Shown here one piece after another: positions 1-64,000 of a stretch of DNA of 64,000 bases (positions are counted from its first letter, which is position 1; each line of letters opens with the position of its first letter). The translations under genes and the position numbers were made by a program. This DNA is from Hahella sp. HN01 (GTDB lineage Bacteria; Pseudomonadota; Gammaproteobacteria; Pseudomonadales; Oleiphilaceae): assembly GCF_018986435.1 (NCBI RefSeq), contig NZ_JAHMIN010000010.1, positions 1 to 64,000 of the forward strand, written 5' to 3'. The notes under the pieces are model-generated. The model did not search any database and had not been told where the DNA came from. It saw only the letters and a program-made list of their open reading frames with translations.

Positions 1-15
1 GAATCTGGGAGAGTC

Positions 16-630
16 ATGAATCGAAGCGTAGGCCTATACGAACCTGTAAGCTATATTAAACTAGGGCCATATAGTAGTTTGCAGGAGGGGGCTGTTAGGC
101 CCGCGTTTCCTACAAAGATTACAGCTAGATTCGTGATTGGGGAAGCAGATGGTGTTCCAGACAGTACTAGGTTCATTCAAGGTAATGGTGCAAGACGACC
201 AGCGAATATAAAGTTGAGCGATGATGATATTGCAGTCCTAACGCGAGAGTTTGAGGAAATTGGCGGTGATCCTTCCATCCTGAAATTTAATCAAGGCGGA
301 CAAACCGGATACGTAGATGGACTTGATGAGATTAGGGTTCGAGGAGATGTGCTACCGATTGAGGGAGCTTTTCATCCTCGCTCCAGTATGAGTACGCGTG
401 CAGTGTTGGCTCATGAGTTAGGTCATAGGGCACATCGTGGAACTTCTGTCGATATTGGAGCTTGGAACGATGAATTTAGAGCGAGCTATTGGGCTGCGAA
501 AAACTCACCTGGGTTATCACAGCAAGAACGAGTCGATTTATTGCTAGATGCAATGACAAGGGCTGAAGAAGCTGGTGTTAAAATAAATATGAACAAATTC
601 ATGAAGAAAACGATCTACGGCTATGAGTAA
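16..630 (+). CDS. Putative HExxH zinc metallopeptidase, possible polymorphic-toxin C-terminal domain
   Basis: A 204-residue frame with a zincin motif HELGH at residues 133-137 (His133, Glu134, His137). Glu153 in the following helix could be the third zinc ligand. No signal peptide or membrane segment is visible. The reading frame stays open to the left edge with no stop, so the ATG at 16 (weak GGGAG 4-5 bases upstream) may be internal and this may be the C-terminal domain of a larger secreted protein. The 66-codon gene that follows overlaps it by 8 bp. That arrangement resembles toxin-immunity pairs at the 3' end of polymorphic toxin genes, but this is inference. The function is otherwise unrecognised, and an ordinary metallopeptidase is equally possible. 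Confidence 0.6.
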   Translation: MNRSVGLYEPVSYIKLGPYSSLQEGAVRPAFPTKITARFVIGEADGVPDSTRFIQGNGARRPANIKLSDDDIAVLTREFEEIGGDPSILKFNQGGQTGYVDGLDEIRVRGDVLPIEGAFHPRSSMSTRAVLAHELGHRAHRGTSVDIGAWNDEFRASYWAAKNSPGLSQQERVDLLLDAMTRAEEAGVKINMNKFMKKTIYGYE

Positions 631-823
631 ACGAAAGCTACCAACAGTTACGCGAGAGGAGTGTGATTCAGCTGAAGAAGCATTTGCTGAATTTCGCTCC
701 GATGGTAAGACCGAGAGAAGGTGTATTCGCTGCGGAGGCGAGTACATTTTCGATGACAAGGGTTCTGCATACAGAATTAAATGCGATGGATGTGAGTTTG
801 AAATGACTGTGCGCGGACTGTGA
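623..823 (+). CDS. Small zinc-ribbon-like protein, possible immunity or partner protein
   Basis: A 66-residue protein starting at an ATG that overlaps the end of the HExxH gene by 8 bp, which implies translational coupling. It carries two CxxC knuckles (Cys34/Cys37 and Cys54/Cys57) spaced like a zinc ribbon, and an acidic N-terminal half. No homologue is recognised. Its size, overlap and position directly after a putative metallopeptidase suggest an immunity or accessory protein, but nothing in the sequence proves it. An IS256-type element begins 13-17 bp after its stop codon, so any further genes of this unit may have been displaced. Confidence 0.55.
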   Translation: MSKRKLPTVTREECDSAEEAFAEFRSDGKTERRCIRCGGEYIFDDKGSAYRIKCDGCEFEMTVRGL

Positions 824-840
824 TTCGACTTTAGGTGAGG

Positions 841-865
841 CTGTAATTTAATTTGTGTATCTGCC
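841..865 (+). repeat. Left terminal inverted repeat of IS256-like element
   Basis: CTGTAATTTAATTTGTGTAT followed by CTGCC. The reverse complement of 2122-2146 matches at 21 of 25 positions, with a perfect inner block GTGTATCTGCC. Confidence 0.8.
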
Positions 866-906
866 TATCACTAGTACCCTATTGCGGGGTTAAGGATAGG
901 CAGACA

Positions 907-2115
907 ATGAATCAGAAAGAACTAGAAGCATTTGCCCGTGAGGCAGCCAAATCTCTGAAAACAGAAAAGGATCTCAACGAGTTCCGTCAGATGCTCACCA
1001 AAGTGACCGTCGAAGCCGCACCCAATGCGGAGCTGGATGAGCTCTGGGATACGAGAAGCATCAGCCTTCAGATTCAGACAATACCCGAAACGGCTATTCC
1101 AGTAAGACCCTCCGTACTGAGGACGGTCAGTTTGAAGTTAACACTCCCCGAGATCGTCAAGGCAGCTTTGAGCCTCAGCTGGTCAAGAAACAGCAGACCC
1201 GTTTCACCACCATGGATGACAAGATTCTCAGCCTCTACGCCAAAGGCATGAGCACTCGTGAGATCGTGGCCACCTTCAAGGAGATGTATGGCGCGGATGT
1301 CTCCGCCACCTTGATTTCCAAAGTCACGGATGCCGTGATCGAGCAAGTGGTGGAGTGGCAATCCCGCCCGCTGGACGCTATCTATCCCATCGTATACCTG
1401 GACTGCATTGTAGTGAAGATCCGCCAGGACAAGCAGGTGATCAACAAAGCGATCTATCTGGCCCTGGGAGTGAATCTGGAAGGTCATAAAGAACTGCTTG
1501 GTATGTGGATCTCGGAAACCGAAGGGGCGAAGTTCTGGCTCAATGTGCTGACCGAGTTACAGAACCGGGGCGTGAAGGATATCCTGATCGCCTGTGTGGA
1601 CGGCCTGAAGGGTTTTCCCGAAGCGATCAATAGCCGTGTATCCCCAAACCCAGATACAGCTCTGTATCGTGCATATGGTGCGAAATGCGGTGAAGTATGT
1701 GCCGTGGAAAGACTATAAGCCAGTGACGACAGATCTGAAGCGGATCTACCAATCGACCACTGAGGAAGAGGCGCTATCTGAGCTGGACAGGTTTGCCGAA
1801 CGATCGGATGAGAAATATCCCCAGATCAGCCGTTTCTGGCGCGCTCACTGGGAGAATCTCAGCACCCTGTTCCGCTACCCGGCAGACATTCGAAAGGCCA
1901 TCTACACCACCAACGCCATAGAGTCCCTTAATAGCGTCATTAGGAAGGTGGTCAAAAAACGGAAACTGTTCCCCACAGATGATTCCGCGAGGAAGGTGGT
2001 GTATCTGGCGATCATGGATGCATCGAAGAAATGGACGATGCCGATCAGGAATTGGAAGTCAGCGCTGAACCGATTTATGATCGAGTTCGAAGATCGCTTA
2101 TCGGAGTATCTTTAA
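907..2115 (+). pseudogene. IS256-family transposase (mutator type), two frameshifts
   Basis: Joining three frames gives a full-length mutator-type transposase of about 400 residues. The N-terminal part runs from the ATG at 907. A single-base loss near 1041-1044 shifts the frame, since LGYEKHQP follows only in the next frame. The central part then reads through the region that carries the DDE aspartates (for example YLDCIVVKIR and ACVDGLKGFPEAI). A single extra C at 1634-1635 shifts it again before VYPQTQIQLCIVHMVRN. The C-terminal part ends with the typical TTNAIESLN motif and a stop at 2115. IS256 transposases are normally made from one uninterrupted frame, so two indels mean an inactive copy. 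An intact paralogue elsewhere could still act on its ends. Confidence 0.9.
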
Positions 2116-2121
2116 TAACCT

Positions 2122-2146
2122 GGCAGATACACAGAATTATTTACAG
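2122..2146 (-). repeat. Right terminal inverted repeat of IS256-like element
   Basis: Starts 7 bp after the transposase stop with GGCAGATACACAGAATTATT. It is the inverted partner of 841-865. Confidence 0.8.
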
Positions 2147-2248
2147 GGTCTTTTTCCCTGTGTAAGTAATAAAAATTGAACTCAGATATTAAGTACGCCG
2201 TTTTCACTCCCCGCCACATACCAGCTCAATTAAACTCATACCGAAAAC

Positions 2249-3547
2249 CTACAAACTCCACCCATACAGCGCCAACACCCCATTACCCTCATTACAAACA
2301 AATTCTCTACTTCCCGGCAGATAGTTAACAGGAAGGTCGCACGGGTATTCGTATAGCAGTGCGCCGCTTTCCAGGTCCCAGATGGTGATGGCGTCGCCTT
2401 TTTCCGTGGTTGAGAACAGGTATTGGTCGTAGTAGAAGGCGTTCATGGTGGGGCCGGCGAACCATTTAATTTGGTCGCCGCTTTTGACGTCGAAGATGGC
2501 TGCGCTGGCGAGGGGGACGTCGTAGTCGGTATGCAGGTCCTGGCATCCCCAAATACAGATGCGGTCTTCGTCGATCCAGAAAAAGGGCGAGGACCAGAAG
2601 TAATCCCAGCTGGCGTACATGACTTTGGATTCGCCGATGTCCGGCTCCCAGGGGTTGTGGTTAAGCCAGTGCTGCAAGTCCCAGCTGTAGGCGACGCCGA
2701 CAGGGTGCCATACCCAGCCGATAGTGGCGATGCGTTGGTTGTCAGGCGAGATAACGAGGGCGCCGCTCCATTCACTCATAAAAGTAGCGTCTTCATCATG
2801 TTTTGGTGGCGTGTCGGAATGGCGTTGGGTTAGACATTCTCCTGTTCTCGGGTCGAAGATATCCAGTTGATTCCAGTCGGTGGCGCAGACTAACAAGGTT
2901 TTCCCATCATGTTCGGAAAAAGCAACGGGGAAGTCCGCTTCTTCCATATGGTAGTCGCCAGCGTCAAGCTGCATGAGGATCTCGCCAGAGCTGAGGTCCA
3001 GCACCAAGCCTTTATTGGAAGAGCCTTCGTCTGCATGCCGGTATAGCAAAGAGGTGATGGCCAGAAACTGATTGTCAGGACTGATCTTCAGGGTAATTGC
3101 CCCAGCGGGATGGATCTGCTCAACAGGTAAGGTTGCGACCTGGACGGATTCGCCATTCTGGAGATTCACACGCCACAATCCGCCATCATCGGTGAAAAGC
3201 ATGGCGTCCGTGGGATGGTTCTTTAGCGGCTCAAGGTCAAGAAGGGTGCGTCCGTTTAGTAAGTCGAGATGAATTTCCCGCCGGGTAAAAAGGAATGCTT
3301 TCGGTTCCCTTTTGATTTCCAGCATGCCTGCTATCGACCAATAACAATTGGCGTCCGCCGCAACAAAACAGTCATCGCACCAATAGCAATGTTTAAAGTT
3401 TTCCGCATCGGCGCATTCCGCACAAAGATATTCCGCTTGCTCTCCAACCCCGATAAAGCGCTTAACGCCGCTTTTAACTGACATGTCGAAAACATGCGGG
3501 CAGACGCAAATGTGCGGGTTGGCGTGGGAACAGTGTTGAGTTGTCAT
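2249..3547 (-). CDS. Cysteine-rich N-terminus plus WD40/beta-propeller-like repeats, unknown function
   Basis: A 432-residue protein. The start ATG at 3547 is preferred because a strong AGGAGG lies at 3551-3556; an upstream in-frame ATG would add 8 residues without such a site. Residues 6-68 carry nine cysteines (6, 14, 16, 42, 45, 54, 57, 60, 68), several in CxxC pairs, which suggests a metal-binding module. The rest has repeated beta-propeller-like blades with motifs such as LKISPDNQFLAI, LVISPDNQRIATIG and ITIWDLESGALLYEY, typical of WD40/YVTN propellers that mediate protein contacts. There is no signal peptide, so it is probably cytoplasmic. No family name is recognised. It stands alone between the IS element and an ABC-type membrane gene on the same strand. 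Confidence 0.75.
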   Translation of the reverse strand: MTTQHCSHANPHICVCPHVFDMSVKSGVKRFIGVGEQAEYLCAECADAENFKHCYWCDDCFVAADANCYWSIAGMLEIKREPKAFLFTRREIHLDLLNGRTLLDLEPLKNHPTDAMLFTDDGGLWRVNLQNGESVQVATLPVEQIHPAGAITLKISPDNQFLAITSLLYRHADEGSSNKGLVLDLSSGEILMQLDAGDYHMEEADFPVAFSEHDGKTLLVCATDWNQLDIFDPRTGECLTQRHSDTPPKHDEDATFMSEWSGALVISPDNQRIATIGWVWHPVGVAYSWDLQHWLNHNPWEPDIGESKVMYASWDYFWSSPFFWIDEDRICIWGCQDLHTDYDVPLASAAIFDVKSGDQIKWFAGPTMNAFYYDQYLFSTTEKGDAITIWDLESGALLYEYPCDLPVNYLPGSREFVCNEGNGVLALYGWSL

Positions 3548-3665
3548 TGTCCTCCTTTGAGCAGACTGCATTGAGGCTGGAGTCGATTGCGCTATCAGGC
3601 TCCTGGCGAGCGCCCGGGGCGAATAGCGTTAGTTTGGCTAAACTAGCGGCTTGACCAGCTGGAGT

Positions 3666-3692
3666 CAATCGCCCTTGAGAGAAGGGCGATTG
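3666..3692 (-). terminator. Strong hairpin downstream of the ABC membrane gene
   Basis: A perfect 11-bp stem (CAATCGCCCTT and AAGGGCGATTG) with a 5-base GAGAG loop, 8 bp past the stop at 3701. There is no T-run on the transcribed strand, so it may be an mRNA-stabilising or rho-assisted structure rather than a classic terminator. Confidence 0.5.
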
Positions 3693-3700
3693 AGTTTACA

Positions 3701-4567
3701 TCAGGCGGCGCCATGAGCTTCCGGGTTATTCAGACGTATCGTAATCTCATGCAGGCGCGACCAGCTCTGTAATGTCGTCGGCAGTGAGACTGCCGCGTCT
3801 CCAAACTGCCAGGAATAGGTGACAATGGAGAACAGGGCGCCTGTTGTTATGCCGACATAGCTACTACAGAGCCAAAGGTTGAGTACGACGAAGGCGGTGA
3901 TCAGCAAAAAAATCAGACCATAGACAATGGACTCCGCATCGGACAGGCGCACCTGCCAATGTCGTATGGCGTGCAGATGCTTCAGCAACTGTCCCGGCTG
4001 GCGGGCGCTTAATATGCTGACTTGGCGCTCCATCTGTGAGTTAAGGCCGCCGTTGAGGCGGAAAAATCGATGATGGAAACACAGATACACCGTCAGCATG
4101 GCGACCAGTAGTCCGAGGGCGCTCATTGCAAGGTCCATTGAGAAAGACGACAGAATCATGGCGGAAGCGACCAGTGTGATGACCGCCGCGAATAGTTCCG
4201 GCGTGTCCTTTTCAATAAAGTCGACCAGCTCCGTCGCCATATGCAAACGCGCATTGCGAATGGAGACGGACAACGCCTGCTGTCGTTGATCCAATTCTGA
4301 GCCCAGTTTGACGCGTATCTTGCTATAGGCGCGGGTGTCATAGAAACGACGCAGGACCGCGATGGCTGTGATCAAAACGAAGGCGCAAACCAGCCAGGCC
4401 AGTTGGGTCGAACCGCCGGACAGCATGTCGTCTATCGCCAGTCCGATCAGTAGAGGGATGGCCGCGTCCAGAGCATATTCGAGAAACACCAATAGCCAGG
4501 TGAGTCCAACGCGCCAGCGGAACTCTTTTAATATTCGGCATAAGCCTATTTCAGGTGCGGCGTTCAT
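3701..4567 (-). CDS. ABC transporter six-transmembrane-domain protein without ATPase
   Basis: A 288-residue, strongly hydrophobic protein that looks like the membrane half of an exporter-type ABC protein. Hydrophobic segments lie at roughly residues 20-43, 55-70, 120-160 and 215-250, and a charged cytoplasmic loop has the KIRVKLGSELDQRQQALS pattern of exporter coupling regions. No Walker A, signature or Walker B motif is present, and no ATPase gene lies next to it. It matches the stand-alone ABC six-TM family of unknown role (family assignment from memory). It is divergent from a TetR regulator, with operator-like palindromes between them, so it is probably under that regulator's control. Its substrate cannot be inferred. 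Confidence 0.75.
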   Translation of the reverse strand: MNAAPEIGLCRILKEFRWRVGLTWLLVFLEYALDAAIPLLIGLAIDDMLSGGSTQLAWLVCAFVLITAIAVLRRFYDTRAYSKIRVKLGSELDQRQQALSVSIRNARLHMATELVDFIEKDTPELFAAVITLVASAMILSSFSMDLAMSALGLLVAMLTVYLCFHHRFFRLNGGLNSQMERQVSILSARQPGQLLKHLHAIRHWQVRLSDAESIVYGLIFLLITAFVVLNLWLCSSYVGITTGALFSIVTYSWQFGDAAVSLPTTLQSWSRLHEITIRLNNPEAHGAA

Positions 4568-4669
4568 TGCGCTGCCCTTTGTTGTTCATCTTGTTGCTCA
4601 TCACGCAGGTGAGTCCGGCGTGCAGATTTTTTATCGGTGTCATCGTTTCGGGTTGGTTAAACAGGTAAG

Positions 4670-4685
4670 TTGTCATTATTGACAA
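4670..4685. promoter_or_regulatory. Palindromic operator candidate 1 (TetR/ABC intergenic)
   Basis: TTGTCATTATTGACAA is a palindrome with 6-bp arms around a 4-bp centre, lying between the divergent ABC-membrane gene (start 4567) and the TetR gene (start 4739). It shares the TTGTCA half-site with the second palindrome. Confidence 0.6.
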
Positions 4686-4700
4686 TCTATGTGCGCAAGA

Positions 4701-4726
4701 ATAAATTGTCAATGCTGATAATTTAT
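4701..4726. promoter_or_regulatory. Palindromic operator candidate 2 (TetR/ABC intergenic)
   Basis: Arms ATAAATTGTCA and TGATAATTTAT pair at 10 of 11 positions around ATGC. The site ends 12 bp before the TetR start codon, which fits autoregulation. It shares TTGTCA with the 4670-4685 site. Confidence 0.6.
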
Positions 4727-4738
4727 GTGAGGGGTGTT

Positions 4739-5317
4739 ATGGCGCGGCCAAGTAAAAAGTCGGAAAGAACGGAAGAAATCATGCAGGCCTTTCGGCGCTG
4801 TGTAGCCCGATATGGTCTGGAAGGGAGCACGTTGGAGCGTATTGCGGAAGAGTCAGGGCTGCAACGCAGTCTGGTGCGTCATTATGTCGGCAACCGCGAG
4901 GATCTGACTCTGCAACTAATCGAGCAAATGGCGGCGCAGTATGACCGTGAGTGGAGAGAGATGCTGAGTGACCTGCCGGCGATGGAAGTCGCGCCAGCAT
5001 TTCTGCGCATGCTGTTTGAATATGAAGACGATGACAGAGAACGCATGCAATTGGAGTCAGCCTTGATCTTCGCCGCGAGCCGGGATGCGGCGATCAGCGA
5101 CGCCATGCGCTCATGGACAGAGCGGTTTTATGGCGATATCGCTGAGATTCTCAGACGGGATTATCCCGATATTGACGGCGATGCTCTGCAGTCCGTCGCT
5201 TTTGGCATCGCCTCTCTGTATTTCAACATAGACTCCATGCAGCCCTTACAGATGGCGGACCGCTACCGCGCCTCCGCGCTTGACGCCGCACGTCGTCTGG
5301 TGGCGACGTTAGAGTGA
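4739..5317 (+). CDS. TetR/AcrR-family transcriptional regulator
   Basis: A 192-residue regulator read from the ATG at 4739, which has a GAGGGG site 6-8 bases upstream. An earlier in-frame ATG at 4670 lies inside operator-like palindromes and is unlikely. The N-terminal helix-turn-helix covers about residues 10-55 (ARYGLEGSTLERIAEESGL, then RSLVRHYVGNREDLT), typical of TetR proteins. The rest is a helical ligand-binding and dimer domain of the BetI/AcrR size. It is divergently arranged with the ABC-type membrane gene at 3701-4567, which it likely controls together with itself through the two palindromes. The effector molecule is unknown. Confidence 0.85.
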   Translation: MARPSKKSERTEEIMQAFRRCVARYGLEGSTLERIAEESGLQRSLVRHYVGNREDLTLQLIEQMAAQYDREWREMLSDLPAMEVAPAFLRMLFEYEDDDRERMQLESALIFAASRDAAISDAMRSWTERFYGDIAEILRRDYPDIDGDALQSVAFGIASLYFNIDSMQPLQMADRYRASALDAARRLVATLE

Positions 5318-5362
5318 TTTTTGCGCCAACTCTTCCAGCGTTGCGCAGAATTTCTCCTTTAA

Positions 5363-5385
5363 ATATCCACACAACCTGTGGATAT
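5363..5385. repeat. Inverted pair of DnaA-box-like 9-mers
   Basis: ATATCCACA-CAACC-TGTGGATAT is a perfect 9-bp stem. Each arm differs by one base from the DnaA-box consensus TTATCCACA. It lies between two convergent genes and could simply be a transcript-end hairpin, although no T-run follows. Confidence 0.4.
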
Positions 5386-5491
5386 CTCTTTGGAAAACAC
5401 CGCAATCCCTTTATTCCGTAGGGCTTGCTGGATTTTTTGTATTTTATGATCAGGGTGTTTTTTACACGGTGATGACAGCGGTAGAAAGGAT

Positions 5492-6283
5492 TTACTCAAG
5501 GTAGGATTTCAACACTCTCTCATAGGTTGAAAGTCCATCATCGCCAGGGTCATTTTTCAATTGATCCAGGACATGCTGAAAGAGCTGGATCGTCTCATCG
5601 GGCGTGTCTTTGTGGAAGGCGAAATAGAGATCTCCCGCGGAGCCGAAACTCCATACGGGCTCATAATCCTCCACCTTGGCGCCTTGTTGTTTGAGCAGCC
5701 ATAGTGCGGTTCTTTGTCCATAGGACCACAGGTGGATGCGGCGAAAAATCAGCATGCGGGCGGCGATATCCGGATGTGAGACGGTCTGGCGGATATCTTT
5801 CGGAATTTTGTAGGCGTCCAACACCTGCTCGCCCATATCGCTGGCGACCGCGACGACTGAGAGATCATCCAGATCCGATAACTGTTTTACCTCAAAATCA
5901 CGACGCTTTCTCGCCATAAGCACTACCGGCGACGAGGCGACAGGACCAACCCAGCGGAACAAGTCTTCGCGATCAGGATTGCGACGGGTGCTGAATAGCA
6001 TGGTATTCGGCTCGTTCAAGACCATACGATATCCCCGCGCCCAGGGATGCACCTGTATGTCTTTGCGTGTCTGTTTTGAACCGATAATTTGCAGCACCGC
6101 TTCCAGCAAGTCCACGGAGCTTCCTTTCAGCTGGCCATTTTCGGTGTAGTTATAGGGAGGCGACTCTTCGGTGATAAACCGAAGCCCGGCGGCGGGGTCC
6201 GCAGCAATGGTCAGGCCGGACGGCAGCAAGAATGCGAATGTCAGGAGCAGGCTCCGCCACTTCAACGTCTTTGATATAAACAT
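5492..6283 (-). CDS. Periplasmic solute-binding protein, family 3-like
   Basis: A 263-residue protein with a Sec signal peptide (hydrophobic segment about residues 10-27, probable cleavage after TIA-A near 28). It is followed by the start of a bacterial extracellular solute-binding protein family 3 domain (LRFITEESPPYNYTENGQLKGSSVDLLEAV shape: a beta strand, then the ligand loop). The size is normal for polar amino-acid binding proteins. No permease or ATPase gene lies nearby, so it is an orphan. Such proteins may serve a distant transporter, act as a sensor input, or have lost transport function. A similar orphan lies at 62737-63621. The ligand cannot be read from the sequence. Confidence 0.75.
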   Translation of the reverse strand: MFISKTLKWRSLLLTFAFLLPSGLTIAADPAAGLRFITEESPPYNYTENGQLKGSSVDLLEAVLQIIGSKQTRKDIQVHPWARGYRMVLNEPNTMLFSTRRNPDREDLFRWVGPVASSPVVLMARKRRDFEVKQLSDLDDLSVVAVASDMGEQVLDAYKIPKDIRQTVSHPDIAARMLIFRRIHLWSYGQRTALWLLKQQGAKVEDYEPVWSFGSAGDLYFAFHKDTPDETIQLFQHVLDQLKNDPGDDGLSTYERVLKSYLE

Positions 6284-6591
6284 CAGAACGCCACCTGCTT
6301 AGAAGGCGAACGCCGACGCCAAGCCAGGATAACTGTGGCGCCGACAGTAGTTGCTTAAAGTATTGTATCGATATGCGAAAGCGTCAAACGGGCAGGGAAG
6401 TGGCGTGCAGCAGGGGGCTAATATCGTAGGCGCTTAAAAACGGAGCGATGTCTTTGAGTGAGCAGTGCGAAAACTCGGTCCTGATTGGAGCAAAAACGGA
6501 TAAGATTGACCCGCCTTACTTTGAGCTTTTGTTTTTGAGGGGTAACTGTGGTTTAAAGGCGCATGATTGCGTAATTTTGAAAGGATAATTC
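6284..6591. other. Divergent intergenic region, promoters only
   Basis: About 308 bp between the binding-protein gene (minus) and the beta-helix gene (plus). No open frame or RNA gene is recognised. An AAAGGA ribosome-binding site precedes the start at 6592. Promoters for both genes must lie here, but no convincing -35/-10 pair was found by eye. Confidence 0.5.
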
Positions 6592-7962
6592 ATGAAGAAA
6601 GTAGTTTTTCTGGCGTTGTTATCGGCGACGGCCAGCCCGTATCTTCAGGCGGAAACGCTAAGAGAATATGGCGCGATGGGCGACGGCGTGGCGGATGACA
6701 CGCAGGCGATATTCAACGCCATTGATAATCACCAGCCTGAAATGGGTTTTTTGGATGGCGAGAACCAGACCTATCTGATCAAGAAGAGAGTCGATGTTAA
6801 TAAAAGCATGGCGATTAAGAACGCCAGATTCTTATTTGCGCCGGACGCCAGCTATCTCGCGAATCCCTCAAACTACAGAGCTTTTTTGATCCGCGGCGCG
6901 GCTGAAGCGCCACTGCAGGTCGAGTTGGAAAATATCGCGCTTGTGCGTGGTGGTAATAAGACCTCTGGCTCTATGTCCGATTCTGCTGGAATCTGGATAG
7001 ACAATGCAAACAAGGTGACCCTGAGTAACGTAGAAGTCAGCGGCAATGGGCGCGGACCTGGCGTTCTGATTGCTGATTCTGACAACGTGACAATCAACGA
7101 CCTGTACGTCCACGATATGTTTTGGAGCCCCTGCCGGGAAGATGAAAGCACGCTAACCAAGAATTCACTGCTATCGCGTAAGGACTGGAGTTCTCGCATG
7201 ATTCATGATCCTGCGAACTGTGGGAGCGACAACCTGATTCGTATTGAGGAGCAAATAGCGGGCTTGCTCATCGTTCGCTCGAATAATATTCGGATTAATA
7301 ATCCCAGCATTGAAAGAATCTACGCTCACTTAATTGATGGCGCTATGCCATATCAAACGGACGGGATTACTATCGGCTCAAACTTTGATGATCTGGATAA
7401 GCAGGCAAATTGCGAACAAAAAACGGACAGGGACGAATTCAATATAGCAATTCGAGGGGCGAAAATAACAGATGTGTGGGAGGGCATTGACTTCACTGGC
7501 AATCCGCTCGCGGATATCCTGGTGGATGTCGCATCCATTTCGCGCACCCATGCCTTCGGCGTAAAGTTCGCTAATGGCGCCTCATGCGCCCTGGTTAAAA
7601 ATGTCACGGTTACAGACAGCGGGCTCTCAGGCTTTGTGTTGACGGGGAAGAACAACCCAGACCATTCGGCGCCTGCGCCTCACTCCGTCACCTTTGACAA
7701 CACCGTTGCAATAAACCCAGGCTCTAATGGGTACTGGCGCGGTGTGGCGAGCATCGCCGGCTACAGAATCATGAACGGGGCGCTGCAGGACCCAACAGAC
7801 ATACGCATCATTAACTCTAAATCCGTTGACACTCAAACTGTGAAAACCATGGATTATGGCTTCTTCTCAGAAGCCTGTGACGCAGCGTTGACGGTCTCCA
7901 ACCTGGACTCTCTTGGACACAGAATCGAAGGCTTAAAAGAGTCCAGCGGTTCTTGTCGTTGA
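6592..7962 (+). CDS. Secreted right-handed beta-helix protein, pectate-lyase-like
   Basis: A 456-residue protein with a signal peptide (residues 1-20, cleavage near YLQA-ET). The mature part opens with the REYGAMGDGVADDTQAIFNAI motif typical of the pectate lyase 3/GH28-like parallel beta-helix superfamily. It continues with many short turns containing N-x-V/I repeats (DNVTINDLYVH, NNIRINNPSIERI, KNVTVTDSG). A QTDGITIG stretch recalls the NTDG active-site region of polygalacturonases, but the first residue differs. The cysteines suggest disulfides. It probably binds or cleaves an acidic polysaccharide outside the cytoplasm; the substrate is unknown. It is a single gene with a clear SD and a downstream hairpin. 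Confidence 0.75.
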   Translation: MKKVVFLALLSATASPYLQAETLREYGAMGDGVADDTQAIFNAIDNHQPEMGFLDGENQTYLIKKRVDVNKSMAIKNARFLFAPDASYLANPSNYRAFLIRGAAEAPLQVELENIALVRGGNKTSGSMSDSAGIWIDNANKVTLSNVEVSGNGRGPGVLIADSDNVTINDLYVHDMFWSPCREDESTLTKNSLLSRKDWSSRMIHDPANCGSDNLIRIEEQIAGLLIVRSNNIRINNPSIERIYAHLIDGAMPYQTDGITIGSNFDDLDKQANCEQKTDRDEFNIAIRGAKITDVWEGIDFTGNPLADILVDVASISRTHAFGVKFANGASCALVKNVTVTDSGLSGFVLTGKNNPDHSAPAPHSVTFDNTVAINPGSNGYWRGVASIAGYRIMNGALQDPTDIRIINSKSVDTQTVKTMDYGFFSEACDAALTVSNLDSLGHRIEGLKESSGSCR

Positions 7963-8000
7963 GTCTAAAACTGGCGGTTTCGACTTGATGAACGAAATGA

Positions 8001-8025
8001 AGCTCTGAGCGTTTTGCTCAGAGCT
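8001..8025 (+). terminator. Hairpin after the beta-helix gene
   Basis: A perfect 10-bp stem (AGCTCTGAGC and GCTCAGAGCT) around a GTTTT loop, 38 bp after the stop at 7962. The T-run after it is weak (TTGCTTG), so it is a terminator of uncertain efficiency. Confidence 0.6.
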
Positions 8026-8743
8026 TTGCTTGCTGTGAGTGTGGCGCTGACAACCTTTTCATCCGCCGTATCTTCAAGCGTCTTTTTTAGCTATGACTGG
8101 AGGCGTTCGCTGAGAGGCGAAACTTCCATCGTTACCCTCTTTAAGTTTGTTGGATAAATCTTTGGTCGGATAGATCGCAACTCGCCTCTCAATTGTTTCT
8201 TGCGCGGCATTCACCCTTAAACTTATTGACTCCAATCAATTTAAACCTGCGTCAACAGTATTCCATACCGATATTAATATAATGCGCGAGCATTAAAATG
8301 GCCTCGCCTTTTAGGGGATTGTAGCCATGAAAAGGTATTCATAAAAAATGGCTGTGATTTTTTGGAATGGAGTATTAAGTCCGTTGTATTGACTTAACTC
8401 AAAACAATGATGCTACAGCTCTTTTTTTGCACGAAGAAAATAGGCGGCTTTTAATTTTATTGATGTTTTTCAAGTAATTATGTGAATTTTTGATGGTGTG
8501 AGAGGCCGTGTTTCAAACGCTTGACCAAATGGACTAATCCTGATAGATTGCCGCCCGGCTAACCTAGCCGGTAAAAGGATATGGAACGATCCGCATATAA
8601 GGAGATACGTTGTTTGGTCTGGCATAGGCTTATATTTATAAGTTGATGTATATGCCTGATCCCCGCCTTTTATACATATAAAACAATGGCTACGCATAAT
8701 ATCTGAACAGTTAAACGGAAAGATATAAATACTGATTTATTTA
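8026..8743. other. Long AT-rich non-coding region upstream of the transglutaminase gene
   Basis: About 720 bp without a credible gene. A 75-codon minus-strand frame at 8470-8697 has no SD or recognisable motif and is not called. A 9-bp inverted repeat (8112-8120 with 8182-8190) could form a long hairpin. The last 500 bp are clearly AT-richer than the flanking genes. A long 5' leader or distant promoter for the secreted transglutaminase is possible. No riboswitch fold was recognised. Confidence 0.5.
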
Positions 8744-8766
8744 GGTTAAAAGGAGTTATAACCGTG
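8744..8766 (+). promoter_or_regulatory. Ribosome-binding site inside a small hairpin loop
   Basis: GGTTA (8744-8748) can pair with TAACC (8759-8763), placing the SD AAGGAG in the loop directly before the GTG start at 8764. The 5-bp stem is weak, so an effect on translation is conjecture, but the SD clearly selects the GTG start. Confidence 0.45.
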
Positions 8767-10608
8767 AACAAAAACACGCTTAAACGGGCTATTACATTTT
8801 CTGTCTCCACTCTGGCGCTGAGCGTCTCCGCCGTCACTTTGGCCGACGTTTCCGGCCAGGACGCACAGTACGTTCGCGACTATCTGGAGCGTTTCCACGC
8901 TAACCCTGCCGCAGTCATGGACGAAGTGCCTGTCAAAGAAGCCGCCAACGGCGATCTGGCTATGCCAGTATTCAGTGACGAAGCAATTCTCTCCGGCGAC
9001 TTCGTAGAAGATAAGGATGAACTGCGCAGAGATCTGTTGAATGGTTCCCGCAGCAACGGCTTCATGATGATGCGCTCTATGGAGCTCAGCAACGACAATG
9101 CTGCGCGCCTGGTGGACAACGGCGACCAACTGATTGGCAACGTTCACGAAATGGATACTGCGAATCTGACTAAAGCCTCCCTGGCCAGCCAGCCTTGGTC
9201 CGACGACTACTGGGGTCTTTACAAAGGAGCACTGGGCATTCGCTACGCCGATCCCAAGCTGAATGATTCCTGGCCCTCCAACTGGTACGACCACTGGATT
9301 TTCGCGACCAGCACTCACAAGCCGCAAGAATATATCGACGCAGGCGAAATCGATAACCTGTCTCCGTCTGAAAAGTACGACTTGCTGGTGGGCGACTCCA
9401 ACTTCACTCTGACTCAGAAAATGTGGGAGTCCGGTAAAGGCTACTGGGATCGTTACGGTTCCGTTGAAGCCTGGATGGGTCTGTGCCACGGTTGGGCCCC
9501 TGCCGCTTACATGCTGCCGCGTCCATCTAGCTCCATCACTGTTAAGTCGCCAGAAGGCAAGGACATCAAGTTCTTCCCATCCGACATCAAAGCATTGGGT
9601 ACATTGTTGTGGGCGGAAGCGTCCCCAGGCGTGCGCTTTATCGGCGGACGTTGTAACTCCAAAGATCCCGGCAAAGATGAAAACGGACGTATCCTGGATC
9701 AAGCCTGTTTCGACAGCAACCCAGGCAGCTGGCACAAAGCGGTGGTCAACCAGATCGGCGTAAGCAAGCGCAGCTTCGTTATCGACGCGACATTCGATTA
9801 TGAAGTATGGAACCAGCCAGTATTGAAGTACGAATACACTTACTTCAACCCGCAAACTGGCGCTTCCTACAACACAGCGCAAGAAGCGGTTATCGCCATG
9901 AGCGATTACACCCAGGACAAGTTCTCCAAGTATCGCGCTCAGGAAGCGAAGCAAGTCGTCGGCGTTCAGATGAAGCTGACTTACATTGTGGAAACCAGCC
10001 CGACTCACAGAGACAAAGACTATCCGTCATACGACCGTACTTACACCGTTCGTTACGTGTATGACCTGGAGCTGGATTCCAACGGCGACATCATTGGCGG
10101 CGAGTGGTACAACAACCGTCACCCTGACTTCCTGTGGACTCCTGGACCTGGCGCGCACGCTGTCTCTTACTACAACCCGACTGGTTCCACCAGCGAGACC
10201 AAGACAGAGCAAAAAGCGGGCGTAATCGAGCAGAACAAGTGGGCGTTCTACGGTCCGTTCACCACCACTGGCTCCTTCAAAGTCACCATGACTGGCGACA
10301 GCGATGCGGACCTGTACGTGAACAAAGGCGCCCAGCCAAGCGACACTACCTATCAGTGCCGTCCATATCAGGAAGGCTCTAACGAGGAGTGCTCTGCAAA
10401 CGAAGCGGGAACTTACTACGTTGGCGTTAAAGGCTACAACAACAGCTCCAACTACAACCTGAACATTCAATACACCCAAGGCGGCTCTGGCTGGGCGAAA
10501 GGACAACCTATTCCTTCCAGCTGGAAAACCAACGCGAAAAATGCGGCAGGTTACAGCCAGCCTCTGACCACTATCGTTGAGCAACTGTTCAACTGGTCTG
10601 CGGAGTAA
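8764..10608 (+). CDS. Secreted transglutaminase of the GP42/elicitor family with C-terminal PPC domain
   Basis: A 614-residue exported protein with a signal peptide (residues 1-27, cleavage near TLA-DV). Residues about 150-475 match the transglutaminase-elicitor family known from Phytophthora GP42 and marine Vibrio. The motif LCHGWAPAAYMLPRP supplies the probable nucleophile Cys241. His324 (GSWHKAV) and Asp341 or Asp345 (VIDATFDYEVW) would complete a papain-like triad. Directly after comes VWNQPV (348-353), the core of the Pep-13 elicitor epitope. Residues about 480-580 form a PPC (bacterial pre-peptidase C-terminal) domain with the DSDADLYVNKG motif, usually removed after secretion. The start is the GTG at 8764, selected by AAGGAG. 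It is monocistronic with a strong terminator. It likely crosslinks extracellular proteins; the natural substrate is unknown. Confidence 0.85.
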   Translation: MNKNTLKRAITFSVSTLALSVSAVTLADVSGQDAQYVRDYLERFHANPAAVMDEVPVKEAANGDLAMPVFSDEAILSGDFVEDKDELRRDLLNGSRSNGFMMMRSMELSNDNAARLVDNGDQLIGNVHEMDTANLTKASLASQPWSDDYWGLYKGALGIRYADPKLNDSWPSNWYDHWIFATSTHKPQEYIDAGEIDNLSPSEKYDLLVGDSNFTLTQKMWESGKGYWDRYGSVEAWMGLCHGWAPAAYMLPRPSSSITVKSPEGKDIKFFPSDIKALGTLLWAEASPGVRFIGGRCNSKDPGKDENGRILDQACFDSNPGSWHKAVVNQIGVSKRSFVIDATFDYEVWNQPVLKYEYTYFNPQTGASYNTAQEAVIAMSDYTQDKFSKYRAQEAKQVVGVQMKLTYIVETSPTHRDKDYPSYDRTYTVRYVYDLELDSNGDIIGGEWYNNRHPDFLWTPGPGAHAVSYYNPTGSTSETKTEQKAGVIEQNKWAFYGPFTTTGSFKVTMTGDSDADLYVNKGAQPSDTTYQCRPYQEGSNEECSANEAGTYYVGVKGYNNSSNYNLNIQYTQGGSGWAKGQPIPSSWKTNAKNAAGYSQPLTTIVEQLFNWSAE

Positions 10609-10677
10609 TTCGACGTACTCGCTACGTTATTCATGAATGCATGAGAGGGTCCGGTATTTAAGTCCGGGCTATTTTCC

Positions 10678-10705
10678 GGGGCGCAATTTTGCGCCCCTTT
10701 TTTTT
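10678..10705 (+). terminator. Intrinsic terminator of the transglutaminase gene
   Basis: GGGGCGCAATTTTGCGCCCC followed by eight T residues. A textbook intrinsic terminator 69 bp after the stop. Confidence 0.92.
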
Positions 10706-10924
10706 GTTCTTTTCACGGCGGTTTTGAGCTTTGATGACCGGCGCATTGCGGTTTCCATAAAGCTTGTCCATGTTTTGTGTTTTTGTTAGAAGTTCTAGGC
10801 AAAATTCGCTAGAGTGCTCTACTTTGGAGCAGCCCCTCTGATTAACGTCGCCCCCTGGCGGATGCCGGGTTCACGGCGACTTCAACATATCTGTGTTCAT
10901 TAATTAACTTCTTGTGTAATTCGC
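10706..10924. other. Promoter region of the macAB-like operon
   Basis: No gene is seen. An inverted repeat GTCGCC (10847-10852) / GGCGAC (10875-10880) and a CTAG-rich stretch around 10795-10812 are possible regulatory elements upstream of the export operon. No promoter could be assigned with confidence. Confidence 0.4.
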
Positions 10925-12103
10925 ATGGCAAAGAAATCGCGTCGTCCTGCTGTGGTGGGAGTGGTCATTTTTGTTGTTTTGGCCGCTGTCGGCTGGAACG
11001 CTCAGAGTTGGTTCGAGCCTGAGCCCGTTGAATACGTTACCGCCCCTGTGGAAAAGCGGGATATAGAGCAAACGGTGCTGGCCACCGGCGTCCTGGAAGG
11101 CGCCAAGCAAGTGGCGGTGGGCGCTCAGGTTACCGGGCAGTTGAAGTCCATGAACGTCTCTGTCGGCGATAGGGTGGCCAAAGGCCAACTGCTGGCGGAA
11201 ATCGATCCGGTGTTACAGCGCAATGAGTTGAGCCGCGCCATGGCGGAATTGAAAAACGCCAAGGCGTCGCGGCGGTCCCGTGAGGCCATGCTGCGTTACT
11301 ACGAGCTGGAGTTTAAACGCCAGCGTGAGATGAATGCGCAGGCGGCTGCGTCCGTGTCCGAGCTGGAAAACGCACGCGCCCAGCTGGAAAGCGCGAAGGC
11401 CGACATTGAAGCGCTGGAGGCCCAGATCAGTCAGGCGGAAATCCAGGTCGAAACCGCGAAGGCTAATCTCGGATTCACCAAGATCGTAGCGCCGATGGAC
11501 GGCGTGGTGATCGCCACTAAATTCGAACAGGGACAAACCCTGGTATCGACCCAGGAGGCGCCGACGCTGCTGATCCTCGCAAACCTGGACACGATGACGG
11601 TGAAGGCGCAAATATCCGAAGCGGACGTCACTAAAGTGAAGTCCGGCCAGGAGGCGAACTTCACGGTTCTGGGCGATCCGGATCGTCAATACAATGGTGT
11701 CCTGCGCACCATCAAGCTGGCCCCGGACAATATCTCCGACAACGGTTCCGTCAGCAACTCCACCACCGCCGTCTATTACAGCGGTGTGCTGGAAGCGCCG
11801 AATTCCGACTACTCCCTGCGAGTAGCCATGACGGCGCAAGTGTCCATCATTATTAATAGACAATCGCAAACGCTGAGCATTCCTATTTCGGCGTTAGATC
11901 CCGACCAGGAGATCAGCGGCGCAGAGCACAAAGTGCGTGTGCTGGTGAACGGCCAGCCGGAAGACCGAACCATTGAAACCGGCATCCGCGACAACGTTTA
12001 CGTGCAGGTGCTGTCCGGTTTGAATGATGGAGACAATGTGATCCTCGGCGACAGCCTGTCAGTTCCGGCAGACGGTGAAACCTCTGTTGTTATCGGAGGC
12101 TAG
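10925..12103 (+). CDS. macA: MacA-like periplasmic adaptor (HlyD/RND membrane fusion protein)
   Basis: A 392-residue membrane fusion protein that links an inner-membrane MacB pump to an outer-membrane channel. A single N-terminal membrane anchor covers about residues 10-28. Then follow a barrel-sandwich/lipoyl half (VAVGAQVTGQLKSMNVSVGDRV), a long alpha-hairpin coiled coil at about 95-180 rich in heptads (SELENARAQLESAKADIEA), the second lipoyl half (IVAPMDGVVIATKFEQGQT) and beta-barrel/membrane-proximal domains. Length and order fit MacA rather than the longer RND adaptors. It is the first gene of a three-gene operon; the macB-like gene starts 8 bp later. Macrolides, peptides or siderophores are known cargoes in the family; the cargo here is unknown. 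Confidence 0.88.
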   Translation: MAKKSRRPAVVGVVIFVVLAAVGWNAQSWFEPEPVEYVTAPVEKRDIEQTVLATGVLEGAKQVAVGAQVTGQLKSMNVSVGDRVAKGQLLAEIDPVLQRNELSRAMAELKNAKASRRSREAMLRYYELEFKRQREMNAQAAASVSELENARAQLESAKADIEALEAQISQAEIQVETAKANLGFTKIVAPMDGVVIATKFEQGQTLVSTQEAPTLLILANLDTMTVKAQISEADVTKVKSGQEANFTVLGDPDRQYNGVLRTIKLAPDNISDNGSVSNSTTAVYYSGVLEAPNSDYSLRVAMTAQVSIIINRQSQTLSIPISALDPDQEISGAEHKVRVLVNGQPEDRTIETGIRDNVYVQVLSGLNDGDNVILGDSLSVPADGETSVVIGG

Positions 12104-12111
12104 CTCGCTGT

Positions 12112-14076
12112 ATGAAGGAGCCTTTGATTGAAATAAGCGCCCTGAACAGGATTTTCCAGGCAGGGGAGCAGCAGGTCGCCGTGCTGAAAGACGTGGACCT
12201 GAAGATTTATCCGGGTGAAATAGTCGCCATAATGGGGACATCGGGGTCGGGAAAATCGACCTTGATGAATATTCTGGGATGCCTGGACCGCCCGAGCAGC
12301 GGCAGTTATAAAATCAGCGGGAGGGAAACCAGGGAGCTGGATGACGATGAGCTCGCCGCCCTGCGCCGCAATCACTTCGGTTTTATCTTTCAGCGCTATC
12401 ATCTGCTGTCGCACCTGGATGCGTTAGGCAATGCGGAGTTGGCGGCGGTGTACGCCGGCGTCTCCAAAAGTTCACGTCGGGAGCGGGCGCGCATGTTGCT
12501 GTCGCGCCTGGGGTTGGAGGAGCGTTGTGAGCACAAGCCCAGCCAGCTTTCCGGTGGTCAGCAGCAGCGGGTGAGCATCGCCAGAGCCCTGATGAACGGC
12601 GGCGAAGTCATTCTGGCGGATGAGCCTACTGGCGCGCTGGATACGCGCAGCGGCCAGGAAGTCATGACAGTGTTGCGAGAGCTGCATCAGCAGGGGCACA
12701 CCGTCATTATCGTGACCCATGATCCGCAAGTGGCGGCGAAAGCAGAACGAATCATTGAGATTCAGGACGGCGAAATTATTGCTGACCGGGTGAATCCCGT
12801 TTCGGAATCGGAGGCGTCCGCGTCGTCGGCGACCGACGCTACTTCGGCGACAGGCCGCAAAGAGGCGCGAGGCGCCTGGCTGGGGCGTTTCACTGAAGCG
12901 TTTAAAATGGCCTGGATCGCCATGACCTCTCACAGGCTACGAACGCTGTTGACCATGCTCGGCATTATTATCGGCATCACCGCCGTGGTGAGTATTGTCG
13001 CCATCGGCGAAGGGGCCAAGCAGAAAGTCATCAGCGACATCAATTCCATTGGCGTCAACACCATCGAGATTTTTCCCGGTAAGGATTGGGGGGATGAGCG
13101 AGCCGCCGCCATTGATACCTTGGTGGCCGCCGATGTGGAGGCGTTACAGGCGCAGCCCTTTGTCGACAGCGTGACGCCCAGTATCGTCAACAGCCAGCAA
13201 CTGCGCTACCGCAATGTCGCCGCCAATGTGAACGTGAATGCAGTTGGCGAACAGTACTTCCGCGTGAAAGGACTGGTTGTTGCGGAAGGCCGGCCGCTGT
13301 TGCGGGAAGATATTCGCACACAGGCGCAGGTGGTGGTGATCGACAATAATACCCGCAAGAAGCTGTTCGCGGGTGGCGATGACCCTATTGGCAAAGTGAT
13401 TTTGATTGGCGCTTCGCCCTGGACTGTGATCGGTGTGGCGGAGGACAAAAACGATATGTTCGGAGGCGGCGGCAATCTGTCAGTGTGGATGCCCTACAGT
13501 TCCGCGACGACTCGTCTGATTGGCAGGCAGAATTTCAGTTCCATTATTGTTCGCACGCCGGACGGGATTTCCAGCGCCGTGGCGGAGCAAGGCATCATTC
13601 GTTTGCTGACCCTGCGTCATGGCGTGAAGGACTTTTTCACGTTCAGCACCGACAGTATTTTGAAGGCGGTCGAGAAAACCACCACCACTTTGACCCTGTT
13701 GGTGTCCTCCATCGCCGTCATTTCTTTGATCGTCGGCGGCATAGGCGTCATGAATATCATGCTGGTGTCAGTCACTGAACGTACTCGTGAGATTGGCATC
13801 CGCATGGCGGTCGGCGCCCGGCAGAGCGATATATTGCAACAGTTCCTCATTGAAGCCGTGATGGTGTGTCTGATCGGCGGCGGCATCGGTATTTTGCTGT
13901 CTTTCGGCGTGGGCGGTCTGTTCTCGTTGCTGGTGCAGGATATGCAGATGTCATTTTCCGTCACTGCGATCGTCTCTGCGGTGGTTTGCTCCTCCCTGAT
14001 CGGCGTGCTTTTCGGCTTTTTGCCTGCGCGAAATGCGGCGCGGCTGGACCCGATTGAAGCCTTGGCGCGGGAGTGA
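12112..14076 (+). CDS. macB: MacB-like ABC export ATPase/permease
   Basis: A 654-residue fusion of an N-terminal ATPase and a C-terminal MacB/FtsX permease. The ATPase has Walker A GTSGSGKST (residues 42-50), signature LSGGQQQR, Walker B VILADEPTGALD and the switch histidine in VTHD. After a Ser/Ala-rich linker (about 228-250) come TM1 (RLRTLLTMLGIIIGITAVVS), a large periplasmic domain, and three C-terminal helices with the family motif ERTREIGIRMAVGAR. It works as a dimer that drives periplasmic substrates through the outer-membrane channel by mechanotransmission. It is flanked by its adaptor (8 bp upstream) and channel gene (directly downstream), so the tripartite set is complete. Confidence 0.92.
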   Translation: MKEPLIEISALNRIFQAGEQQVAVLKDVDLKIYPGEIVAIMGTSGSGKSTLMNILGCLDRPSSGSYKISGRETRELDDDELAALRRNHFGFIFQRYHLLSHLDALGNAELAAVYAGVSKSSRRERARMLLSRLGLEERCEHKPSQLSGGQQQRVSIARALMNGGEVILADEPTGALDTRSGQEVMTVLRELHQQGHTVIIVTHDPQVAAKAERIIEIQDGEIIADRVNPVSESEASASSATDATSATGRKEARGAWLGRFTEAFKMAWIAMTSHRLRTLLTMLGIIIGITAVVSIVAIGEGAKQKVISDINSIGVNTIEIFPGKDWGDERAAAIDTLVAADVEALQAQPFVDSVTPSIVNSQQLRYRNVAANVNVNAVGEQYFRVKGLVVAEGRPLLREDIRTQAQVVVIDNNTRKKLFAGGDDPIGKVILIGASPWTVIGVAEDKNDMFGGGGNLSVWMPYSSATTRLIGRQNFSSIIVRTPDGISSAVAEQGIIRLLTLRHGVKDFFTFSTDSILKAVEKTTTTLTLLVSSIAVISLIVGGIGVMNIMLVSVTERTREIGIRMAVGARQSDILQQFLIEAVMVCLIGGGIGILLSFGVGGLFSLLVQDMQMSFSVTAIVSAVVCSSLIGVLFGFLPARNAARLDPIEALARE

Positions 14077-14079
14077 TTG

Positions 14080-15516
14080 ATGTACGGTAATCGCATGAAG
14101 TTTGGAGTAAAGCGAGTGAGTTCCATAAACGCGGGCGGGAAAAAACACATAGCTCTTTTGTTGCTGTCCTCCATGCTGTTGACGGGGTGTGAAGGCTTGG
14201 CGCGCTCGCAATATACGCGGCCGCAATTGGAGCTGCCCGCCTCCTGGAGCTATGCGCCAGTGAATGGAGAGCAGACGTTGGCGTCCGAGCAATGGTGGCG
14301 GGCGTTTCAGGATCAGGAATTGAATGGCTTGATCGAACGGGCGCTGCAGAGTAACAGCGACATGGCGTTGGCGGCGTTGAAAGTGCGTCAGGCCCGACTG
14401 CGCGCAGGCATCGCAGACGGCAATCTGACGCCGGATGTCACCGCGCAGTTCAGCGCTTCCCGGGAGCGCAATATTGACGCTCATACCAGCAGTAAATCCG
14501 TTGGCGCTTCTCTTGGATTGAGCTATGAGATTGATCTGTGGGGGAAGCTGTCCAGCGCTCGCGACACAGCTCATTGGGAAGCGATGGCGACCGAGCAGGA
14601 CAGGGCGGGCGCCGCGTTGGCGTTGATCGGGACCACTGCGAATCTGTATTGGCGTCTGGCCTATCTGAATGAATCTATCGCCGCGAGCGAGGCGTCGCTG
14701 GCATACACGGCCAAAGCGTTGGAACTGGCTCAAGTGAAACATCGTAGCGGCGCGGTCTCCAATCTGGACTTGATTCAGGCTGAGCAGAATCTGGCGAGTC
14801 AGCGCGCTTCGTTGACCACACTGCTGCAGGACAAAGTGGAAGCGCAAAACGCCCTGGCGATTCTGTTTGATCAGGCGCCGGAAAACACCACGCCTGACCC
14901 CAAAACTCTGCCTGCAATGGCGATGCCCACTTTGCCTTTGGCTACCCCTGCTGCATTGCTGGCGCGAAGGCCGGACATGCAGGCGGCGGAGATGCGTTTG
15001 CGCAGCGCTCTGGCTGATACGGACCATAGTCGCACCAGTTATTACCCCAGCTTCAGCCTGACCGGATCGCTGGCGACAGGCGGTTCGGAACTGGCGGATA
15101 TCTTGCGCAATCCCGTTGCATCCTTGGGGGCGGGACTCAGTCTGCCATTCCTGCAGTGGCGGCAGACGCAATTGAATATTCAGGTCTCCGAAGCCGCCTA
15201 TGAGCAGGCGGTGATTGAGTTCAGGCAGAAACTCTATTCGTCGTTGGCGGAGGTGGAAAATAAACTTTCCGCCAGAACACAATTGATGGCCCAGGAAGAC
15301 GCATTGCGCACTTCGTTCAAGCTGGCTTCTGAAGCCGAGCGTCTGGCGGAGGTCCGTTATCGCTCCGGCGCCACAGGCGTGCAAGCCTGGCTGGACCAGC
15401 AGGAAACACGGCGCTCTGCGCAATTGCAGCTTACTGCGAACCGTCTGGCGCAATTGCAGAATATGATGGCGTTGTATCAGGCGCTGGGCGGTGGGTTCGC
15501 AGAGAAACTCGATTAA
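14080..15516 (+). CDS. TolC-like outer-membrane efflux lipoprotein (NodT family)
   Basis: An outer-membrane channel protein of about 478 residues with a lipobox LLTGC (Cys38 counting from the TTG at 14077), so it is acylated. It carries two outer-membrane-efflux repeats: the first with NSDMALAALKVRQARLRAG near residues 95-115, the second after about 270 (ARRPDMQAAEMRLRSA). This is the usual NodT/OprM pattern. The start is uncertain: ATG 14080 abuts the macB stop, while GTG 14116 has a GGAG 8 bases upstream and would give a shorter signal peptide. It completes the tripartite pump with the two genes before it. Its 3' end overlaps the convergent wax synthase gene by 4 bp. Confidence 0.88.
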   Translation: MYGNRMKFGVKRVSSINAGGKKHIALLLLSSMLLTGCEGLARSQYTRPQLELPASWSYAPVNGEQTLASEQWWRAFQDQELNGLIERALQSNSDMALAALKVRQARLRAGIADGNLTPDVTAQFSASRERNIDAHTSSKSVGASLGLSYEIDLWGKLSSARDTAHWEAMATEQDRAGAALALIGTTANLYWRLAYLNESIAASEASLAYTAKALELAQVKHRSGAVSNLDLIQAEQNLASQRASLTTLLQDKVEAQNALAILFDQAPENTTPDPKTLPAMAMPTLPLATPAALLARRPDMQAAEMRLRSALADTDHSRTSYYPSFSLTGSLATGGSELADILRNPVASLGAGLSLPFLQWRQTQLNIQVSEAAYEQAVIEFRQKLYSSLAEVENKLSARTQLMAQEDALRTSFKLASEAERLAEVRYRSGATGVQAWLDQQETRRSAQLQLTANRLAQLQNMMALYQALGGGFAEKLD

Positions 15517-16898
15517 CTGGCGGAGCGGGTTTTGGTCAGTGCTCGCAGTTCTGCAAATGCGTCGACAAAGTAGCCGGCCAGCTTGTCTGGATCGGGTATC
15601 AGCCCCTGATCTACCGCGACGCCGAACTGAATTGCTCCATCATAGCTGATAATGCTGAGGCTGATGCCGACCTCTCCAGATTGCGGCGCCCAAATCATGG
15701 GCGTCAGTAATTTACTGCCCGCCAGATATAGCGCTTGTTTGGGGCCAGGCACATTGGTGATCACTACAGACGCTTTTCTGCTTAGCATCTCCAATGCCGT
15801 TTGCTCCAGAAAGTCCGGGCCTTTGCCAAGCAACCCCAGTAATCCGTAAAACGCTTTCGCCTGTTGAGAATGCTTAAGCGCCAGCATATCGCGGCGCACT
15901 GCTTCAAAACGTTCCGCCACGTCATGAACGCCGATCGGCAATGGCGCAATCACCAGGCCGAACTGGTTGCCCAGAGCGTCGGCCGGCTCTTCCGATGGGC
16001 GCAGGTTGAAAGGCACGGCGGCGTGAATTGTTTCCACATCCAGCTCAATGCAGCGTTCCACCAGATAACGCCGCAAAGCGCCGGTAGCCGCGCACAACAA
16101 CACATCATTGATGGTCGCTTTCAGAGCCTGCGCAGTCTGCTTTACTTGTGGGAAGTTTAATGGCTGCGCCCATGCGAGGCGCTTTCTCCCGCTTAGATCG
16201 CCTTTAAAACAGGTGGCTGGATCGGCCGGCAGCGCGGCGACGCGGGCGACCTCCGACCCCATTGCGACGCCTTGGCGCGCTATGGCCAGGAGTTGCTCTG
16301 GATGGCGCGCCAGAGACTTGCCTTCTTCTATTATTTCCTGCCCGATATGCATGGCGTTATGCAGGGCCTTGGCGGCGACGCCACTCCAAGAGGCGGGTTT
16401 TGATATCGGGTTAACCTGTTGAGGCGCTGAGCAGCCGTCTTTTTGATTCGCTAAGGACAGCAGGACCCGGGTCAACGCAATGCCGTCCGCGATACAGTGA
16501 TGAACTCGAATAATCATCGCGGAGCCGCTCTGGTAACGGTCGACCAAATGTACTTGCCAGAGCGGTTTGCTGAAATCCAGCGGCGTGCTGCTGATATCGC
16601 TGGCCAGATCTTGCAGATCCTGCTGGTTCCCCGCGCCGGGTAGTCCAACTAAATGCACATGATTGTCGATATTAAAGTTGGCGTCGTCGCGCCAGAAGCA
16701 GCCATGTTCGGTTTTATGCACTGTCTGTCGGAAGCGGGGCAGGGGCAGTAAACGCTGGGTGAATAATTGTTTGAGTTCGCTGGCATGGACGGGGTTTTCC
16801 ATGACCAGCACGATGCAGATCATCATCAGGTTGGCGGGACGCTCCATGCGCAACCAGGCGGTGTCTACCGCCGACATCGGCTCTCCATGTGATTTCAT
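15513..16898 (-). CDS. Wax ester synthase / diacylglycerol acyltransferase (WS/DGAT)
   Basis: A 461-residue bifunctional acyltransferase that makes wax esters or triacylglycerol from acyl-CoA and fatty alcohol or diacylglycerol. The catalytic motif HHxxxDG is present as HHCIADG at residues 133-139. The family's second conserved block appears as NDVLLCAATGALRRYL, and the C-terminal VTNVPGP motif is also seen. Length is normal for the family. The protein is cytoplasmic or membrane-associated at lipid inclusions, typical of marine hydrocarbon- and lipid-storing gammaproteobacteria. It stands alone and is convergent with the export operon, sharing 4 bp of stop-codon overlap. Confidence 0.92.
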   Translation of the reverse strand: MKSHGEPMSAVDTAWLRMERPANLMMICIVLVMENPVHASELKQLFTQRLLPLPRFRQTVHKTEHGCFWRDDANFNIDNHVHLVGLPGAGNQQDLQDLASDISSTPLDFSKPLWQVHLVDRYQSGSAMIIRVHHCIADGIALTRVLLSLANQKDGCSAPQQVNPISKPASWSGVAAKALHNAMHIGQEIIEEGKSLARHPEQLLAIARQGVAMGSEVARVAALPADPATCFKGDLSGRKRLAWAQPLNFPQVKQTAQALKATINDVLLCAATGALRRYLVERCIELDVETIHAAVPFNLRPSEEPADALGNQFGLVIAPLPIGVHDVAERFEAVRRDMLALKHSQQAKAFYGLLGLLGKGPDFLEQTALEMLSRKASVVITNVPGPKQALYLAGSKLLTPMIWAPQSGEVGISLSIISYDGAIQFGVAVDQGLIPDPDKLAGYFVDAFAELRALTKTRSAS

Positions 16899-17063
16899 AG
16901 CCGCCTCGTCAAAGCTGTCCGTGACTAAATAAGGTTAGATTCGGCGTTATGCGTTGTCGACGGAATACGGTCGTGCGCAAACGCTTGCTTTGACGGGTAA
17001 GTATGGTAGGGGAGTGGCGTTAGCTCAACCCGATACGGCAATGAAGTGTGAGAAAGGAGAGAA

Positions 17064-17092
17064 TCAGGATAAGAACGTCTTTCCTATCCTGA
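17064..17092 (-). terminator. Hairpin after smpB
   Basis: TCAGGATA (17064-17071) pairs with TATCCTGA (17085-17092), 5 bp beyond the smpB stop. A pyrimidine-rich stretch with few T runs follows on the minus strand, so this is a plausible but weak terminator. Confidence 0.45.
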
Positions 17093-17097
17093 CTGGG

Positions 17098-17580
17098 TCA
17101 CTGCTTAACATGATCGCGAATAACGCGTTGTTTTTGACGATTCCAGTCGCGCTCTTTTTCGGTTTCGCGCTTGTCGAAATCCTTCTTGCCTTTCACCAGG
17201 GCAATTTCGCATTTCACTTTATTGCCTTTCCAGTAAAGGGCCAAAGGCACGCAAGTGTGGCCCGTCTGCGACACTGCGCCGATCAGCTTGTTGAGCTCAC
17301 GACGATTCAGCAGCAGCTTACGAGTGCGGGTGGGATCTGCAATGACGTGAGTGGAGGCTTCCTTCAACGGTGTGATATGGGCGCCTAACAACCAGGCTTC
17401 ACTGTCTTTCAGTAATACATAGGAATCCACTAACTGACACTTTCCGGCGCGCAGGCTTTTTACTTCCCAACCGGTTAGCGCGAGGCCGGCTTCGAACTTT
17501 TCAACAATGTGATAGTCGAAGCGGGCCTTCTTATTCAGGGCGATGGTGGACCCGGTATTTTTGTTTTTGGCTTGACTCAT
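17098..17580 (-). CDS. smpB: SsrA-binding protein SmpB
   Basis: A 160-residue OB-fold protein that binds tmRNA and delivers it to stalled ribosomes. It has the family hallmarks: an N-terminal [20 protein letters not shown] beta region, the [14 protein letters not shown] core and a basic C-terminal tail ([13 protein letters not shown]-like) that enters the ribosomal mRNA channel. Length is typical. The tmRNA gene itself was looked for nearby and not seen. It is divergent from the sodium symporter gene at 17744, a common gene order in this bacterial group. Confidence 0.96.
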
Positions 17581-17743
17581 ATTTCCTTACGATTCTCGGA
17601 CAAAGTCGGCTATTGTAAATTAACCTGATCCATATGGCTAAGGTCTCCTGACTTGGGTCAGCATAATCCGCTACAATGCGCCATCGTCGTCGACGTAGAA
17701 TTCCGTCGAACCTCTCAATTGCTGTGAATTAACGGATGTCTGA

Positions 17744-19309
17744 GTGCCTTTGAATTCAAAAGTTGGAATGTTGTTGCAGGGCCGTGACCGCTGGGTCAGG
17801 CAGCGCACGTTCGTCATGGCGGGCGTGGGCGCTGTCGTGGGGTTCGCCAACATCTGGACATTTCCCTCCCTGATGGCGGAATACGGCGGACTGGCTTTTC
17901 TTATCGCCTATACGTTGGCGCTGCTGACCCTGACCTTGCCTCTGGCGGTATTGGAAATAGGACTTGGGCGCTACGTGCGTCGCAACCCTGTTGACGTGTT
18001 ACAGAGCGTGGGTGGTCAAAGCTCAGGCTTTTCTCTGTGGCGTTGGACCGGAGGCCTTATGGTCATCGCCGCGTTGCTGACGGTGGTGATCTATTCATTA
18101 GTGGCGGGAATGGGGCTGTCTTACGCGCTGAAGTCAGCCTTCAGCGAGTTTCAAGGCATTGAGCCCGGCGCCATGCCGGCCGTGTTGAGCGCGCTACAAC
18201 AAAACACCACCGTTATGATCATCTGGCTAAGCGTGTTCATTGGTCTGGTGTTTCTCATTTCAGTGAAAGGCGTTTATCACGGTCTGGAAAAGGCGATGTT
18301 GTACATCGTCCCTCTGATGTTCGTGATGCTTGCGGTGATGCTGGTCTATAGCGCGCGTTATGGTGATTTGGGCGGGGCTCTTAGCTACCTGTTTTCATTC
18401 GAGTCGGTTTCTCTTTCCTGGGCGGGCGTGCTGGCCGCCTACAAATACGCCTTTTTCTCTCTGTCCATTGGCGCAGGCGTCATGATGGTGTTGGGCGCTT
18501 ACATGCCTAATCATGGCAAAGTCGGGCGCTCAGTATTGATCATCTCTTTTGTGGATCTATTAGTTGGCGCTGTCGCGGGGCTGGTGGTGTTGTCCTGGCT
18601 GTTAAAAGCGGAACTGCCTCCAGACCAGGGGTTCTCCTTGATCTTTCAATCGCTTCCACTGGCGCTGGGTCAGCTGCCGATGGGGTCAGTGTTTGGCGTT
18701 TTATTCTTTATCTTTTTCACGCTGGCCGCCTGGAGCTCTGCAGTTTTCCTGATTGAACCCGGCGTCGCCTGGCTACAGGAAAGATACTCCTTATCGCGGG
18801 TGAGCGCCGCGTCCATCACTCACGTTGCGTTATGGGGGCTGGGCGCATTGCTGGTTATGTCCATGGCGGGACATCGGCATTGGCAACTGGCGGGCATTCC
18901 GCTATTCAGTCTGCTGCAGTTTGTGGTATCCACGATCTTGCTGCCGGTGGCGGGATGTCTGCTGACAGTACTATGCGGCTATGTGCTCCCCTATGAGCGG
19001 CTTGCACAGGCCTTGCGCCTTAGCCCCGAGCAGCGCTTGTTTCGCTGGGGCTATCCGCTGCTGAGATACTTTTGTGTTCCTGTGTTGATTGTTATACAAA
19101 TCTCCATGGTTTTTGACTTGCTGCTACATAGCTGTGAATTCACCGCTCCGAAAAACGGCGGGCTTTGCTCGGAAGAAGTCGTGAGTAGCAGTAAGGAAGT
19201 CCTGGAAGAGGCCGAACCGGAAGAGGTGGATTTGGTGAAATCCGCCCCGGTGAACCCGGAAGTGAATGTTGAAAACGTAGAAGAGGAGAACGAGGTTGCC
19301 CCAGATTAG
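17744..19309 (+). CDS. Sodium-dependent symporter, neurotransmitter:sodium symporter (SNF) family
   Basis: A protein of about 521 residues with roughly 11-12 membrane segments. The N-terminal TM1 signature RQRTFVMAGVGAVVGFANIWTFP matches the unwound sodium/substrate site of LeuT-type transporters, followed by YGGLAFLIAYTLALLTLTLPL and LEIGLGR. Bacterial members carry amino acids or small amines with Na+. The last 40 residues are an unusual acidic cytoplasmic tail rich in Glu and Val (EEAEPEEVDLVKSA). The start is either GTG 17744 or ATG 17768. Its 3' end overlaps ratA by 14 bp, so the two are probably co-transcribed. Confidence 0.88.
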   Translation: MPLNSKVGMLLQGRDRWVRQRTFVMAGVGAVVGFANIWTFPSLMAEYGGLAFLIAYTLALLTLTLPLAVLEIGLGRYVRRNPVDVLQSVGGQSSGFSLWRWTGGLMVIAALLTVVIYSLVAGMGLSYALKSAFSEFQGIEPGAMPAVLSALQQNTTVMIIWLSVFIGLVFLISVKGVYHGLEKAMLYIVPLMFVMLAVMLVYSARYGDLGGALSYLFSFESVSLSWAGVLAAYKYAFFSLSIGAGVMMVLGAYMPNHGKVGRSVLIISFVDLLVGAVAGLVVLSWLLKAELPPDQGFSLIFQSLPLALGQLPMGSVFGVLFFIFFTLAAWSSAVFLIEPGVAWLQERYSLSRVSAASITHVALWGLGALLVMSMAGHRHWQLAGIPLFSLLQFVVSTILLPVAGCLLTVLCGYVLPYERLAQALRLSPEQRLFRWGYPLLRYFCVPVLIVIQISMVFDLLLHSCEFTAPKNGGLCSEEVVSSSKEVLEEAEPEEVDLVKSAPVNPEVNVENVEEENEVAPD

Positions 19310-19727
19310 TCGTAGTGCGCTGGTCACATACTCTGCTGAGCGCATGTATGATCTGGTGAATGACGTGCGCGCCTATCCTGAATTCCTGCCCTGGTGCGGA
19401 ATGACGGAAGTGATTCAAGAGAGTTCTGATGAAATGCTTGCGCGCATCCAGGTCAGTAAGGGCTCAGTAAGACACGCTTTTACTACCCGTAATAGTTTGG
19501 TGCGTCCTTCGGAAATTATCCTCACATTGGTGGATGGACCTTTTCGCAAGCTTCAGGGCCGTTGGAGTTTCCTGGCCCTGGACGAAGCTGCCTGCAAAGT
19601 CGCGTTAGCACTGGAGTATGAGCTGACTGGCGCATTAACCGGGATGGCGCTTGGGCCCGTATTTTCCCAGGCCGCTGGAACTATGGTGGATGCGTTCTGC
19701 AAACGCGCGCAGGTGATCTATCGCTAG
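19296..19727 (+). CDS. ratA: RatA-family protein (START/Coq10-like)
   Basis: A 143-residue START/polyketide-cyclase fold protein. Typical motifs are SAERMYDLVNDVRAYPEFLPWC at residues 13-34 and the C-terminal amphipathic helix AAGTMVDAFCKRAQ. E. coli RatA is reported to block 70S ribosome formation, while Coq10 relatives bind ubiquinone, so the physiological role may be respiratory. The start is the TTG at 19296 inside the symporter gene; no ATG exists further upstream in the same homologous stretch. It is followed by rnfH, and smpB lies divergently just upstream of the symporter, a well-known neighbourhood. Confidence 0.93.
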   Translation: MPQISRSALVTYSAERMYDLVNDVRAYPEFLPWCGMTEVIQESSDEMLARIQVSKGSVRHAFTTRNSLVRPSEIILTLVDGPFRKLQGRWSFLALDEAACKVALALEYELTGALTGMALGPVFSQAAGTMVDAFCKRAQVIYR

Positions 19728-19804
19728 GCCGCGCCTATTTTGCGTTATGAATCGAATTCTCTGACGAATGGCGAAAATGCTGATGTGTAGAAGTGAGCGT
19801 GAGC

Positions 19805-20095
19805 ATGGATAAATTAAAAATTCAGGTGGAGGTAGCCTATGCCTTACCTGAGCAGCAGAAGATCATTCCTCTGGCTGTGGTGGAGGGAACAACTGCCTAT
19901 GAGGCGGTCCAGATGTCTGGCGTCACTCATTTCTTTCCGCAAATAGAGCTGGAGTCGGCAAAGATGGGGATATTTGGTAAGGCCATTTCAGACCCCAAAT
20001 CCCATGCCCTGAGAGAGGGCGACCGAGTTGAGATATATCGGCCACTCAAAATAGACCCGAAGCAGGCCCGACTGAATCGGGCCAAAAAGGGCTAG
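19805..20095 (+). CDS. rnfH: RnfH family Ubl-like protein
   Basis: A 96-residue beta-grasp (ubiquitin-like) protein of the RnfH/UPF0125 family. It has the characteristic VEVAYALPEQQKIIPLAV start and the C-terminal LREGDRVEIYRPLKIDPK motif. The ATG at 19805 is preferred over the GTG at 19793. Its molecular role is not settled; it is often encoded beside ratA, as here (77 bp downstream). A loose ratA-rnfH operon is likely. Confidence 0.93.
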   Translation: MDKLKIQVEVAYALPEQQKIIPLAVVEGTTAYEAVQMSGVTHFFPQIELESAKMGIFGKAISDPKSHALREGDRVEIYRPLKIDPKQARLNRAKKG

Positions 20096-20127
20096 CTAAA
20101 CTTAATCAAACCTGTTTTGCTGAACGC

Positions 20128-20550
20128 TTAGTTGGTCGTTTTATAAACGTCCGTCTCTTCCACTGTCTCAGAAGGCTCAGCTTGGCCGCGTAGTTTGTAA
20201 GCCTTGCCGGGGTTCGCCAAATCAGCTGGCAGCAGCTTTGCTTTGGCAATATTCACCAGAATGTCATTCTCATATTCCAGAGTGATGTTCTGACGATAAA
20301 TCTTACCGCCCGACAGCTGGATAGAATAGAAATAGGTGTCGTAGCTGGGGTCGAGCGTGCTTTCCAATACTGGAGAGCCTAATAGATACTGAACCTGACG
20401 ACGGTTCATGCCGACCTTGAGTTGGTCCACAGCTTCTTTCTCCACGATGTTTCCCTGTTGGACATCTATTTTGTAGACGCCTGGGAAGGTGCAGGCTGTG
20501 AGAGTGTGTATAATAAGGAGGATTACAAGGGATCGTAACTTTTGCATCAT
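20128..20550 (-). CDS. bamE: Outer-membrane assembly lipoprotein BamE (SmpA/OmlA)
   Basis: A lipoprotein of about 140 residues with signal and lipobox LTAC (Cys about 20). The BamE fold motif VDQLKVGMNRRQVQYLLGSP is followed by DTYFYSIQLSGG. As a BAM complex subunit it helps fold outer-membrane beta-barrels. Two adjacent in-frame ATGs exist (20550 and 20547); any longer frame would run into the fur promoter and is rejected. It is divergently transcribed from fur with only 79 bp between start codons, the usual arrangement in gammaproteobacteria. The C-terminal tail is acidic. Confidence 0.94.
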   Translation of the reverse strand: MMQKLRSLVILLIIHTLTACTFPGVYKIDVQQGNIVEKEAVDQLKVGMNRRQVQYLLGSPVLESTLDPSYDTYFYSIQLSGGKIYRQNITLEYENDILVNIAKAKLLPADLANPGKAYKLRGQAEPSETVEETDVYKTTN

Positions 20551-20629
20551 GGATATTTTTAAACTATCTTGGCGTGACGTGGAATGATAACTGATTGCCA
20601 ACGATACTGGTATTGGGTTTCCCGGTAAA

Positions 20630-21040
20630 ATGACGAACGAAAACGTAGAACTGAAGAAAGCAGGCCTGAAAGTAACCCTTCCGCGGGTAAAGATTCTCAG
20701 TATTCTGGAAAACGCCGATAACCGGCACATGAGTGCGGAAGATGTTTATAAGGCGCTGCTGGAGGCGGGAGACGACGTAGGTTTGGCCACGGTCTACCGG
20801 GTTCTGACGCAATTTGAATCCGCAGGACTGATTCTTCGCCACAACTTCGAAGGCGCTCATGCGGTGTTCGAGCTCAATCATGATGAACACCATGATCACA
20901 TGGTTTGTGCGGAAACCGGCGATGTTATCGAGTTCTTCGATCCGGTTATCGAAAAGCGCCAAAAGGAAATTGCGGAAGAGCACGGCTATGAAATCGTTGA
21001 CCATAGCCTTACGCTGTACGTGAAGCCAAAGAAGAAATAG
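20630..21040 (+). CDS. fur: Ferric uptake regulator Fur
   Basis: A 136-residue Fe(II)-dependent repressor with a winged helix (residues about 1-82, VGLATVYRVLTQFESAGL) and a dimer domain. Metal ligands align with E. coli numbering: His87, Asp89, Glu108 and His125. Only Cys93 is kept. The partner cysteine at 96 is Thr and the C-terminal cysteine pair is absent, as in Pseudomonas-type Fur that lacks the classic structural zinc site. It is divergent from bamE and followed by a 10-bp-stem hairpin. Confidence 0.97.
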   Translation: MTNENVELKKAGLKVTLPRVKILSILENADNRHMSAEDVYKALLEAGDDVGLATVYRVLTQFESAGLILRHNFEGAHAVFELNHDEHHDHMVCAETGDVIEFFDPVIEKRQKEIAEEHGYEIVDHSLTLYVKPKKK

Positions 21041-21054
21041 CTTCCGGTTTGTAG

Positions 21055-21087
21055 GGATAGCGCTGAGTAAACCCTGGAGCGCTATCC
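21055..21087 (+). terminator. Hairpin after fur
   Basis: GGATAGCGCT and AGCGCTATCC form a perfect 10-bp stem with a 13-base loop, 14 bp after the fur stop. TGTCCTCTC follows instead of a T-run, so termination is probable but not certain. Confidence 0.6.
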
Positions 21088-21095
21088 TGTCCTCT

Positions 21096-21124
21096 CATTG
21101 CTCCATTTGCTCCATTTGCTCCAT
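21096..21124. repeat. Three tandem 9-bp units (ATTTGCTCC)
   Basis: CATTGCTCC is followed by two exact ATTTGCTCC copies in the fur-recN gap. A short simple repeat with no known role. Further on (21165-21225), TATAGC/TAGCTA motifs recur in AT-rich sequence. Confidence 0.7.
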
Positions 21125-21263
21125 CGCATTCCTGCGTATCTATCTAAACTTATCGAGCCTTCCTTTATATAGCCAATTTATAGCTAATATAGATAGCCAT
21201 CAGGTAGCTATACGGACGGTGTGGAAATAAAGCCACAAGCAAATCCTTTTGCCGTAGGGAATC

Positions 21264-22928
21264 TTACTGGAGTTGGCTGGAAGTCAGCATCTCATGCGCG
21301 TGCGCCAGGCTGTGCTCAGTAATATCCACACCTCCCAGCATTCTGGCGATTTCGTGTATACGGTCGCTGCCTTCCAATTTGAGTATGGCTGATTGTGTCT
21401 GGCCACTGCTTACATGCTTGGTCACGAAAAGGTGGTTGTGAGCTTGGGAAGCCACCTGTGCTAAGTGAGTGACGCAGAGAATTTGCGCTTTCGCCCCAAG
21501 CTCTCTCAGCATGCGCCCGACGATTTCCGCCGTGCCGCCGCCGATGCCGACATCCACTTCGTCAAATACTAATGTAGGCGTATCGGAGGATGCGGCAGCG
21601 ACGACCTGTATCGCCAGACTGATTCGCGACAACTCGCCACCGGATGCGATCTTTTGCAAAGGCTTGGGTGGTTGGCCAGGGTTCATGCTGATTAACATTT
21701 CAGCTTCCTCGTCTCCCAGCGCAGACGGGGATTTCAGAGGCGAGAACTGGATGATGAACTCAGGATTCAGTCCTAGTTTCACCAATTGCTTTTTCACCGC
21801 GCCTTGTAGTTTCTCTCCTGCTTTTGTTCTCATGGAGGTGAGTTTTTTCGCCGCCTGATTATACTTCTGCTCCAGCTCTTTGGATTGGGCTTCAAGCTTT
21901 TCCAGGTTCTCTTCGCCATCAGTCAAACTGTTGAGTTCGCTCGCCAGCTCAACATGGCGCGTCATTAATTCTTCAGGGGCCACGCGGTGCTTGCGAGCAA
22001 GATCATAGATGGCGGTCAGTCTCGCTTCCACTTCTTGCAGGCGCTCAGGGTTGATCTCCACGCTGTCCAGTACATGGCGCAGCTCACCGTTGGCTTCATC
22101 AAGCTGGATCATGGCTTCGTTCAGCATCTGACGAGCAGTCTGCAGAGAGGCGTTGTTGAGATTAATTTCCTCCAGCAGATGAATGGCGCGCCTTAGTTGG
22201 TCGATGCAGCCGCCATCGGCTTCCAGGCAACCTTCGCCGACCTGCTGAACTTTCATGATGATATTTTCTGCGTTGGCGAGCTGCTCCTGCTCTTGCTCCA
22301 ATTGCTCAATCTCGCCTTCCAGCAGCGCTAGAGCATCCAACTCCTCGACCTGATAAGTGAGTAATTGCAGTCGCGCTTCCTGTTCTTCGCTGTGGCTGAG
22401 CTTTTCTTTCAGTTTGGCGGCTATGCGCCGCCAGGATTGAAAGTGGTCCCGTACCTGTTGAAGCTGCTGGGAGTGGCCTCCAAAGTCATCCACCATTTTC
22501 AGATGGGTTTCCTTTTTCAATAGAGACTGGTGCTCATGCTGACTATGGATATCCATGAGCGTTTCGCCGAGTTCGCGAAGGTCTTGCATGGTGACGGGCT
22601 GCCCATTCAGGTAGCCGCGAGATCGACCTTCGTTGGTGACAGTTCGGCGTAAGATGCATTCCGCGCCATTATCCAGTTCTCTGGATTTCAGCCAGGCCAA
22701 CGCCTCCGGCAGACGCCTCAAATCAAAGACTGCGCTCACCTCCGCCCGTTCACAACCGTGCCTCACTATGTCTGCAGAACTTCGATCGCCGAGGGTCAGG
22801 CCGAGAGCGTCCAGAACAATGGATTTGCCTGCGCCGGTTTCCCCGCTGATAGCCGTCATGCCTTCAGCAAAGTCCAGCTCCAGGTGGCTGGCGATGGCTA
22901 GGTTCCGTATCGACAAATGAGTGAGCAT
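21264..22928 (-). CDS. recN: DNA repair protein RecN
   Basis: A 554-residue SMC-like ATPase for double-strand-break repair. Walker A GETGAGKS lies at residues 29-36, a long coiled-coil middle covers about 155-370, and the C-terminal ABC half carries the ASGGELSRISLAIQ signature and VFDEVDVGIGG Walker B. Length matches E. coli RecN. Two LexA-type operators lie 24-59 bp upstream of the start, showing that it belongs to the SOS regulon. It is convergent with fur and divergent from grpE. Confidence 0.97.
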   Translation of the reverse strand: MLTHLSIRNLAIASHLELDFAEGMTAISGETGAGKSIVLDALGLTLGDRSSADIVRHGCERAEVSAVFDLRRLPEALAWLKSRELDNGAECILRRTVTNEGRSRGYLNGQPVTMQDLRELGETLMDIHSQHEHQSLLKKETHLKMVDDFGGHSQQLQQVRDHFQSWRRIAAKLKEKLSHSEEQEARLQLLTYQVEELDALALLEGEIEQLEQEQEQLANAENIIMKVQQVGEGCLEADGGCIDQLRRAIHLLEEINLNNASLQTARQMLNEAMIQLDEANGELRHVLDSVEINPERLQEVEARLTAIYDLARKHRVAPEELMTRHVELASELNSLTDGEENLEKLEAQSKELEQKYNQAAKKLTSMRTKAGEKLQGAVKKQLVKLGLNPEFIIQFSPLKSPSALGDEEAEMLISMNPGQPPKPLQKIASGGELSRISLAIQVVAAASSDTPTLVFDEVDVGIGGGTAEIVGRMLRELGAKAQILCVTHLAQVASQAHNHLFVTKHVSSGQTQSAILKLEGSDRIHEIARMLGGVDITEHSLAHAHEMLTSSQLQ

Positions 22929-22951
22929 AGGGCGTTGTCCTATAAGTGTGA

Positions 22952-22967
22952 CTGTCTATATATACAG
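22952..22967. promoter_or_regulatory. LexA (SOS) box 1 of recN
   Basis: CTGTCTATATATACAG is a perfect CTGT-N8-ACAG match to the gammaproteobacterial LexA operator, 24 bp upstream of the recN start. Confidence 0.92.
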
Positions 22968-22971
22968 TTAT

Positions 22972-22987
22972 TTGTGTATTTATACAG
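22972..22987. promoter_or_regulatory. LexA (SOS) box 2 of recN
   Basis: TTGTGTATTTATACAG fits TTGT-N8-ACAG (one change from CTGT-N8-ACAG). It is centred 20 bp from box 1, about two helical turns, so cooperative LexA binding is plausible. Confidence 0.8.
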
Positions 22988-23116
22988 TGAAACTCATGAC
23001 GCAACAAGAGGGTGCGAAGAGTATTTTTTGTATGATTTGCAGTCATTTTGGATGCTGACTGGAGTCAATGTCGGGTGACCTGCGTCATTTCCTGACGATT
23101 GTCGATATTTGGCTGG

Positions 23117-23143
23117 TTGAAACCGGTTTGATCGACCCCATAT
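23117..23143 (+). promoter_or_regulatory. Sigma-32 (heat-shock) promoter of grpE
   Basis: TTGAAA (23117-23122), a 13-bp spacer and CCCCATAT (23136-23143) match the RpoH consensus CTTGAAA-N13/14-CCCCATNT very well. The start of grpE lies about 48 bp further on. Confidence 0.9.
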
Positions 23144-23190
23144 TGAGGGCAATTCAAAAGTATCGGATGGATTTTGGGAGATTCGATCAA

Positions 23191-23775
23191 ATGTCTGAAG
23201 ATTCTAAGAGTCAAGTAGAAGAACAAGTCATCGCTGACGATCAGGCGCAAGCCGCAATGGCTGAGCAAGCTGAAACGGCTCAGGCGAGCGGCGAACCCGC
23301 TGACCGTGACGAGTTGATTGAGAGATTGCAGCAGGAGCTCGGTGAGCAAAAAGAGCAAATGTTGCGCGTACATGCTGAGATGCAGAATGTACGCCGTCGT
23401 GCTGAAAACGATGTTGAGAAAGCGCGTAAGTTTGCTCTGGAGCGCTTTGTGAAAGAGCTCTTGCCGGTAGTGGATAGCTTGGAAAAGGCGGTGGAAGCCT
23501 GTGGCGCCACGGAGTCCGCCGAACCCCAGGTCACGACTTTGAAAGACGGCGTGGAAATGACGTTGTCTCTGTTCAACTCCGGCCTGAAAAAATTCGAAGT
23601 GGAAGTGGTTGATCCCATGGGGCAGCCCTTCAACCCGGAATTTCATGAGGCTATGTCCATGGTGCCGCAAGCCGATGTAGAGCCAAATACCGTTATTGCG
23701 GTATTGCAGAAAGGCTATCTACTGAGCGGACGTTTGGTCCGGCCAGCCATGGTTATGGTGTCGAAAGGCGTCTGA
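23191..23775 (+). CDS. grpE: Nucleotide exchange factor GrpE
   Basis: A 194-residue cochaperone that releases ADP from DnaK. The start is the ATG at 23191 (GGGAG 10-11 bases upstream). The longer frame beginning at 23068 overlaps the promoter and is rejected. The N-terminus is acidic and disordered. A long coiled-coil dimer helix covers about 40-90 ([21 protein letters not shown]), and the C-terminal beta-wing ends in [17 protein letters not shown], the GrpE signature. It heads the grpE-dnaK-dnaJ heat-shock cluster. Confidence 0.97.
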
Positions 23776-23834
23776 TCGCGCTTTATACGCGTTCAGCGCT
23801 GGTTGAAAACGTACAAAATCCCGCCAGCTTCGGG

Positions 23835-23861
23835 TTGAAAAATTGAGATCAACTCCAATAT
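23835..23861 (+). promoter_or_regulatory. Second sigma-32-like promoter, upstream of dnaK
   Basis: TTGAAA (23835-23840), a 12-bp spacer and CTCCAATAT (23853-23861), 43 bp before the dnaK ATG. A weaker RpoH match than the grpE promoter. A further TTGAAA lies at 23803. Confidence 0.55.
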
Positions 23862-23904
23862 TAGCTGGTAATCAATTAGCGAGATTTTTTCAGGAGTAGA
23901 AATT

Positions 23905-25833
23905 ATGGGTAAAATTATCGGGATCGACTTGGGGACTACAAACTCCTGTGTAGCGATTCTTGAAGGCGACAAGCCACGCGTTATTGAAAACTCTGAAGGC
24001 GGACGCACTACGCCTTCCATCGTTGCATACACTGACGATGAGACGCTGGTAGGTCAATCCGCCAAGCGTCAGGCGGTAACTAACCCCACGAATACTCTTT
24101 TCGCCATCAAGCGTCTGATCGGTAGACGTTTTGAAGACGATGTAGTGCAAAAAGACATCAAAATGGTGCCTTACACTATCGCCAAGGCTGACAACGGCGA
24201 CGCTTGGGTCGACGTGAAAGGCAAGAAAATGGCGCCTCCCCAGATTTCCGCTGAAGTTCTGAAAAAGATGAAGAAAACGGCGGAAGACTTCTTGGGCGAG
24301 AAGGTGACGGAAGCGGTTATCACCGTACCGGCCTACTTCAACGACGCGCAGCGTCAGGCTACCAAAGACGCAGGCAGAATCGCCGGTCTGGAAGTTAAGC
24401 GTATTATCAACGAGCCGACTGCGGCGGCGTTGGCGTACGGTATGGACAAGAAGGGTGGCGACCGTAAAGTGGCCGTTTATGACCTGGGTGGCGGAACCTT
24501 CGATATCTCCATTATCGAAATCGCTGATGTAGACGGCGAGATGCAGTTTGAAGTACTGGCCACCAACGGCGACACGTTCCTGGGTGGTGAAGACTTCGAC
24601 TTGCGCTTGATCGACTATCTGGCGCAGGAATTCAAGAAAGATTCCGGTATCGACCTGAAAGGCGACCCATTGGCGATGCAGCGTCTGAAAGAAGCTGCAG
24701 AGAAAGCTAAGATCGAGCTTTCCAGCAGTCAGCAGACGGATGTGAATCTGCCGTACATTACTGCTGATGCAAGTGGTCCTAAGCACCTTAACGTTAAAGT
24801 GACTCGCGCCAAGCTGGAAAGTCTGGTGGAAGAGCTGGTTGAGCGTAGCCTTGAGCCATGCCGCATCGCATTGAAAGATTCTGGTTGCAGCTCCTCAGAA
24901 ATCGACGAAGTGATTCTGGTTGGCGGTCAGACTCGTATGCCAATGGTGCAGAGCAAAGTGGCCGACTTCTTTGGTAAAGAAGCGCGCAAAGACGTTAACC
25001 CTGATGAAGCGGTCGCTATCGGCGCAGCTATCCAGGGCGCGGTATTGTCTGGTGACGTGAAAGACGTATTGCTGCTGGACGTGACGCCATTGTCTTTGAG
25101 CATTGAAACCATGGGTGGCGTTTCCACGCCGATCATTGAGAAGAACACGACTATCCCGACCAAGAAGTCGCAAGTGTTCTCTACTGCGGAAGACAATCAG
25201 ACGGCTGTGACTATCCACGTTCTGCAGGGCGAGCGTAAGCAAGCGCAAATGAACAAGTCGTTAGGCCGTTTTGATTTGACTGGTCTGCCTCCCGCGCCTC
25301 GTGGCGTGCCTCAGGTTGAGGTGACCTTCGATATCGACGCCAACGGTATCATGCACGTATCTGCGAAGGATAAAGCGACTGGTAAAGAGCAATCCATCGT
25401 TATCAAAGCCTCATCTGGCTTGAGCGAAGACGAAATCGATAAGATGGTGCAGGATGCGGAAGCGCATGCGGCGGAAGATAAGAAGTTTGAAGAGTTGGCG
25501 TCTTCGCGCAATCAGGCGGACGCTCTGGTTCACGCTACTCAGAAAACGCTTAAAGATGCTGGCGATAAAGTGACTGCTGAAGAAAAAGTGGCCATTGAAG
25601 CAGCTATCAAAGAGCTGGAAGAAGCGATCAAAGGCGACGATAAAGAAGCTATTGAAGACAGAATGCAGAAGCTGAGCGAAGCATCTTCTTCCATGGCGCA
25701 GAAGATGTATGCTGAGCAGGCCGCACAGCAAGGCGGAGACGCTGGCGCTCAAGCTGAAGACGCCGCTGCTAAGCCAGCGGATGACGCAGTCGACGCCGAG
25801 TTTGAAGAAGTTAAGGACGGCGATAAGAAATAG
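23905..25833 (+). CDS. dnaK: Chaperone DnaK (Hsp70)
   Basis: A 642-residue Hsp70. The ATPase domain starts [14 protein letters not shown] and includes [13 protein letters not shown] and the VGGQTRMP phosphate loop. The linker [12 protein letters not shown] leads to the substrate domain (about 395-505) and helical lid, and the tail ends in the EEVKDG motif that binds cochaperones. Length and motifs match E. coli DnaK. It lies between grpE (129 bp upstream, with its own possible sigma-32 promoter) and dnaJ (hairpin in the gap). Confidence 0.98.
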
Positions 25834-25853
25834 TCCGGCTCCTTGCATGCCTG

Positions 25854-25882
25854 AGGCAGTGCGGAATTTAACCGCACTGCCT
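25854..25882 (+). terminator. Hairpin between dnaK and dnaJ
   Basis: AGGCAGTGCGG and CCGCACTGCCT form a perfect 11-bp stem with a 7-base loop, 20 bp after dnaK, followed by TATTGTGTTT. It probably attenuates read-through so that less DnaJ than DnaK is made, or stabilises the dnaK mRNA. Confidence 0.75.
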
Positions 25883-25937
25883 TATTGTGTTTAGGTTATA
25901 ATCCGGTTTTTTTGCAGTTGGCGCATAAGATTAAGTT

Positions 25938-27065
25938 ATGGCAAAACGCGATTATTACGAAGTGTTGGGCGTTTCGCGGGACGTAGACGGTAAGGATGTC
26001 AAGAAGGCTTACCGGCGTTTGGCGATGAAATATCACCCGGACAGAAACCCCGGAGACGCTTCGGCTGAAGAGATGTTCAAAGAGGCTACTGAAGCTTACG
26101 ATGTGCTCTCTGATGACCAGAAAAGAGCGGCCTATGACCAGTTCGGTCACGCCGGAGTGGATGGCAATGCTGGGGCTGGCGGTTTCGGCGGCGGAGCCAG
26201 TTTCAGCGACATATTCGGCGACGTATTCGGCGATATATTTGGCGGGGGCGGCGGAGGTCGCACTCGGGCGAATCGCGGCTCAGATTTAAGGTATACCCTG
26301 GATCTCGACTTGGAAGAAGCGGTTCGCGGCACAACCGTGAAGATTCGCGTTCCTTCTCAAGTAGAGTGTAATGGTTGCGGCGGAAGCGGCGCAGAAAAAG
26401 GCACGCAGCCTGAAACCTGCGGCACTTGTAACGGCGCTGGCCAGGTTCGCATGCAACAGGGCTTCTTCTCTATCCAGCAGACTTGTCCTCGCTGTCGCGG
26501 CGCAGGAAAAATTGTTCGCAACCCCTGCCGCTCCTGTCACGGCAGCGGCTATGTGGAAGAGCAGAAGACGCTTTCGGTTAAAGTTCCCGCCGGTGTGGAT
26601 ACTGGCGATCGCATTCGCTTATCAGGTGAAGGCGAGCCGGGAGTAAACGGCGGGCCGCCGGGAGATTTGTATGTTCAGGTCGCTGTACGTGAACATAAGA
26701 TATTTACCCGTGATGGCAGAAATCTGTATTGCGAAGTGCCAATCTCCTTTGTCGACGCAGCATTGGGTGGGGAGCTTGAAGTGCCCACGCTTGATGGGCG
26801 GGTGAAGCTCAAGATTCCAGAGGAAACGCAAACCGGCAGACTGTTCCGTCTGCGCGGAAAGGGCGTGACTCCAGTTCGTGGTGGCGCGCCAGGAGATTTG
26901 CTGTGTCGGGTAGTGGTGGAAACCCCTGTAAACCTGACCAAGAAACAGAAGGACTTGCTGCGCGAGTTTCAAACCTCAATGGAGGAGAGCGGTGGACAGC
27001 AAGCGCCAAAAAAGCATAGCTGGTTTGAAGGCGTGAAAAGCTTTTTTGACGATATGAAGTTCTAG
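25938..27065 (+). CDS. dnaJ: Chaperone DnaJ (Hsp40)
   Basis: A 375-residue type I J-protein. The J domain carries the HPD motif at residues 33-35, then a Gly/Phe-rich linker with several DIFGD repeats (about 75-110). A zinc domain has four CxxCxGxG repeats ([32 protein letters not shown]), followed by the C-terminal substrate domains. It stimulates the DnaK ATPase and hands over unfolded clients. It ends the heat-shock cluster and is followed by an intrinsic terminator. Confidence 0.98.
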
Positions 27066-27083
27066 CAGTCTGCATGCGCAACG

Positions 27084-27109
27084 AAAAACCGGCGAACGCC
27101 GGTTTTTTT
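27084..27109 (+). terminator. Intrinsic terminator of dnaJ
   Basis: AACCGGCG-AA-CGCCGGTT stem followed by a run of T, 20 bp after the dnaJ stop; A-rich on the 5' side. Confidence 0.92.
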
Positions 27110-27144
27110 GTATTGGAGCGGTGGCGGAACGCCTATAACAGTAA

Positions 27145-27975
<831 letters not shown>

Positions 27976-28071
27976 GTTAATCTGACTTCGTATTGGCTTG
28001 TATGCGCACTTGGGTTTCGGGTGCGCGGAGCTTGATAAAGAATAAAATCGCCAAAGAAATTGGAAAACAAA

Positions 28072-28100
28072 TAGACAGTCTTGACCGAATCCACTAGAAT
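28072..28100 (+). promoter_or_regulatory. Candidate sigma-70 promoter for carAB
   Basis: TAGACA (28072-28077), a 17-bp spacer and TAGAAT (28095-28100). Transcription would start near 28107, giving a leader of about 130 nt that contains the terminator at 28145-28184. Confidence 0.6.
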
Positions 28101-28144
28101 ATTGGGGTTTGTGCGCAAGTTGCCCATACACATCGGACATCACT

Positions 28145-28184
28145 AAAAAGCGGGACGGAGTTTAAATCTCCCTCTCGCTTTTTT
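28145..28184 (+). terminator. Terminator/attenuator in the carA leader
   Basis: A stem of about 16 bp with one mismatch, with outer arms AAAAAGCG / CGCTTTTT, inner arms GGACGGAG / CTCCCTCT and loop TTTAAAT, then a T-run. It lies 55 bp upstream of the carA start and downstream of the candidate promoter, so it can act as an attenuator. Alternatively it ends dapB transcription and the carAB promoter is later. Confidence 0.8.
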
Positions 28185-28239
28185 GCAAGTTGAGTCCACC
28201 TTCATAAGTGTTTGATTAGACGTTTTCAACTGGCGAGCT

Positions 28240-29385
28240 ATGGAATTGACTACACCCGCAATACTAGCACTTGAAGACGGAAGCATATTTCATGGGATAT
28301 CTATCGGCGCAGCCGGCGAAACCACCGGCGAAGTGGTTTTCAATACTGCGATGACCGGATACCAGGAAATTCTTACCGATCCTTCCTACGCAAAACAAAT
28401 TGTCACTCTCACATACCCCCACATAGGCAACACCGGAATTAACGAAGAAGATGTCGAATCAGATCAAGTCTGGGCGGCAGGTCTGGTGATTCGCGATCTT
28501 TCCATGACAGTTAGCAACTGGCGCAGCCAAAAGAGTTTGTCGGAGTATCTCCGGGAAAACGGTATTGTCGCCATCGCTGACATCGATACCCGTCGCCTGA
28601 CTCGTATTTTAAGGGAGAAAGGCGCGCAGAACGGATGCATCATGGCGGGCGAAGGGGCTTCGGCGGAAGCAGCGTTGGCTGCGGCTAAAGCCTTTCCCGG
28701 ACTGAAAGGGATGGATCTCGCCAAAGAGGTGACTCGTACGGACGTCTTGAATTGGACTGAGTCGACTTGGGTTCTAGGAGAAGGATATCAGACTCTGGAG
28801 GATGCCGAGTTTCACGTTGTCGCGTACGACTTCGGCGTGAAAAAGAACATTTTGCGTATGCTCGCTGAGCGCGGTTGCCGCGTAACCGTGGTGCCGGCGA
28901 AAACGCCTGCGCAGGATGTATTGGCGATGTCTCCGGACGGCGTGTTCCTATCTAATGGACCAGGCGATCCTGAGCCTTGCGACTACGCTATTGAGGCCAT
29001 TGCTGAGATTCTGAAATCCCAGACGCCTGTATTTGGCATCTGTTTGGGGCACCAGCTACTGGCGCTGGCCAGCGGAGCACGCACAGAGAAGATGAAGTTC
29101 GGGCATCACGGCGCCAACCATCCAGTGCAGGATCTGCGCACGGGGCAAGTGATGATCACTAGCCAAAACCATGGCTTTGCGGTGGATGAATCCTCGTTGC
29201 CCGCCAACCTGGAGACTACGCATAAGTCTCTGTTTGACGGCTCATTGCAAGGAATTCGACGCACTGACGTCGCCGCCTTCAGTTTTCAGGGGCACCCTGA
29301 AGCGAGTCCGGGCCCGCACGACGTGGCTCCCTTATTTGACCAGTTCATTGACTCCATGCGGGAAGTCAAATACCGATCAGTCTAA
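28240..29385 (+). CDS. carA: Carbamoyl-phosphate synthase small (glutaminase) subunit CarA
   Basis: A 381-residue subunit that hydrolyses glutamine and channels ammonia to CarB for arginine and pyrimidine synthesis. The class I amidotransferase triad is seen: nucleophile Cys268 in GICLGHQLL, and His352 and Glu354 in [11 protein letters not shown]. The N-terminal small-subunit domain includes [20 protein letters not shown]. Length matches E. coli CarA. carB follows after 119 bp. The leader terminator suggests pyrimidine- or arginine-responsive control. Confidence 0.98.
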
Positions 29386-29504
29386 TACTCGGATTTCAGC
29401 GTCGGCGCCCGACGGCGCCGCGTCTGAACCGAAACAGGCGTAATTCTGGGTGATGTCGGCGGCCTGCGGGGCGTCGCAAGATTCGAGCGAGTAGAAGAGC
29501 ACAC

Positions 29505-32500
29505 ATGCCAAAACGTACAGACATCAATAGTATCCTGATTATTGGGGCCGGTCCTATCGTCATCGGACAAGCCTGTGAATTTGACTATTCCGGGGCGCAG
29601 GCGTGTAAAGCACTGAGAGAAGAGGGATACCGCGTTATCCTTGTGAACTCCAACCCCGCCACCATCATGACTGATCCGGCCATGGCCGACGCCACTTACA
29701 TCGAGCCGATTAACTGGCGCACAGTCGCGAAAATCATTGAAAAAGAACGCCCAGACGCGTTGTTGCCAACCATGGGCGGGCAAACTGCTTTGAACTGCGC
29801 GCTCGACTTGGCTCGTGAAGGCGTCCTTGAGCAGTATGGCGTAGAGATGATTGGCGCCACACAGGACGCCATTGATAAAGCGGAAGATCGTGAGCGCTTT
29901 GACAAGGCGATGAAAGCCATTGGTCTGGAGACTCCTCGTTCCGCTATTGCGCATAGCATGGAAGAAGCTCTGCAAGTGCTGGATCAGATCGGCTTCCCCG
30001 CTATTATTCGCCCCTCCTTCACAATGGGCGGCTCTGGCGGCGGCATTGCTTATAACAAGGAAGAGTTTACTGAGATTTGCGAGCGAGGTCTGGAATTATC
30101 GCCGACTCGTGAGCTGCTGATTGACGAATCGTTAATCGGTTGGAAAGAGTATGAGATGGAGGTTGTTCGTGATAAGAAGGACAACTGCATTATCATCTGC
30201 GCGATAGAAAACTTTGACGCAATGGGCGTGCACACTGGTGATTCCATTACCGTCGCGCCTGCGCAGACGTTGACGGATAAAGAGTACCAAATCATGCGTA
30301 ACGCCTCGGTAGCTGTGTTGCGTGAAATTGGCGTAGAGACAGGTGGCTCCAACGTTCAGTTTGGTATGGACCCCGAAACTGGTCGCATGGTGGTGATTGA
30401 GATGAATCCCCGTGTGTCCCGTTCATCAGCGTTGGCGTCCAAGGCGACGGGTTTCCCTATTGCTAAGGTCGCTGCAAAACTGGCGATTGGATATACCCTG
30501 GATGAGCTGAGTAACGACATCACTGGTGGCGTCACGCCGGCTTCTTTTGAGCCGAGCATTGACTATGTGGTCACCAAAGTGCCACGTTTCACATTTGAGA
30601 AGTTCCCGCAAGCCAATGCGACACTGACGACGCAAATGAAGTCAGTGGGCGAGGTGATGGCGATTGGTCGTAACTTCCAGGAGTCGCTCCACAAGGCGCT
30701 GCGCGGTTTGGAAGTTGGCTCGGCTGGCTTTGAGCCCATAGTTGATCTTGGGTCTGAAGACGCTAGTGATGTTTTAACTCGTGGCTTGAAAGTGCCCGGC
30801 GCCGAGCGGATGTGGTTCATTGGCGATGCGTTCCGAGCAGGAATGAGCGTCAAGGAAGTCTATGAGTACACCAAGGTTGACCCATGGTACTTGGTGCAGA
30901 TCGAAGATTTGATCAAAGATGAAGTAGCGCTCGGCAATATGGCGCTGTCCGACTTGACTGCGGACCGTTTGCGTCGACTGAAACGTAAAGGCTTCTCTGA
31001 CCAGCGTCTTGCCGAGCTGCTGGGCATCAACGAAAAAGCGTTGCGTAAGCAGCGTTTGGAATATGGCATCAAGCCGGTATTCAAGCGTGTAGATACCTGT
31101 GCGGCGGAATTTGCTTCCTCTACGGCTTACATGTATTCCTCTTACGACGAAGAGTGTGAGGCGCAACCGAGCGATCGTGAAAAAATCATCGTGATCGGTG
31201 GTGGCCCTAACAGAATTGGTCAGGGGATTGAGTTCGATTATTGTTGCGTTCACGCCGCCTTTGCATTGCGCGATGACGGCTATGAAACCATCATGATCAA
31301 CTGTAATCCTGAGACCGTTTCTACGGATTACGACACTTCTGACAGGTTGTATTTCGAGCCAATTACCTTGGAAGACGTTCTGGCTATTGTCCATTTGGAA
31401 AAGCCGCGTGGCGTAATTGTTCACTACGGCGGTCAGACTCCGCTTAAATTGGCGAGAGGGCTGGAAGAAGCGGGCGTACCAATTATCGGAACGACTCCTG
31501 ATGCGATTGACCGTGCGGAAGACCGTGAACGGTTCCAGCAGATGGTGGTTCGCTTGGGCTTGCGTCAGCCGCCGAATGCGACAGCTCGCAGCCAGGAAGA
31601 AGCGTTGAGCAAGGCGAAGGAAATTGGTTATCCCTTGGTTGTTCGTCCTTCTTATGTGTTGGGTGGCCGCGCCATGGAAATCGTCTACGACGAAGTTGAA
31701 CTACAGCGCTATATGCGAGATGCGGTGCGTGTCTCCAACGACAGCCCTGTATTGCTGGATCACTTCCTGAATGCTGCGATCGAGGTCGATATCGACGCGG
31801 TTTCTGATGGCGAGAAAGTGGTGATCGGCGCCATTATGCAGCACATCGAACAGGCGGGTGTCCACTCTGGTGATTCGGCTTGTTCGCTGCCTCCGTACAG
31901 TTTGCCTGCGGATGTTCAGGACAAAATGCGTGAAACGGTCATCAAGATGGCTCTTGAGCTGCAGGTTGTCGGCTTGATGAATGTGCAGTTGGCCTATCAG
32001 GACGGCGAAATTTATGTGATAGAGGTGAACCCCAGAGCCTCTCGTACTGTTCCGTTCGTTTCCAAGGCGATAGGCGTGTCGCTCGCTAAGGTGGCTGCGC
32101 TGTGCATGGCGGGCAAATCTCTTGAGGCGCAGGGTTTTACCAAGGAAATTATTCCTAGTTTCTACAATGTCAAAGAGTCTGTGTTCCCGTTTAACAAGTT
32201 CCCGGGCGTAGATCCGATACTTGGCCCAGAAATGAAGTCCACGGGCGAAGTCATGGGAGTTGGCAAAAGTTTTGATGAGGCCTTTGCCAAGGCTGCGGCG
32301 GCTGGCGGAGACTTTTTGCCGACCGGCGGAACTGTGTTCCTGAGCGTCAGGGATGCGGATAAAGCGGGAGCGGTGTCTTTAGCTAAAGAGTTAAATGCTG
32401 TAGGCTTCGAGATTATGGCGACTGCGGGAACTGCAAAAGCGATCGAAGAAGCGGGCATTCCCGTAAAACGGATCAATAAAGTGCGAGAAGGCAGACCTCA

Positions 32501-32732
32501 TATCGTAGACGCCATAAAAAATGAAGAAGTAGATTTGATTATCAATACTACGGAAGGCCGGAAGGCGATTGCGGATTCTGCGGAAATCCGTAAGTCGGCC
32601 CTACAATACAAGGTGACCTATACCACCACCCTGACGGGAGGTGAGGCATTCTGCCGTGCTATCAAGGTTGGGCAGGATCACGCTGTGAATCGTCTTCAGG
32701 ATATTCATGCAACCATTCAAGGCGACAAATGA
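29505..32732 (+). CDS. carB: Carbamoyl-phosphate synthase large subunit CarB
   Basis: A 1075-residue synthetase with two homologous ATP-grasp halves: bicarbonate phosphorylation in residues about 1-400, carbamate phosphorylation in about 553-935. An oligomerisation domain lies between them, and a C-terminal MGS-like allosteric domain (about 940-1075) binds UMP and ornithine in E. coli. Repeated motifs [19 protein letters not shown] and [19 protein letters not shown] head the two halves. It is probably an operon with carA, and its stop overlaps the greA start by 4 bp, so greA is translationally coupled. Confidence 0.98.
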
Positions 32733-33205
32733 GCAAAATACCTATGACAAAAGCAGGGGAGCAAGCCCTGCGTGAAGAGTTGAATCGTCTGAAGACTGTG
32801 GATCGGCCGCGTGTAATCACGGCCATCGCGGAAGCCAGAGAGCACGGAGACTTAAAGGAGAACGCTGAATATCATGCTGCGCGTGAACAACAGAGCTTTA
32901 TCGAGGGCCGCATTGCGGAAATCGAAAGTAAGTTGTCCATGTCCCAGGTGATTGACGTTACCTCTATTGAAAATACAGGGAAGGTCATTTTTGGCGTAAC
33001 CGTGAATATCATCAATCTGGATACAGATGACGCCAGCTCTTATCAGATCGTGGGTGATGACGAAGCGGATATTAAGAAAGGCAAAATTTCAGTGTCTTCT
33101 CCGATTGCGCGCGCATTGATTGGAAAAACTGTCGGCGACGTTGTCGTTGTGCAGGTGCCAAGCGGCATGGTTGAATATGAAATTGATGGCGTGCAGCACC
33201 TGTAA
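32729..33205 (+). CDS. greA: Transcription elongation factor GreA
   Basis: A 158-residue factor that rescues backtracked RNA polymerase by promoting transcript cleavage. The N-terminal coiled-coil hairpin has acidic tip residues in [19 protein letters not shown] (residues about 38-56), and the C-terminal FKBP-like domain ends IDGVQHL. It overlaps carB by 4 bp and ends in a strong terminator. A carAB-greA operon is also known in Pseudomonas. Confidence 0.98.
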
Positions 33206-33223
33206 ACAGGGCGGTGCGTAAAT

Positions 33224-33250
33224 AAAAAGCCGGCGTTAGCCGGCTTTTTT
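33224..33250. terminator. Bidirectional terminator between greA and yhbY
   Basis: AAAAAGCCGG-CGTTAG-CCGGCTTTTTT, with A-run and T-run on either side. It serves greA on the plus strand and the convergent CRM-domain gene on the minus strand. Confidence 0.92.
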
Positions 33251-33253
33251 AAT

Positions 33254-33577
33254 TTACTTGCTTGCGCCAGATTGATGACGTAAAAGGTTTGAAAGCTTGG
33301 GGTTGGGCCTGGGATTTTTGCGAAGCAGTATCGCGGTGCGCCCAATTACTTGAACTAATTCCGAGCGGGACATCTCGCAAAGCTCTTTGATGATCTCGGC
33401 TCTTTCTTCCTTTTCGCCGACAGCAATTTTAATTTTGATCAACTCATGGTCGTTCAATGCGCGCTCAAGCTCATTGATAACGCCTTCGGTAATGCCCGCG
33501 CCGGCGATAGTGACGATCGGCTTCAAGTGATGTGCGATAGCGCGGTACTGCTTGCGTTGCTCTATGGGTAGAGTCAT
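33254..33577 (-). CDS. yhbY: CRM-domain RNA-binding protein, YhbY family
   Basis: A 107-residue small RNA-binding protein associated with pre-50S ribosomal particles. The CRM fold is seen from LKPIVTIAGAGITEGVINELERALNDHELIKIKI, where the GxxG-type loop is GAGI, through ELVQVIGRTAILLRKNP. Length is slightly above the E. coli protein because of a short basic tail. It is divergent from rlmE, the usual yhbY/rlmE/ftsH neighbourhood. Confidence 0.94.
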   Translation of the reverse strand: MTLPIEQRKQYRAIAHHLKPIVTIAGAGITEGVINELERALNDHELIKIKIAVGEKEERAEIIKELCEMSRSELVQVIGRTAILLRKNPRPNPKLSNLLRHQSGASK

Positions 33578-33705
33578 GTCTGTGTGGAAACCTTCTTGCG
33601 TATGAAAAGCGTGTATAGTAACGCACTATGGCGCACTTTCTGAACAAAAAAACACAGTATCAGCAAATGTGCCTATACTAAAATAATCGTGTCAGAGGCA
33701 ATAAA

Positions 33706-34326
33706 GTGGGACGTTCTAAATCCAGCTCTCGGTGGCTGAATGAGCATCATAGTGATGTCTATGTAAAAAAATCCAAAGAGGACGGATTTCGTTCGAGAGC
33801 CAGCTATAAATTGATTGAGCTCGACCGGCAGGACAAATTGTTGAAGCCGGGAATGACCGTGATAGATCTCGGTGCGGCTCCTGGAGGTTGGTCTCAAGTC
33901 GTTGCTGACGTAGTGGGCGATCAGGGGAAAGTAATCGCGTGCGACCTGCTGTCAATGGACAGTATTGCTGGCGTGACGTTTTTTCAGGGGGACTTCACTG
34001 AGGAAGAAATGCTGGATGCGATCCTTAACGAAGTAAACGGTCGGCCTGTTGACCTTGTAATTTCCGATATGGCCCCCAATATGAGTGGGATGAAATCGGT
34101 CGATATACCGAAAGCGATGTATCTGGTTGAATTAGCGCTTGATTTGGCGTGTCGCGTTCTTAAGAAGAATGGATGCTTTGTCGCCAAGGTCTTCCAGGGG
34201 GAAGGCTTCGATCAGATTATGCAAGAGTCCAGGGGCAGGTTTAGTAGCGTAAATATACGCAAACCTGACGCGTCCCGTGCTCGGTCACGTGAGATTTACC
34301 TAGTTGCCAAAGGGTTTCGGGGATAA
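33706..34326 (+). CDS. rlmE: 23S rRNA 2'-O-methyltransferase RlmE (FtsJ/RrmJ)
   Basis: A 206-residue SAM-dependent methylase of U2552 in 23S rRNA. The start is the GTG at 33706 and the protein begins [16 protein letters not shown]. The SAM motif [14 protein letters not shown] is clear, and the K-D-K-E tetrad residues are visible (Lys in [11 protein letters not shown], Asp in [11 protein letters not shown], Lys in [11 protein letters not shown], Glu in [11 protein letters not shown]). It lies immediately upstream of ftsH, a nearly universal pairing. Confidence 0.97.
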
Positions 34327-34474
34327 ACTTTCGTAATCGTCCTGTTTAGTAAAATTAATGTAAATAGCGGCGATAATGGACATATAGTATGGTTTGGTGT
34401 TATCTAAACCCTGCGAATGCATAGAACCGAGCGACAAATCACTATTCGAGTCTGTAAGAAAAGAGGGATGGCCC

Positions 34475-36406
34475 TTGAACGATATGGCTAAAAATTTATT
34501 ACTTTGGTTGATTATCGCAGCAGTGCTGCTGACGGTATTTAACAATTTCAATGTCCCCTCGTCCGCCCAAAAGCTCAATTACTCTGAATTTCTACAGATG
34601 GTCAACAGTGGCCAGGTGAAAAAAGTAGTCATAGACGGCGTGGCGATTGACGGGGAAAGACAAGATGGGTCTAGGTTCGCAACCATTCGCCCTGAAATTC
34701 CCGACTTGGGTTTAATTGGCGACCTTATGAAAAATGAGGTGGTCGTCGAGGGGCGCGAGCCAGAAACTCAAAGTATCTGGACTCAACTATTAGTCGCCTC
34801 GTTCCCGATATTGGTCATTATTGCGGTCTTTATGTTCTTCATGCGGCAGATGCAGGGGGGGGCTGGCGGTAAGGGCCCGATGTCATTTGGCAAGAGTAAA
34901 GCCCGGCTTATGGGCGAGGATCAGATCAAGACGACCTTTGCTGATGTGGCTGGTGTTGATGAAGCTAAAGAAGAAGTAAAGGAAATCGTAGACTTCTTGC
35001 GTGACCCTAGCAAATTCCAGCGCCTTGGCGGAAGAATTCCCCGTGGCGTACTGATGGTAGGTAACCCCGGAACTGGTAAAACTCTACTGGCGAAGGCCAT
35101 TGCTGGTGAAGCGAAAGTTCCTTTCTTCTCAATTTCTGGCTCCGATTTCGTTGAGATGTTTGTCGGGGTTGGCGCCTCGCGTGTCAGAGATATGTTCGAT
35201 CAGGCGAAGAAGCAGGCGCCTTGCATCATTTTTATCGATGAGATTGATGCTGTCGGTCGTCACCGTGGAGCAGGTCTGGGTGGTGGACATGACGAGCGCG
35301 AACAGACTTTGAACCAGTTATTGGTTGAAATGGACGGTTTTGAAGGTAATGAAGGCGTAATTGTAATCGCTGCGACCAACCGTCCTGATGTTCTCGACCC
35401 TGCGTTATTGCGTCCTGGTCGCTTTGACCGTCAGGTGGTTGTGGGGCTTCCAGATATTGTTGGGCGTGAACAGATTTTGAAAGTGCACCTCCGTAAAGTG
35501 CCGCTTGAGGATGATGTGAATGCTTCCGTTATTGCACGTGGAACGCCCGGGTTTTCCGGCGCGGACCTTGCGAACTTGGTAAATGAGGCTGCGTTATTCT
35601 CTGCTCGCGCTAACAAGCGCACTGTAGGCATGCATGAAATGGAGTTGGCGAAAGACAAAATCATGATGGGCGCAGAGCGCAAGTCTATGGTTATGTCAGA
35701 GAAAGAGAAGCGTAACACAGCTTATCATGAAGCGGGCCATGCTATTGTCGGTAGGTTGGTGCCTGAGCACGATCCTGTTTACAAAGTCAGTATCATTCCT
35801 CGTGGTCGCGCTTTGGGTGTGACGATGTTCTTGCCAGAAGAGGATCGTTACAGTCATAGCCGACAGTATCTCATCAGTAATATATGTAGCTTGTTTGGTG
35901 GTCGTATCGCTGAAGAGCTGACATTGGGAGTTGAGGGGGTTACGACCGGCGCTTCCAATGACATCAAGCGCGCCACTGGCCTTGCTCGCAATATGGTTAC
36001 GAAGTGGGGGCTGTCGGATAAGTTGGGGCCTCTACTATATGATGATGACAACGAAGAGGTGTTTTTAGGGCGTTCGGCTGGTCATGCCCAGAAGGTATAC
36101 TCTCCTGAAACAGCTCAGCGTATTGATGATGAAGTAAGAACTATTATTGATGACTGCTATGAGCATGCGCGCAAATTACTCGTTGAAAACATGAGTAAGC
36201 TGCACATGATGGCAGATGCTTTGATGAAGTACGAAACGATAGATTCAGAGCAAATCGACGCTATCATGGCTGATCAGGAGCCGCCTCCTCCGAAGGGGTG
36301 GGGGGATTCTAATCCGCCTGGCGGGGCTCAGCCTGTCAAAGATGCCGAGGCGAATGCGAATCCACCGAAAGGAGGTGAGATTGGCGGAGCAGCCGGATCT
36401 CATTAA
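34475..36406 (+). CDS. ftsH: ATP-dependent zinc metalloprotease FtsH
   Basis: A membrane-bound AAA+ protease of 643 residues from a TTG start at 34475 (GAGGG 7-8 bases upstream); the alternative ATG at 34484 gives 640. An ATG much further upstream (34394) would add an unneeded extension. Two membrane segments (about 5-25 and 100-120) flank a periplasmic domain. Walker A GNPGTGKT is at 196-203, Walker B is [11 protein letters not shown], and the zinc site HEAGH starts at His418. The C-terminal tail is Pro/Gly/Asn-rich. It degrades membrane and regulatory proteins such as sigma-32 and LpxC in E. coli. Confidence 0.97.
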
Positions 36407-36434
36407 TTCAATAAGCATTTCAGTCTAGCTAAAT

Positions 36435-36458
36435 GACCCGGTTTTACCGGGTCTTTTT
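36435..36458 (+). terminator. Intrinsic terminator between ftsH and folP
   Basis: GACCCGG-TTTTA-CCGGGTC followed by TTTTT, 28 bp after ftsH. It separates ftsH from folP-glmM, although some read-through is likely given the short gap. Confidence 0.9.
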
Positions 36459-36498
36459 ATTTTGTATAACCCTCTCCAGATTTCGAATGAGATAACGA

Positions 36499-37326
36499 AT
36501 GAAGCTGACACTTCCAAATTCTATATTGGACTTGAGCGCCCCTGTGGTAATGGGTGTATTGAATGTCACTCCTGATTCTTTTTCTGACGGGGGACGGTTT
36601 TTGTCCCCAGATGACGCTTTAAGGCAGGTTGAAAAGATGGTTTCTGAAGGTGCCGTCTTTATAGATGTTGGTGGCGAGTCCACCAGGCCGGGTGCGGCTC
36701 CGGTGACGGTCAGTCAAGAGCTGGATAGAGTTTGTCCTTTGGTTGAAGCTGTTCGCGCGCGTTTTGATGTGCATATTTCCGTGGACACCAGCACCCCTGA
36801 AGTAATGAGTGAATCCGTGGTGCTCGGGGCGGATTTAATTAATGACGTGCGTGCATTGACTCGGGATGGCGCTTTGGAGGCGGCAGCATCTTCAAAGGCG
36901 GCAGTTTGTCTGATGCATATGAAAGGCGAGCCCGGGGCTATGCAAGATAATCCAATCTATACTGATATTGTTAAAGAAGTCTCGTCATACTTGGGCGCGA
37001 GACGCTCGGCCGCTCTCGAAGCTGGAATCGATATAGATAGAATAATGTTGGATCCGGGGTTTGGTTTTGGCAAAACCTTGGAGCACAACCTTGCCTTAAT
37101 GAAACATTTGCAAGCGTTTGTGGGCATGGGGTCCCCGGTGCTGGTGGGAGTGTCACGCAAAAGCATGCTGGGAATGATAACCGGTAAAGCAGTGGAGGAG
37201 CGTTTAATTGCAAGCGTTTCCGCTGCGGCAGTCGCCATATATAACGGCGCTCGAATCATTAGAGCGCATGACGTCGGAGCCACTGTCGATGCAATTAAAG
37301 TGGCTGCAGCGATTAGAGGAGTCTAA
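36499..37326 (+). CDS. folP: Dihydropteroate synthase FolP
   Basis: A 275-residue TIM-barrel enzyme of folate synthesis and the sulfonamide target. The two family signatures are present: VMGVLNVTPDSFSDGG (residues about 18-33) and FIDVGGESTRPGAAPV. The later blocks INDVRALTRDG, MLDPGFGFGKTLEHN and LVGVSRKSMLG are also seen. Length is normal. glmM starts 6 bp after the stop, so the two form an operon. Confidence 0.97.
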   Translation: MKLTLPNSILDLSAPVVMGVLNVTPDSFSDGGRFLSPDDALRQVEKMVSEGAVFIDVGGESTRPGAAPVTVSQELDRVCPLVEAVRARFDVHISVDTSTPEVMSESVVLGADLINDVRALTRDGALEAAASSKAAVCLMHMKGEPGAMQDNPIYTDIVKEVSSYLGARRSAALEAGIDIDRIMLDPGFGFGKTLEHNLALMKHLQAFVGMGSPVLVGVSRKSMLGMITGKAVEERLIASVSAAAVAIYNGARIIRAHDVGATVDAIKVAAAIRGV

Positions 37327-37332
37327 ACAGAT

Positions 37333-38670
37333 ATGAGTAAAGAGTATTTTGGTACTGATGGGATACGTGGAAGAGTAGGTGAAGGCCCTATTACCCCGGA
37401 ATTTATGTTGAAGCTAGGGTGGGCGGCTGGACGTGTTTTTCGTCAGGAAGGGCGTCGTAACCGGGTCCTCATCGGTAAGGATACTCGTATATCTGGATAC
37501 ATTTTTGAGTCCGCGCTGGAGTCTGGGCTGGCTGCAGCTGGTGTGGATGTGGCGATGCTAGGGCCGATGCCAACCCCTGCTATTGCGTATCTTACTCGCA
37601 CATTTCGCGCTTGTGCAGGTATTGTCATTAGTGCTTCACATAACCCGTTCAATGACAACGGCGTTAAATTTTTCTCGGCTGAGGGAACCAAGCTTCCTGA
37701 CTCAACAGAGGAGCAGATTGAGCATTTCATTCGGCAGCCCATGGAGATCGTGCCGTCAAGCCAGTTAGGTAAGGCGGCTCGGTTTGAAGATGCAAAAGGC
37801 CGATATATAGAGTTCTGTAAAAGTACAGTTCCGTTTCATATGTCTTTTGCTGGGATGCGAGTTGTTCTGGACTGCGCGCAAGGCGCCACCTATCAGGTCG
37901 CGCCCAGCGTGTTTAAGGAGCTTGGCGCCAAAGTAGAAACTATTGGTGTGACGCCTGATGGTTTGAACATTAATCATGAAATAGGTTCTACGCATCCTGA
38001 TCAGCTGGCGGCCAAAGTTGTTGAAACCGGCGCAGATCTGGGGATTGCCTTCGACGGTGATGGGGATCGTGTTGTCATGGTTGATCACAAAGGCGAGATT
38101 GTTGATGGTGATGAGATTCTGTATATCATTGCGCGCGACAAGATGCGTAAGGGGCGTTTAAAGGGAGGGGTTGTTGGAACGCTGATGACGAACTTCGGCG
38201 CAGAACTTGCGTTTGGTGAGTTGGGGATTCCCTTTGAGCGCGCTAATGTTGGCGATAGATATGTCATGGAGGCGTTGTTGCGCAACGATTGGTGTCTGGG
38301 TGGCGAAGGTTCTGGGCATATTGTTTGTTTGGATCGGACTACAACGGGAGATGGTATTATTTCCTCTCTGCAGGTTTTGGCTGCGCTTTCTGACTTGGGA
38401 ATTACGCTCCACGAAGCTAAAAAAGGCATGAGTAAGCTGCCCCAGCATATGATAAATGTGAGGGTGAGTCAGAAAGTGGATATAAAAGGGCATGTGACAA
38501 TCCAGTCTGCAATTGCTAGCGCAGAAAAACAATTTGCAGGCAAGGGAAGGGTGCTATTGAGGCCATCAGGGACAGAGCCAGTTATTAGAGTAATGGCTGA
38601 AGGTGAAGATGAGGCGAAGGTCCGGTCTATAGTTGCTGAGTTGGCCAAAATAGTTGAAGGATCTGTGTGA
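37333..38670 (+). CDS. glmM: Phosphoglucosamine mutase GlmM
   Basis: A 445-residue enzyme converting glucosamine-6-P to glucosamine-1-P for peptidoglycan and LPS. The active-site serine is Ser102 in [12 protein letters not shown]. The metal loop DGDGDR and the sugar loop GEGSGH are present, and the C-terminal phosphate-binding loop reads [12 protein letters not shown]. Length and motifs match the bacterial family exactly. It follows folP by 6 bp, the standard folP-glmM pair. Confidence 0.98.
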
Positions 38671-38771
38671 ACACCTTCAGCGCATTGAGTAGTTAGATAA
38701 TAACGGCGCGCTACTTGTAACTTATAGGGAGTTTGGTTAGTATGTGCGCCTCGCGCGAACTGGAGGGTTGA

Positions 38772-39518
38772 ATGCGAAAAAAACTGATTGCCGGAAACTG
38801 GAAATCTAATGGAAGTCTCGAGCGTAATGCAGATCTATTAGACAATATAGTTGGCGCTAAGGCGCTAGGCTCAGTGGACGTGGTGGTTTGTCCTCCTTTT
38901 CCGTATCTTCCAAGTGTTGGAGATGCAGTTTCTGGCTCTGAGGTTGAGTTAGGGGCTCAGAATTGCTCCGCCACCGAGGATGGTGCTTATACTGGTGAAG
39001 TCAGTGCAAGAATGTGCGTCGATGTAAAGTGCTCTTGGGTAATTTTGGGGCATTCTGAGCGCAGGGTGTTATTCGCTGAAAGTGATGATGTCATCGCCTG
39101 TAAAGTTAAGCGAGCCATTGATTCAGGATTGAAGCCGATACTGTGTATTGGCGAAACGTTGGAAGAGCGTGAGTCGGGACGGGCTGAAGAAGTTGCGCTT
39201 AAACAACTTGATGCCGTGTTCTTGTCAGTGCAGCCCGATGAGTCGTGGGTGGTAGCTTATGAGCCGGTATGGGCTATAGGCACAGGTAAAACTGCATCGC
39301 CAAATGATGCACAGAGTATGCATAAAGCGTTGCGGGATAATATCCGCAAGCATTTTCCGCAGATTGCGGATAAAATTAGAATTTTGTATGGCGGCAGCGT
39401 TAAGTCGTCAAATGCGAAAGAACTGTTCTCAATGCCGGATGTAGATGGGGCGCTAGTTGGTGGGGCCTCGTTAGTCTCGGAAGAATTCGTCTCTATTATC
39501 GAGGCTGCGGTAGAGTAA
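38772..39518 (+). CDS. tpiA: Triosephosphate isomerase TpiA
   Basis: A 248-residue glycolytic TIM-barrel enzyme. Catalytic residues are Lys12 in AGNWKSNG, His94 in LGHSERR and Glu164 in AYEPVWAIGTG. The phosphate loop is YGGSVKSSNA. The start is the ATG at 38772 with GGAGGG 5-8 bases upstream. secG begins 10 bp after the stop, as in many gammaproteobacteria, so tpiA-secG-tRNA-Leu is probably one transcript. Confidence 0.98.
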   Translation: MRKKLIAGNWKSNGSLERNADLLDNIVGAKALGSVDVVVCPPFPYLPSVGDAVSGSEVELGAQNCSATEDGAYTGEVSARMCVDVKCSWVILGHSERRVLFAESDDVIACKVKRAIDSGLKPILCIGETLEERESGRAEEVALKQLDAVFLSVQPDESWVVAYEPVWAIGTGKTASPNDAQSMHKALRDNIRKHFPQIADKIRILYGGSVKSSNAKELFSMPDVDGALVGGASLVSEEFVSIIEAAVE

Positions 39519-39528
39519 GGTAGATTAA

Positions 39529-39927
39529 ATGGAACTGTTTGAAACCCTGATTGTTATAGTTCATGTGATCGTTGCAGCTGGTGTTATTGGCTTGGTGTTG
39601 ATTCAGCAGGGTAAAGGCGCTGACATGGGCGCTTCCTTTGGCGGTGGCGCATCTCAAACAGTTTTTGGTTCTGGTGGTAGTGGTTCTTTTTTGACGAAAA
39701 TGACAACTACATTAGCCATCGTTTTCTTTCTGAGTAGTTTTGCATTAGCTTATGTTGCTAAGCAGAAAGCTGGTCAGGTCACTGCAATCGGAGTTCCTGT
39801 TGTTGAAACGGTTTCTGGCTCTTCCTCAGAGTCTGGTGAGCCTTCTACTGAAGCAGGAACTGCAAATGCTGGTGAGTCTCAGAGCGCTTCGGAAGCTCCT
39901 TCCGATAGCAAGCCTGAGTTAGAATAA
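39529..39927 (+). CDS. secG: Preprotein translocase subunit SecG
   Basis: A 132-residue small membrane subunit of the SecYEG channel. Two hydrophobic helices lie at about residues 5-25 and 52-75, joined by the family loop GKGADMGASFGGGASQTVFGS. The C-terminal 50 residues form a Ser/Glu/Ala-rich low-complexity tail, longer than needed for the core fold but common in pseudomonad relatives. A tRNA-Leu gene follows 7 bp after the stop. Confidence 0.96.
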   Translation: MELFETLIVIVHVIVAAGVIGLVLIQQGKGADMGASFGGGASQTVFGSGGSGSFLTKMTTTLAIVFFLSSFALAYVAKQKAGQVTAIGVPVVETVSGSSSESGEPSTEAGTANAGESQSASEAPSDSKPELE

Positions 39928-39934
39928 GGTTTAT

Positions 39935-40020
39935 GCCGAAGTGGTGAAATTGGTAGACACGCTATCTTGAGGGGGTAGTAGCCTATGGCTGTGCCGGTTC
40001 AAGTCCGGCCTTCGGCACCA
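39935..40020 (+). tRNA. leuU: tRNA-Leu (anticodon GAG)
   Basis: An 86-nt class II tRNA. Acceptor GCCGAAG pairs with CTTCGGC and the CCA end is encoded. Anticodon stem CTATC/GGTAG holds loop TTGAGGG with GAG at 39969-39971. A long variable arm and a T arm with GGTTCAAGTCC follow. It is located after secG, as in E. coli. Confidence 0.96.
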
Positions 40021-40030
40021 TATTAAAGAC

Positions 40031-40056
40031 AGGCGAGCCCGTTGCTCGCCTTCTTT
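40031..40056 (+). terminator. Terminator after tRNA-Leu
   Basis: AGGCGAGC-CCGTT-GCTCGCCT stem followed by TCTTT, 11 bp after the tRNA. Confidence 0.8.
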
Positions 40057-40102
40057 GCAGCAACTATAATTTTGCTGCCGTATTTTCTGGGATACGCGTT
40101 GT

Positions 40103-40126
40103 AAAACCCCTTTTCAGGGGTTTTTT
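40103..40126 (+). terminator. Second terminator in the tRNA-rimP gap
   Basis: AAAACCCC-TTTTCA-GGGGTTTT followed by more T. A strong intrinsic terminator. Confidence 0.85.
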
Positions 40127-40154
40127 ATTAACTGCACTATGGTGTGGTCGGAGG

Positions 40155-40176
40155 ATGGGCTTAGTGCCCATTTTTT
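40155..40176 (+). terminator. Third terminator in the tRNA-rimP gap
   Basis: ATGGGC-TTAGT-GCCCAT followed by TTTTT, 58 bp upstream of the rimP start. It could act as an attenuator in the rimP-nusA leader. Confidence 0.75.
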
Positions 40177-40233
40177 GTTTGGCGACTTAGCGTAGGTCAC
40201 ACGCTGGGTGTGCTCCCTATCGGAGATAATCTA

Positions 40234-40686
40234 TTGGCTCGTAAAGACGATCTATACCAACTTCTCAAGCCCGTGGTAGAAGGAATGGGCTGCGACTTTT
40301 GGGGAATGGATTTCATTGCCCAAGGGAAGAGGAGTTTGTTGCGAATCTATATCGACAAAGAGTCCGGGGTGCTGGTTGATGACTGTGAAAAAGTGAGTCG
40401 TCAAATTAGCGCTATCTTGGATGTTGAAGATCCGATAAAGGGGGAGTATACCCTGGAAGTTTCTTCACCAGGGTGGGATCGGCCGCTCTTTAACATTGAG
40501 CAATATAAGGCATATATAGGCTCTGTTGTTGAGGTCAGGCTGCAAGCGCCTTTTAATGGGCGGCGTAAGTTCAAGGGCCTTTTGGCGGCTGTTGAAAATG
40601 ATGAAGTAGTGCTCCAAGTGGACGCGGAAGAATTTATATTTCCTGTGGAAACGATAGATAAAGCGAATGTTGTGCCGCAGTATTGA
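40234..40686 (+). CDS. rimP: Ribosome maturation factor RimP
   Basis: A 150-residue protein needed for 30S maturation. The TTG at 40234 (GGAG about 9 bases upstream) gives the conserved start ARKDDLYQLLKPVVEGMGCDFWGMDF. A GTG at 40210 would add 8 residues and has no good SD. Typical motifs are SRQISAILDVEDPI and YTLEVSSPGWDRPL, and a C-terminal SH3-like domain follows. It heads the rimP-nusA-infB operon; nusA starts 18 bp later. Confidence 0.95.
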   Translation: MARKDDLYQLLKPVVEGMGCDFWGMDFIAQGKRSLLRIYIDKESGVLVDDCEKVSRQISAILDVEDPIKGEYTLEVSSPGWDRPLFNIEQYKAYIGSVVEVRLQAPFNGRRKFKGLLAAVENDEVVLQVDAEEFIFPVETIDKANVVPQY

Positions 40687-40704
40687 TGGGATTACGGGGT
40701 AAAG

Positions 40705-42198
40705 ATGAACAAAGAAATCTTGTTGGTTGTGGAAGCGGTCTCCAACGAAAAAGGGGTAGATAAAGATGTCATTTTCGAAGCTATTGAATTGGCTTTGGCT
40801 ACCGCTACTAAAAAGCGCTATGAAGACGAAGAGGCCGATATTCGAGTGGATATCGATAGAAAGACTGGTGAATATCAGGCGTTTCGTCGTTGGTTGGTGG
40901 TGGATAATGATGCTGTTCCTGCTTTAGGAACTGAACTTACTTTGGAAGAGATACATGAAAGTGGTCTTGACCTGAAGCCAGGCGACATCCATGAAGAGGA
41001 AGTTGAGGCGGTCGCCTTTGGACGAATTGGCGCGCAAGCAGCCAAACAGATCATTGTTCAAAAGGTGCGTGAGGCTGAGCGGACTAAAATAGTCGACAGC
41101 TATCGAGAAAAAGTCGGCGATTTGGTAAGTGGCGTCGTCAAGAAAGTGACCCGAGATAACATAATTGTTGACTTGGGCGCTAACGCCGAAGCGCTGTTGC
41201 CAAAGGACCAGTTGATCAGCAGAGAGACCTATCGTGTAGGTGATCGTGTTCGTGCATTGCTATTGGATATCCGAATGGATAACCGAGGGCCTCAATTGAT
41301 TTTGAGCCGTGCTTGCTCTCAAATGTTGATTGAGCTTTTCAGAATTGAAGTGCCTGAAATCGCAGAAGAAGTTATTGAGATCAAAGCCGCTGCACGTGAT
41401 CCCGGTTCACGGGCGAAGATTGCAGTTAAGACAAATGATGGACGTATAGACCCAGTTGGCGCCTGTGTAGGTATGCGAGGCTCGCGAGTACAAGCGGTTT
41501 CCAGTGAACTTGGTAACGAGCGTATCGACATTGTTCTGTGGGATGATAACCCCGCTCAGTTGGTTATTAACGCTATGGCCCCAGCGGAAGTGGCTTCCAT
41601 TATCATTGATGAAGATAGTCACACTATGCAGGTGGCTGTTTCAGAAGATAATTTGGCGATGGCGATTGGACGTAGCGGGCAGAATGTCAAATTAGCCTCA
41701 GAAATGACTGGATGGGAAATCAATGTTCTAACTGAGGAGCAAGCTGGGCAGCAGCAGGAAGAAGAGTTTAGACGCTATGTCGACTGCTTTATCGACCAGC
41801 TGGGCGTAGAGGAAGATTTGGCTGAGGTATTGGCTTCCGAAGGCTTTACGTCGCTGGAAGAGGTCGCCTACGTCCCGATGGAAGAGATGCTCGCTATCGA
41901 AGATTTCGACGAAGATCTGGTGACTGAGCTTCGTAAACGAGCGAAAAATGTTCTGATCAATCAAGCACTAGCAAGCGAAGAGCAACTGGAAAAAGCGGAG
42001 CCTGCGGAAGACCTGTTAAACATGGAGGGGATGGACCGGCACTTGGCGTTTGTGCTCGCAAGCAAAGGTATTGTCACGATGGAAGACTTGGCCGAACAAT
42101 CTGTTGATGACCTCCTCGATATAGATGAAGTTGATGAAGAACGAGCTGCGCAGCTAATCATGACGGCGCGTAAACCATGGTTTGAGGAACAACAGTAA
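40705..42198 (+). CDS. nusA: Transcription termination/antitermination factor NusA
   Basis: A 497-residue RNA polymerase-binding factor. The N-terminal polymerase-binding domain covers residues about 1-125, S1 about 135-200 ([22 protein letters not shown]), and KH1-KH2 about 230-345 ([15 protein letters not shown] and [13 protein letters not shown]). Two acidic C-terminal repeats ([19 protein letters not shown] and [19 protein letters not shown]) are present, as in E. coli. It is followed by infB after 24 bp in the classic operon. Confidence 0.98.
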
Positions 42199-42222
42199 TT
42201 CGGGGGCAAACAGGAGACAAGC

Positions 42223-44805
42223 ATGGCAGAAGTTACTATTAAGCAGCTTGCCGAAGACGTCGGGGCTCCCGTTGAGCGTCTGTTAAAGCAGATGGTTGAC
42301 GCGGGTCTGGAAAAGCGCGGTGAAGGCGATATTGTTACGGACTCAGAGAAACAGAAACTATTGGCGTTTTTAAAGCAAAGCCATGGCGAATCATTTTCTG
42401 AGCCAAAGAAAATCACCTTGAAGCGTAAGACCACCACTACGCTGAAAGCCTCAGGAACAGGGGCTAATCGCTCTATTAACGTTGAAGTGCGTAAGAAGCG
42501 GACCTACATCAAACGTAGTGACGCCGTCAACGATATAGAGGCGCAGAAACAACAGGATATACAGAGAGCTTCTGAAGAGGCCGCTAGAGAGCGAGAAACA
42601 GAGGATGAAGCAGCGCTTCAGAATGAGTCTGTTATAGAGGCTACTACTGAAGTCGTTGAAAGCGCACAGCAGGAAGTGGTGAGCACTGATACTCAAGAAG
42701 TCGAGATAGCGTCAGAAGCAATAGCCGATGAGGCAGTTGGCGTCGCAACTGCTGGAAGTGGGCTGGAGAAAGCTGGCGGGACGGCTGACCAGGAAGAGGA
42801 TGACGCTGAAAAGTCAGAAGCAAGAAAAACATCTAAGCATAGACGTAATAAAGAAGACTCCGAGGTGCGTCGAGAGCCTGCCGACGCCGAAGACCTTAAA
42901 CGTCGCGAGAAGCATAAGCCTAAGCCTGCGCCTCAACTCAAGTCTTCAAAAGTCATCGCAGTTGAAGAGGATGACTCAAGTGAAGATGCCCCTAGGCGGG
43001 CTCGTCAACGTAAAAAGAAGAGCAAGGTGGTTCAGGACCGTTCTGTCCAACCAATTGTTCGGGAGGTTGTGATTTCGGATACTATTACAGTCGCAGAACT
43101 AGCCCAGAAAATGTCCGTGAAAGGCGTAGAAGTTGTTAAACGCCTGATGGGTATGGGGATCATGGCGACTTTAAATCAGGCAATCGATCAAGATGTCGCT
43201 CAGCTGGTAGCTGAAGAAATGGGTCATAAAGTCAAGCTGCTTCAAGAAGATGCGGTAGAGACGGAAGTACTTGAGTCCATTTCTTTTGAAGGCGAATCAA
43301 AATCGCGCGCTCCAGTTGTCAGTGTCATGGGGCATGTTGACCATGGTAAGACCTCGTTGCTCGACTACATTCGTCGCGCGAAGGTGGCGGCTCAGGAGTC
43401 TGGTGGGATTACTCAGCATATCGGCGCATATCATGTAGAAACACCTCGAGGAATGATCTCGTTCCTGGATACGCCCGGGCATGCCGCGTTCACCGCTATG
43501 CGTGCTCGCGGGGCGCAATGTACTGATATTGTTATACTTGTTGTTGCTGCGGACGATGGTGTCATGCCGCAAACGCAAGAAGCGGTTCAGCACGCAAAAG
43601 CTGCCGGCGTGCCACTGGTAGTAGCCGTCAACAAAATGGACAAAGAGCAAGCAGATCCAGATCGTGTTAAGAACGAGCTGTCTGCTCTTGATGTTATCCC
43701 TGAAGAGTGGGGGGGCGATGTTCAGTTTGTTCCTGTTTCCGCTCACACTGGCGATGGTATTGACGACCTTTTGGAAGCGGTACTGCTACAGTCGGAAATG
43801 TTGGAGCTGACGGCGGTGCCTGATGCACCTGGTAAAGGTGTCGTCATTGAGTCCAGTCTGGATCGTGGTCGCGGCTCTGTTGCTACCGTGCTTGTGCAAA
43901 ACGGAACTCTGCGCCATGGCGATATTGTTTTGGCTGGTGAGTACTATGGTCGAGTAAGGGCCATGGTGAACGAAAACGGTCAGAATGTTCAGGATGCTGG
44001 TCCTTCAATCCCAGTGGAAATTCTAGGCTTGAACGGCACTCCCGATGCTGGCGATGAGTTTATTGTTGTGCCTGACGAGAAGAAAGCGCGTGAAGTTGCC
44101 GAATTCCGTCACAATAAAGAGCGCCAGACCCGCCTTCAGCGTCAACAGGCTGCGAGCCTGGAAAACCTGTTTGAAAACATGGGTAAAGGCGGCGTAAAAG
44201 AGCTAAACATTGTATTAAAGACAGATGTGCGTGGCTCTTTGGAGGCGTTGATTGGCGCTCTGACCGAAATTGGTAATGAAGAAGTTCAGGTCAAGATCGT
44301 AGCGAGCGGTGTTGGCGGCATTACTGAAACGGATGCTAACTTGGCGCTTTCTACTCAGGCGATCATAGTGGGCTTCAATGTGCGTGCAGACGCAAGCGCT
44401 CGTAAAATCGTTGAAAAAGAGGGCATAGAGCTCCGTTACTATAGCGTCATCTACAACATTATTGATGATGTTAAGAAGGCTCTAACTGGTATGTTGGCGC
44501 CGGAGTTCCGGGAAGATATCGTCGGCACCGCAGAAGTGCGCGATACGTTCAAGAGCCCGAAATTTGGACAAGTTGCTGGCTGTATGGTTCTGGAAGGCGC
44601 TGTATATCGCAACAAGCCTATTCGAGTATTGCGCGACAACGTGGTTATTTTTGAAGGCGAGCTTGAATCTCTGCGCCGCTTCAAGGATGACGTAGCAGAA
44701 GTGCGTGCAGGTACCGAATGTGGTATCGGTGTTCGCAACTATGAAGTTAAAGTCGGCGATATCATCGAAGTATTCGACAAGATAAGAGTTGAGCGTTCTC
44801 TGTAA
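42223..44805 (+). CDS. infB: Translation initiation factor IF-2
   Basis: An 860-residue GTPase that places initiator tRNA on the 30S subunit. Two short IF2_N domains lie at the N-terminus and around 285-335. Between them is a long charged, low-complexity region (about 95-280) rich in Glu, Lys and Ala that varies between species. G1 GHVDHGKT is at residues 370-377, G3 is DTPGH and G4 is NKMD. C-terminal domains II-IV end [17 protein letters not shown]. rbfA follows after 53 bp. Confidence 0.98.
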
Positions 44806-44858
44806 CGCTCATTCATTTCTTGTGTAGTCGCTGCATGCAATTAAGAGTAAAGACATAG

Positions 44859-45263
44859 ATGGCTCGAGAGTTCAGTCGATTAGACAGAGTTGCGGAACAA
44901 ATTCAAAAAGAGCTTGCGCAGCTGATTCAAAGGGAATTGAAGGATCCCCGTTTGGGAATGGTTACTGTAAACAGCGTTAAAGTGAGCAAAGATCTCTCTT
45001 ACGCTGATGTATATGTAACTGTTCTGAATTTGAAGGATGTGGAAGATGGCGATGCTTCTAAAGCTTCTCTGAAAGTTCTAGAGGGCGCTGCAGGGTTTTT
45101 GCGTTCCGAGTTAGGACGTGCAATCAAGCTTAGAGTCATGCCTCAACTACGTTTCCATTACGACGCTTCCGTTAGTAATGCCCAACGATTAGGGGCGCTG
45201 ATTCAGAAAGCGCGCGCCAAAGATGGCGGCGCTACTGACACTAAAGACGATAGTCTCAACTGA
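44859..45263 (+). CDS. rbfA: 30S ribosome-binding factor RbfA
   Basis: A 134-residue KH-like cold-shock factor for 16S rRNA 5'-end maturation. The family pattern is [32 protein letters not shown], followed by [11 protein letters not shown], with [18 protein letters not shown] near the end. The C-terminal tail is short and charged. truB follows 8 bp later. Confidence 0.97.
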
Positions 45264-45271
45264 GGGTATCG

Positions 45272-46213
45272 TTGGCAGTGGCAAGGCGTAAGAAAGGCGT
45301 GCCTTTAGATGGCGTATTGGTTGTCGATAAACCGCAAGATTGGACTTCCAATGCGGTTTTGCAGAAGGTTAAATATGCGCTGAATGCGCAGAAGGCGGGC
45401 CATACGGGCGCCTTGGATCCTCTTGCGACTGGGGTGCTTCCATTGTGCTTCGGTGAGGCGACCAAGTTTAGCCAGCTACTGCTGGATTCAGATAAAGAGT
45501 ATGTGACCTGCGCTTACCTTGGGCGCACTACCACTACGTCTGACGCTGAGGGCGATATCATTACCGAGTCGCCTGTTCCTGATCTGTCTATTTCCGAACT
45601 GGAAAACATCCTCAAGCAATTTCGAGGGAATCTAAAACAGATTCCCTCCATGTATTCTGCGCTTAAACACAAAGGAACTCCGCTTTATAAGCTTGCCAGG
45701 CAAGGTATTGAGGTTGAGCGGGAAGCGAGAGACATCGTGATCCATGAGCTTGAGCTCCTGGAATATACTCAACCATATTTACGCTTGCGGGTTCTCTGCA
45801 GTAAAGGGACCTATATTCGAAACCTTGTGGAAGATATTGGTGAAGTTATAGGATGTGGTGCGCATGTGGCGGAATTGCGTCGTACTCGTTGCGGGCCATT
45901 TGCGCTGGAGGATTGCGTCAGCTTTGCGCCATTTGAGGATGAAAGCGGGCGTCAGCTTGCGGCAGAGAGATATCAGCAACGTTTGTTGCCTGTTGATTCA
46001 TCGGTCCGGCAATTCCCTGAAATATTACTTGATGAAGCTAATACGGGCTCGATTATCCAGGGGCAAACGGTTAAAATATCGCCTCTCTCAAGCGAGGGTA
46101 GGGTGCGTTTATATTCTAACGGACGTAGGTTTATCGGCTTGGGAGAAGTGATGAGTGACGGAACGGTAAAACCCGTTCGGTTACTGAATGTGAGCGCATT
46201 AAGCGCTGAATAA
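45272..46213 (+). CDS. truB: tRNA pseudouridine-55 synthase TruB
   Basis: A 313-residue enzyme making pseudouridine 55 in the T loop of tRNAs. The catalytic Asp49 lies in [15 protein letters not shown], and other motifs are [13 protein letters not shown] and [15 protein letters not shown]. The C-terminal PUA-like extension is present. The start is TTG 45272 (GAGGG 5 bases upstream) or GTG 45278. It is part of the rbfA-truB-rpsO segment; rpsO begins 61 bp after the stop. Confidence 0.97.
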
Positions 46214-46274
46214 ATGGGGCGGCTGTTAATATGCGCGGTCGTTTCCGCATTAATCGCATATTTGGAGAAAAATC

Positions 46275-46544
46275 ATGGCATTATCTGCTACCGAAAAGTC
46301 GGCTATTGTTAAGGAATACCAAGTAAAGGAAGGTGATACTGGTTCTCCTGAAGTTCAAGTGGCTCTGTTGACTGCAAATATCAACAAACTGCAAGAACAC
46401 TTTCAGGCGAATAAGCATGACCACCATTCACGTCGTGGTTTGATCCGTATGGTTAACCAGCGTCGTAAGTTGCTTGATTACCTGAAAGGCAAAAATACCC
46501 AACGCTATGTTGACCTGATCCAGAAACTGGGTCTGCGTCGCTAA
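46275..46544 (+). CDS. rpsO: Small ribosomal subunit protein uS15
   Basis: An 89-residue protein, identical in length to E. coli S15. The signature [28 protein letters not shown] is followed by [22 protein letters not shown], the 16S rRNA-binding part. In E. coli it represses its own translation through a 5' pseudoknot; no such fold was examined here. It is followed by a perfect palindrome and then pnp, the conserved rpsO-pnp order. Confidence 0.98.
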
Positions 46545-46570
46545 GAAGACAAAGGTATTGCTTTAGTATC

Positions 46571-46606
46571 CGGGGTATCAAATATTTGATACCCCGTTAC
46601 TTTTTG
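46571..46606 (+). terminator. Perfect palindrome/terminator between rpsO and pnp
   Basis: A 26-bp perfect palindrome (46571-46596) whose core reads GGTATCAAATATTTGATACC, then GTTACTTTTTG. In E. coli this gap holds the rpsO attenuator t1 and RNase III sites used in pnp autoregulation. Confidence 0.85.
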
Positions 46607-46866
46607 AGGAACCTCCGATTTATTCGATACTTGATGATTTTCTGAAGGCATTGAGCCGGATGAATTGAAGCAAGAGGGTCGGGCGCTGACAGAAATTTTC
46701 TGTACACACCTGCTCCTTAAGTGTTGGAGAAGTCTGCGATCTTGTTGAGAGATCGAATAAATCAAAGGTTCCTTTGTTGGGTATCTAAGGCTCGAATCGG
46801 TAAGTAGCAGCTGATTCCGGATTAAAACTTAAGCTTAAAAATTAAAAACACTCGTAAGGAGTCAAA
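46607..46866 (+). promoter_or_regulatory. pnp leader region
   Basis: About 260 bp without a gene. It includes small hairpins (CGATCT/AGATCG near 46738-46756 and CAAAGG/CCTTTG near 46763-46776) and an AAGGAG site directly before the GTG start of pnp. In enterobacteria a long double-stranded pnp leader is cut by RNase III and PNPase for autoregulation. The same role here is inferred from position only. Confidence 0.45.
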
Positions 46867-48978
46867 GTGAACCCAGTTCGTAAAACATTTCAATACGGCA
46901 ACTCAACAGTCACTCTGGAAACTGGCCGAATAGCTCGCCAGGCAACTGGAGCCGTGTTGGTGACAATGGACGATACTGTTGTTTTGGTCACCGCTGTTGC
47001 AGAGAAAGAAGCCGTTCCAGGTCGTGATTTCTTCCCTCTTTCTGTTCACTATCAAGAAAAAACCTATGCTGCTGGTCGTATTCCTGGCGGTTATTTCAAG
47101 CGTGAAGGACGCCCATCAGAGAAAGAAACTCTGACCTCCCGTCTGATCGACCGTCCTATTCGTCCGCTGTTTCCAAATGGTTTCATGAATGAAGTGCAAA
47201 TCATCTGTACCGTTATGTCTGCGAACAAGGATGTCGATCCAGATATCGCATCCATTATTGGCGCTGCGGCGGCATTGGAAATATCCGGCGTTCCCTTCCA
47301 GGGCCCATTAGCGGCTGCGCGCGTTGGTTACTCTGAAGAAGATGGCTACCTGTTGAACCCTGGTTTTAAAGCAATTGAAAACTCCAGCTTGGATATGGTT
47401 GTCGCAGGAACCGAAGATGCGGTTCTGATGGTTGAATCTGAAGCGAAAGAGTTGACTGAAGACCAGATGCTTGGCGCGGTATTGTTCGCTCACCAGGAAA
47501 TGCAAGTGGCTGTGCAGGCGATCAAAGAGTTCGCCCAGGAAGCTGGTAAGCCTAAGTGGGATTGGCAGGCTCCAGAGGTTAATGCTGAACTTTTAGATGC
47601 GCTGAAGGCCAAATTTGCTGGCTCTATCAGCGAAGCATATGGCATCCGTGTTAAAGCGGATCGTTACGCCAAGTTGGGCGAGCTCCGTCAGCAGGCTGAA
47701 GAAGCGTTGGCAGGTGAAGAAGAAGGCAAATTCGAAGCTGAATTGGTCAAAAAGTATTTCAGCAAGCTTGAAAAGACCTGTGTCCGTCAGAACATTTTGA
47801 AGGGCGAACCACGTATTGACGGCCGCGACACAAAAACTGTTCGTGACCTGAAAATTGAAGTTGGCGTACTGCCGAATACCCACGGTTCTGCACTGTTTAC
47901 TCGCGGTGAGACTCAGGCTCTGGTGACGGCGACTCTGGGCACCATGCGTGATGTATTGATGGTGGACGCGCTGGAAGGTGAGAAGAAAGACTCGTTCATG
48001 TTCCACTATAACTTCCCTCCATACTCTGTAGGCGAAGCATCCCGAGTTGGCGGCGTAGGTCGTCGCGAGATTGGTCACGGTCGCTTGGCGCGTCGTGGCG
48101 TACAGGCGTTGATGCCGAATCTTGAGGAATTCCCCTACGCAGTTCGCTGTGTTTCTGAGATCACGGAGTCAAACGGTTCTAGCTCAATGGCCAGCGTATG
48201 CGGCAGCAGCTTGGCTCTGATGGATGCCGGTATTCCTGTGAAAGCGCCAGTTGCAGGTATTGCAATGGGCTTGGTTAAAGAAGGCGAGAGCTTTGCTGTA
48301 TTGACCGATATCCTGGGTGATGAAGATCACTTGGGTGACATGGACTTTAAAGTGGCGGGAACCGAGAAGGGCGTCACTGCGCTGCAGATGGATATCAAGA
48401 TCAACGGCATTACCGACGAAATCATGGAAATTGCATTAGAGCAAGCTCTGCATGCGCGACTCCATATCCTCGGTGAAATGAATAAAGTGATTTCCGCTCC
48501 ACGTGACTCCGTTGCGGATAACGCGCCGAAGATGGAAACCATCAAGATTGATCCAGATAAAATCCGCGACGTTATTGGTAAGGGCGGCGCTACTATTCGC
48601 TCTATTTGTGAAGACACAGGCGCTTCTATCGATATCGACGACAGCGGCACTGTGCGTATCTACGCGGAGAGCAAACTGGCGGCGGATGAAGCAATTTATC
48701 GCATCACAGAGATTACTGCTGAAGCGGAAGTCGGTAAGCTGTACCGCGGTAAGGTTGAGCGCATTGTTGAGTTCGGCGCATTTGTGAACATCTTGCCTGG
48801 TAAAGACGGTCTGGTGCATATTTCTCAGATCGCGCAAGAGCGCGTTGAGAATGTCACTGATTATCTGAAAGAAGGCCAGGAAGTCGTTGTTAAGGTGCTG
48901 GATATTGACGCTCGCGGCCGTATCAAACTTTCTATTAAGGAAGTGACTGAAGACGAAAAAGCTTCAATGGCTGGTTAA
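46867..48978 (+). CDS. pnp: Polynucleotide phosphorylase (PNPase)
   Basis: A 703-residue phosphorolytic 3'-5' exoribonuclease and degradosome component. It has two RNase PH-like domains (about 12-140 and 315-540; the second carries [19 protein letters not shown] and [16 protein letters not shown]) separated by an all-helical domain. A KH domain (about 553-610, [15 protein letters not shown]) and an S1 domain (about 620-690, [16 protein letters not shown]) follow. The GTG start at 46867 has AAGGAG upstream. A bidirectional terminator follows. Confidence 0.98.
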
Positions 48979-48994
48979 TTCCACTCTTCCTAAG

Positions 48995-49021
48995 AAAAAG
49001 CCGCATAATGCGGCTTTTTTT
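48995..49021. terminator. Bidirectional terminator after pnp
   Basis: AAAAAGCCGCAT-AATGCGGCTTTTT with flanking T-run (A-run on the other strand). It serves pnp and the convergent hydrolase gene. Confidence 0.92.
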
Positions 49022-49079
49022 ATGCCCGTGACCCGTCCTGAATAGAGTTGGCTCCTATTTCAAGACTAGGCAGCCAAAT

Positions 49080-49955
49080 TTAGAGTGGCGATTTCTCGGG
49101 ATTGGCGAGAAAGTTCAGTAGTGCTTGGCGATATTCTGGAATGCTAAAGGTAGCTGTGTGAGGTGTATCGGTGCTTAAGAAGTATTTGGGGGCGCCTGCG
49201 TGCTGAAATACTCTCTCTCCATGGTGATAGGGAATGACTTGATCTGAGGTGCTGTGAATTATCAACAAAGGAATGGGTGAGATATTTCTAACGTAATCAA
49301 CAGGGTCGTAATTCGCTGGAAGCATATAGGAAAAGGGATATTGAAAAGCCCAGGTCAGCCAACCAGCCGCAAGCTTCTCACGTGCTATATCTCTCAGTTC
49401 GCTAAAAGGAGCGTCGGCGATGACAGCGGTGGGTTTTACTTCATTGAAAGGAATCCGTCCTACAAAATCAATAGTGAGCACTGCGCCGATACTTTGTCCA
49501 AGCACAAAAAAAGGCGTGTTTGCATCCGAATAATGTGCTTTCAACCATTCGTAACCGGTTCCTACATCACTAAGAGCGCCAGCCATATCTGGCTTGCCTG
49601 AAGATAAACCAAACCCCCGGTAGTCCAGACAAAACACGTCATAGCCCTGCTGAGGAAGCCATATCACGTTACCGCAGTGAGTACTTATATTCTCAGCATT
49701 TCCATGCAGGAAATAGACAACGCCACGTAATGGCATAGAAGCATGAAGCAACCATCCATGCAGACGCTCGCCATCTGGCGTATCGAGAAATATGTTCTCG
49801 TAACGAACTTGTGCTTGATCGGGTGTGCGATAGATATGCTTGTCGGGGTAAAAGAGCAGCCCACTGCAAGCACTCAGAAAAAGTAGCGCCCCTAATAAAC
49901 CAAGTTTGAAAACAGTTTTCGTATAAGTATTAAATTTATCTGATCTGACGTTCAC
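49080..49955 (-). CDS. Alpha/beta hydrolase lipoprotein
   Basis: An alpha/beta hydrolase (BEM46/ABHD13-like group) anchored by a lipobox LSAC. The oxyanion region reads YFLHGNAENIS, the nucleophile elbow is GQSIGA, and the acid (IHSTSDQVIPY) and histidine (TPHTATF) follow in order, so the triad is complete. The frame opens at 50060, but the GTG at 49955 gives a normal lipoprotein signal (about 13 residues before the hydrophobic core) and is preferred without strong SD support. ATG 50000 is the alternative. The substrate is unknown; esterase or thioesterase activity in the periplasm or at the outer membrane is likely. Confidence 0.85.
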   Translation of the reverse strand: MNVRSDKFNTYTKTVFKLGLLGALLFLSACSGLLFYPDKHIYRTPDQAQVRYENIFLDTPDGERLHGWLLHASMPLRGVVYFLHGNAENISTHCGNVIWLPQQGYDVFCLDYRGFGLSSGKPDMAGALSDVGTGYEWLKAHYSDANTPFFVLGQSIGAVLTIDFVGRIPFNEVKPTAVIADAPFSELRDIAREKLAAGWLTWAFQYPFSYMLPANYDPVDYVRNISPIPLLIIHSTSDQVIPYHHGERVFQHAGAPKYFLSTDTPHTATFSIPEYRQALLNFLANPEKSPL

Positions 49956-50200
49956 AATTTGATCTGCCTGTATACCTGAACTAGGCTTACCTCGGGCCAT
50001 GTGATGGCGCCAAGTCTGTACGCCCTGGTGAGAAATGACCAAGCGTTTCTGTTTCAGCATAGCTGTTTGATGCCTATTTCAGAAAGAGTTTGTCGCAACT
50101 CGTTTAAACGAGTTGGTTGGCGTTTGTTGCCGGGATGGGCGCTGATATTTGCACAAATGGTACGCGACGAGAATAAGCTAACGTTGAAAGAGGAATCGTT

Positions 50201-50683
50201 ATGAGAAAAATGATGCTCGCTGTTGGGTTTTTGTCGATGACTTCAGGCGCATTTGCCGAAGCTCCAGGGGGGCCGGACTGTGGATGGGGTAATATGCTGT
50301 TCGCAGGGGAAAGCGGATTGCCTATCCATCTTTTGGCCACCATTACTAATGGCACTTCGGGTAATAACACATTCGGCATGACTTCAGGAACCAACGGATG
50401 TTCGGCGAATGGCGTGCTGACCTATGGTGGATCGTCCCTGGTTAACCTCACGCCAATTATGGATGAGTTTTCTGAGGATGTGGCGCGCGGCCATGGAGAC
50501 GCCTTGACCACAGTTGCTGTCGCTCTAGAAGTGAAGCAGGAAGACCGTGCGCGTTTTAACCAGGTTATGCATGATAATTTTAATCAGCTATTCCCCAGTG
50601 AAAACGTAACGGCGGAGCAAGTGATGAAGTCCGTCATAGATGTGATGAAGACAGACACGAGGCTTTCCAAGTACGCCGCTTGA
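50201..50683 (+). CDS. DUF3015-family exported protein
   Basis: A 160-residue protein with a signal peptide (cleavage near AFA-EA, residue 19). The mature part has the DUF3015 pattern: GPDCGWGNMLFAGESGLPIHLLA, then TFGMTSGTNGC and a helical C-terminus. Two cysteines may form a disulfide. Function is unknown. It is followed 83 bp later by a DUF4105 protein on the same strand, a pairing I remember from pseudomonads, so the two probably act together in the cell envelope. Confidence 0.85.
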   Translation: MRKMMLAVGFLSMTSGAFAEAPGGPDCGWGNMLFAGESGLPIHLLATITNGTSGNNTFGMTSGTNGCSANGVLTYGGSSLVNLTPIMDEFSEDVARGHGDALTTVAVALEVKQEDRARFNQVMHDNFNQLFPSENVTAEQVMKSVIDVMKTDTRLSKYAA

Positions 50684-50766
50684 AGTCAGAATATGAAGCG
50701 ACGCCCGGTGGCCCGGGCGTTGATTCTTTCTCTAACCTGATCTCAATTAAGAGCGCATGACGCCCT

Positions 50767-52659
50767 ATGCGGTTGAAGCATTCTCTGTTCGTTTTCCTTT
50801 CTGCTGTATTTCTTTTAATCAGTTCTGCATTTGCCGCTCTTTCTGATGTCACTGTAGATACCTTGAAGAGACAACAATCTTTGTTAAACACCTTGGCTTC
50901 CTCTTCTGAGTGGTTAGGGTTGTTGCATTTTCGCACTGACTCCTTGAGCCCGACCGGCTATTCAAGTTTCATTGATGATCCAAGTTTTTTTCTGGCGGAA
51001 ACAGGAAAGGTTGATGCCGAGGCGGAACTTGAGGCGACCCTACAGGCGATGGTGAGCGAGAATAGAGGTATAAGAGAAAGTGTTGTCTGCCACTTTCCTT
51101 TGCGTAAAAAATGGCTTGAGGCGCAGCTACCGAATATTTCCACCTTGCAGGCGCCTTTGTCATGCCCTGAATACCTTCAGTGGAGAGAGGAGGTAAACGC
51201 AGCCAAAGTCTCTTTGATTTTCCCAGCTGCCTACTTAAATAGTCCATCGTCAATGTTCGGACATACTTTTCTGAGATTTGATCCCGCAAACGTTGAAGAC
51301 GATTCGGAATGGTTGTCCTGGGCGCTAAACTTCGGGGCCACTATCAATGGCGACGATAACTCCATTTTCTTTGCATATCGAGGCCTTGCCGGCGGTTATC
51401 CAGGTCAGTTCAGCATGATGCGTTACTTTGAAAAGATCAAAGAGTACAGCTACATGGAAAACAGGGACATGTGGGAGTACCGTCTGAACCTGACCCCCGA
51501 GGAAGTAGAGCGGATGTTGATGCACTTATGGGAGCTGAAAGACGTGCGTTTCAAGTATTATTTTCTGGATGAAAACTGCGCCTTCCGTCTTCTTGAGTTG
51601 CTGGAGATAGCACGTCCGTCTTCGCCTCTGACATCGAAGTTTCCGTTGACTGCAATTCCGGCCGACACCGTACGTGCGGTCATAGAAGGGCGTTATGTCG
51701 CGGAACGGCGCTACCGCCCCTCTGAGGCCGTGCTGTTGAAGGAAAGAATACGCCGGTTGGATGAGTCCGAGAGAGAGTTGGCCTACCTGGTGGCGGAGAA
51801 CCCGGAGATGATGGCGTCCTTGGACTTCAGCGCTTTACCGCTTTCCCGGCAAGGCGCGGTGGCGCAGACCGCTTACAGCTATAATCGCTACGAGCAGAGA
51901 AAGACACAAAGGAGTCCGGATCTGGCGCGCCGTAGCTTTAAACTGCTGCAACGGATAAGCCAACTGCCTGCAGATAGTGTTGAGCCAGCTATCCCTGAGC
52001 CACCCGAAACTGGGCATGGCAGCACCATGATGGGCATTGGCGGCGGTAGTCGTGATGGGGATGCTTTTACTCAGCTTCAATTCAGATACAGCTATCATGA
52101 TTTGCTGGATCGTCAGGAAGGCTATCCACGAGGCGCTCAAATAATTGCAGGCGACGCTCAGTTCCGCTTTTACGAGAATGACAATTGGGAGCTGCATCGT
52201 TTCGACATAATTAATATTATTTCGCAATCGCCGGTTAATAAGTTTCTGCGTCCATTGTCATGGAGAGTTCAAGCGGGCTTTGAGCGCGTCTGGAGTGACT
52301 TTGGCGGTGACAAGGCCTATCAAGTAAATGGCGGCGCTGGGCGCAGTTATGACGTAGCGGAAGGATTGAGTTTGTTTGGCTTTTTGACCGCGCGTTTGGA
52401 GCATGATCCGGAGTATAAAACCTGGATCACCCCGGCGGCAGGAATAAGTACGGGCTATTTATTGAATTTGCCCTGGGGTTTTCAGTCCACAAGAGTGGAA
52501 GGCGAGTACTTTAGTAGCGATGAAATACGCTATCGCGGGGTGCTGGAGCAAAACTTCGATTTTGCGCAAAACCATGCTTTCAGAGCGCACTTGTCTCAAG
52601 AATGGAATCGCAGTGACGGCAGATGGGAGGCTGGGATAGTCTACAGATATTACTTTTAA
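50767..52659 (+). CDS. DUF4105 / Lnb-like N-terminal periplasmic domain protein
   Basis: A 630-residue exported protein with a signal peptide (about residues 1-21, cleavage near AFA-AL). Residues about 140-300 hold the DUF4105/Lnb_N core: LIFPAAYLNSPSSMFGHTFLRF and FRLLELLEIARPSSP, including a conserved histidine (GHTFLR) and a conserved cysteine (DENCAFR). The C-terminal third has alternating aromatic strands ending in YRYYF, like an outer-membrane barrel terminus. It may therefore be an outer-membrane-anchored enzyme. No established function is claimed; the Lnb link suggests lipoprotein acyl chemistry. Confidence 0.8.
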   Translation: MRLKHSLFVFLSAVFLLISSAFAALSDVTVDTLKRQQSLLNTLASSSEWLGLLHFRTDSLSPTGYSSFIDDPSFFLAETGKVDAEAELEATLQAMVSENRGIRESVVCHFPLRKKWLEAQLPNISTLQAPLSCPEYLQWREEVNAAKVSLIFPAAYLNSPSSMFGHTFLRFDPANVEDDSEWLSWALNFGATINGDDNSIFFAYRGLAGGYPGQFSMMRYFEKIKEYSYMENRDMWEYRLNLTPEEVERMLMHLWELKDVRFKYYFLDENCAFRLLELLEIARPSSPLTSKFPLTAIPADTVRAVIEGRYVAERRYRPSEAVLLKERIRRLDESERELAYLVAENPEMMASLDFSALPLSRQGAVAQTAYSYNRYEQRKTQRSPDLARRSFKLLQRISQLPADSVEPAIPEPPETGHGSTMMGIGGGSRDGDAFTQLQFRYSYHDLLDRQEGYPRGAQIIAGDAQFRFYENDNWELHRFDIINIISQSPVNKFLRPLSWRVQAGFERVWSDFGGDKAYQVNGGAGRSYDVAEGLSLFGFLTARLEHDPEYKTWITPAAGISTGYLLNLPWGFQSTRVEGEYFSSDEIRYRGVLEQNFDFAQNHAFRAHLSQEWNRSDGRWEAGIVYRYYF

Positions 52660-52664
52660 GGAAA

Positions 52665-52696
52665 GGCGGCGCTCAGGGGTAGCCTGCGACGCCGCC
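52665..52696. terminator. GC-rich hairpin between convergent genes
   Basis: GGCGGCG (52665-52671) pairs with CGCCGCC (52690-52696), just after the DUF4105 stop. There is no clear T-run. Confidence 0.45.
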
Positions 52697-52717
52697 GGAT
52701 AGACGAGGCGGTAGTGT

Positions 52718-53419
52718 TTAGCCGCCCAAGTAAGCTTTGCGAACGTCCTCGTTCACCAGCAGATTTGCGCCGGTATCCTGAAGCACAACTTTGCCGTTTT
52801 CCAGTACATAACCGCGATCCGCCAAACGCAGCGCCTGGTTGGCGTTCTGCTCCACCAGAAAGATGGTCATGCCTTCTTCTCTGAGCTTGCCGATGATCTC
52901 AAATATCTGGTTGATGATAATCGGAGCCAGGCCTAAGGATGGCTCATCCAGGAACAGCATTTTAGGATGGCTCATCAGGGCGCGCCCGATCGCCAGCATC
53001 TGTTGTTCACCGCCGGACATTGTACCTGCACGTTGGCTGTGACGTTCGCGTAGGCGTGGGAACAGGTCATAGACGTATTCCAGCGTGCGCGCAAAGTCGC
53101 TCTTGTCAGAGAAAAATGCGCCCATCTGCAGGTTTTCAACTACGGTGAGGCCAGAGAATACACGACGACCCTCAGGCACAATGGCGATGCCGCTGCGCAT
53201 GATTTCAGATGTCGGCGTTTCGGTGATGTCCTTACCCATGAAGGTGATGCGGCCATCACTGGCTCTCGGGTCGCCACAGACCGTCATCAGCAACGTGGTT
53301 TTACCTGCGCCGTTGGCGCCGATAAGTGAGACGATTTCACCTTGATTAACTTCCAGACTGATGCCGTGCAGAGCTTCGATCTTGCCGTAGTGGGTGTAAA
53401 CATTCTCGAGTGTAAGCAT
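52718..53419 (-). CDS. livF: Branched-chain amino-acid ABC transporter ATPase LivF/BraG
   Basis: A 233-residue ABC ATPase. Walker A GANGAGKTT is near residues 34-42, the signature is MSGGEQQMLAIGRAL and Walker B is MLFLDEPSLGLAP. Together with LivG it powers uptake of Leu/Ile/Val through LivHM. It is the last gene of the cluster and overlaps livG by 1 bp (stop/start). Confidence 0.96.
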   Translation of the reverse strand: MLTLENVYTHYGKIEALHGISLEVNQGEIVSLIGANGAGKTTLLMTVCGDPRASDGRITFMGKDITETPTSEIMRSGIAIVPEGRRVFSGLTVVENLQMGAFFSDKSDFARTLEYVYDLFPRLRERHSQRAGTMSGGEQQMLAIGRALMSHPKMLFLDEPSLGLAPIIINQIFEIIGKLREEGMTIFLVEQNANQALRLADRGYVLENGKVVLQDTGANLLVNEDVRKAYLGG

Positions 53420-54174
53420 TAGTCTTCTCCCAAATACGCCTTGATGACATCAGGGTTCGTTCTAATTTCATCAGGCGTGCCGTCGGCCAAAGGCGTGCCT
53501 TGGCTGACAACGTAGATGCGATCAGAAATGCCCATTACCAGCCCCATATCATGTTCTATTAACAGAATGGAGACGTTGTAGTCATGCTTCAGGCTGACTA
53601 TCAGCTCGTCGAGATCCCGGGTCTCTTTCGGGTTCAAACCGGCTGCGGGTTCGTCCAACATCAACAGATCTGGTCCTGTCACCATGCAGCGAGCAATTTC
53701 CAGACGACGTTGTTGACCGTAAGCGAGGTTACCCGCTTCGCGGTTGGCGAGTGGCAGCAGGTCGACTTTTTTGAGCCAATAGGCGGCTTTCTCCATGGCT
53801 TCGCTTTCTTTCTTACGATAAGAAGGCGTCTTCAATAAGCCAGAAAGCAGGTTGGTGTTGACGTGACGGTGCTGCGCCACCAACAGGTTTTCAATTACCG
53901 TCATGCGGTTGAATAGACGCACGTGTTGGAACGTGCGAACCATACCAAGGCGGGAAATCTTGAAATCAGGTAGCCCTTGTACCTGCTTACCTTTGAAGGT
54001 GATTTGCCCCGAGGTCGGCTTATAGAAGCCGGAGATGCAGTTAAAGACAGTCGTTTTACCTGCGCCGTTAGGGCCGATAATGGAAATGATTTCCCGTTCG
54101 TTGACGTCCAGCGACACGCCGTTTACTGCGAGCAGGCCGCCGAACCTCATGGATAAATCGCGAACAGACAGCAT
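53419..54174 (-). CDS. livG: Branched-chain amino-acid ABC transporter ATPase LivG/BraF
   Basis: A 251-residue ABC ATPase with Walker A GPNGAGKTT, signature LAYGQQRRLEIARCM (the LivG-type variant of LSGGQ) and Walker B LLMLDEPAAGLNP. The C-terminal extension is typical of the LivG subfamily. Its stop overlaps livF by one base and its start is 4 bp after livM. Confidence 0.96.
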   Translation of the reverse strand: MLSVRDLSMRFGGLLAVNGVSLDVNEREIISIIGPNGAGKTTVFNCISGFYKPTSGQITFKGKQVQGLPDFKISRLGMVRTFQHVRLFNRMTVIENLLVAQHRHVNTNLLSGLLKTPSYRKKESEAMEKAAYWLKKVDLLPLANREAGNLAYGQQRRLEIARCMVTGPDLLMLDEPAAGLNPKETRDLDELIVSLKHDYNVSILLIEHDMGLVMGISDRIYVVSQGTPLADGTPDEIRTNPDVIKAYLGED

Positions 54175-54178
54175 TGTC

Positions 54179-55474
54179 CTACTCCTGTTTCAACTGCAGA
54201 TGTGGGCGTTTCATCGGGATCAATCCTTGCGGACACCAGATCATCATCAACACCATGACCATACCGAACGCGAGTAGGCGATACTCGTCGAATTCCCGCG
54301 ACAATTCCTGAAGCAGCACCACCAGAACGGCTGCGACCATGACGCCGATTTGCGAGCCCATGCCGCCAAGAACAACGATGGCGAGGATAATAACGGACTC
54401 GAAGAAGATGAACGACTCAGGGCTGATATGACCCTGGCGAGCGCCATATAGAGAACCTGCAAAACCTGCGAATGCTGCGCCGATGGTGAAGGCGGACAGC
54501 TTGATAGCGGTACGGTTCAAGCCCAGTGAGCGACATGCGATCTCATCTTCACGCAGGGCTTCCCATGCGCGCCCTACAGGCATGCGAATCAGGCGGCGAA
54601 CGATGACGATCGTCACCAAAGCCAGCACTAGTGCGATGAGGTAAAGCACGACAACTTTCAAGGATGAGTCGTAAGGAACGCCAAAGAACTCATGGAATGC
54701 AACATTGCCTTCGGCAGCTCTACGGCTGAATTCCAGATTAACGATGGAGAATTCAGGATCGAACTGCAGCATCGGAATCGTTGGCTTAGGAATGCCGCCA
54801 ATACCGTTAGGTCCGCCGGTCAGACTGGTCAGGTTGTTCAAGAGAATACGGATGATTTCTCCGAAACCTAAAGTCACGATGGCGAGGTAGTCGCCGCGTA
54901 ATCTCAATACCGGAAAGCCCAACAGGAAACCGAATGTCGCAGCAAGCAATGCTCCGATAGGCAGACACACCCAGAATGACAAACCAAAGTATTGTGATAA
55001 CAGGGCGTAGCTATATGCGCCGACAGCGTAGAAAGCGACGTATCCCAAGTCTAACAAGCCAGCCAGACCCACTACGATATTCAGGCCAAGGCCGAGAATA
55101 ACGTAGATAAGCGCCAAGGTGGCGATATCTGACCAGATGCGTCCCGTGTTGAAAGGAATCAGAACTGCAGCGATAAGCAGGACGACAAAAAAGATCTTGC
55201 CGGCCATGTCGCGCTTTTCTTCCGGCGGCATTAGCTTGGCCAGAATATTTCCTTTGGGCTTGACCGCCGCTTTGGCGGCATTCAGTTGCTCTCTAAACAG
55301 CTGGCTCAGGAAAACCGCTGCAGCGGCGAGAAAAATGTACACGTAGGTGCTTTGTGTAGCGCCTTCGAGTACGAGTTTGGTGCCTTCATGAGTCAGCTTC
55401 AGGCCCAATATCGGCAAGGACAGAACCAGAGTAATGACGGCCGTGAATAAAGCGAACGGCAGATTCTTGCGCAT
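54179..55474 (-). CDS. livM: Branched-chain amino-acid permease LivM/BraE
   Basis: A 431-residue permease with about 10-11 membrane helices. The core has the family motif [31 protein letters not shown], and the EAA-like loop is [23 protein letters not shown]. The N-terminal 80 residues form an extra hydrophobic region plus a basic linker, longer than minimal LivM but usual in gammaproteobacteria. It overlaps livH by 1 bp. Confidence 0.95.
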
Positions 55475-56400
55475 TAGATTTTCTCCACTTCCGGCTTGCC
55501 GAGTATGCCTGTCGGCTTAAACAACAAGATCAGTACCAGTAGCGCGAAAGAGACAACGTCTTTGTACTCTGTGCTGAAATACGCGGCGGTCATACTTTCG
55601 GTGACGCCGAGAATGATGCCGCCCAGCATTGCGCCAGGGATACTGCCGATGCCGCCAAGAACGGCTGCAGTAAAGGCTTTAAGGCCGGCAATGAATCCGA
55701 CGAATGCATTTACGACACCGTAGTACATGCCGAGCAGCGTGCCCGCTACCGCCGCCAGCGCTGCGCCAATGACGAAAGTGGAAGCGATAACGCGGTTGGT
55801 GTCGATGCCAAGCAGGTTCGCCATTTTCAAATCCTGCGCCACGGCGCGACAGGCTCTGCCCATTCTGGATCGAGAGATAAACAACGTCAGCACTGTCATG
55901 GAGATGATAGTGACGATGAAGATCAGAACCTGAATATAGGAAAGGGACGCCTGGAAGCCGTCTTCCGGACCGAAGCTCCAGCCGCCGCTGATCTGAGATG
56001 ACATGGCGATATCCCGTGAACCTTGTCCTAAACGAACATAGTTCTGCAGGAAAATGGACATCCCGATGGCCGAAATAAGGGGGATCAAACGGTTGCCGCC
56101 ACGCAGTGGGCGGTAGGCGATACGCTCAATGGCCCAACCGAAGCTACTGGACACCAACATGCTTGAAAGCAGGGCGACCAGGAAGATTAATGGAAGAAAC
56201 TCAATGCCCAGCATGGCCATACCAGAAATAGCCATGAACGCGACGTAAGTTCCTATCATGTAGACTTCGCCGTGAGCGAAGTTGATCATTCCTATGATGC
56301 CGTAGACCATGGTATAGCCTATGGCGATGAGAGCATAAGTGCTCCCAATGGTAATTCCGTTAATTAATTGCTGAATGAAGTAAAGAATCACTTCTAGCAT
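55474..56400 (-). CDS. livH: Branched-chain amino-acid permease LivH/BraD
   Basis: A 308-residue permease with eight or so helices. It has the family motifs [32 protein letters not shown] (residues about 18-48) and [20 protein letters not shown] (EAA loop). It pairs with LivM to form the channel. The gene starts 110 bp after the binding-protein gene, beyond a strong hairpin. Confidence 0.96.
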
Positions 56401-56454
56401 GGGTGTTACTCCGGAAGATTTGAACCGGCCTAGAAACTGACAGGCTTTGCTAAT

Positions 56455-56493
56455 AAAAACACCCTCTTCCGGCGAACCGGAAAGAAGGTGTTG
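56455..56493 (-). terminator. Hairpin between binding-protein and permease genes
   Basis: On the minus strand the arms AACACCTTCTTTCCGG and CCGGAAGAGGGTGTT surround a TTCG tetraloop, followed by TTTTTA. It probably lets only part of the transcripts continue into the permease genes, giving excess binding protein. Confidence 0.85.
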
Positions 56494-56510
56494 TTATGAA
56501 GCGATACGGT

Positions 56511-57632
56511 TTATTTTACTACGGTTTTGGAGCCGTCTGCGTGCCAGGTGTAGATTTCGAAATCGAAACCTTTCAAGTCGCCTTTTTCGTCAAACGCAAT
56601 TTCACCCATGGGGGTTTTGAAGGAGTGGCTACGAAGGTAAGCTTGGATCGCATCAGTATCGGTAGAACCTACGCCTTTGATTGAGTCAGCAATAACCTGA
56701 ACTGCTGCGTAGGAAGTCATTACGAATGCGCCGCTGGCGTCTTGGCTTTTCGCTTTGAATGCGTCAACCAGCGTTTTGTTTTCTGGTCTCTGATCAAAAG
56801 CGGGTGGCAGAGTTACGTACAGTCCTTCGGAAGCTTTACCTGCGATCTGGCTGATGTCTTTGTTGCCCACGCCTTCAGGACCCATGAACTTGATGTTCAA
56901 GCCTTTCTCTGACGCTTGACGCAGAATCTGGCCCAGCTCAGGGTGGTAGCCGCCGTAGTAAACAAAGTCTACGTTCTCTTTCTGCAGTTTTGCGATCAGG
57001 GGAGAGAAGTCTTTGTCGCCTTTGTTAACGCCTTCAAACAGAACGACGTTGACGTTTTTCTCTTCCAGCGTTTTCTTTACCGCAGTTGCGATGCCTTCAC
57101 CGTACTGTTGCTTGTCGTGAATAACTGCAACGCGCTTGGGCTTGACTACAGTCGCGATGAATTTGCCAGCGGTCGGACCCTGATGGCTATCAAGACCGAT
57201 GGTGCGGAAAATCATCTGGTAGCCGCGCTCAGTGATGTCCGGGTTGGTGGAAGCTGGCGTGATAGTGATGATGCCTTCGTCTTCGTAGACGTCGGAAGCC
57301 GGTTGAGTGGAACTGGAGCACAAGTGGCCCACTACAAATTTAACACCGTCATTAACGATTTTGTTGGCTACGGCCACCGCTTGCTTGGGTTCGCAGGCGT
57401 CGTCGTATCTAATCGCCTCAAGCTTGTCGCCGTTTACGCCGCCAGCAGCGTTGATCTGCTCAACAGCCATTTCCGCGCCGATTACCTGCATGTCGCCATA
57501 CTGAGCAACGTCACCGGACTGCGGGCCGGCGATGGCGATTTTGATAGTCTCTGCGTTAGCCAGGTTCAAGCCGCCCATTAATAAAATTGAAGCGCCAACA
57601 CCTAATACTTTCCGAGCGATCTGTTTCTTCAT
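56511..57632 (-). CDS. livK: Branched-chain amino-acid binding protein LivK/BraC
   Basis: A 373-residue periplasmic binding protein. The signal peptide covers residues 1-27 (ANA-ET). The mature start IKIAIAGPQSGDVAQYGDMQ and the two-lobe Leu/Ile/Val-binding fold (VGHLCSSSTQPASDVYEDEGI) are typical of BraC. Two cysteines at about 78 and 103 likely form the conserved disulfide. It is the first gene of the cluster. The high-affinity ligand is inferred from family. Confidence 0.96.
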   Translation of the reverse strand: MKKQIARKVLGVGASILLMGGLNLANAETIKIAIAGPQSGDVAQYGDMQVIGAEMAVEQINAAGGVNGDKLEAIRYDDACEPKQAVAVANKIVNDGVKFVVGHLCSSSTQPASDVYEDEGIITITPASTNPDITERGYQMIFRTIGLDSHQGPTAGKFIATVVKPKRVAVIHDKQQYGEGIATAVKKTLEEKNVNVVLFEGVNKGDKDFSPLIAKLQKENVDFVYYGGYHPELGQILRQASEKGLNIKFMGPEGVGNKDISQIAGKASEGLYVTLPPAFDQRPENKTLVDAFKAKSQDASGAFVMTSYAAVQVIADSIKGVGSTDTDAIQAYLRSHSFKTPMGEIAFDEKGDLKGFDFEIYTWHADGSKTVVK

Positions 57633-57886
57633 TATTGTCTTCCCGATTTAAGTTATTAGTTATCCCAGGTTCAGACGCCGCCGAGTAGAGTGAGCTCTGA
57701 GGCTCTTTTTCGGACGGGGCTTCATACTGGCATATTATGGTCTAATCGTTAATAGACTTTTATTTTAAGGCCATTGGCCTATTGACCAGTTGGAATACTA
57801 ACCTCAAAGCGTCGCGGTGAAAAGATGCGCATTTGTCTTGGATATAAGGATTTCGCGCAGTTTTTTCGGAGGCAAAAATTTAAGGC

Positions 57887-57913
57887 AAAAAAAAAGGTGC
57901 TTGGAGAGCACCT
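57887..57913 (-). terminator. Intrinsic terminator downstream of lon
   Basis: On the minus strand AGGTGCT-CTCCA-AGCACCT is followed by nine T. A strong classic terminator. Confidence 0.88.
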
Positions 57914-58039
57914 CAAACGCTTTTCTATACTAGAAAGACAGGACAAAACATCATCACAACTGGTAAAGGTTAGTATAAAACTCCACCACAAAGCCGCATA
58001 ATACGTGATTTCCGATACGGTATGCGGCCTAGGGAAAAG

Positions 58040-58055
58040 ATGCGCTCCAGCGCAT
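58040..58055 (-). terminator. Hairpin just after the lon stop
   Basis: ATGCGCT-GG-AGCGCAT followed by CTTTTC on the minus strand, about 40 bp beyond the lon stop. Another stem (GCCGCATA / TATGCGGC, 57993-58028) lies further on. Confidence 0.55.
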
Positions 58056-58095
58056 TATTTAGCATCCATTTCCAGGATGATGAAGTGAGATGACC

Positions 58096-60516
58096 CTATC
58101 CAAACATGACTTTGTAAACGTCCTGGAATGTGCTGGCGAAATGCATCGTCAATCCGGAGCGAATGTGTTCCGGCAGTTCATCATAATCACGTCGATTGGC
58201 TTCGGGCAGAATGATTTCATTCACGCCGCTGCGTTTCGCCGCAATCACTTTTTCGCGAATGCCTCCCACCGGAAATACCTGGCCGGTCAGGGTTAACTCT
58301 CCCGTCATCGCAACATTGCTTTTGGGTATTTGATTGCGGGCCAGGGACAGTAACGCGGTAGCCATCGTAACGCCCGCGCTGGGGCCGTCTTTTGGCGTGG
58401 CGCCTTCCGGCACGTGAAGGTGGACGAAGGCGCGCTCAAAGAATTCGGGATCGCCTTTGAATTCTTTCAGGTGAGCGGAGACATAACTGTAAGCGATTTC
58501 CGCAGACTCGCGCATGACATCGCCAAGCTTGCCGGTCAATTTAAAGCCCCGGTTACTGGAATGAATTAATTGGGCTTCAACAGGAAGCGTGGCTCCGCCC
58601 ATAGCGGTCCAGGCGAGTCCAGTGACTACGCCAACGCCGCGCAGATTTTTCTCTTTGCGGAATAGCGGTTGGCCAAGAAAGTCGACAAGGTTGTTAACGC
58701 CTATCCTTATCGGTTCTTCTGGTTTCTCCATCAAGCGGACGATGGATTTGCGAATCAGCCGATGCAGTCTTTTTTCCAGATTGCGCACGCCGGCTTCTCT
58801 GGCGTAGCCGTCGATCAGTTGGCGCAGCGCTGCGTCAGTGATGGATACTTGTTTCTTTTTCAGCTTCATGCGCTTCAGAAGCTTCGGCCAAAGATGGTTC
58901 TTGGCGATGGCTATTTTTTCTTCCGTGATGTAACCGGACAGACGCAATACATCCATTCGATCCAACAGCGGGCCCGGAATAGTATCTAACTGGTTAGCGG
59001 TGCAAACGAACAGTACTTTCGACAGGTCCAACCTGACATCCAGGTAGTGATCCAGGAACTCGTTGTTCTGTTCCGGGTCCAGCGTTTCCAGCAAGGCGCT
59101 GGCTGGATCGCCTTGGTAAGAGGCGCCAATTTTGTCGATTTCGTCGAGCATGATGACAGGGTTGGCGGAGCCGACGTCTTTCAGCGCCTGCACCATTTTG
59201 CCCGGCATTGCGCCAATGTAAGTACGTCGGTGGCCTTTGATTTCCGCTTCATCGCGCATGCCGCCCAGACTGAAACGGTAGAACTTTCTGCCCAGCGCCG
59301 CTGCAACGGATTTTCCGATAGAGGTTTTACCGACGCCGGGTGGTCCGATCAGCAATAGAATCGAGCCGGATACTTCTCCTTTAAATGAGCCTTCAGCCAG
59401 AAATTCGATAATTCTGTCTTTAACGTCATCCAGCCCATCATGCTCTTTGTCGAGAATCTCCCGGGCGCGAGCGATATCGAGTTTGTCCTCAGTATGGACG
59501 CCCCAAGGAACCTGGGTGAGCCAATCAAGGTAGTTGCGGGTGACGCCATACTCTGGCGAACCGGTCTCCAGCATGGACAGCTTTTTGATCTCTTCGTCAA
59601 AGCGTTTGCGTACGTCGTCTGGGGGATGACGTTCACTTATACGCTGCTGGAATTCCTCTACGTCCGCCGTTCGATCGTCTTTAGCGAGCCCAAGCTCCTT
59701 CTGGATAACCTTAAGTTGCTCGCGTAAAAAGAATTCGCGCTGACGCTCGTTGATCTTCTGGTTCACCTCGGCGCTGATCTGGGTTTGCAGCTTGGCGACT
59801 TCCAGTTCCTGCTTCAGCAGAATCAGTACTTTTTCCATCCGCCTGAGCAGCGGCACGGTATCGAGTATCTCTTGCAGCGCAGGGCCTTCCGCCGTCGTGA
59901 TAGCGGCGGCGAAGTCGGTTAATGCGGAGGGCTCGTCAGGACTGAAGCGGCTCAGATACTGCTTCAGCTCTTCGCTGTACAGCGGGTTAAGCGGCAGCAA
60001 CTCTTTGATAGTGTTAATCAGGGCGATTGCATAAGCCTTGAGTTCTTTCTCAGACTCTTTCGCCGGCTCAGGGTATTCGACTTCAACCAGATAGGGCGGC
60101 GTACGACGCAGCCACTGCGTGATGCGGAAGCGTTGTAAACCTTGGGCGATAAACTGCAGTTTGCCGCGTTCGTTAACGACATTATGCGCTTTCACCACAC
60201 AGCCGATATGGGCGAAGTCATTGGTGTCCGGCGGTTCATCCGGGGAGGGGATTTTCTCTACATAAGTCAGTCCCAGAATCTGGTGTTCGGTCTTGCCAAC
60301 GCGCTTCAGGGTTTCTTCCCATAGATTGGCGTTAATGACCAGTGGTTGAACTTGTGCAGGGAAGTAAGGCCGGTTGCTGATGGGAAGCAAATAAATGCGC
60401 TTGGGCATTACCTGACCGGGAAGCACCAGCGCGCCGCCAGCGCGACTTTCCTCGGCTTCGTCCTTGCCTATGTATTCGGAATGCTTTGTATCGGAGTCAA
60501 AATTACTTTCTGTCAT
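58096..60516 (-). CDS. lon: ATP-dependent Lon protease (second-type, AsrA-like)
   Basis: An 806-residue Lon family protease. The N-terminal LON substrate domain begins after about 40 residues (KRIYLLPISNRPYFPAQVQPLVI). The AAA+ domain has Walker A GPPGVGKT at 391-398 and Walker B VIMLDEIDKIG. The catalytic dyad is Ser713 (KDGPSAG) and Lys756, 43 residues apart as in E. coli. The N-terminal sequence and lack of a clpX neighbour resemble the second Lon (AsrA) of pseudomonads rather than the clpXP-linked one; this is inference. The gene name stays lon in the broad sense. Confidence 0.94.
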   Translation of the reverse strand: MTESNFDSDTKHSEYIGKDEAEESRAGGALVLPGQVMPKRIYLLPISNRPYFPAQVQPLVINANLWEETLKRVGKTEHQILGLTYVEKIPSPDEPPDTNDFAHIGCVVKAHNVVNERGKLQFIAQGLQRFRITQWLRRTPPYLVEVEYPEPAKESEKELKAYAIALINTIKELLPLNPLYSEELKQYLSRFSPDEPSALTDFAAAITTAEGPALQEILDTVPLLRRMEKVLILLKQELEVAKLQTQISAEVNQKINERQREFFLREQLKVIQKELGLAKDDRTADVEEFQQRISERHPPDDVRKRFDEEIKKLSMLETGSPEYGVTRNYLDWLTQVPWGVHTEDKLDIARAREILDKEHDGLDDVKDRIIEFLAEGSFKGEVSGSILLLIGPPGVGKTSIGKSVAAALGRKFYRFSLGGMRDEAEIKGHRRTYIGAMPGKMVQALKDVGSANPVIMLDEIDKIGASYQGDPASALLETLDPEQNNEFLDHYLDVRLDLSKVLFVCTANQLDTIPGPLLDRMDVLRLSGYITEEKIAIAKNHLWPKLLKRMKLKKKQVSITDAALRQLIDGYAREAGVRNLEKRLHRLIRKSIVRLMEKPEEPIRIGVNNLVDFLGQPLFRKEKNLRGVGVVTGLAWTAMGGATLPVEAQLIHSSNRGFKLTGKLGDVMRESAEIAYSYVSAHLKEFKGDPEFFERAFVHLHVPEGATPKDGPSAGVTMATALLSLARNQIPKSNVAMTGELTLTGQVFPVGGIREKVIAAKRSGVNEIILPEANRRDYDELPEHIRSGLTMHFASTFQDVYKVMFG

Positions 60517-60640
60517 GTGCGGTGATCTTGTCAGTAATGAATAACCATGTGCTCATGGCGAAATAGATGGGGGACGAATAACGCGAGTTAAAGTGAGGCG
60601 CGCCAATAAAATAGGTGAGTAAGTTGTAATGCTGGCTGGA

Positions 60641-60673
60641 AAAATTAGCGGAGCGCCCATGGAACGGGCGCTC
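60641..60673 (-). terminator. Intrinsic terminator of the YbaK-like gene
   Basis: GAGCGCCC-GTTCCAT-GGGCGCTC on the minus strand, followed by CGCTAATTTTT. It ends transcription from 61152 before lon. Confidence 0.85.
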
Positions 60674-60681
60674 TGGCGACG

Positions 60682-61152
60682 TTAGTTATGCGCGCTGAAT
60701 GTGCCGTGGGGACAGCTCTTCATCATCTCCATGAAATCATAGTGAGAGATATGCACCAGCTCCTGATGATCGCCGCCTTCCAGATAGAAATCCGGTTCAT
60801 AAGCCAGTTGCTCATCCCAGATAGTCGGCATGCCGAACGCTTCTCCGACAGCGGGAATGGCGCCGGCGGAACAATCACCGAACAGCTCACATAACTCTTC
60901 CTCGCTGGCCAGATCTAATTGACGTTTCATCGCCTGATTGATTTCACGCAGATTGAGATGATTGGTGGATGGAATGGCGGCGATGACATAGCCTTTCTCA
61001 TCCTTGAGCACGACTGCTTTCACCATTCTTTCCACGGGAACATGCGCCGTTTGCGCACTGGCCATGGATGTTTCACTGTACGGATGGGTAATGACCTCAT
61101 AATTCACGTTATGACTGGTCAGAAATCGTTGGAGCGTATTGGAAATAGACAT
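60682..61152 (-). CDS. YbaK/ProX-family aminoacyl-tRNA deacylase
   Basis: A 156-residue protein of the YbaK/EbsC (ProRS-editing-like) family that hydrolyses mischarged or other aminoacyl-tRNAs in trans. Motifs include VERMVKAVVLKDEKGYVIAAIPS, with the conserved Lys of the active pocket, and DCSAGAIPAVGEAFGMPTIWD. Specificity is unknown. Its own terminator separates it from lon, and it is divergent from the cnoX-like gene. Confidence 0.9.
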   Translation of the reverse strand: MSISNTLQRFLTSHNVNYEVITHPYSETSMASAQTAHVPVERMVKAVVLKDEKGYVIAAIPSTNHLNLREINQAMKRQLDLASEEELCELFGDCSAGAIPAVGEAFGMPTIWDEQLAYEPDFYLEGGDHQELVHISHYDFMEMMKSCPHGTFSAHN

Positions 61153-61414
61153 ATTGTATCCTCCTCAGCATGACAGCCGCTGGTGGCGGCTATGTTGCAC
61201 ATATGGCGGTTTGACCGTCGGATTCCGGTGTCGCCCTGCTGTACATCTGACGATTCTGGTTAAATTATAGTCTGTCAGAGGTGGCGGGACCATGACGCCT
61301 TGTTTTTACACCAGTTCGCCCACACATTGTTTAGCATTGTTTCTTCCCGACAATTCAGGCGCACGAAGTCTTTCGGCGCGCCTGGCTTTTTTATAAACCG
61401 GAGTCATATCTGAC

Positions 61415-62278
61415 ATGGCCGAATCTCCCTATATCATCGAAGCGACCCTAGAAAACTTTCAGACGGAAGTTCTGGAAAAATCCATGCAGGTTCCCGTATT
61501 GGTGGATTTCTGGGCGGACTGGTGCGCCCCTTGTAAGCAACTGATGCCGATTCTGGAAAAGCTGGCGACGGAGTATCAGGGCGCTTTTATTCTGGCCAAG
61601 GTGAATGCGGATCAGCAGCAGGAACTGGCGTCTCATCTGGGCGTGCGCAGTCTGCCTACGGTTAAGTTGGTCCATCAAGGCAAGTTGGCGGGGGAGTTCA
61701 GCGGAGCGCAGCCGGAATCCAAAGTACGCGAACTATTGGGCCGCTACATTCAAACCCCGGGCGCAGAGTTGCGTGAGCAAGCCCGTGCGCTGGTTGAACA
61801 AGGCCAGGCCGAGCAGGCCCTGGCGATGCTGACTCAGGCGAATCAGGCGGACCCCAACAACATGGAAGTTCTGGTGGATATCGCCGCAGTGAAAGTTGCA
61901 TTGGGAGAGAAGGACGAAGCATCTGCGATTCTGTCCAGTTTGCCGGCGGATATCCAGGGGCGTCCTGACGTCAAACAGTTGCTGGCGCGCATACGTTTTG
62001 TGGAAAAGGCTGGCGCGATCGCGCCGCTGGCAGATATCCAGCAACGTTTGCAGGCGAATGAGGCCGACGCCGAAGCGCGCTTTCAACTCGCTTTGCACGC
62101 CATCATGAATAATAAGTTTGAGGACGCGGTAGAGGCTCTGTTGAACCTGATGCAGACGGATCGGAGTTACGGCGATGACGCCGCCAGGAAAACCCTGATA
62201 GAGCTATTCGACATGTTAGGCGCCGCGCATTCTTTGGTGCGGACATACCGTCGCAAGCTGTACGCATTACTTCACTGA
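61415..62278 (+). CDS. cnoX: Thioredoxin-TPR chaperedoxin, CnoX/YbbN-like
   Basis: A 287-residue cytoplasmic protein with an N-terminal thioredoxin fold and C-terminal TPR-like repeats (from about 118; REQARALVEQGQAEQALAML, then LVDIAAVKVALGEKDEASAIL). The active site is WCAPC with Cys37 and Cys40. E. coli CnoX has lost one of these cysteines, so this copy probably keeps redox activity. The family protects proteins from oxidative aggregation and hands clients to GroEL. The downstream HNH-type gene begins 31 bp later. Confidence 0.92.
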   Translation: MAESPYIIEATLENFQTEVLEKSMQVPVLVDFWADWCAPCKQLMPILEKLATEYQGAFILAKVNADQQQELASHLGVRSLPTVKLVHQGKLAGEFSGAQPESKVRELLGRYIQTPGAELREQARALVEQGQAEQALAMLTQANQADPNNMEVLVDIAAVKVALGEKDEASAILSSLPADIQGRPDVKQLLARIRFVEKAGAIAPLADIQQRLQANEADAEARFQLALHAIMNNKFEDAVEALLNLMQTDRSYGDDAARKTLIELFDMLGAAHSLVRTYRRKLYALLH

Positions 62279-62308
62279 GGTTGTACGACGCTGAGAACAG
62301 ATTCGAAA

Positions 62309-62656
62309 ATGTTGGATTCAGAACGGAATTATCCCCGTGACATTGACGGCTGCCAGTTGTGCCGTCGCGAAGTGTCATCTCTGACTCGCCATCATTTGAT
62401 CCCCAAGACGCTGCACGGCAAGAAAAATATTCGCCGTCAGTATGATCGGGATTATCTCAACAAGGCCATTGTCTGGGTTTGTCGCCCTTGCCACAGCTTC
62501 ATACATGGATTGAAGTCTGAATCTGAGCTGGCGGCCCATTACAACAGTCTTGAAAGCCTGCGGGCGCTGCCAGAAGTGCAAGAGTTTGCGCAGTGGCTTG
62601 GCTCCAAGCCCGCCGGCTTCTCGCCTAAGAAAAAGCTGCGTAAGAAAGGGGGCTGA
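62309..62656 (+). CDS. HNH-type zinc-binding protein
   Basis: A 115-residue protein with a ββα-metal/HNH-like core. Zinc cysteines Cys15/Cys18 (CQLC) and Cys58/Cys61 (CRPC) frame HHLIPKTLH (His28-His29), Asn51 and a final CHSFIHG (His62, His66). The C-terminal tail is basic. HNH proteins of this small kind may nick DNA or be structural; no partner such as a methylase, integrase or terminase is nearby, so a defence role is not supported. It may be co-transcribed with the cnoX-like gene (31-bp gap). Confidence 0.8.
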   Translation: MLDSERNYPRDIDGCQLCRREVSSLTRHHLIPKTLHGKKNIRRQYDRDYLNKAIVWVCRPCHSFIHGLKSESELAAHYNSLESLRALPEVQEFAQWLGSKPAGFSPKKKLRKKGG

Positions 62657-62736
62657 GCCTGGAGAGCGTGACTGCTCGCCGGGCTTTGCTAAGCTTAAGG
62701 ATAAACGCCATCTGCATTTCATGATGGGGCTCCGTT

Positions 62737-63621
62737 ATGAAGTTGATCATTGTTGGAATCGCCTTTTTCGCCTGTCAGATCGCCTGGGCCGCCGGGCCGT
62801 TGAAAGTCATTTTTCCCGCTTCCGAATCCTTGCAGGACACCCGGTTTATCGATCTGGTGGAGATGTTGAAAGTCTCCCTGGATAAAACCGTGGAGCAGTA
62901 CGGACCTTATCTGCTGGAGGAGACGCCTCTGGCGATGAGCGAAGCACGCTACCTTGCGGAATTGGACAGAGGGTCATCCGTTCTTAATGTGGCCTGGAGC
63001 TCCACCTCTGAGGAGAAGGAGCGTTTGATGCGGCCCATCCGAATTCCCTTACGTAAAGGGCTGCTGGGTTATCGCATCAGCCTGATCACGGAGGAAACTC
63101 AGGCCAAATTCGACGCCCTCGAAAATCTGTCCGATCTGCGCTTGCTAAGCATTGGGCAGGGCCTGGGGTGGGGAGATATCCAGGTTTACGAGAAGAACGG
63201 TTTTCAGGTTGTGACGGCCAGTAGTTACGAAGGTTTGTTCAAGATGCTGGCGCAACGCCGATTTGATCACTTTCCCCGAGGCGTGAATGAGATTTTCGCC
63301 GAGTATCAGGCGCGGCGGGATTATCTGTCTCAAATTCAGATTGAGCAGCACACGCTGATCTATTATCCCTGGCCATACTATTTCTTTGTTTCCAAGCAGA
63401 ACGCCAAGCTGGCTGAACGTATTGAGCGGGGGCTGAATATCATGATCGCCGATAAGACGTTTGATCAGATTTTTCTCAAGCATCATGGCGATTCCATCAA
63501 TAAAGCGCGCTTGTCCGAGCGCCGCGCTTTCGTTATCAAAAACCCGCTTTTACCAAAGGAGACGCCAGTACGGCGCAAAGAACTCTGGTACGACCCATTG
63601 AATTTGATGTCGCAGATATAG
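62737..63621 (+). CDS. Orphan periplasmic solute-binding-like protein
   Basis: A 294-residue protein with a signal peptide (residues 1-18, AWA-AG). The body resembles family 3 solute-binding proteins but is divergent: PLKVIFPASESLQDTRFIDLVEMLKVSLDK at the start and KGLLGYRISLITEETQAKFDAL in lobe 2. No transporter genes are adjacent. It belongs to the same broad class as 5492-6283. It may bind a ligand for a sensor or have a non-transport role. It is convergent with the permease gene at 63628. Confidence 0.7.
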   Translation: MKLIIVGIAFFACQIAWAAGPLKVIFPASESLQDTRFIDLVEMLKVSLDKTVEQYGPYLLEETPLAMSEARYLAELDRGSSVLNVAWSSTSEEKERLMRPIRIPLRKGLLGYRISLITEETQAKFDALENLSDLRLLSIGQGLGWGDIQVYEKNGFQVVTASSYEGLFKMLAQRRFDHFPRGVNEIFAEYQARRDYLSQIQIEQHTLIYYPWPYYFFVSKQNAKLAERIERGLNIMIADKTFDQIFLKHHGDSINKARLSERRAFVIKNPLLPKETPVRRKELWYDPLNLMSQI

Positions 63622-63627
63622 TCGCGT

Positions 63628-64000
63628 TTATTCTGTTCTGAGCGCGTCAATAGGATTCAAGCGCGAAGCCTGTAGCGCCGGGACGACGCCTGCAATGAGC
63701 CCAATCAGCGAAGACAGTAATAGCGCAATCAATAGAAACGGCACATGGGGGCGGATAGGAAATTCCGGGGCGAACAGAAAGGCCAGTGCCGTTACGACGC
63801 CCATGAGCAGCAGCCCGCATACTCCGCCTATTGTCGAAAGCGTCACAGCCTCCGCCAGGAACAGACTGAGCACTTGCGCGCGGGTGGCGCCCAGCGCCCG
63901 CAGCAAACCGATTTCACTGGTGCGTTCCCTCACGCTGGTGGTCATGGTGGTGAGAATGCCTACGCCGCCGACCAGCAGAGAAATAGAGCCTAGCAATCCG
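63628..64000 (-). CDS. MacB/FtsX-type ABC permease, C-terminal fragment
   Basis: The gene runs off the right edge; only its last 124 or so codons are visible. Three membrane helices are seen with the motif MTTSVRERTSEIGLLRALGATRAQVLSLFLAEA, which is the MacB/FtsX core, and the end VVPALQASRLNPIDALRTE is the classic MacB C-terminus. It is therefore a second macrolide/lipoprotein-exporter-like permease, either separate from or fused to an ATPase. Partners must lie beyond the window. Confidence 0.85.
   Translation of the reverse strand, partial: GLLGSISLLVGGVGILTTMTTSVRERTSEIGLLRALGATRAQVLSLFLAEAVTLSTIGGVCGLLLMGVVTALAFLFAPEFPIRPHVPFLLIALLLSSLIGLIAGVVPALQASRLNPIDALRTE

Follow-up and report, generated by a model that had tools for sequence, protein, structure and literature searches.

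The GP42-family enzyme of Hahella sp. HN01 and the bacterial relatives of the oomycete Pep-13 enzyme

The TGase_elicitor gene of Hahella sp. HN01, carried in the 64,000-nucleotide stretch of DNA analysed here (the window), is a true and ordinary member of the GP42 family, and comparison across bacteria suggests that the nearest relatives of oomycete GP42 among those sampled form a mainly Myxococcota clade and not Vibrio. We put at about 0.7 the probability that this single-copy gene specifies a secreted papain-like cysteine enzyme of the family with transamidating activity, that Hahella and Vibrio share one branch, and that GP42 belongs with the Myxococcota-type clade. Pep-13, whose core VWNQPV recurs in the Hahella protein, is a well-studied plant immune trigger. 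A preliminary description of this DNA, made from its letters alone, had proposed that the gene bears on how oomycetes acquired the enzyme, as indeed it does.

Gene, protein and locus in Hahella

The reading frame opens with GTG, encodes 614 amino acids and contains zero internal stops (Table 1). Its product matched the Pfam TGase_elicitor profile PF16683 at 141.1 bits (E = 4.9e-41, curated cut-off 25) and the pre-peptidase C-terminal (PPC) profile PF04151 at 49.3 bits (9.2e-13), and a sequence search of the PDB returned GP42 of Phytophthora sojae (3TW5, 2.2e-27) together with the PPC structure 2luw. A structure search of the predicted model matched the GP42 fold across the whole domain, with the 3TW5 match reaching residue 614. 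The preliminary description, which the lack of a significant family match would have refuted, was right in its family assignment. No NCBIfam family matched the Hahella protein. With Transglut_core (PF01841) enzymes, which Hahella genomes carry as separate genes, the protein has the name transglutaminase in common, but no profile similarity was seen: no PF01841 match was listed at E up to 1, and an hhalign comparison with a thin 8-row profile (8 of 30 loci passed the motif filter) gave a probability of 0.2%. GP42 of P. sojae is about 31% identical to the Hahella protein and of the same family and fold, but lacks its Cys297/Cys315 pair and Trp174, and no PPC match was seen in the crystallised GP42 chain, unlike in the Hahella protein. 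Between signal peptide and catalytic domain, the predicted structure has helices at residues 31-46 and 79-93 and a low-confidence stretch at 94-109.

Table 1. Coordinates of the TGase_elicitor gene, its flanking signals and the parts of its product within the window.
Feature	Position	Strand	Basis
Putative ribosome-binding site AAGGAG	8750..8755	+	Read directly from the sequence; 8 nt 5' of GTG, role assigned from position
TGase_elicitor (GP42-type) gene, 614 aa	8764..10608	+	ORF, Pfam, PDB, predicted structure
Residues 1-27, Sec-type signal peptide without lipobox	8764..8844	+	By-eye reading; pLDDT <50 for residues 1-26
Residues 28-125, N-terminal region, possibly a pro-peptide	8845..9138	+	Predicted structure
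Residues 126-461, PF16683 TGase_elicitor domain	9139..10146	+	Pfam
Cys241-His242, CH motif, candidate nucleophile	9484..9489	+	Starts predicted helix 241-250; conservation
Asp274, invariant, in helix 272-286	9583..9585	+	161/161 rows
His324, candidate catalytic base, predicted helix 320-333	9733..9735	+	156/161 rows, 2 gaps
Asp341, end of predicted strand 339-341	9784..9786	+	152 D + 7 E of 161 rows
VWNQPV, residues 348-353, Pep-13 core	9805..9822	+	Sequence; N350 starts predicted strand 350-361
Residues 500-557, PPC (pre-peptidase C-terminal) domain	10261..10434	+	PF04151, 2luw, beta-sandwich matches
Residues 585-613, conserved C-terminal helical tail after PPC, consensus QPLxxIVExL	10516..10602	+	Alignment, predicted structure
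Intrinsic-terminator-like stem, 8 pairs (7 G-C), then eight T	10678..10697	+	Consensus scan

The gene is present in single copy in the 7.13 Mb host genome, and the family was found in 6 of 38 genomes searched (host included), all six within Hahella, where 6 of 7 genomes of the genus carry it. Over the tested stretch, the nearest named loci were those of Hahella ganghwensis (85%) and Hahella sp. CCB-MM4 (83%). We looked for nine window genes in five further 16-kb stretches from Hahella. Three near copies (L201, L202, L204) are intact, 94.1-98.5% identical in protein and set among flanking genes common to the window, and in the other two (L203 and L205, 71% identity) the TGase was the sole match among the nine genes. 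With dN/dS of 0.048, 0.066 and 0.034 against L201, L202 and L204, respectively, the gene is under purifying selection. Decay or loss of activity of the Hahella copy deserves hardly any credence, for the frame is intact, dN/dS stays at 0.034-0.066 and the conserved residues are retained, and we found nothing in its favour.

The gene's anatomy is that of a stand-alone unit. The terminator-like site, 70 nt downstream of the TGase, has the strongest stem and tail among four such sites in the consensus scan, a count close to the 3.8 expected in shuffles, and because it stands between the TGase and the MacAB-type genes that follow, the latter are probably a separate unit. A functional link with these MacAB-OEP genes is not supported, given the intervening stem and the retention of the TGase without the other eight tested genes in the stretches of L203 and L205. 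Recent arrival as foreign DNA was discarded, as the GC content (0.538) and GC3 (0.655) of the gene are similar to those of neighbouring genes; a search of a phage collection gave zero matches for the TGase. Upstream, positions 6592-7962 (+) encode a beta-helix protein that matches pectate-lyase-like and endosialidase N-terminal families; the gene was not found in the syntenic stretches of the three near Hahella genomes and is therefore possibly a recent insertion. A 420-codon frame antisense to the TGase gene (8746-10008, -) is probably a mere shadow of its codon use.

Active-site residues and the Pep-13 core

The preliminary description had placed a CHGWA motif from Cys241, His324, Asp341, Asp345 and VWNQPV at residues 348-353, and all lie at these positions in the protein, with the candidate active cysteine and His242 opening predicted helix 241-250. 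Conservation was assessed across 161 distinct bacterial domain sequences, some rows being overlapping pieces of one protein; part of them were found with motif seeds that included CHGW and EVWNQ, so that these rows lean towards those motifs, and the others came from the Pfam profile. Cys241 is present in 159 of the 161 rows (2 gaps), His242 in 149 (N 7, D 2, Q 1, P 1, gap 1) and His324, on its predicted helix, in 156 (Y 2, I 1, gap 2). The 11 rows without His242 represent nine proteins (L116_0 repeats L114_0, and L183 repeats L176); all keep Cys241 and nine keep His324. Conversely, two rows that retain His242 (L050 and L170) have tyrosine for His324. Conservation thus leans towards His324 over His242 as candidate base, and a Cys241-His324-Asp341 triad is plausible on this alignment, but His324 is predicted to lie on a helix, and a review points to the other histidine: it describes a GP42 crystal structure in which the active histidine has moved directly after the cysteine and works with an asparagine on strand 2 or an aspartate on a helix (PMC10318531); by position, Asp274 and Asn350 would match the review's aspartate and asparagine. 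A further cysteine pair, Cys297 (88 of 89 bacterial rows) and Cys315 (86 of 89), is absent from GP42 and probably forms a disulfide.

VWNQP is nearly invariant in the set of 89 bacterial rows (V 89, W 88, N 89, Q 84 and P 86), and in the larger set of 161 the counts are 151 for V348, 155 for W349, 150 for N350 (S 9), 139 for Q351 and 157 for P352. Being common to nearly all bacterial members, the motif appears to reflect the enzyme and not plants, and marks nothing special about the Hahella protein; mimicry of Pep-13 by this protein was rejected on the near-invariance in the 89 rows. The preliminary description was right about the presence of the hexapeptide but overstated its significance, and over the full Pep-13 stretch the Hahella protein is identical at 6 of 13 positions, short of the complete epitope. 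Mean identity to GP42 in this stretch is 7.6/13 in the Myxococcota-type clade (clade A, below) and 7.5/13 in Vibrionaceae, values so close that the stretch alone separates no clades.

Distribution of the family and the bacterial relatives of GP42

One published review restricts the homologues to oomycetes and certain marine Vibrio (PMC4915311). The family is wider than this and is common in Bdellovibrionota and Myxococcota. We searched genome draws with PF16683 (E up to 0.001), their phylum names being inferred from named centre records: the family occurred in 164 of 290 Bdellovibrionota genomes (a draw centred on a Bdellovibrio record), of which several gave between 6 and 9 matches that are possibly pieces of one gene, and in 77 of 282 Myxococcota genomes (the phylum of Minicystis rosea), 10 of 247 Vibrionaceae genomes (the family of Vibrio pectenicida), 8 of 297 genomes from the phylum of Ca. 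Electrothrix gigas (seven of them weak) and 1 of 398 Pseudomonadota genomes, the host itself. Control genomes gave 0 of 14 in each of the five draws, and at E up to 10 two of 14, both below the cut-off. Matches with E <1e-50 were found in 42 of 282 Myxococcota and 1 of 290 Bdellovibrionota genomes (G705), and in 0 of 398 Pseudomonadota, 0 of 297 Electrothrix-phylum and 0 of 247 Vibrionaceae genomes. A motif scan confirmed 122 stretches, of which 77 named loci were kept, from Zooshikella, Chitinimonas, Thiothrix, Shewanella, Vibrio, cable bacteria, Bdellovibrionota, Myxococcota and others. Among the literature matches listed, zero titles or abstract openings linked the GP42 family with Myxococcota or Bdellovibrionota, subscription papers being mostly outside this scope, and the main text of a systematic search for prokaryote-to-oomycete transfers (PMC5023847) contains no transglutaminase, GP42, Vibrio, Myxococc or deltaproteobacteria.

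Several members stood out. The Oligoflexia genome G442 (L110, L112-L118) has nine TGase_elicitor matches, two being pieces of one frame, and its proteins include some with Cys-Asn for Cys-His and others with Phe, Tyr or Leu at the Pep-13 Trp. A divergent group (L176-L189) is perhaps a third clade. Its frames mostly span some 800 aa (409 aa in L177), the middle is shortened, and serine takes the place of N350 in aligned members. Ca. Electrothrix cable bacteria and other Desulfobulbaceae/Desulfobulbus (L043, L063, L055, L056) have two TGase_elicitor genes per stretch, and a 96.8-kb Vibrio owensii plasmid, typed mobilizable, carries a TGase_elicitor gene with a ricin-type lectin (L200:3926-5761).

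Clade A comprises 30 loci. Of the 30 best-scoring loci of the Myxococcota draw it contains all but the fragmentary L172, and its remaining locus is L119 of the Bdellovibrionota draw, whose 28-kb contig may be misbinned. The loci were picked by score and are not a random sample, and the weaker matches of the 77 Myxococcota genomes are mostly outside the trees; four other Myxococcota loci (L050, L065, L092, L109) sit in clade B in the 90-row tree. Searched by phmmer with the GP42 chain, clade A scored 150-279 bits and the best sequence outside it 125 (L066/L096, Pleionea), with the Hahella protein at 93 and, among the matches listed, seven Vibrio/Vibrionales loci at 95-116. Domain identity to GP42 averaged 39.7% in clade A (31.9-45.8, n = 30), 29.7% in Vibrionaceae/Vibrionales (n = 6), 31.4% in Hahella (n = 4) and 30.4% in clade B (n = 59).

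Three trees, a quick one of 90 rows, a careful one of 54 and an L-INS-i one of 52 (two long rows dropped), all with P. sojae GP42 as the one eukaryotic sequence, group it with clade A at supports of 100, 100/99 and 100/99. In each, the Hahella protein falls in clade B with Hahella, Zooshikella, Chitinimonas and Vibrio, away from the clade of GP42. Hahella and Vibrio are thus in one proteobacterial branch, with the Vibrio members L034 (V. pectenicida) and L021 about 51% identical to the Hahella protein over the shared region. The preliminary description had taken the family to be known from Phytophthora and marine Vibrio and to be widened here; the widening stands, but GP42 has closer bacterial kin than the Hahella/Vibrio branch. 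Reiss in 2011 reportedly derived oomycete GP42 from marine Vibrio, and acquisition from such a Vibrio or a Hahella-like proteobacterium would accommodate the existence of Vibrio members, their VWNQP and the Pep-13 stretch of Vibrionales L021, at 9/13 near the clade A best of 10/13. We regard it as very improbable, as GP42 and Vibrio as one clade was rejected twice (p = 3.4e-9 in the 54-row set and 3.9e-46 in the 52-row set) and the 93-116 bits of Hahella and Vibrio compare with 150-279 in clade A.

Within clade A, GP42 is nested beside 18 members at 98/95 (54 rows) and 93/94 (52 rows), and in the 90-row tree it stands beside all but L174 and L175 (support 84). Its branch is long (1.01, 1.79 and 1.14 in the three trees; flagged in the careful and L-INS-i trees), and a placement outside clade A, as its sister lineage, was not rejected (p = 0.060 and 0.245 for 54 and 52 rows), so that the tree alone proves no direction of transfer. 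This would leave room for clade A genes having moved from oomycetes to Myxococcota, or for eukaryotic contamination of the assemblies, as would the short contigs of some of these genes (L196, 10.7 kb) and the few neighbours identified: of six neighbouring ORFs tested, a protein kinase and a TonB receptor were recognised above the Pfam cut-off, three ORFs matched only below it, and one had no match. Such an explanation is nevertheless unlikely. The ten regions inspected lie on contigs of 8.05 Mb (G883), 3.2 Mb (G835, with a gene outside the trees), 661 kb (G920), 206 kb (G945) and lesser lengths down to 10.7 kb, with one gene near that for the TonB receptor; the N-termini of 9 of the 10 TGases look lipoprotein-like by eye (L192 is without a clear start); the 42 strong Myxococcota genomes speak against it; and the Cys297/Cys315 pair, which the two bacterial clades share but GP42 lacks, makes GP42 look derived. 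Since GP42 belongs with clade A, the Myxococcota-type clade is a better candidate source of the oomycete enzyme than Vibrio.

Proposed function and the origin of the Pep-13 enzyme

Accessory modules differ among members. A PPC module is present in the Hahella protein and H. ganghwensis, whereas Vibrio L034 and V. owensii have a ricin-type lectin in its place, as found also in L022 (Algicola), L066 (Pleionea) and L045 (Zooshikella); a search for extra modules found none in L016 (Zooshikella), L023 (Thiothrix), L043 (cable bacterium), L030 (Bdellovibrio) or L092. Clade A proteins (such as L146/L196, L190 and L198) have the family and its motifs in common with the Hahella protein, but belong to the other clade, have lipoprotein-like N-termini and other modules (PKD and PPC in L197, PPC in L198, a P-domain in L190, none found in L196), and come nearest to GP42 (up to 46% identity and 281 bits).

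We propose that the Hahella enzyme would be synthesised as a precursor bearing a Sec signal, and probably also a pro-segment at its N-terminus, and exported from the cell, with type II secretion as the likely route. Outside, Cys241 would attack the side chain of a glutamine in a protein, and the acyl group would pass to lysine or another amine, cross-linking surface or target proteins, with the PPC module (the ricin-type lectin in Vibrio members tested) presumably serving as an accessory attachment domain. VWNQP, where a core strand begins, would be retained for the need of the enzyme and not for plant recognition.

The papain-like fold is also found in proteases, amidases and deamidases. The protein might thus be a secreted peptidase, amidase or deamidase, transglutaminase activity being peculiar to the oomycete branch, a doubtful yet possible alternative to which several observations lend weight: the Hahella domain is about 31% identical to GP42, and many matches to the PPC part in plasmids and the PDB are peptidases or collagenases. 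According to the review, papain-like folds shift between peptidase, amidase, deamidase and transglutaminase reactions (PMC10318531). Our literature search found no assay of a bacterial family member. Against this alternative, the GP42 fold matches over the whole domain, and GP42 and the bacterial proteins agree at most residues of the active region, including the Pep-13 core, and we favour the transamidating enzyme.

Bdellovibrionota and Myxococcota are known for predation. We consider it fairly probable that a Myxococcota-type surface enzyme, and not one of Vibrio, gave rise to GP42 and with it to Pep-13, that the family is at heart an extracellular tool of Bdellovibrionota and Myxococcota, and that Hahella and Vibrio hold a separate branch sporadically. 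The bacterial enzymes make the active-site question, between the histidine of the CH motif and His324, one that can be tested in harmless species. The core of the Pep-13 epitope was already fixed in bacteria, which fits the idea of plants recognising a portion of the enzyme that is not free to vary. As to the origin of the Pep-13 enzyme, where the printed account has a transfer from Vibrio to oomycetes (PMC4915311), our data point instead to a Myxococcota-type clade.
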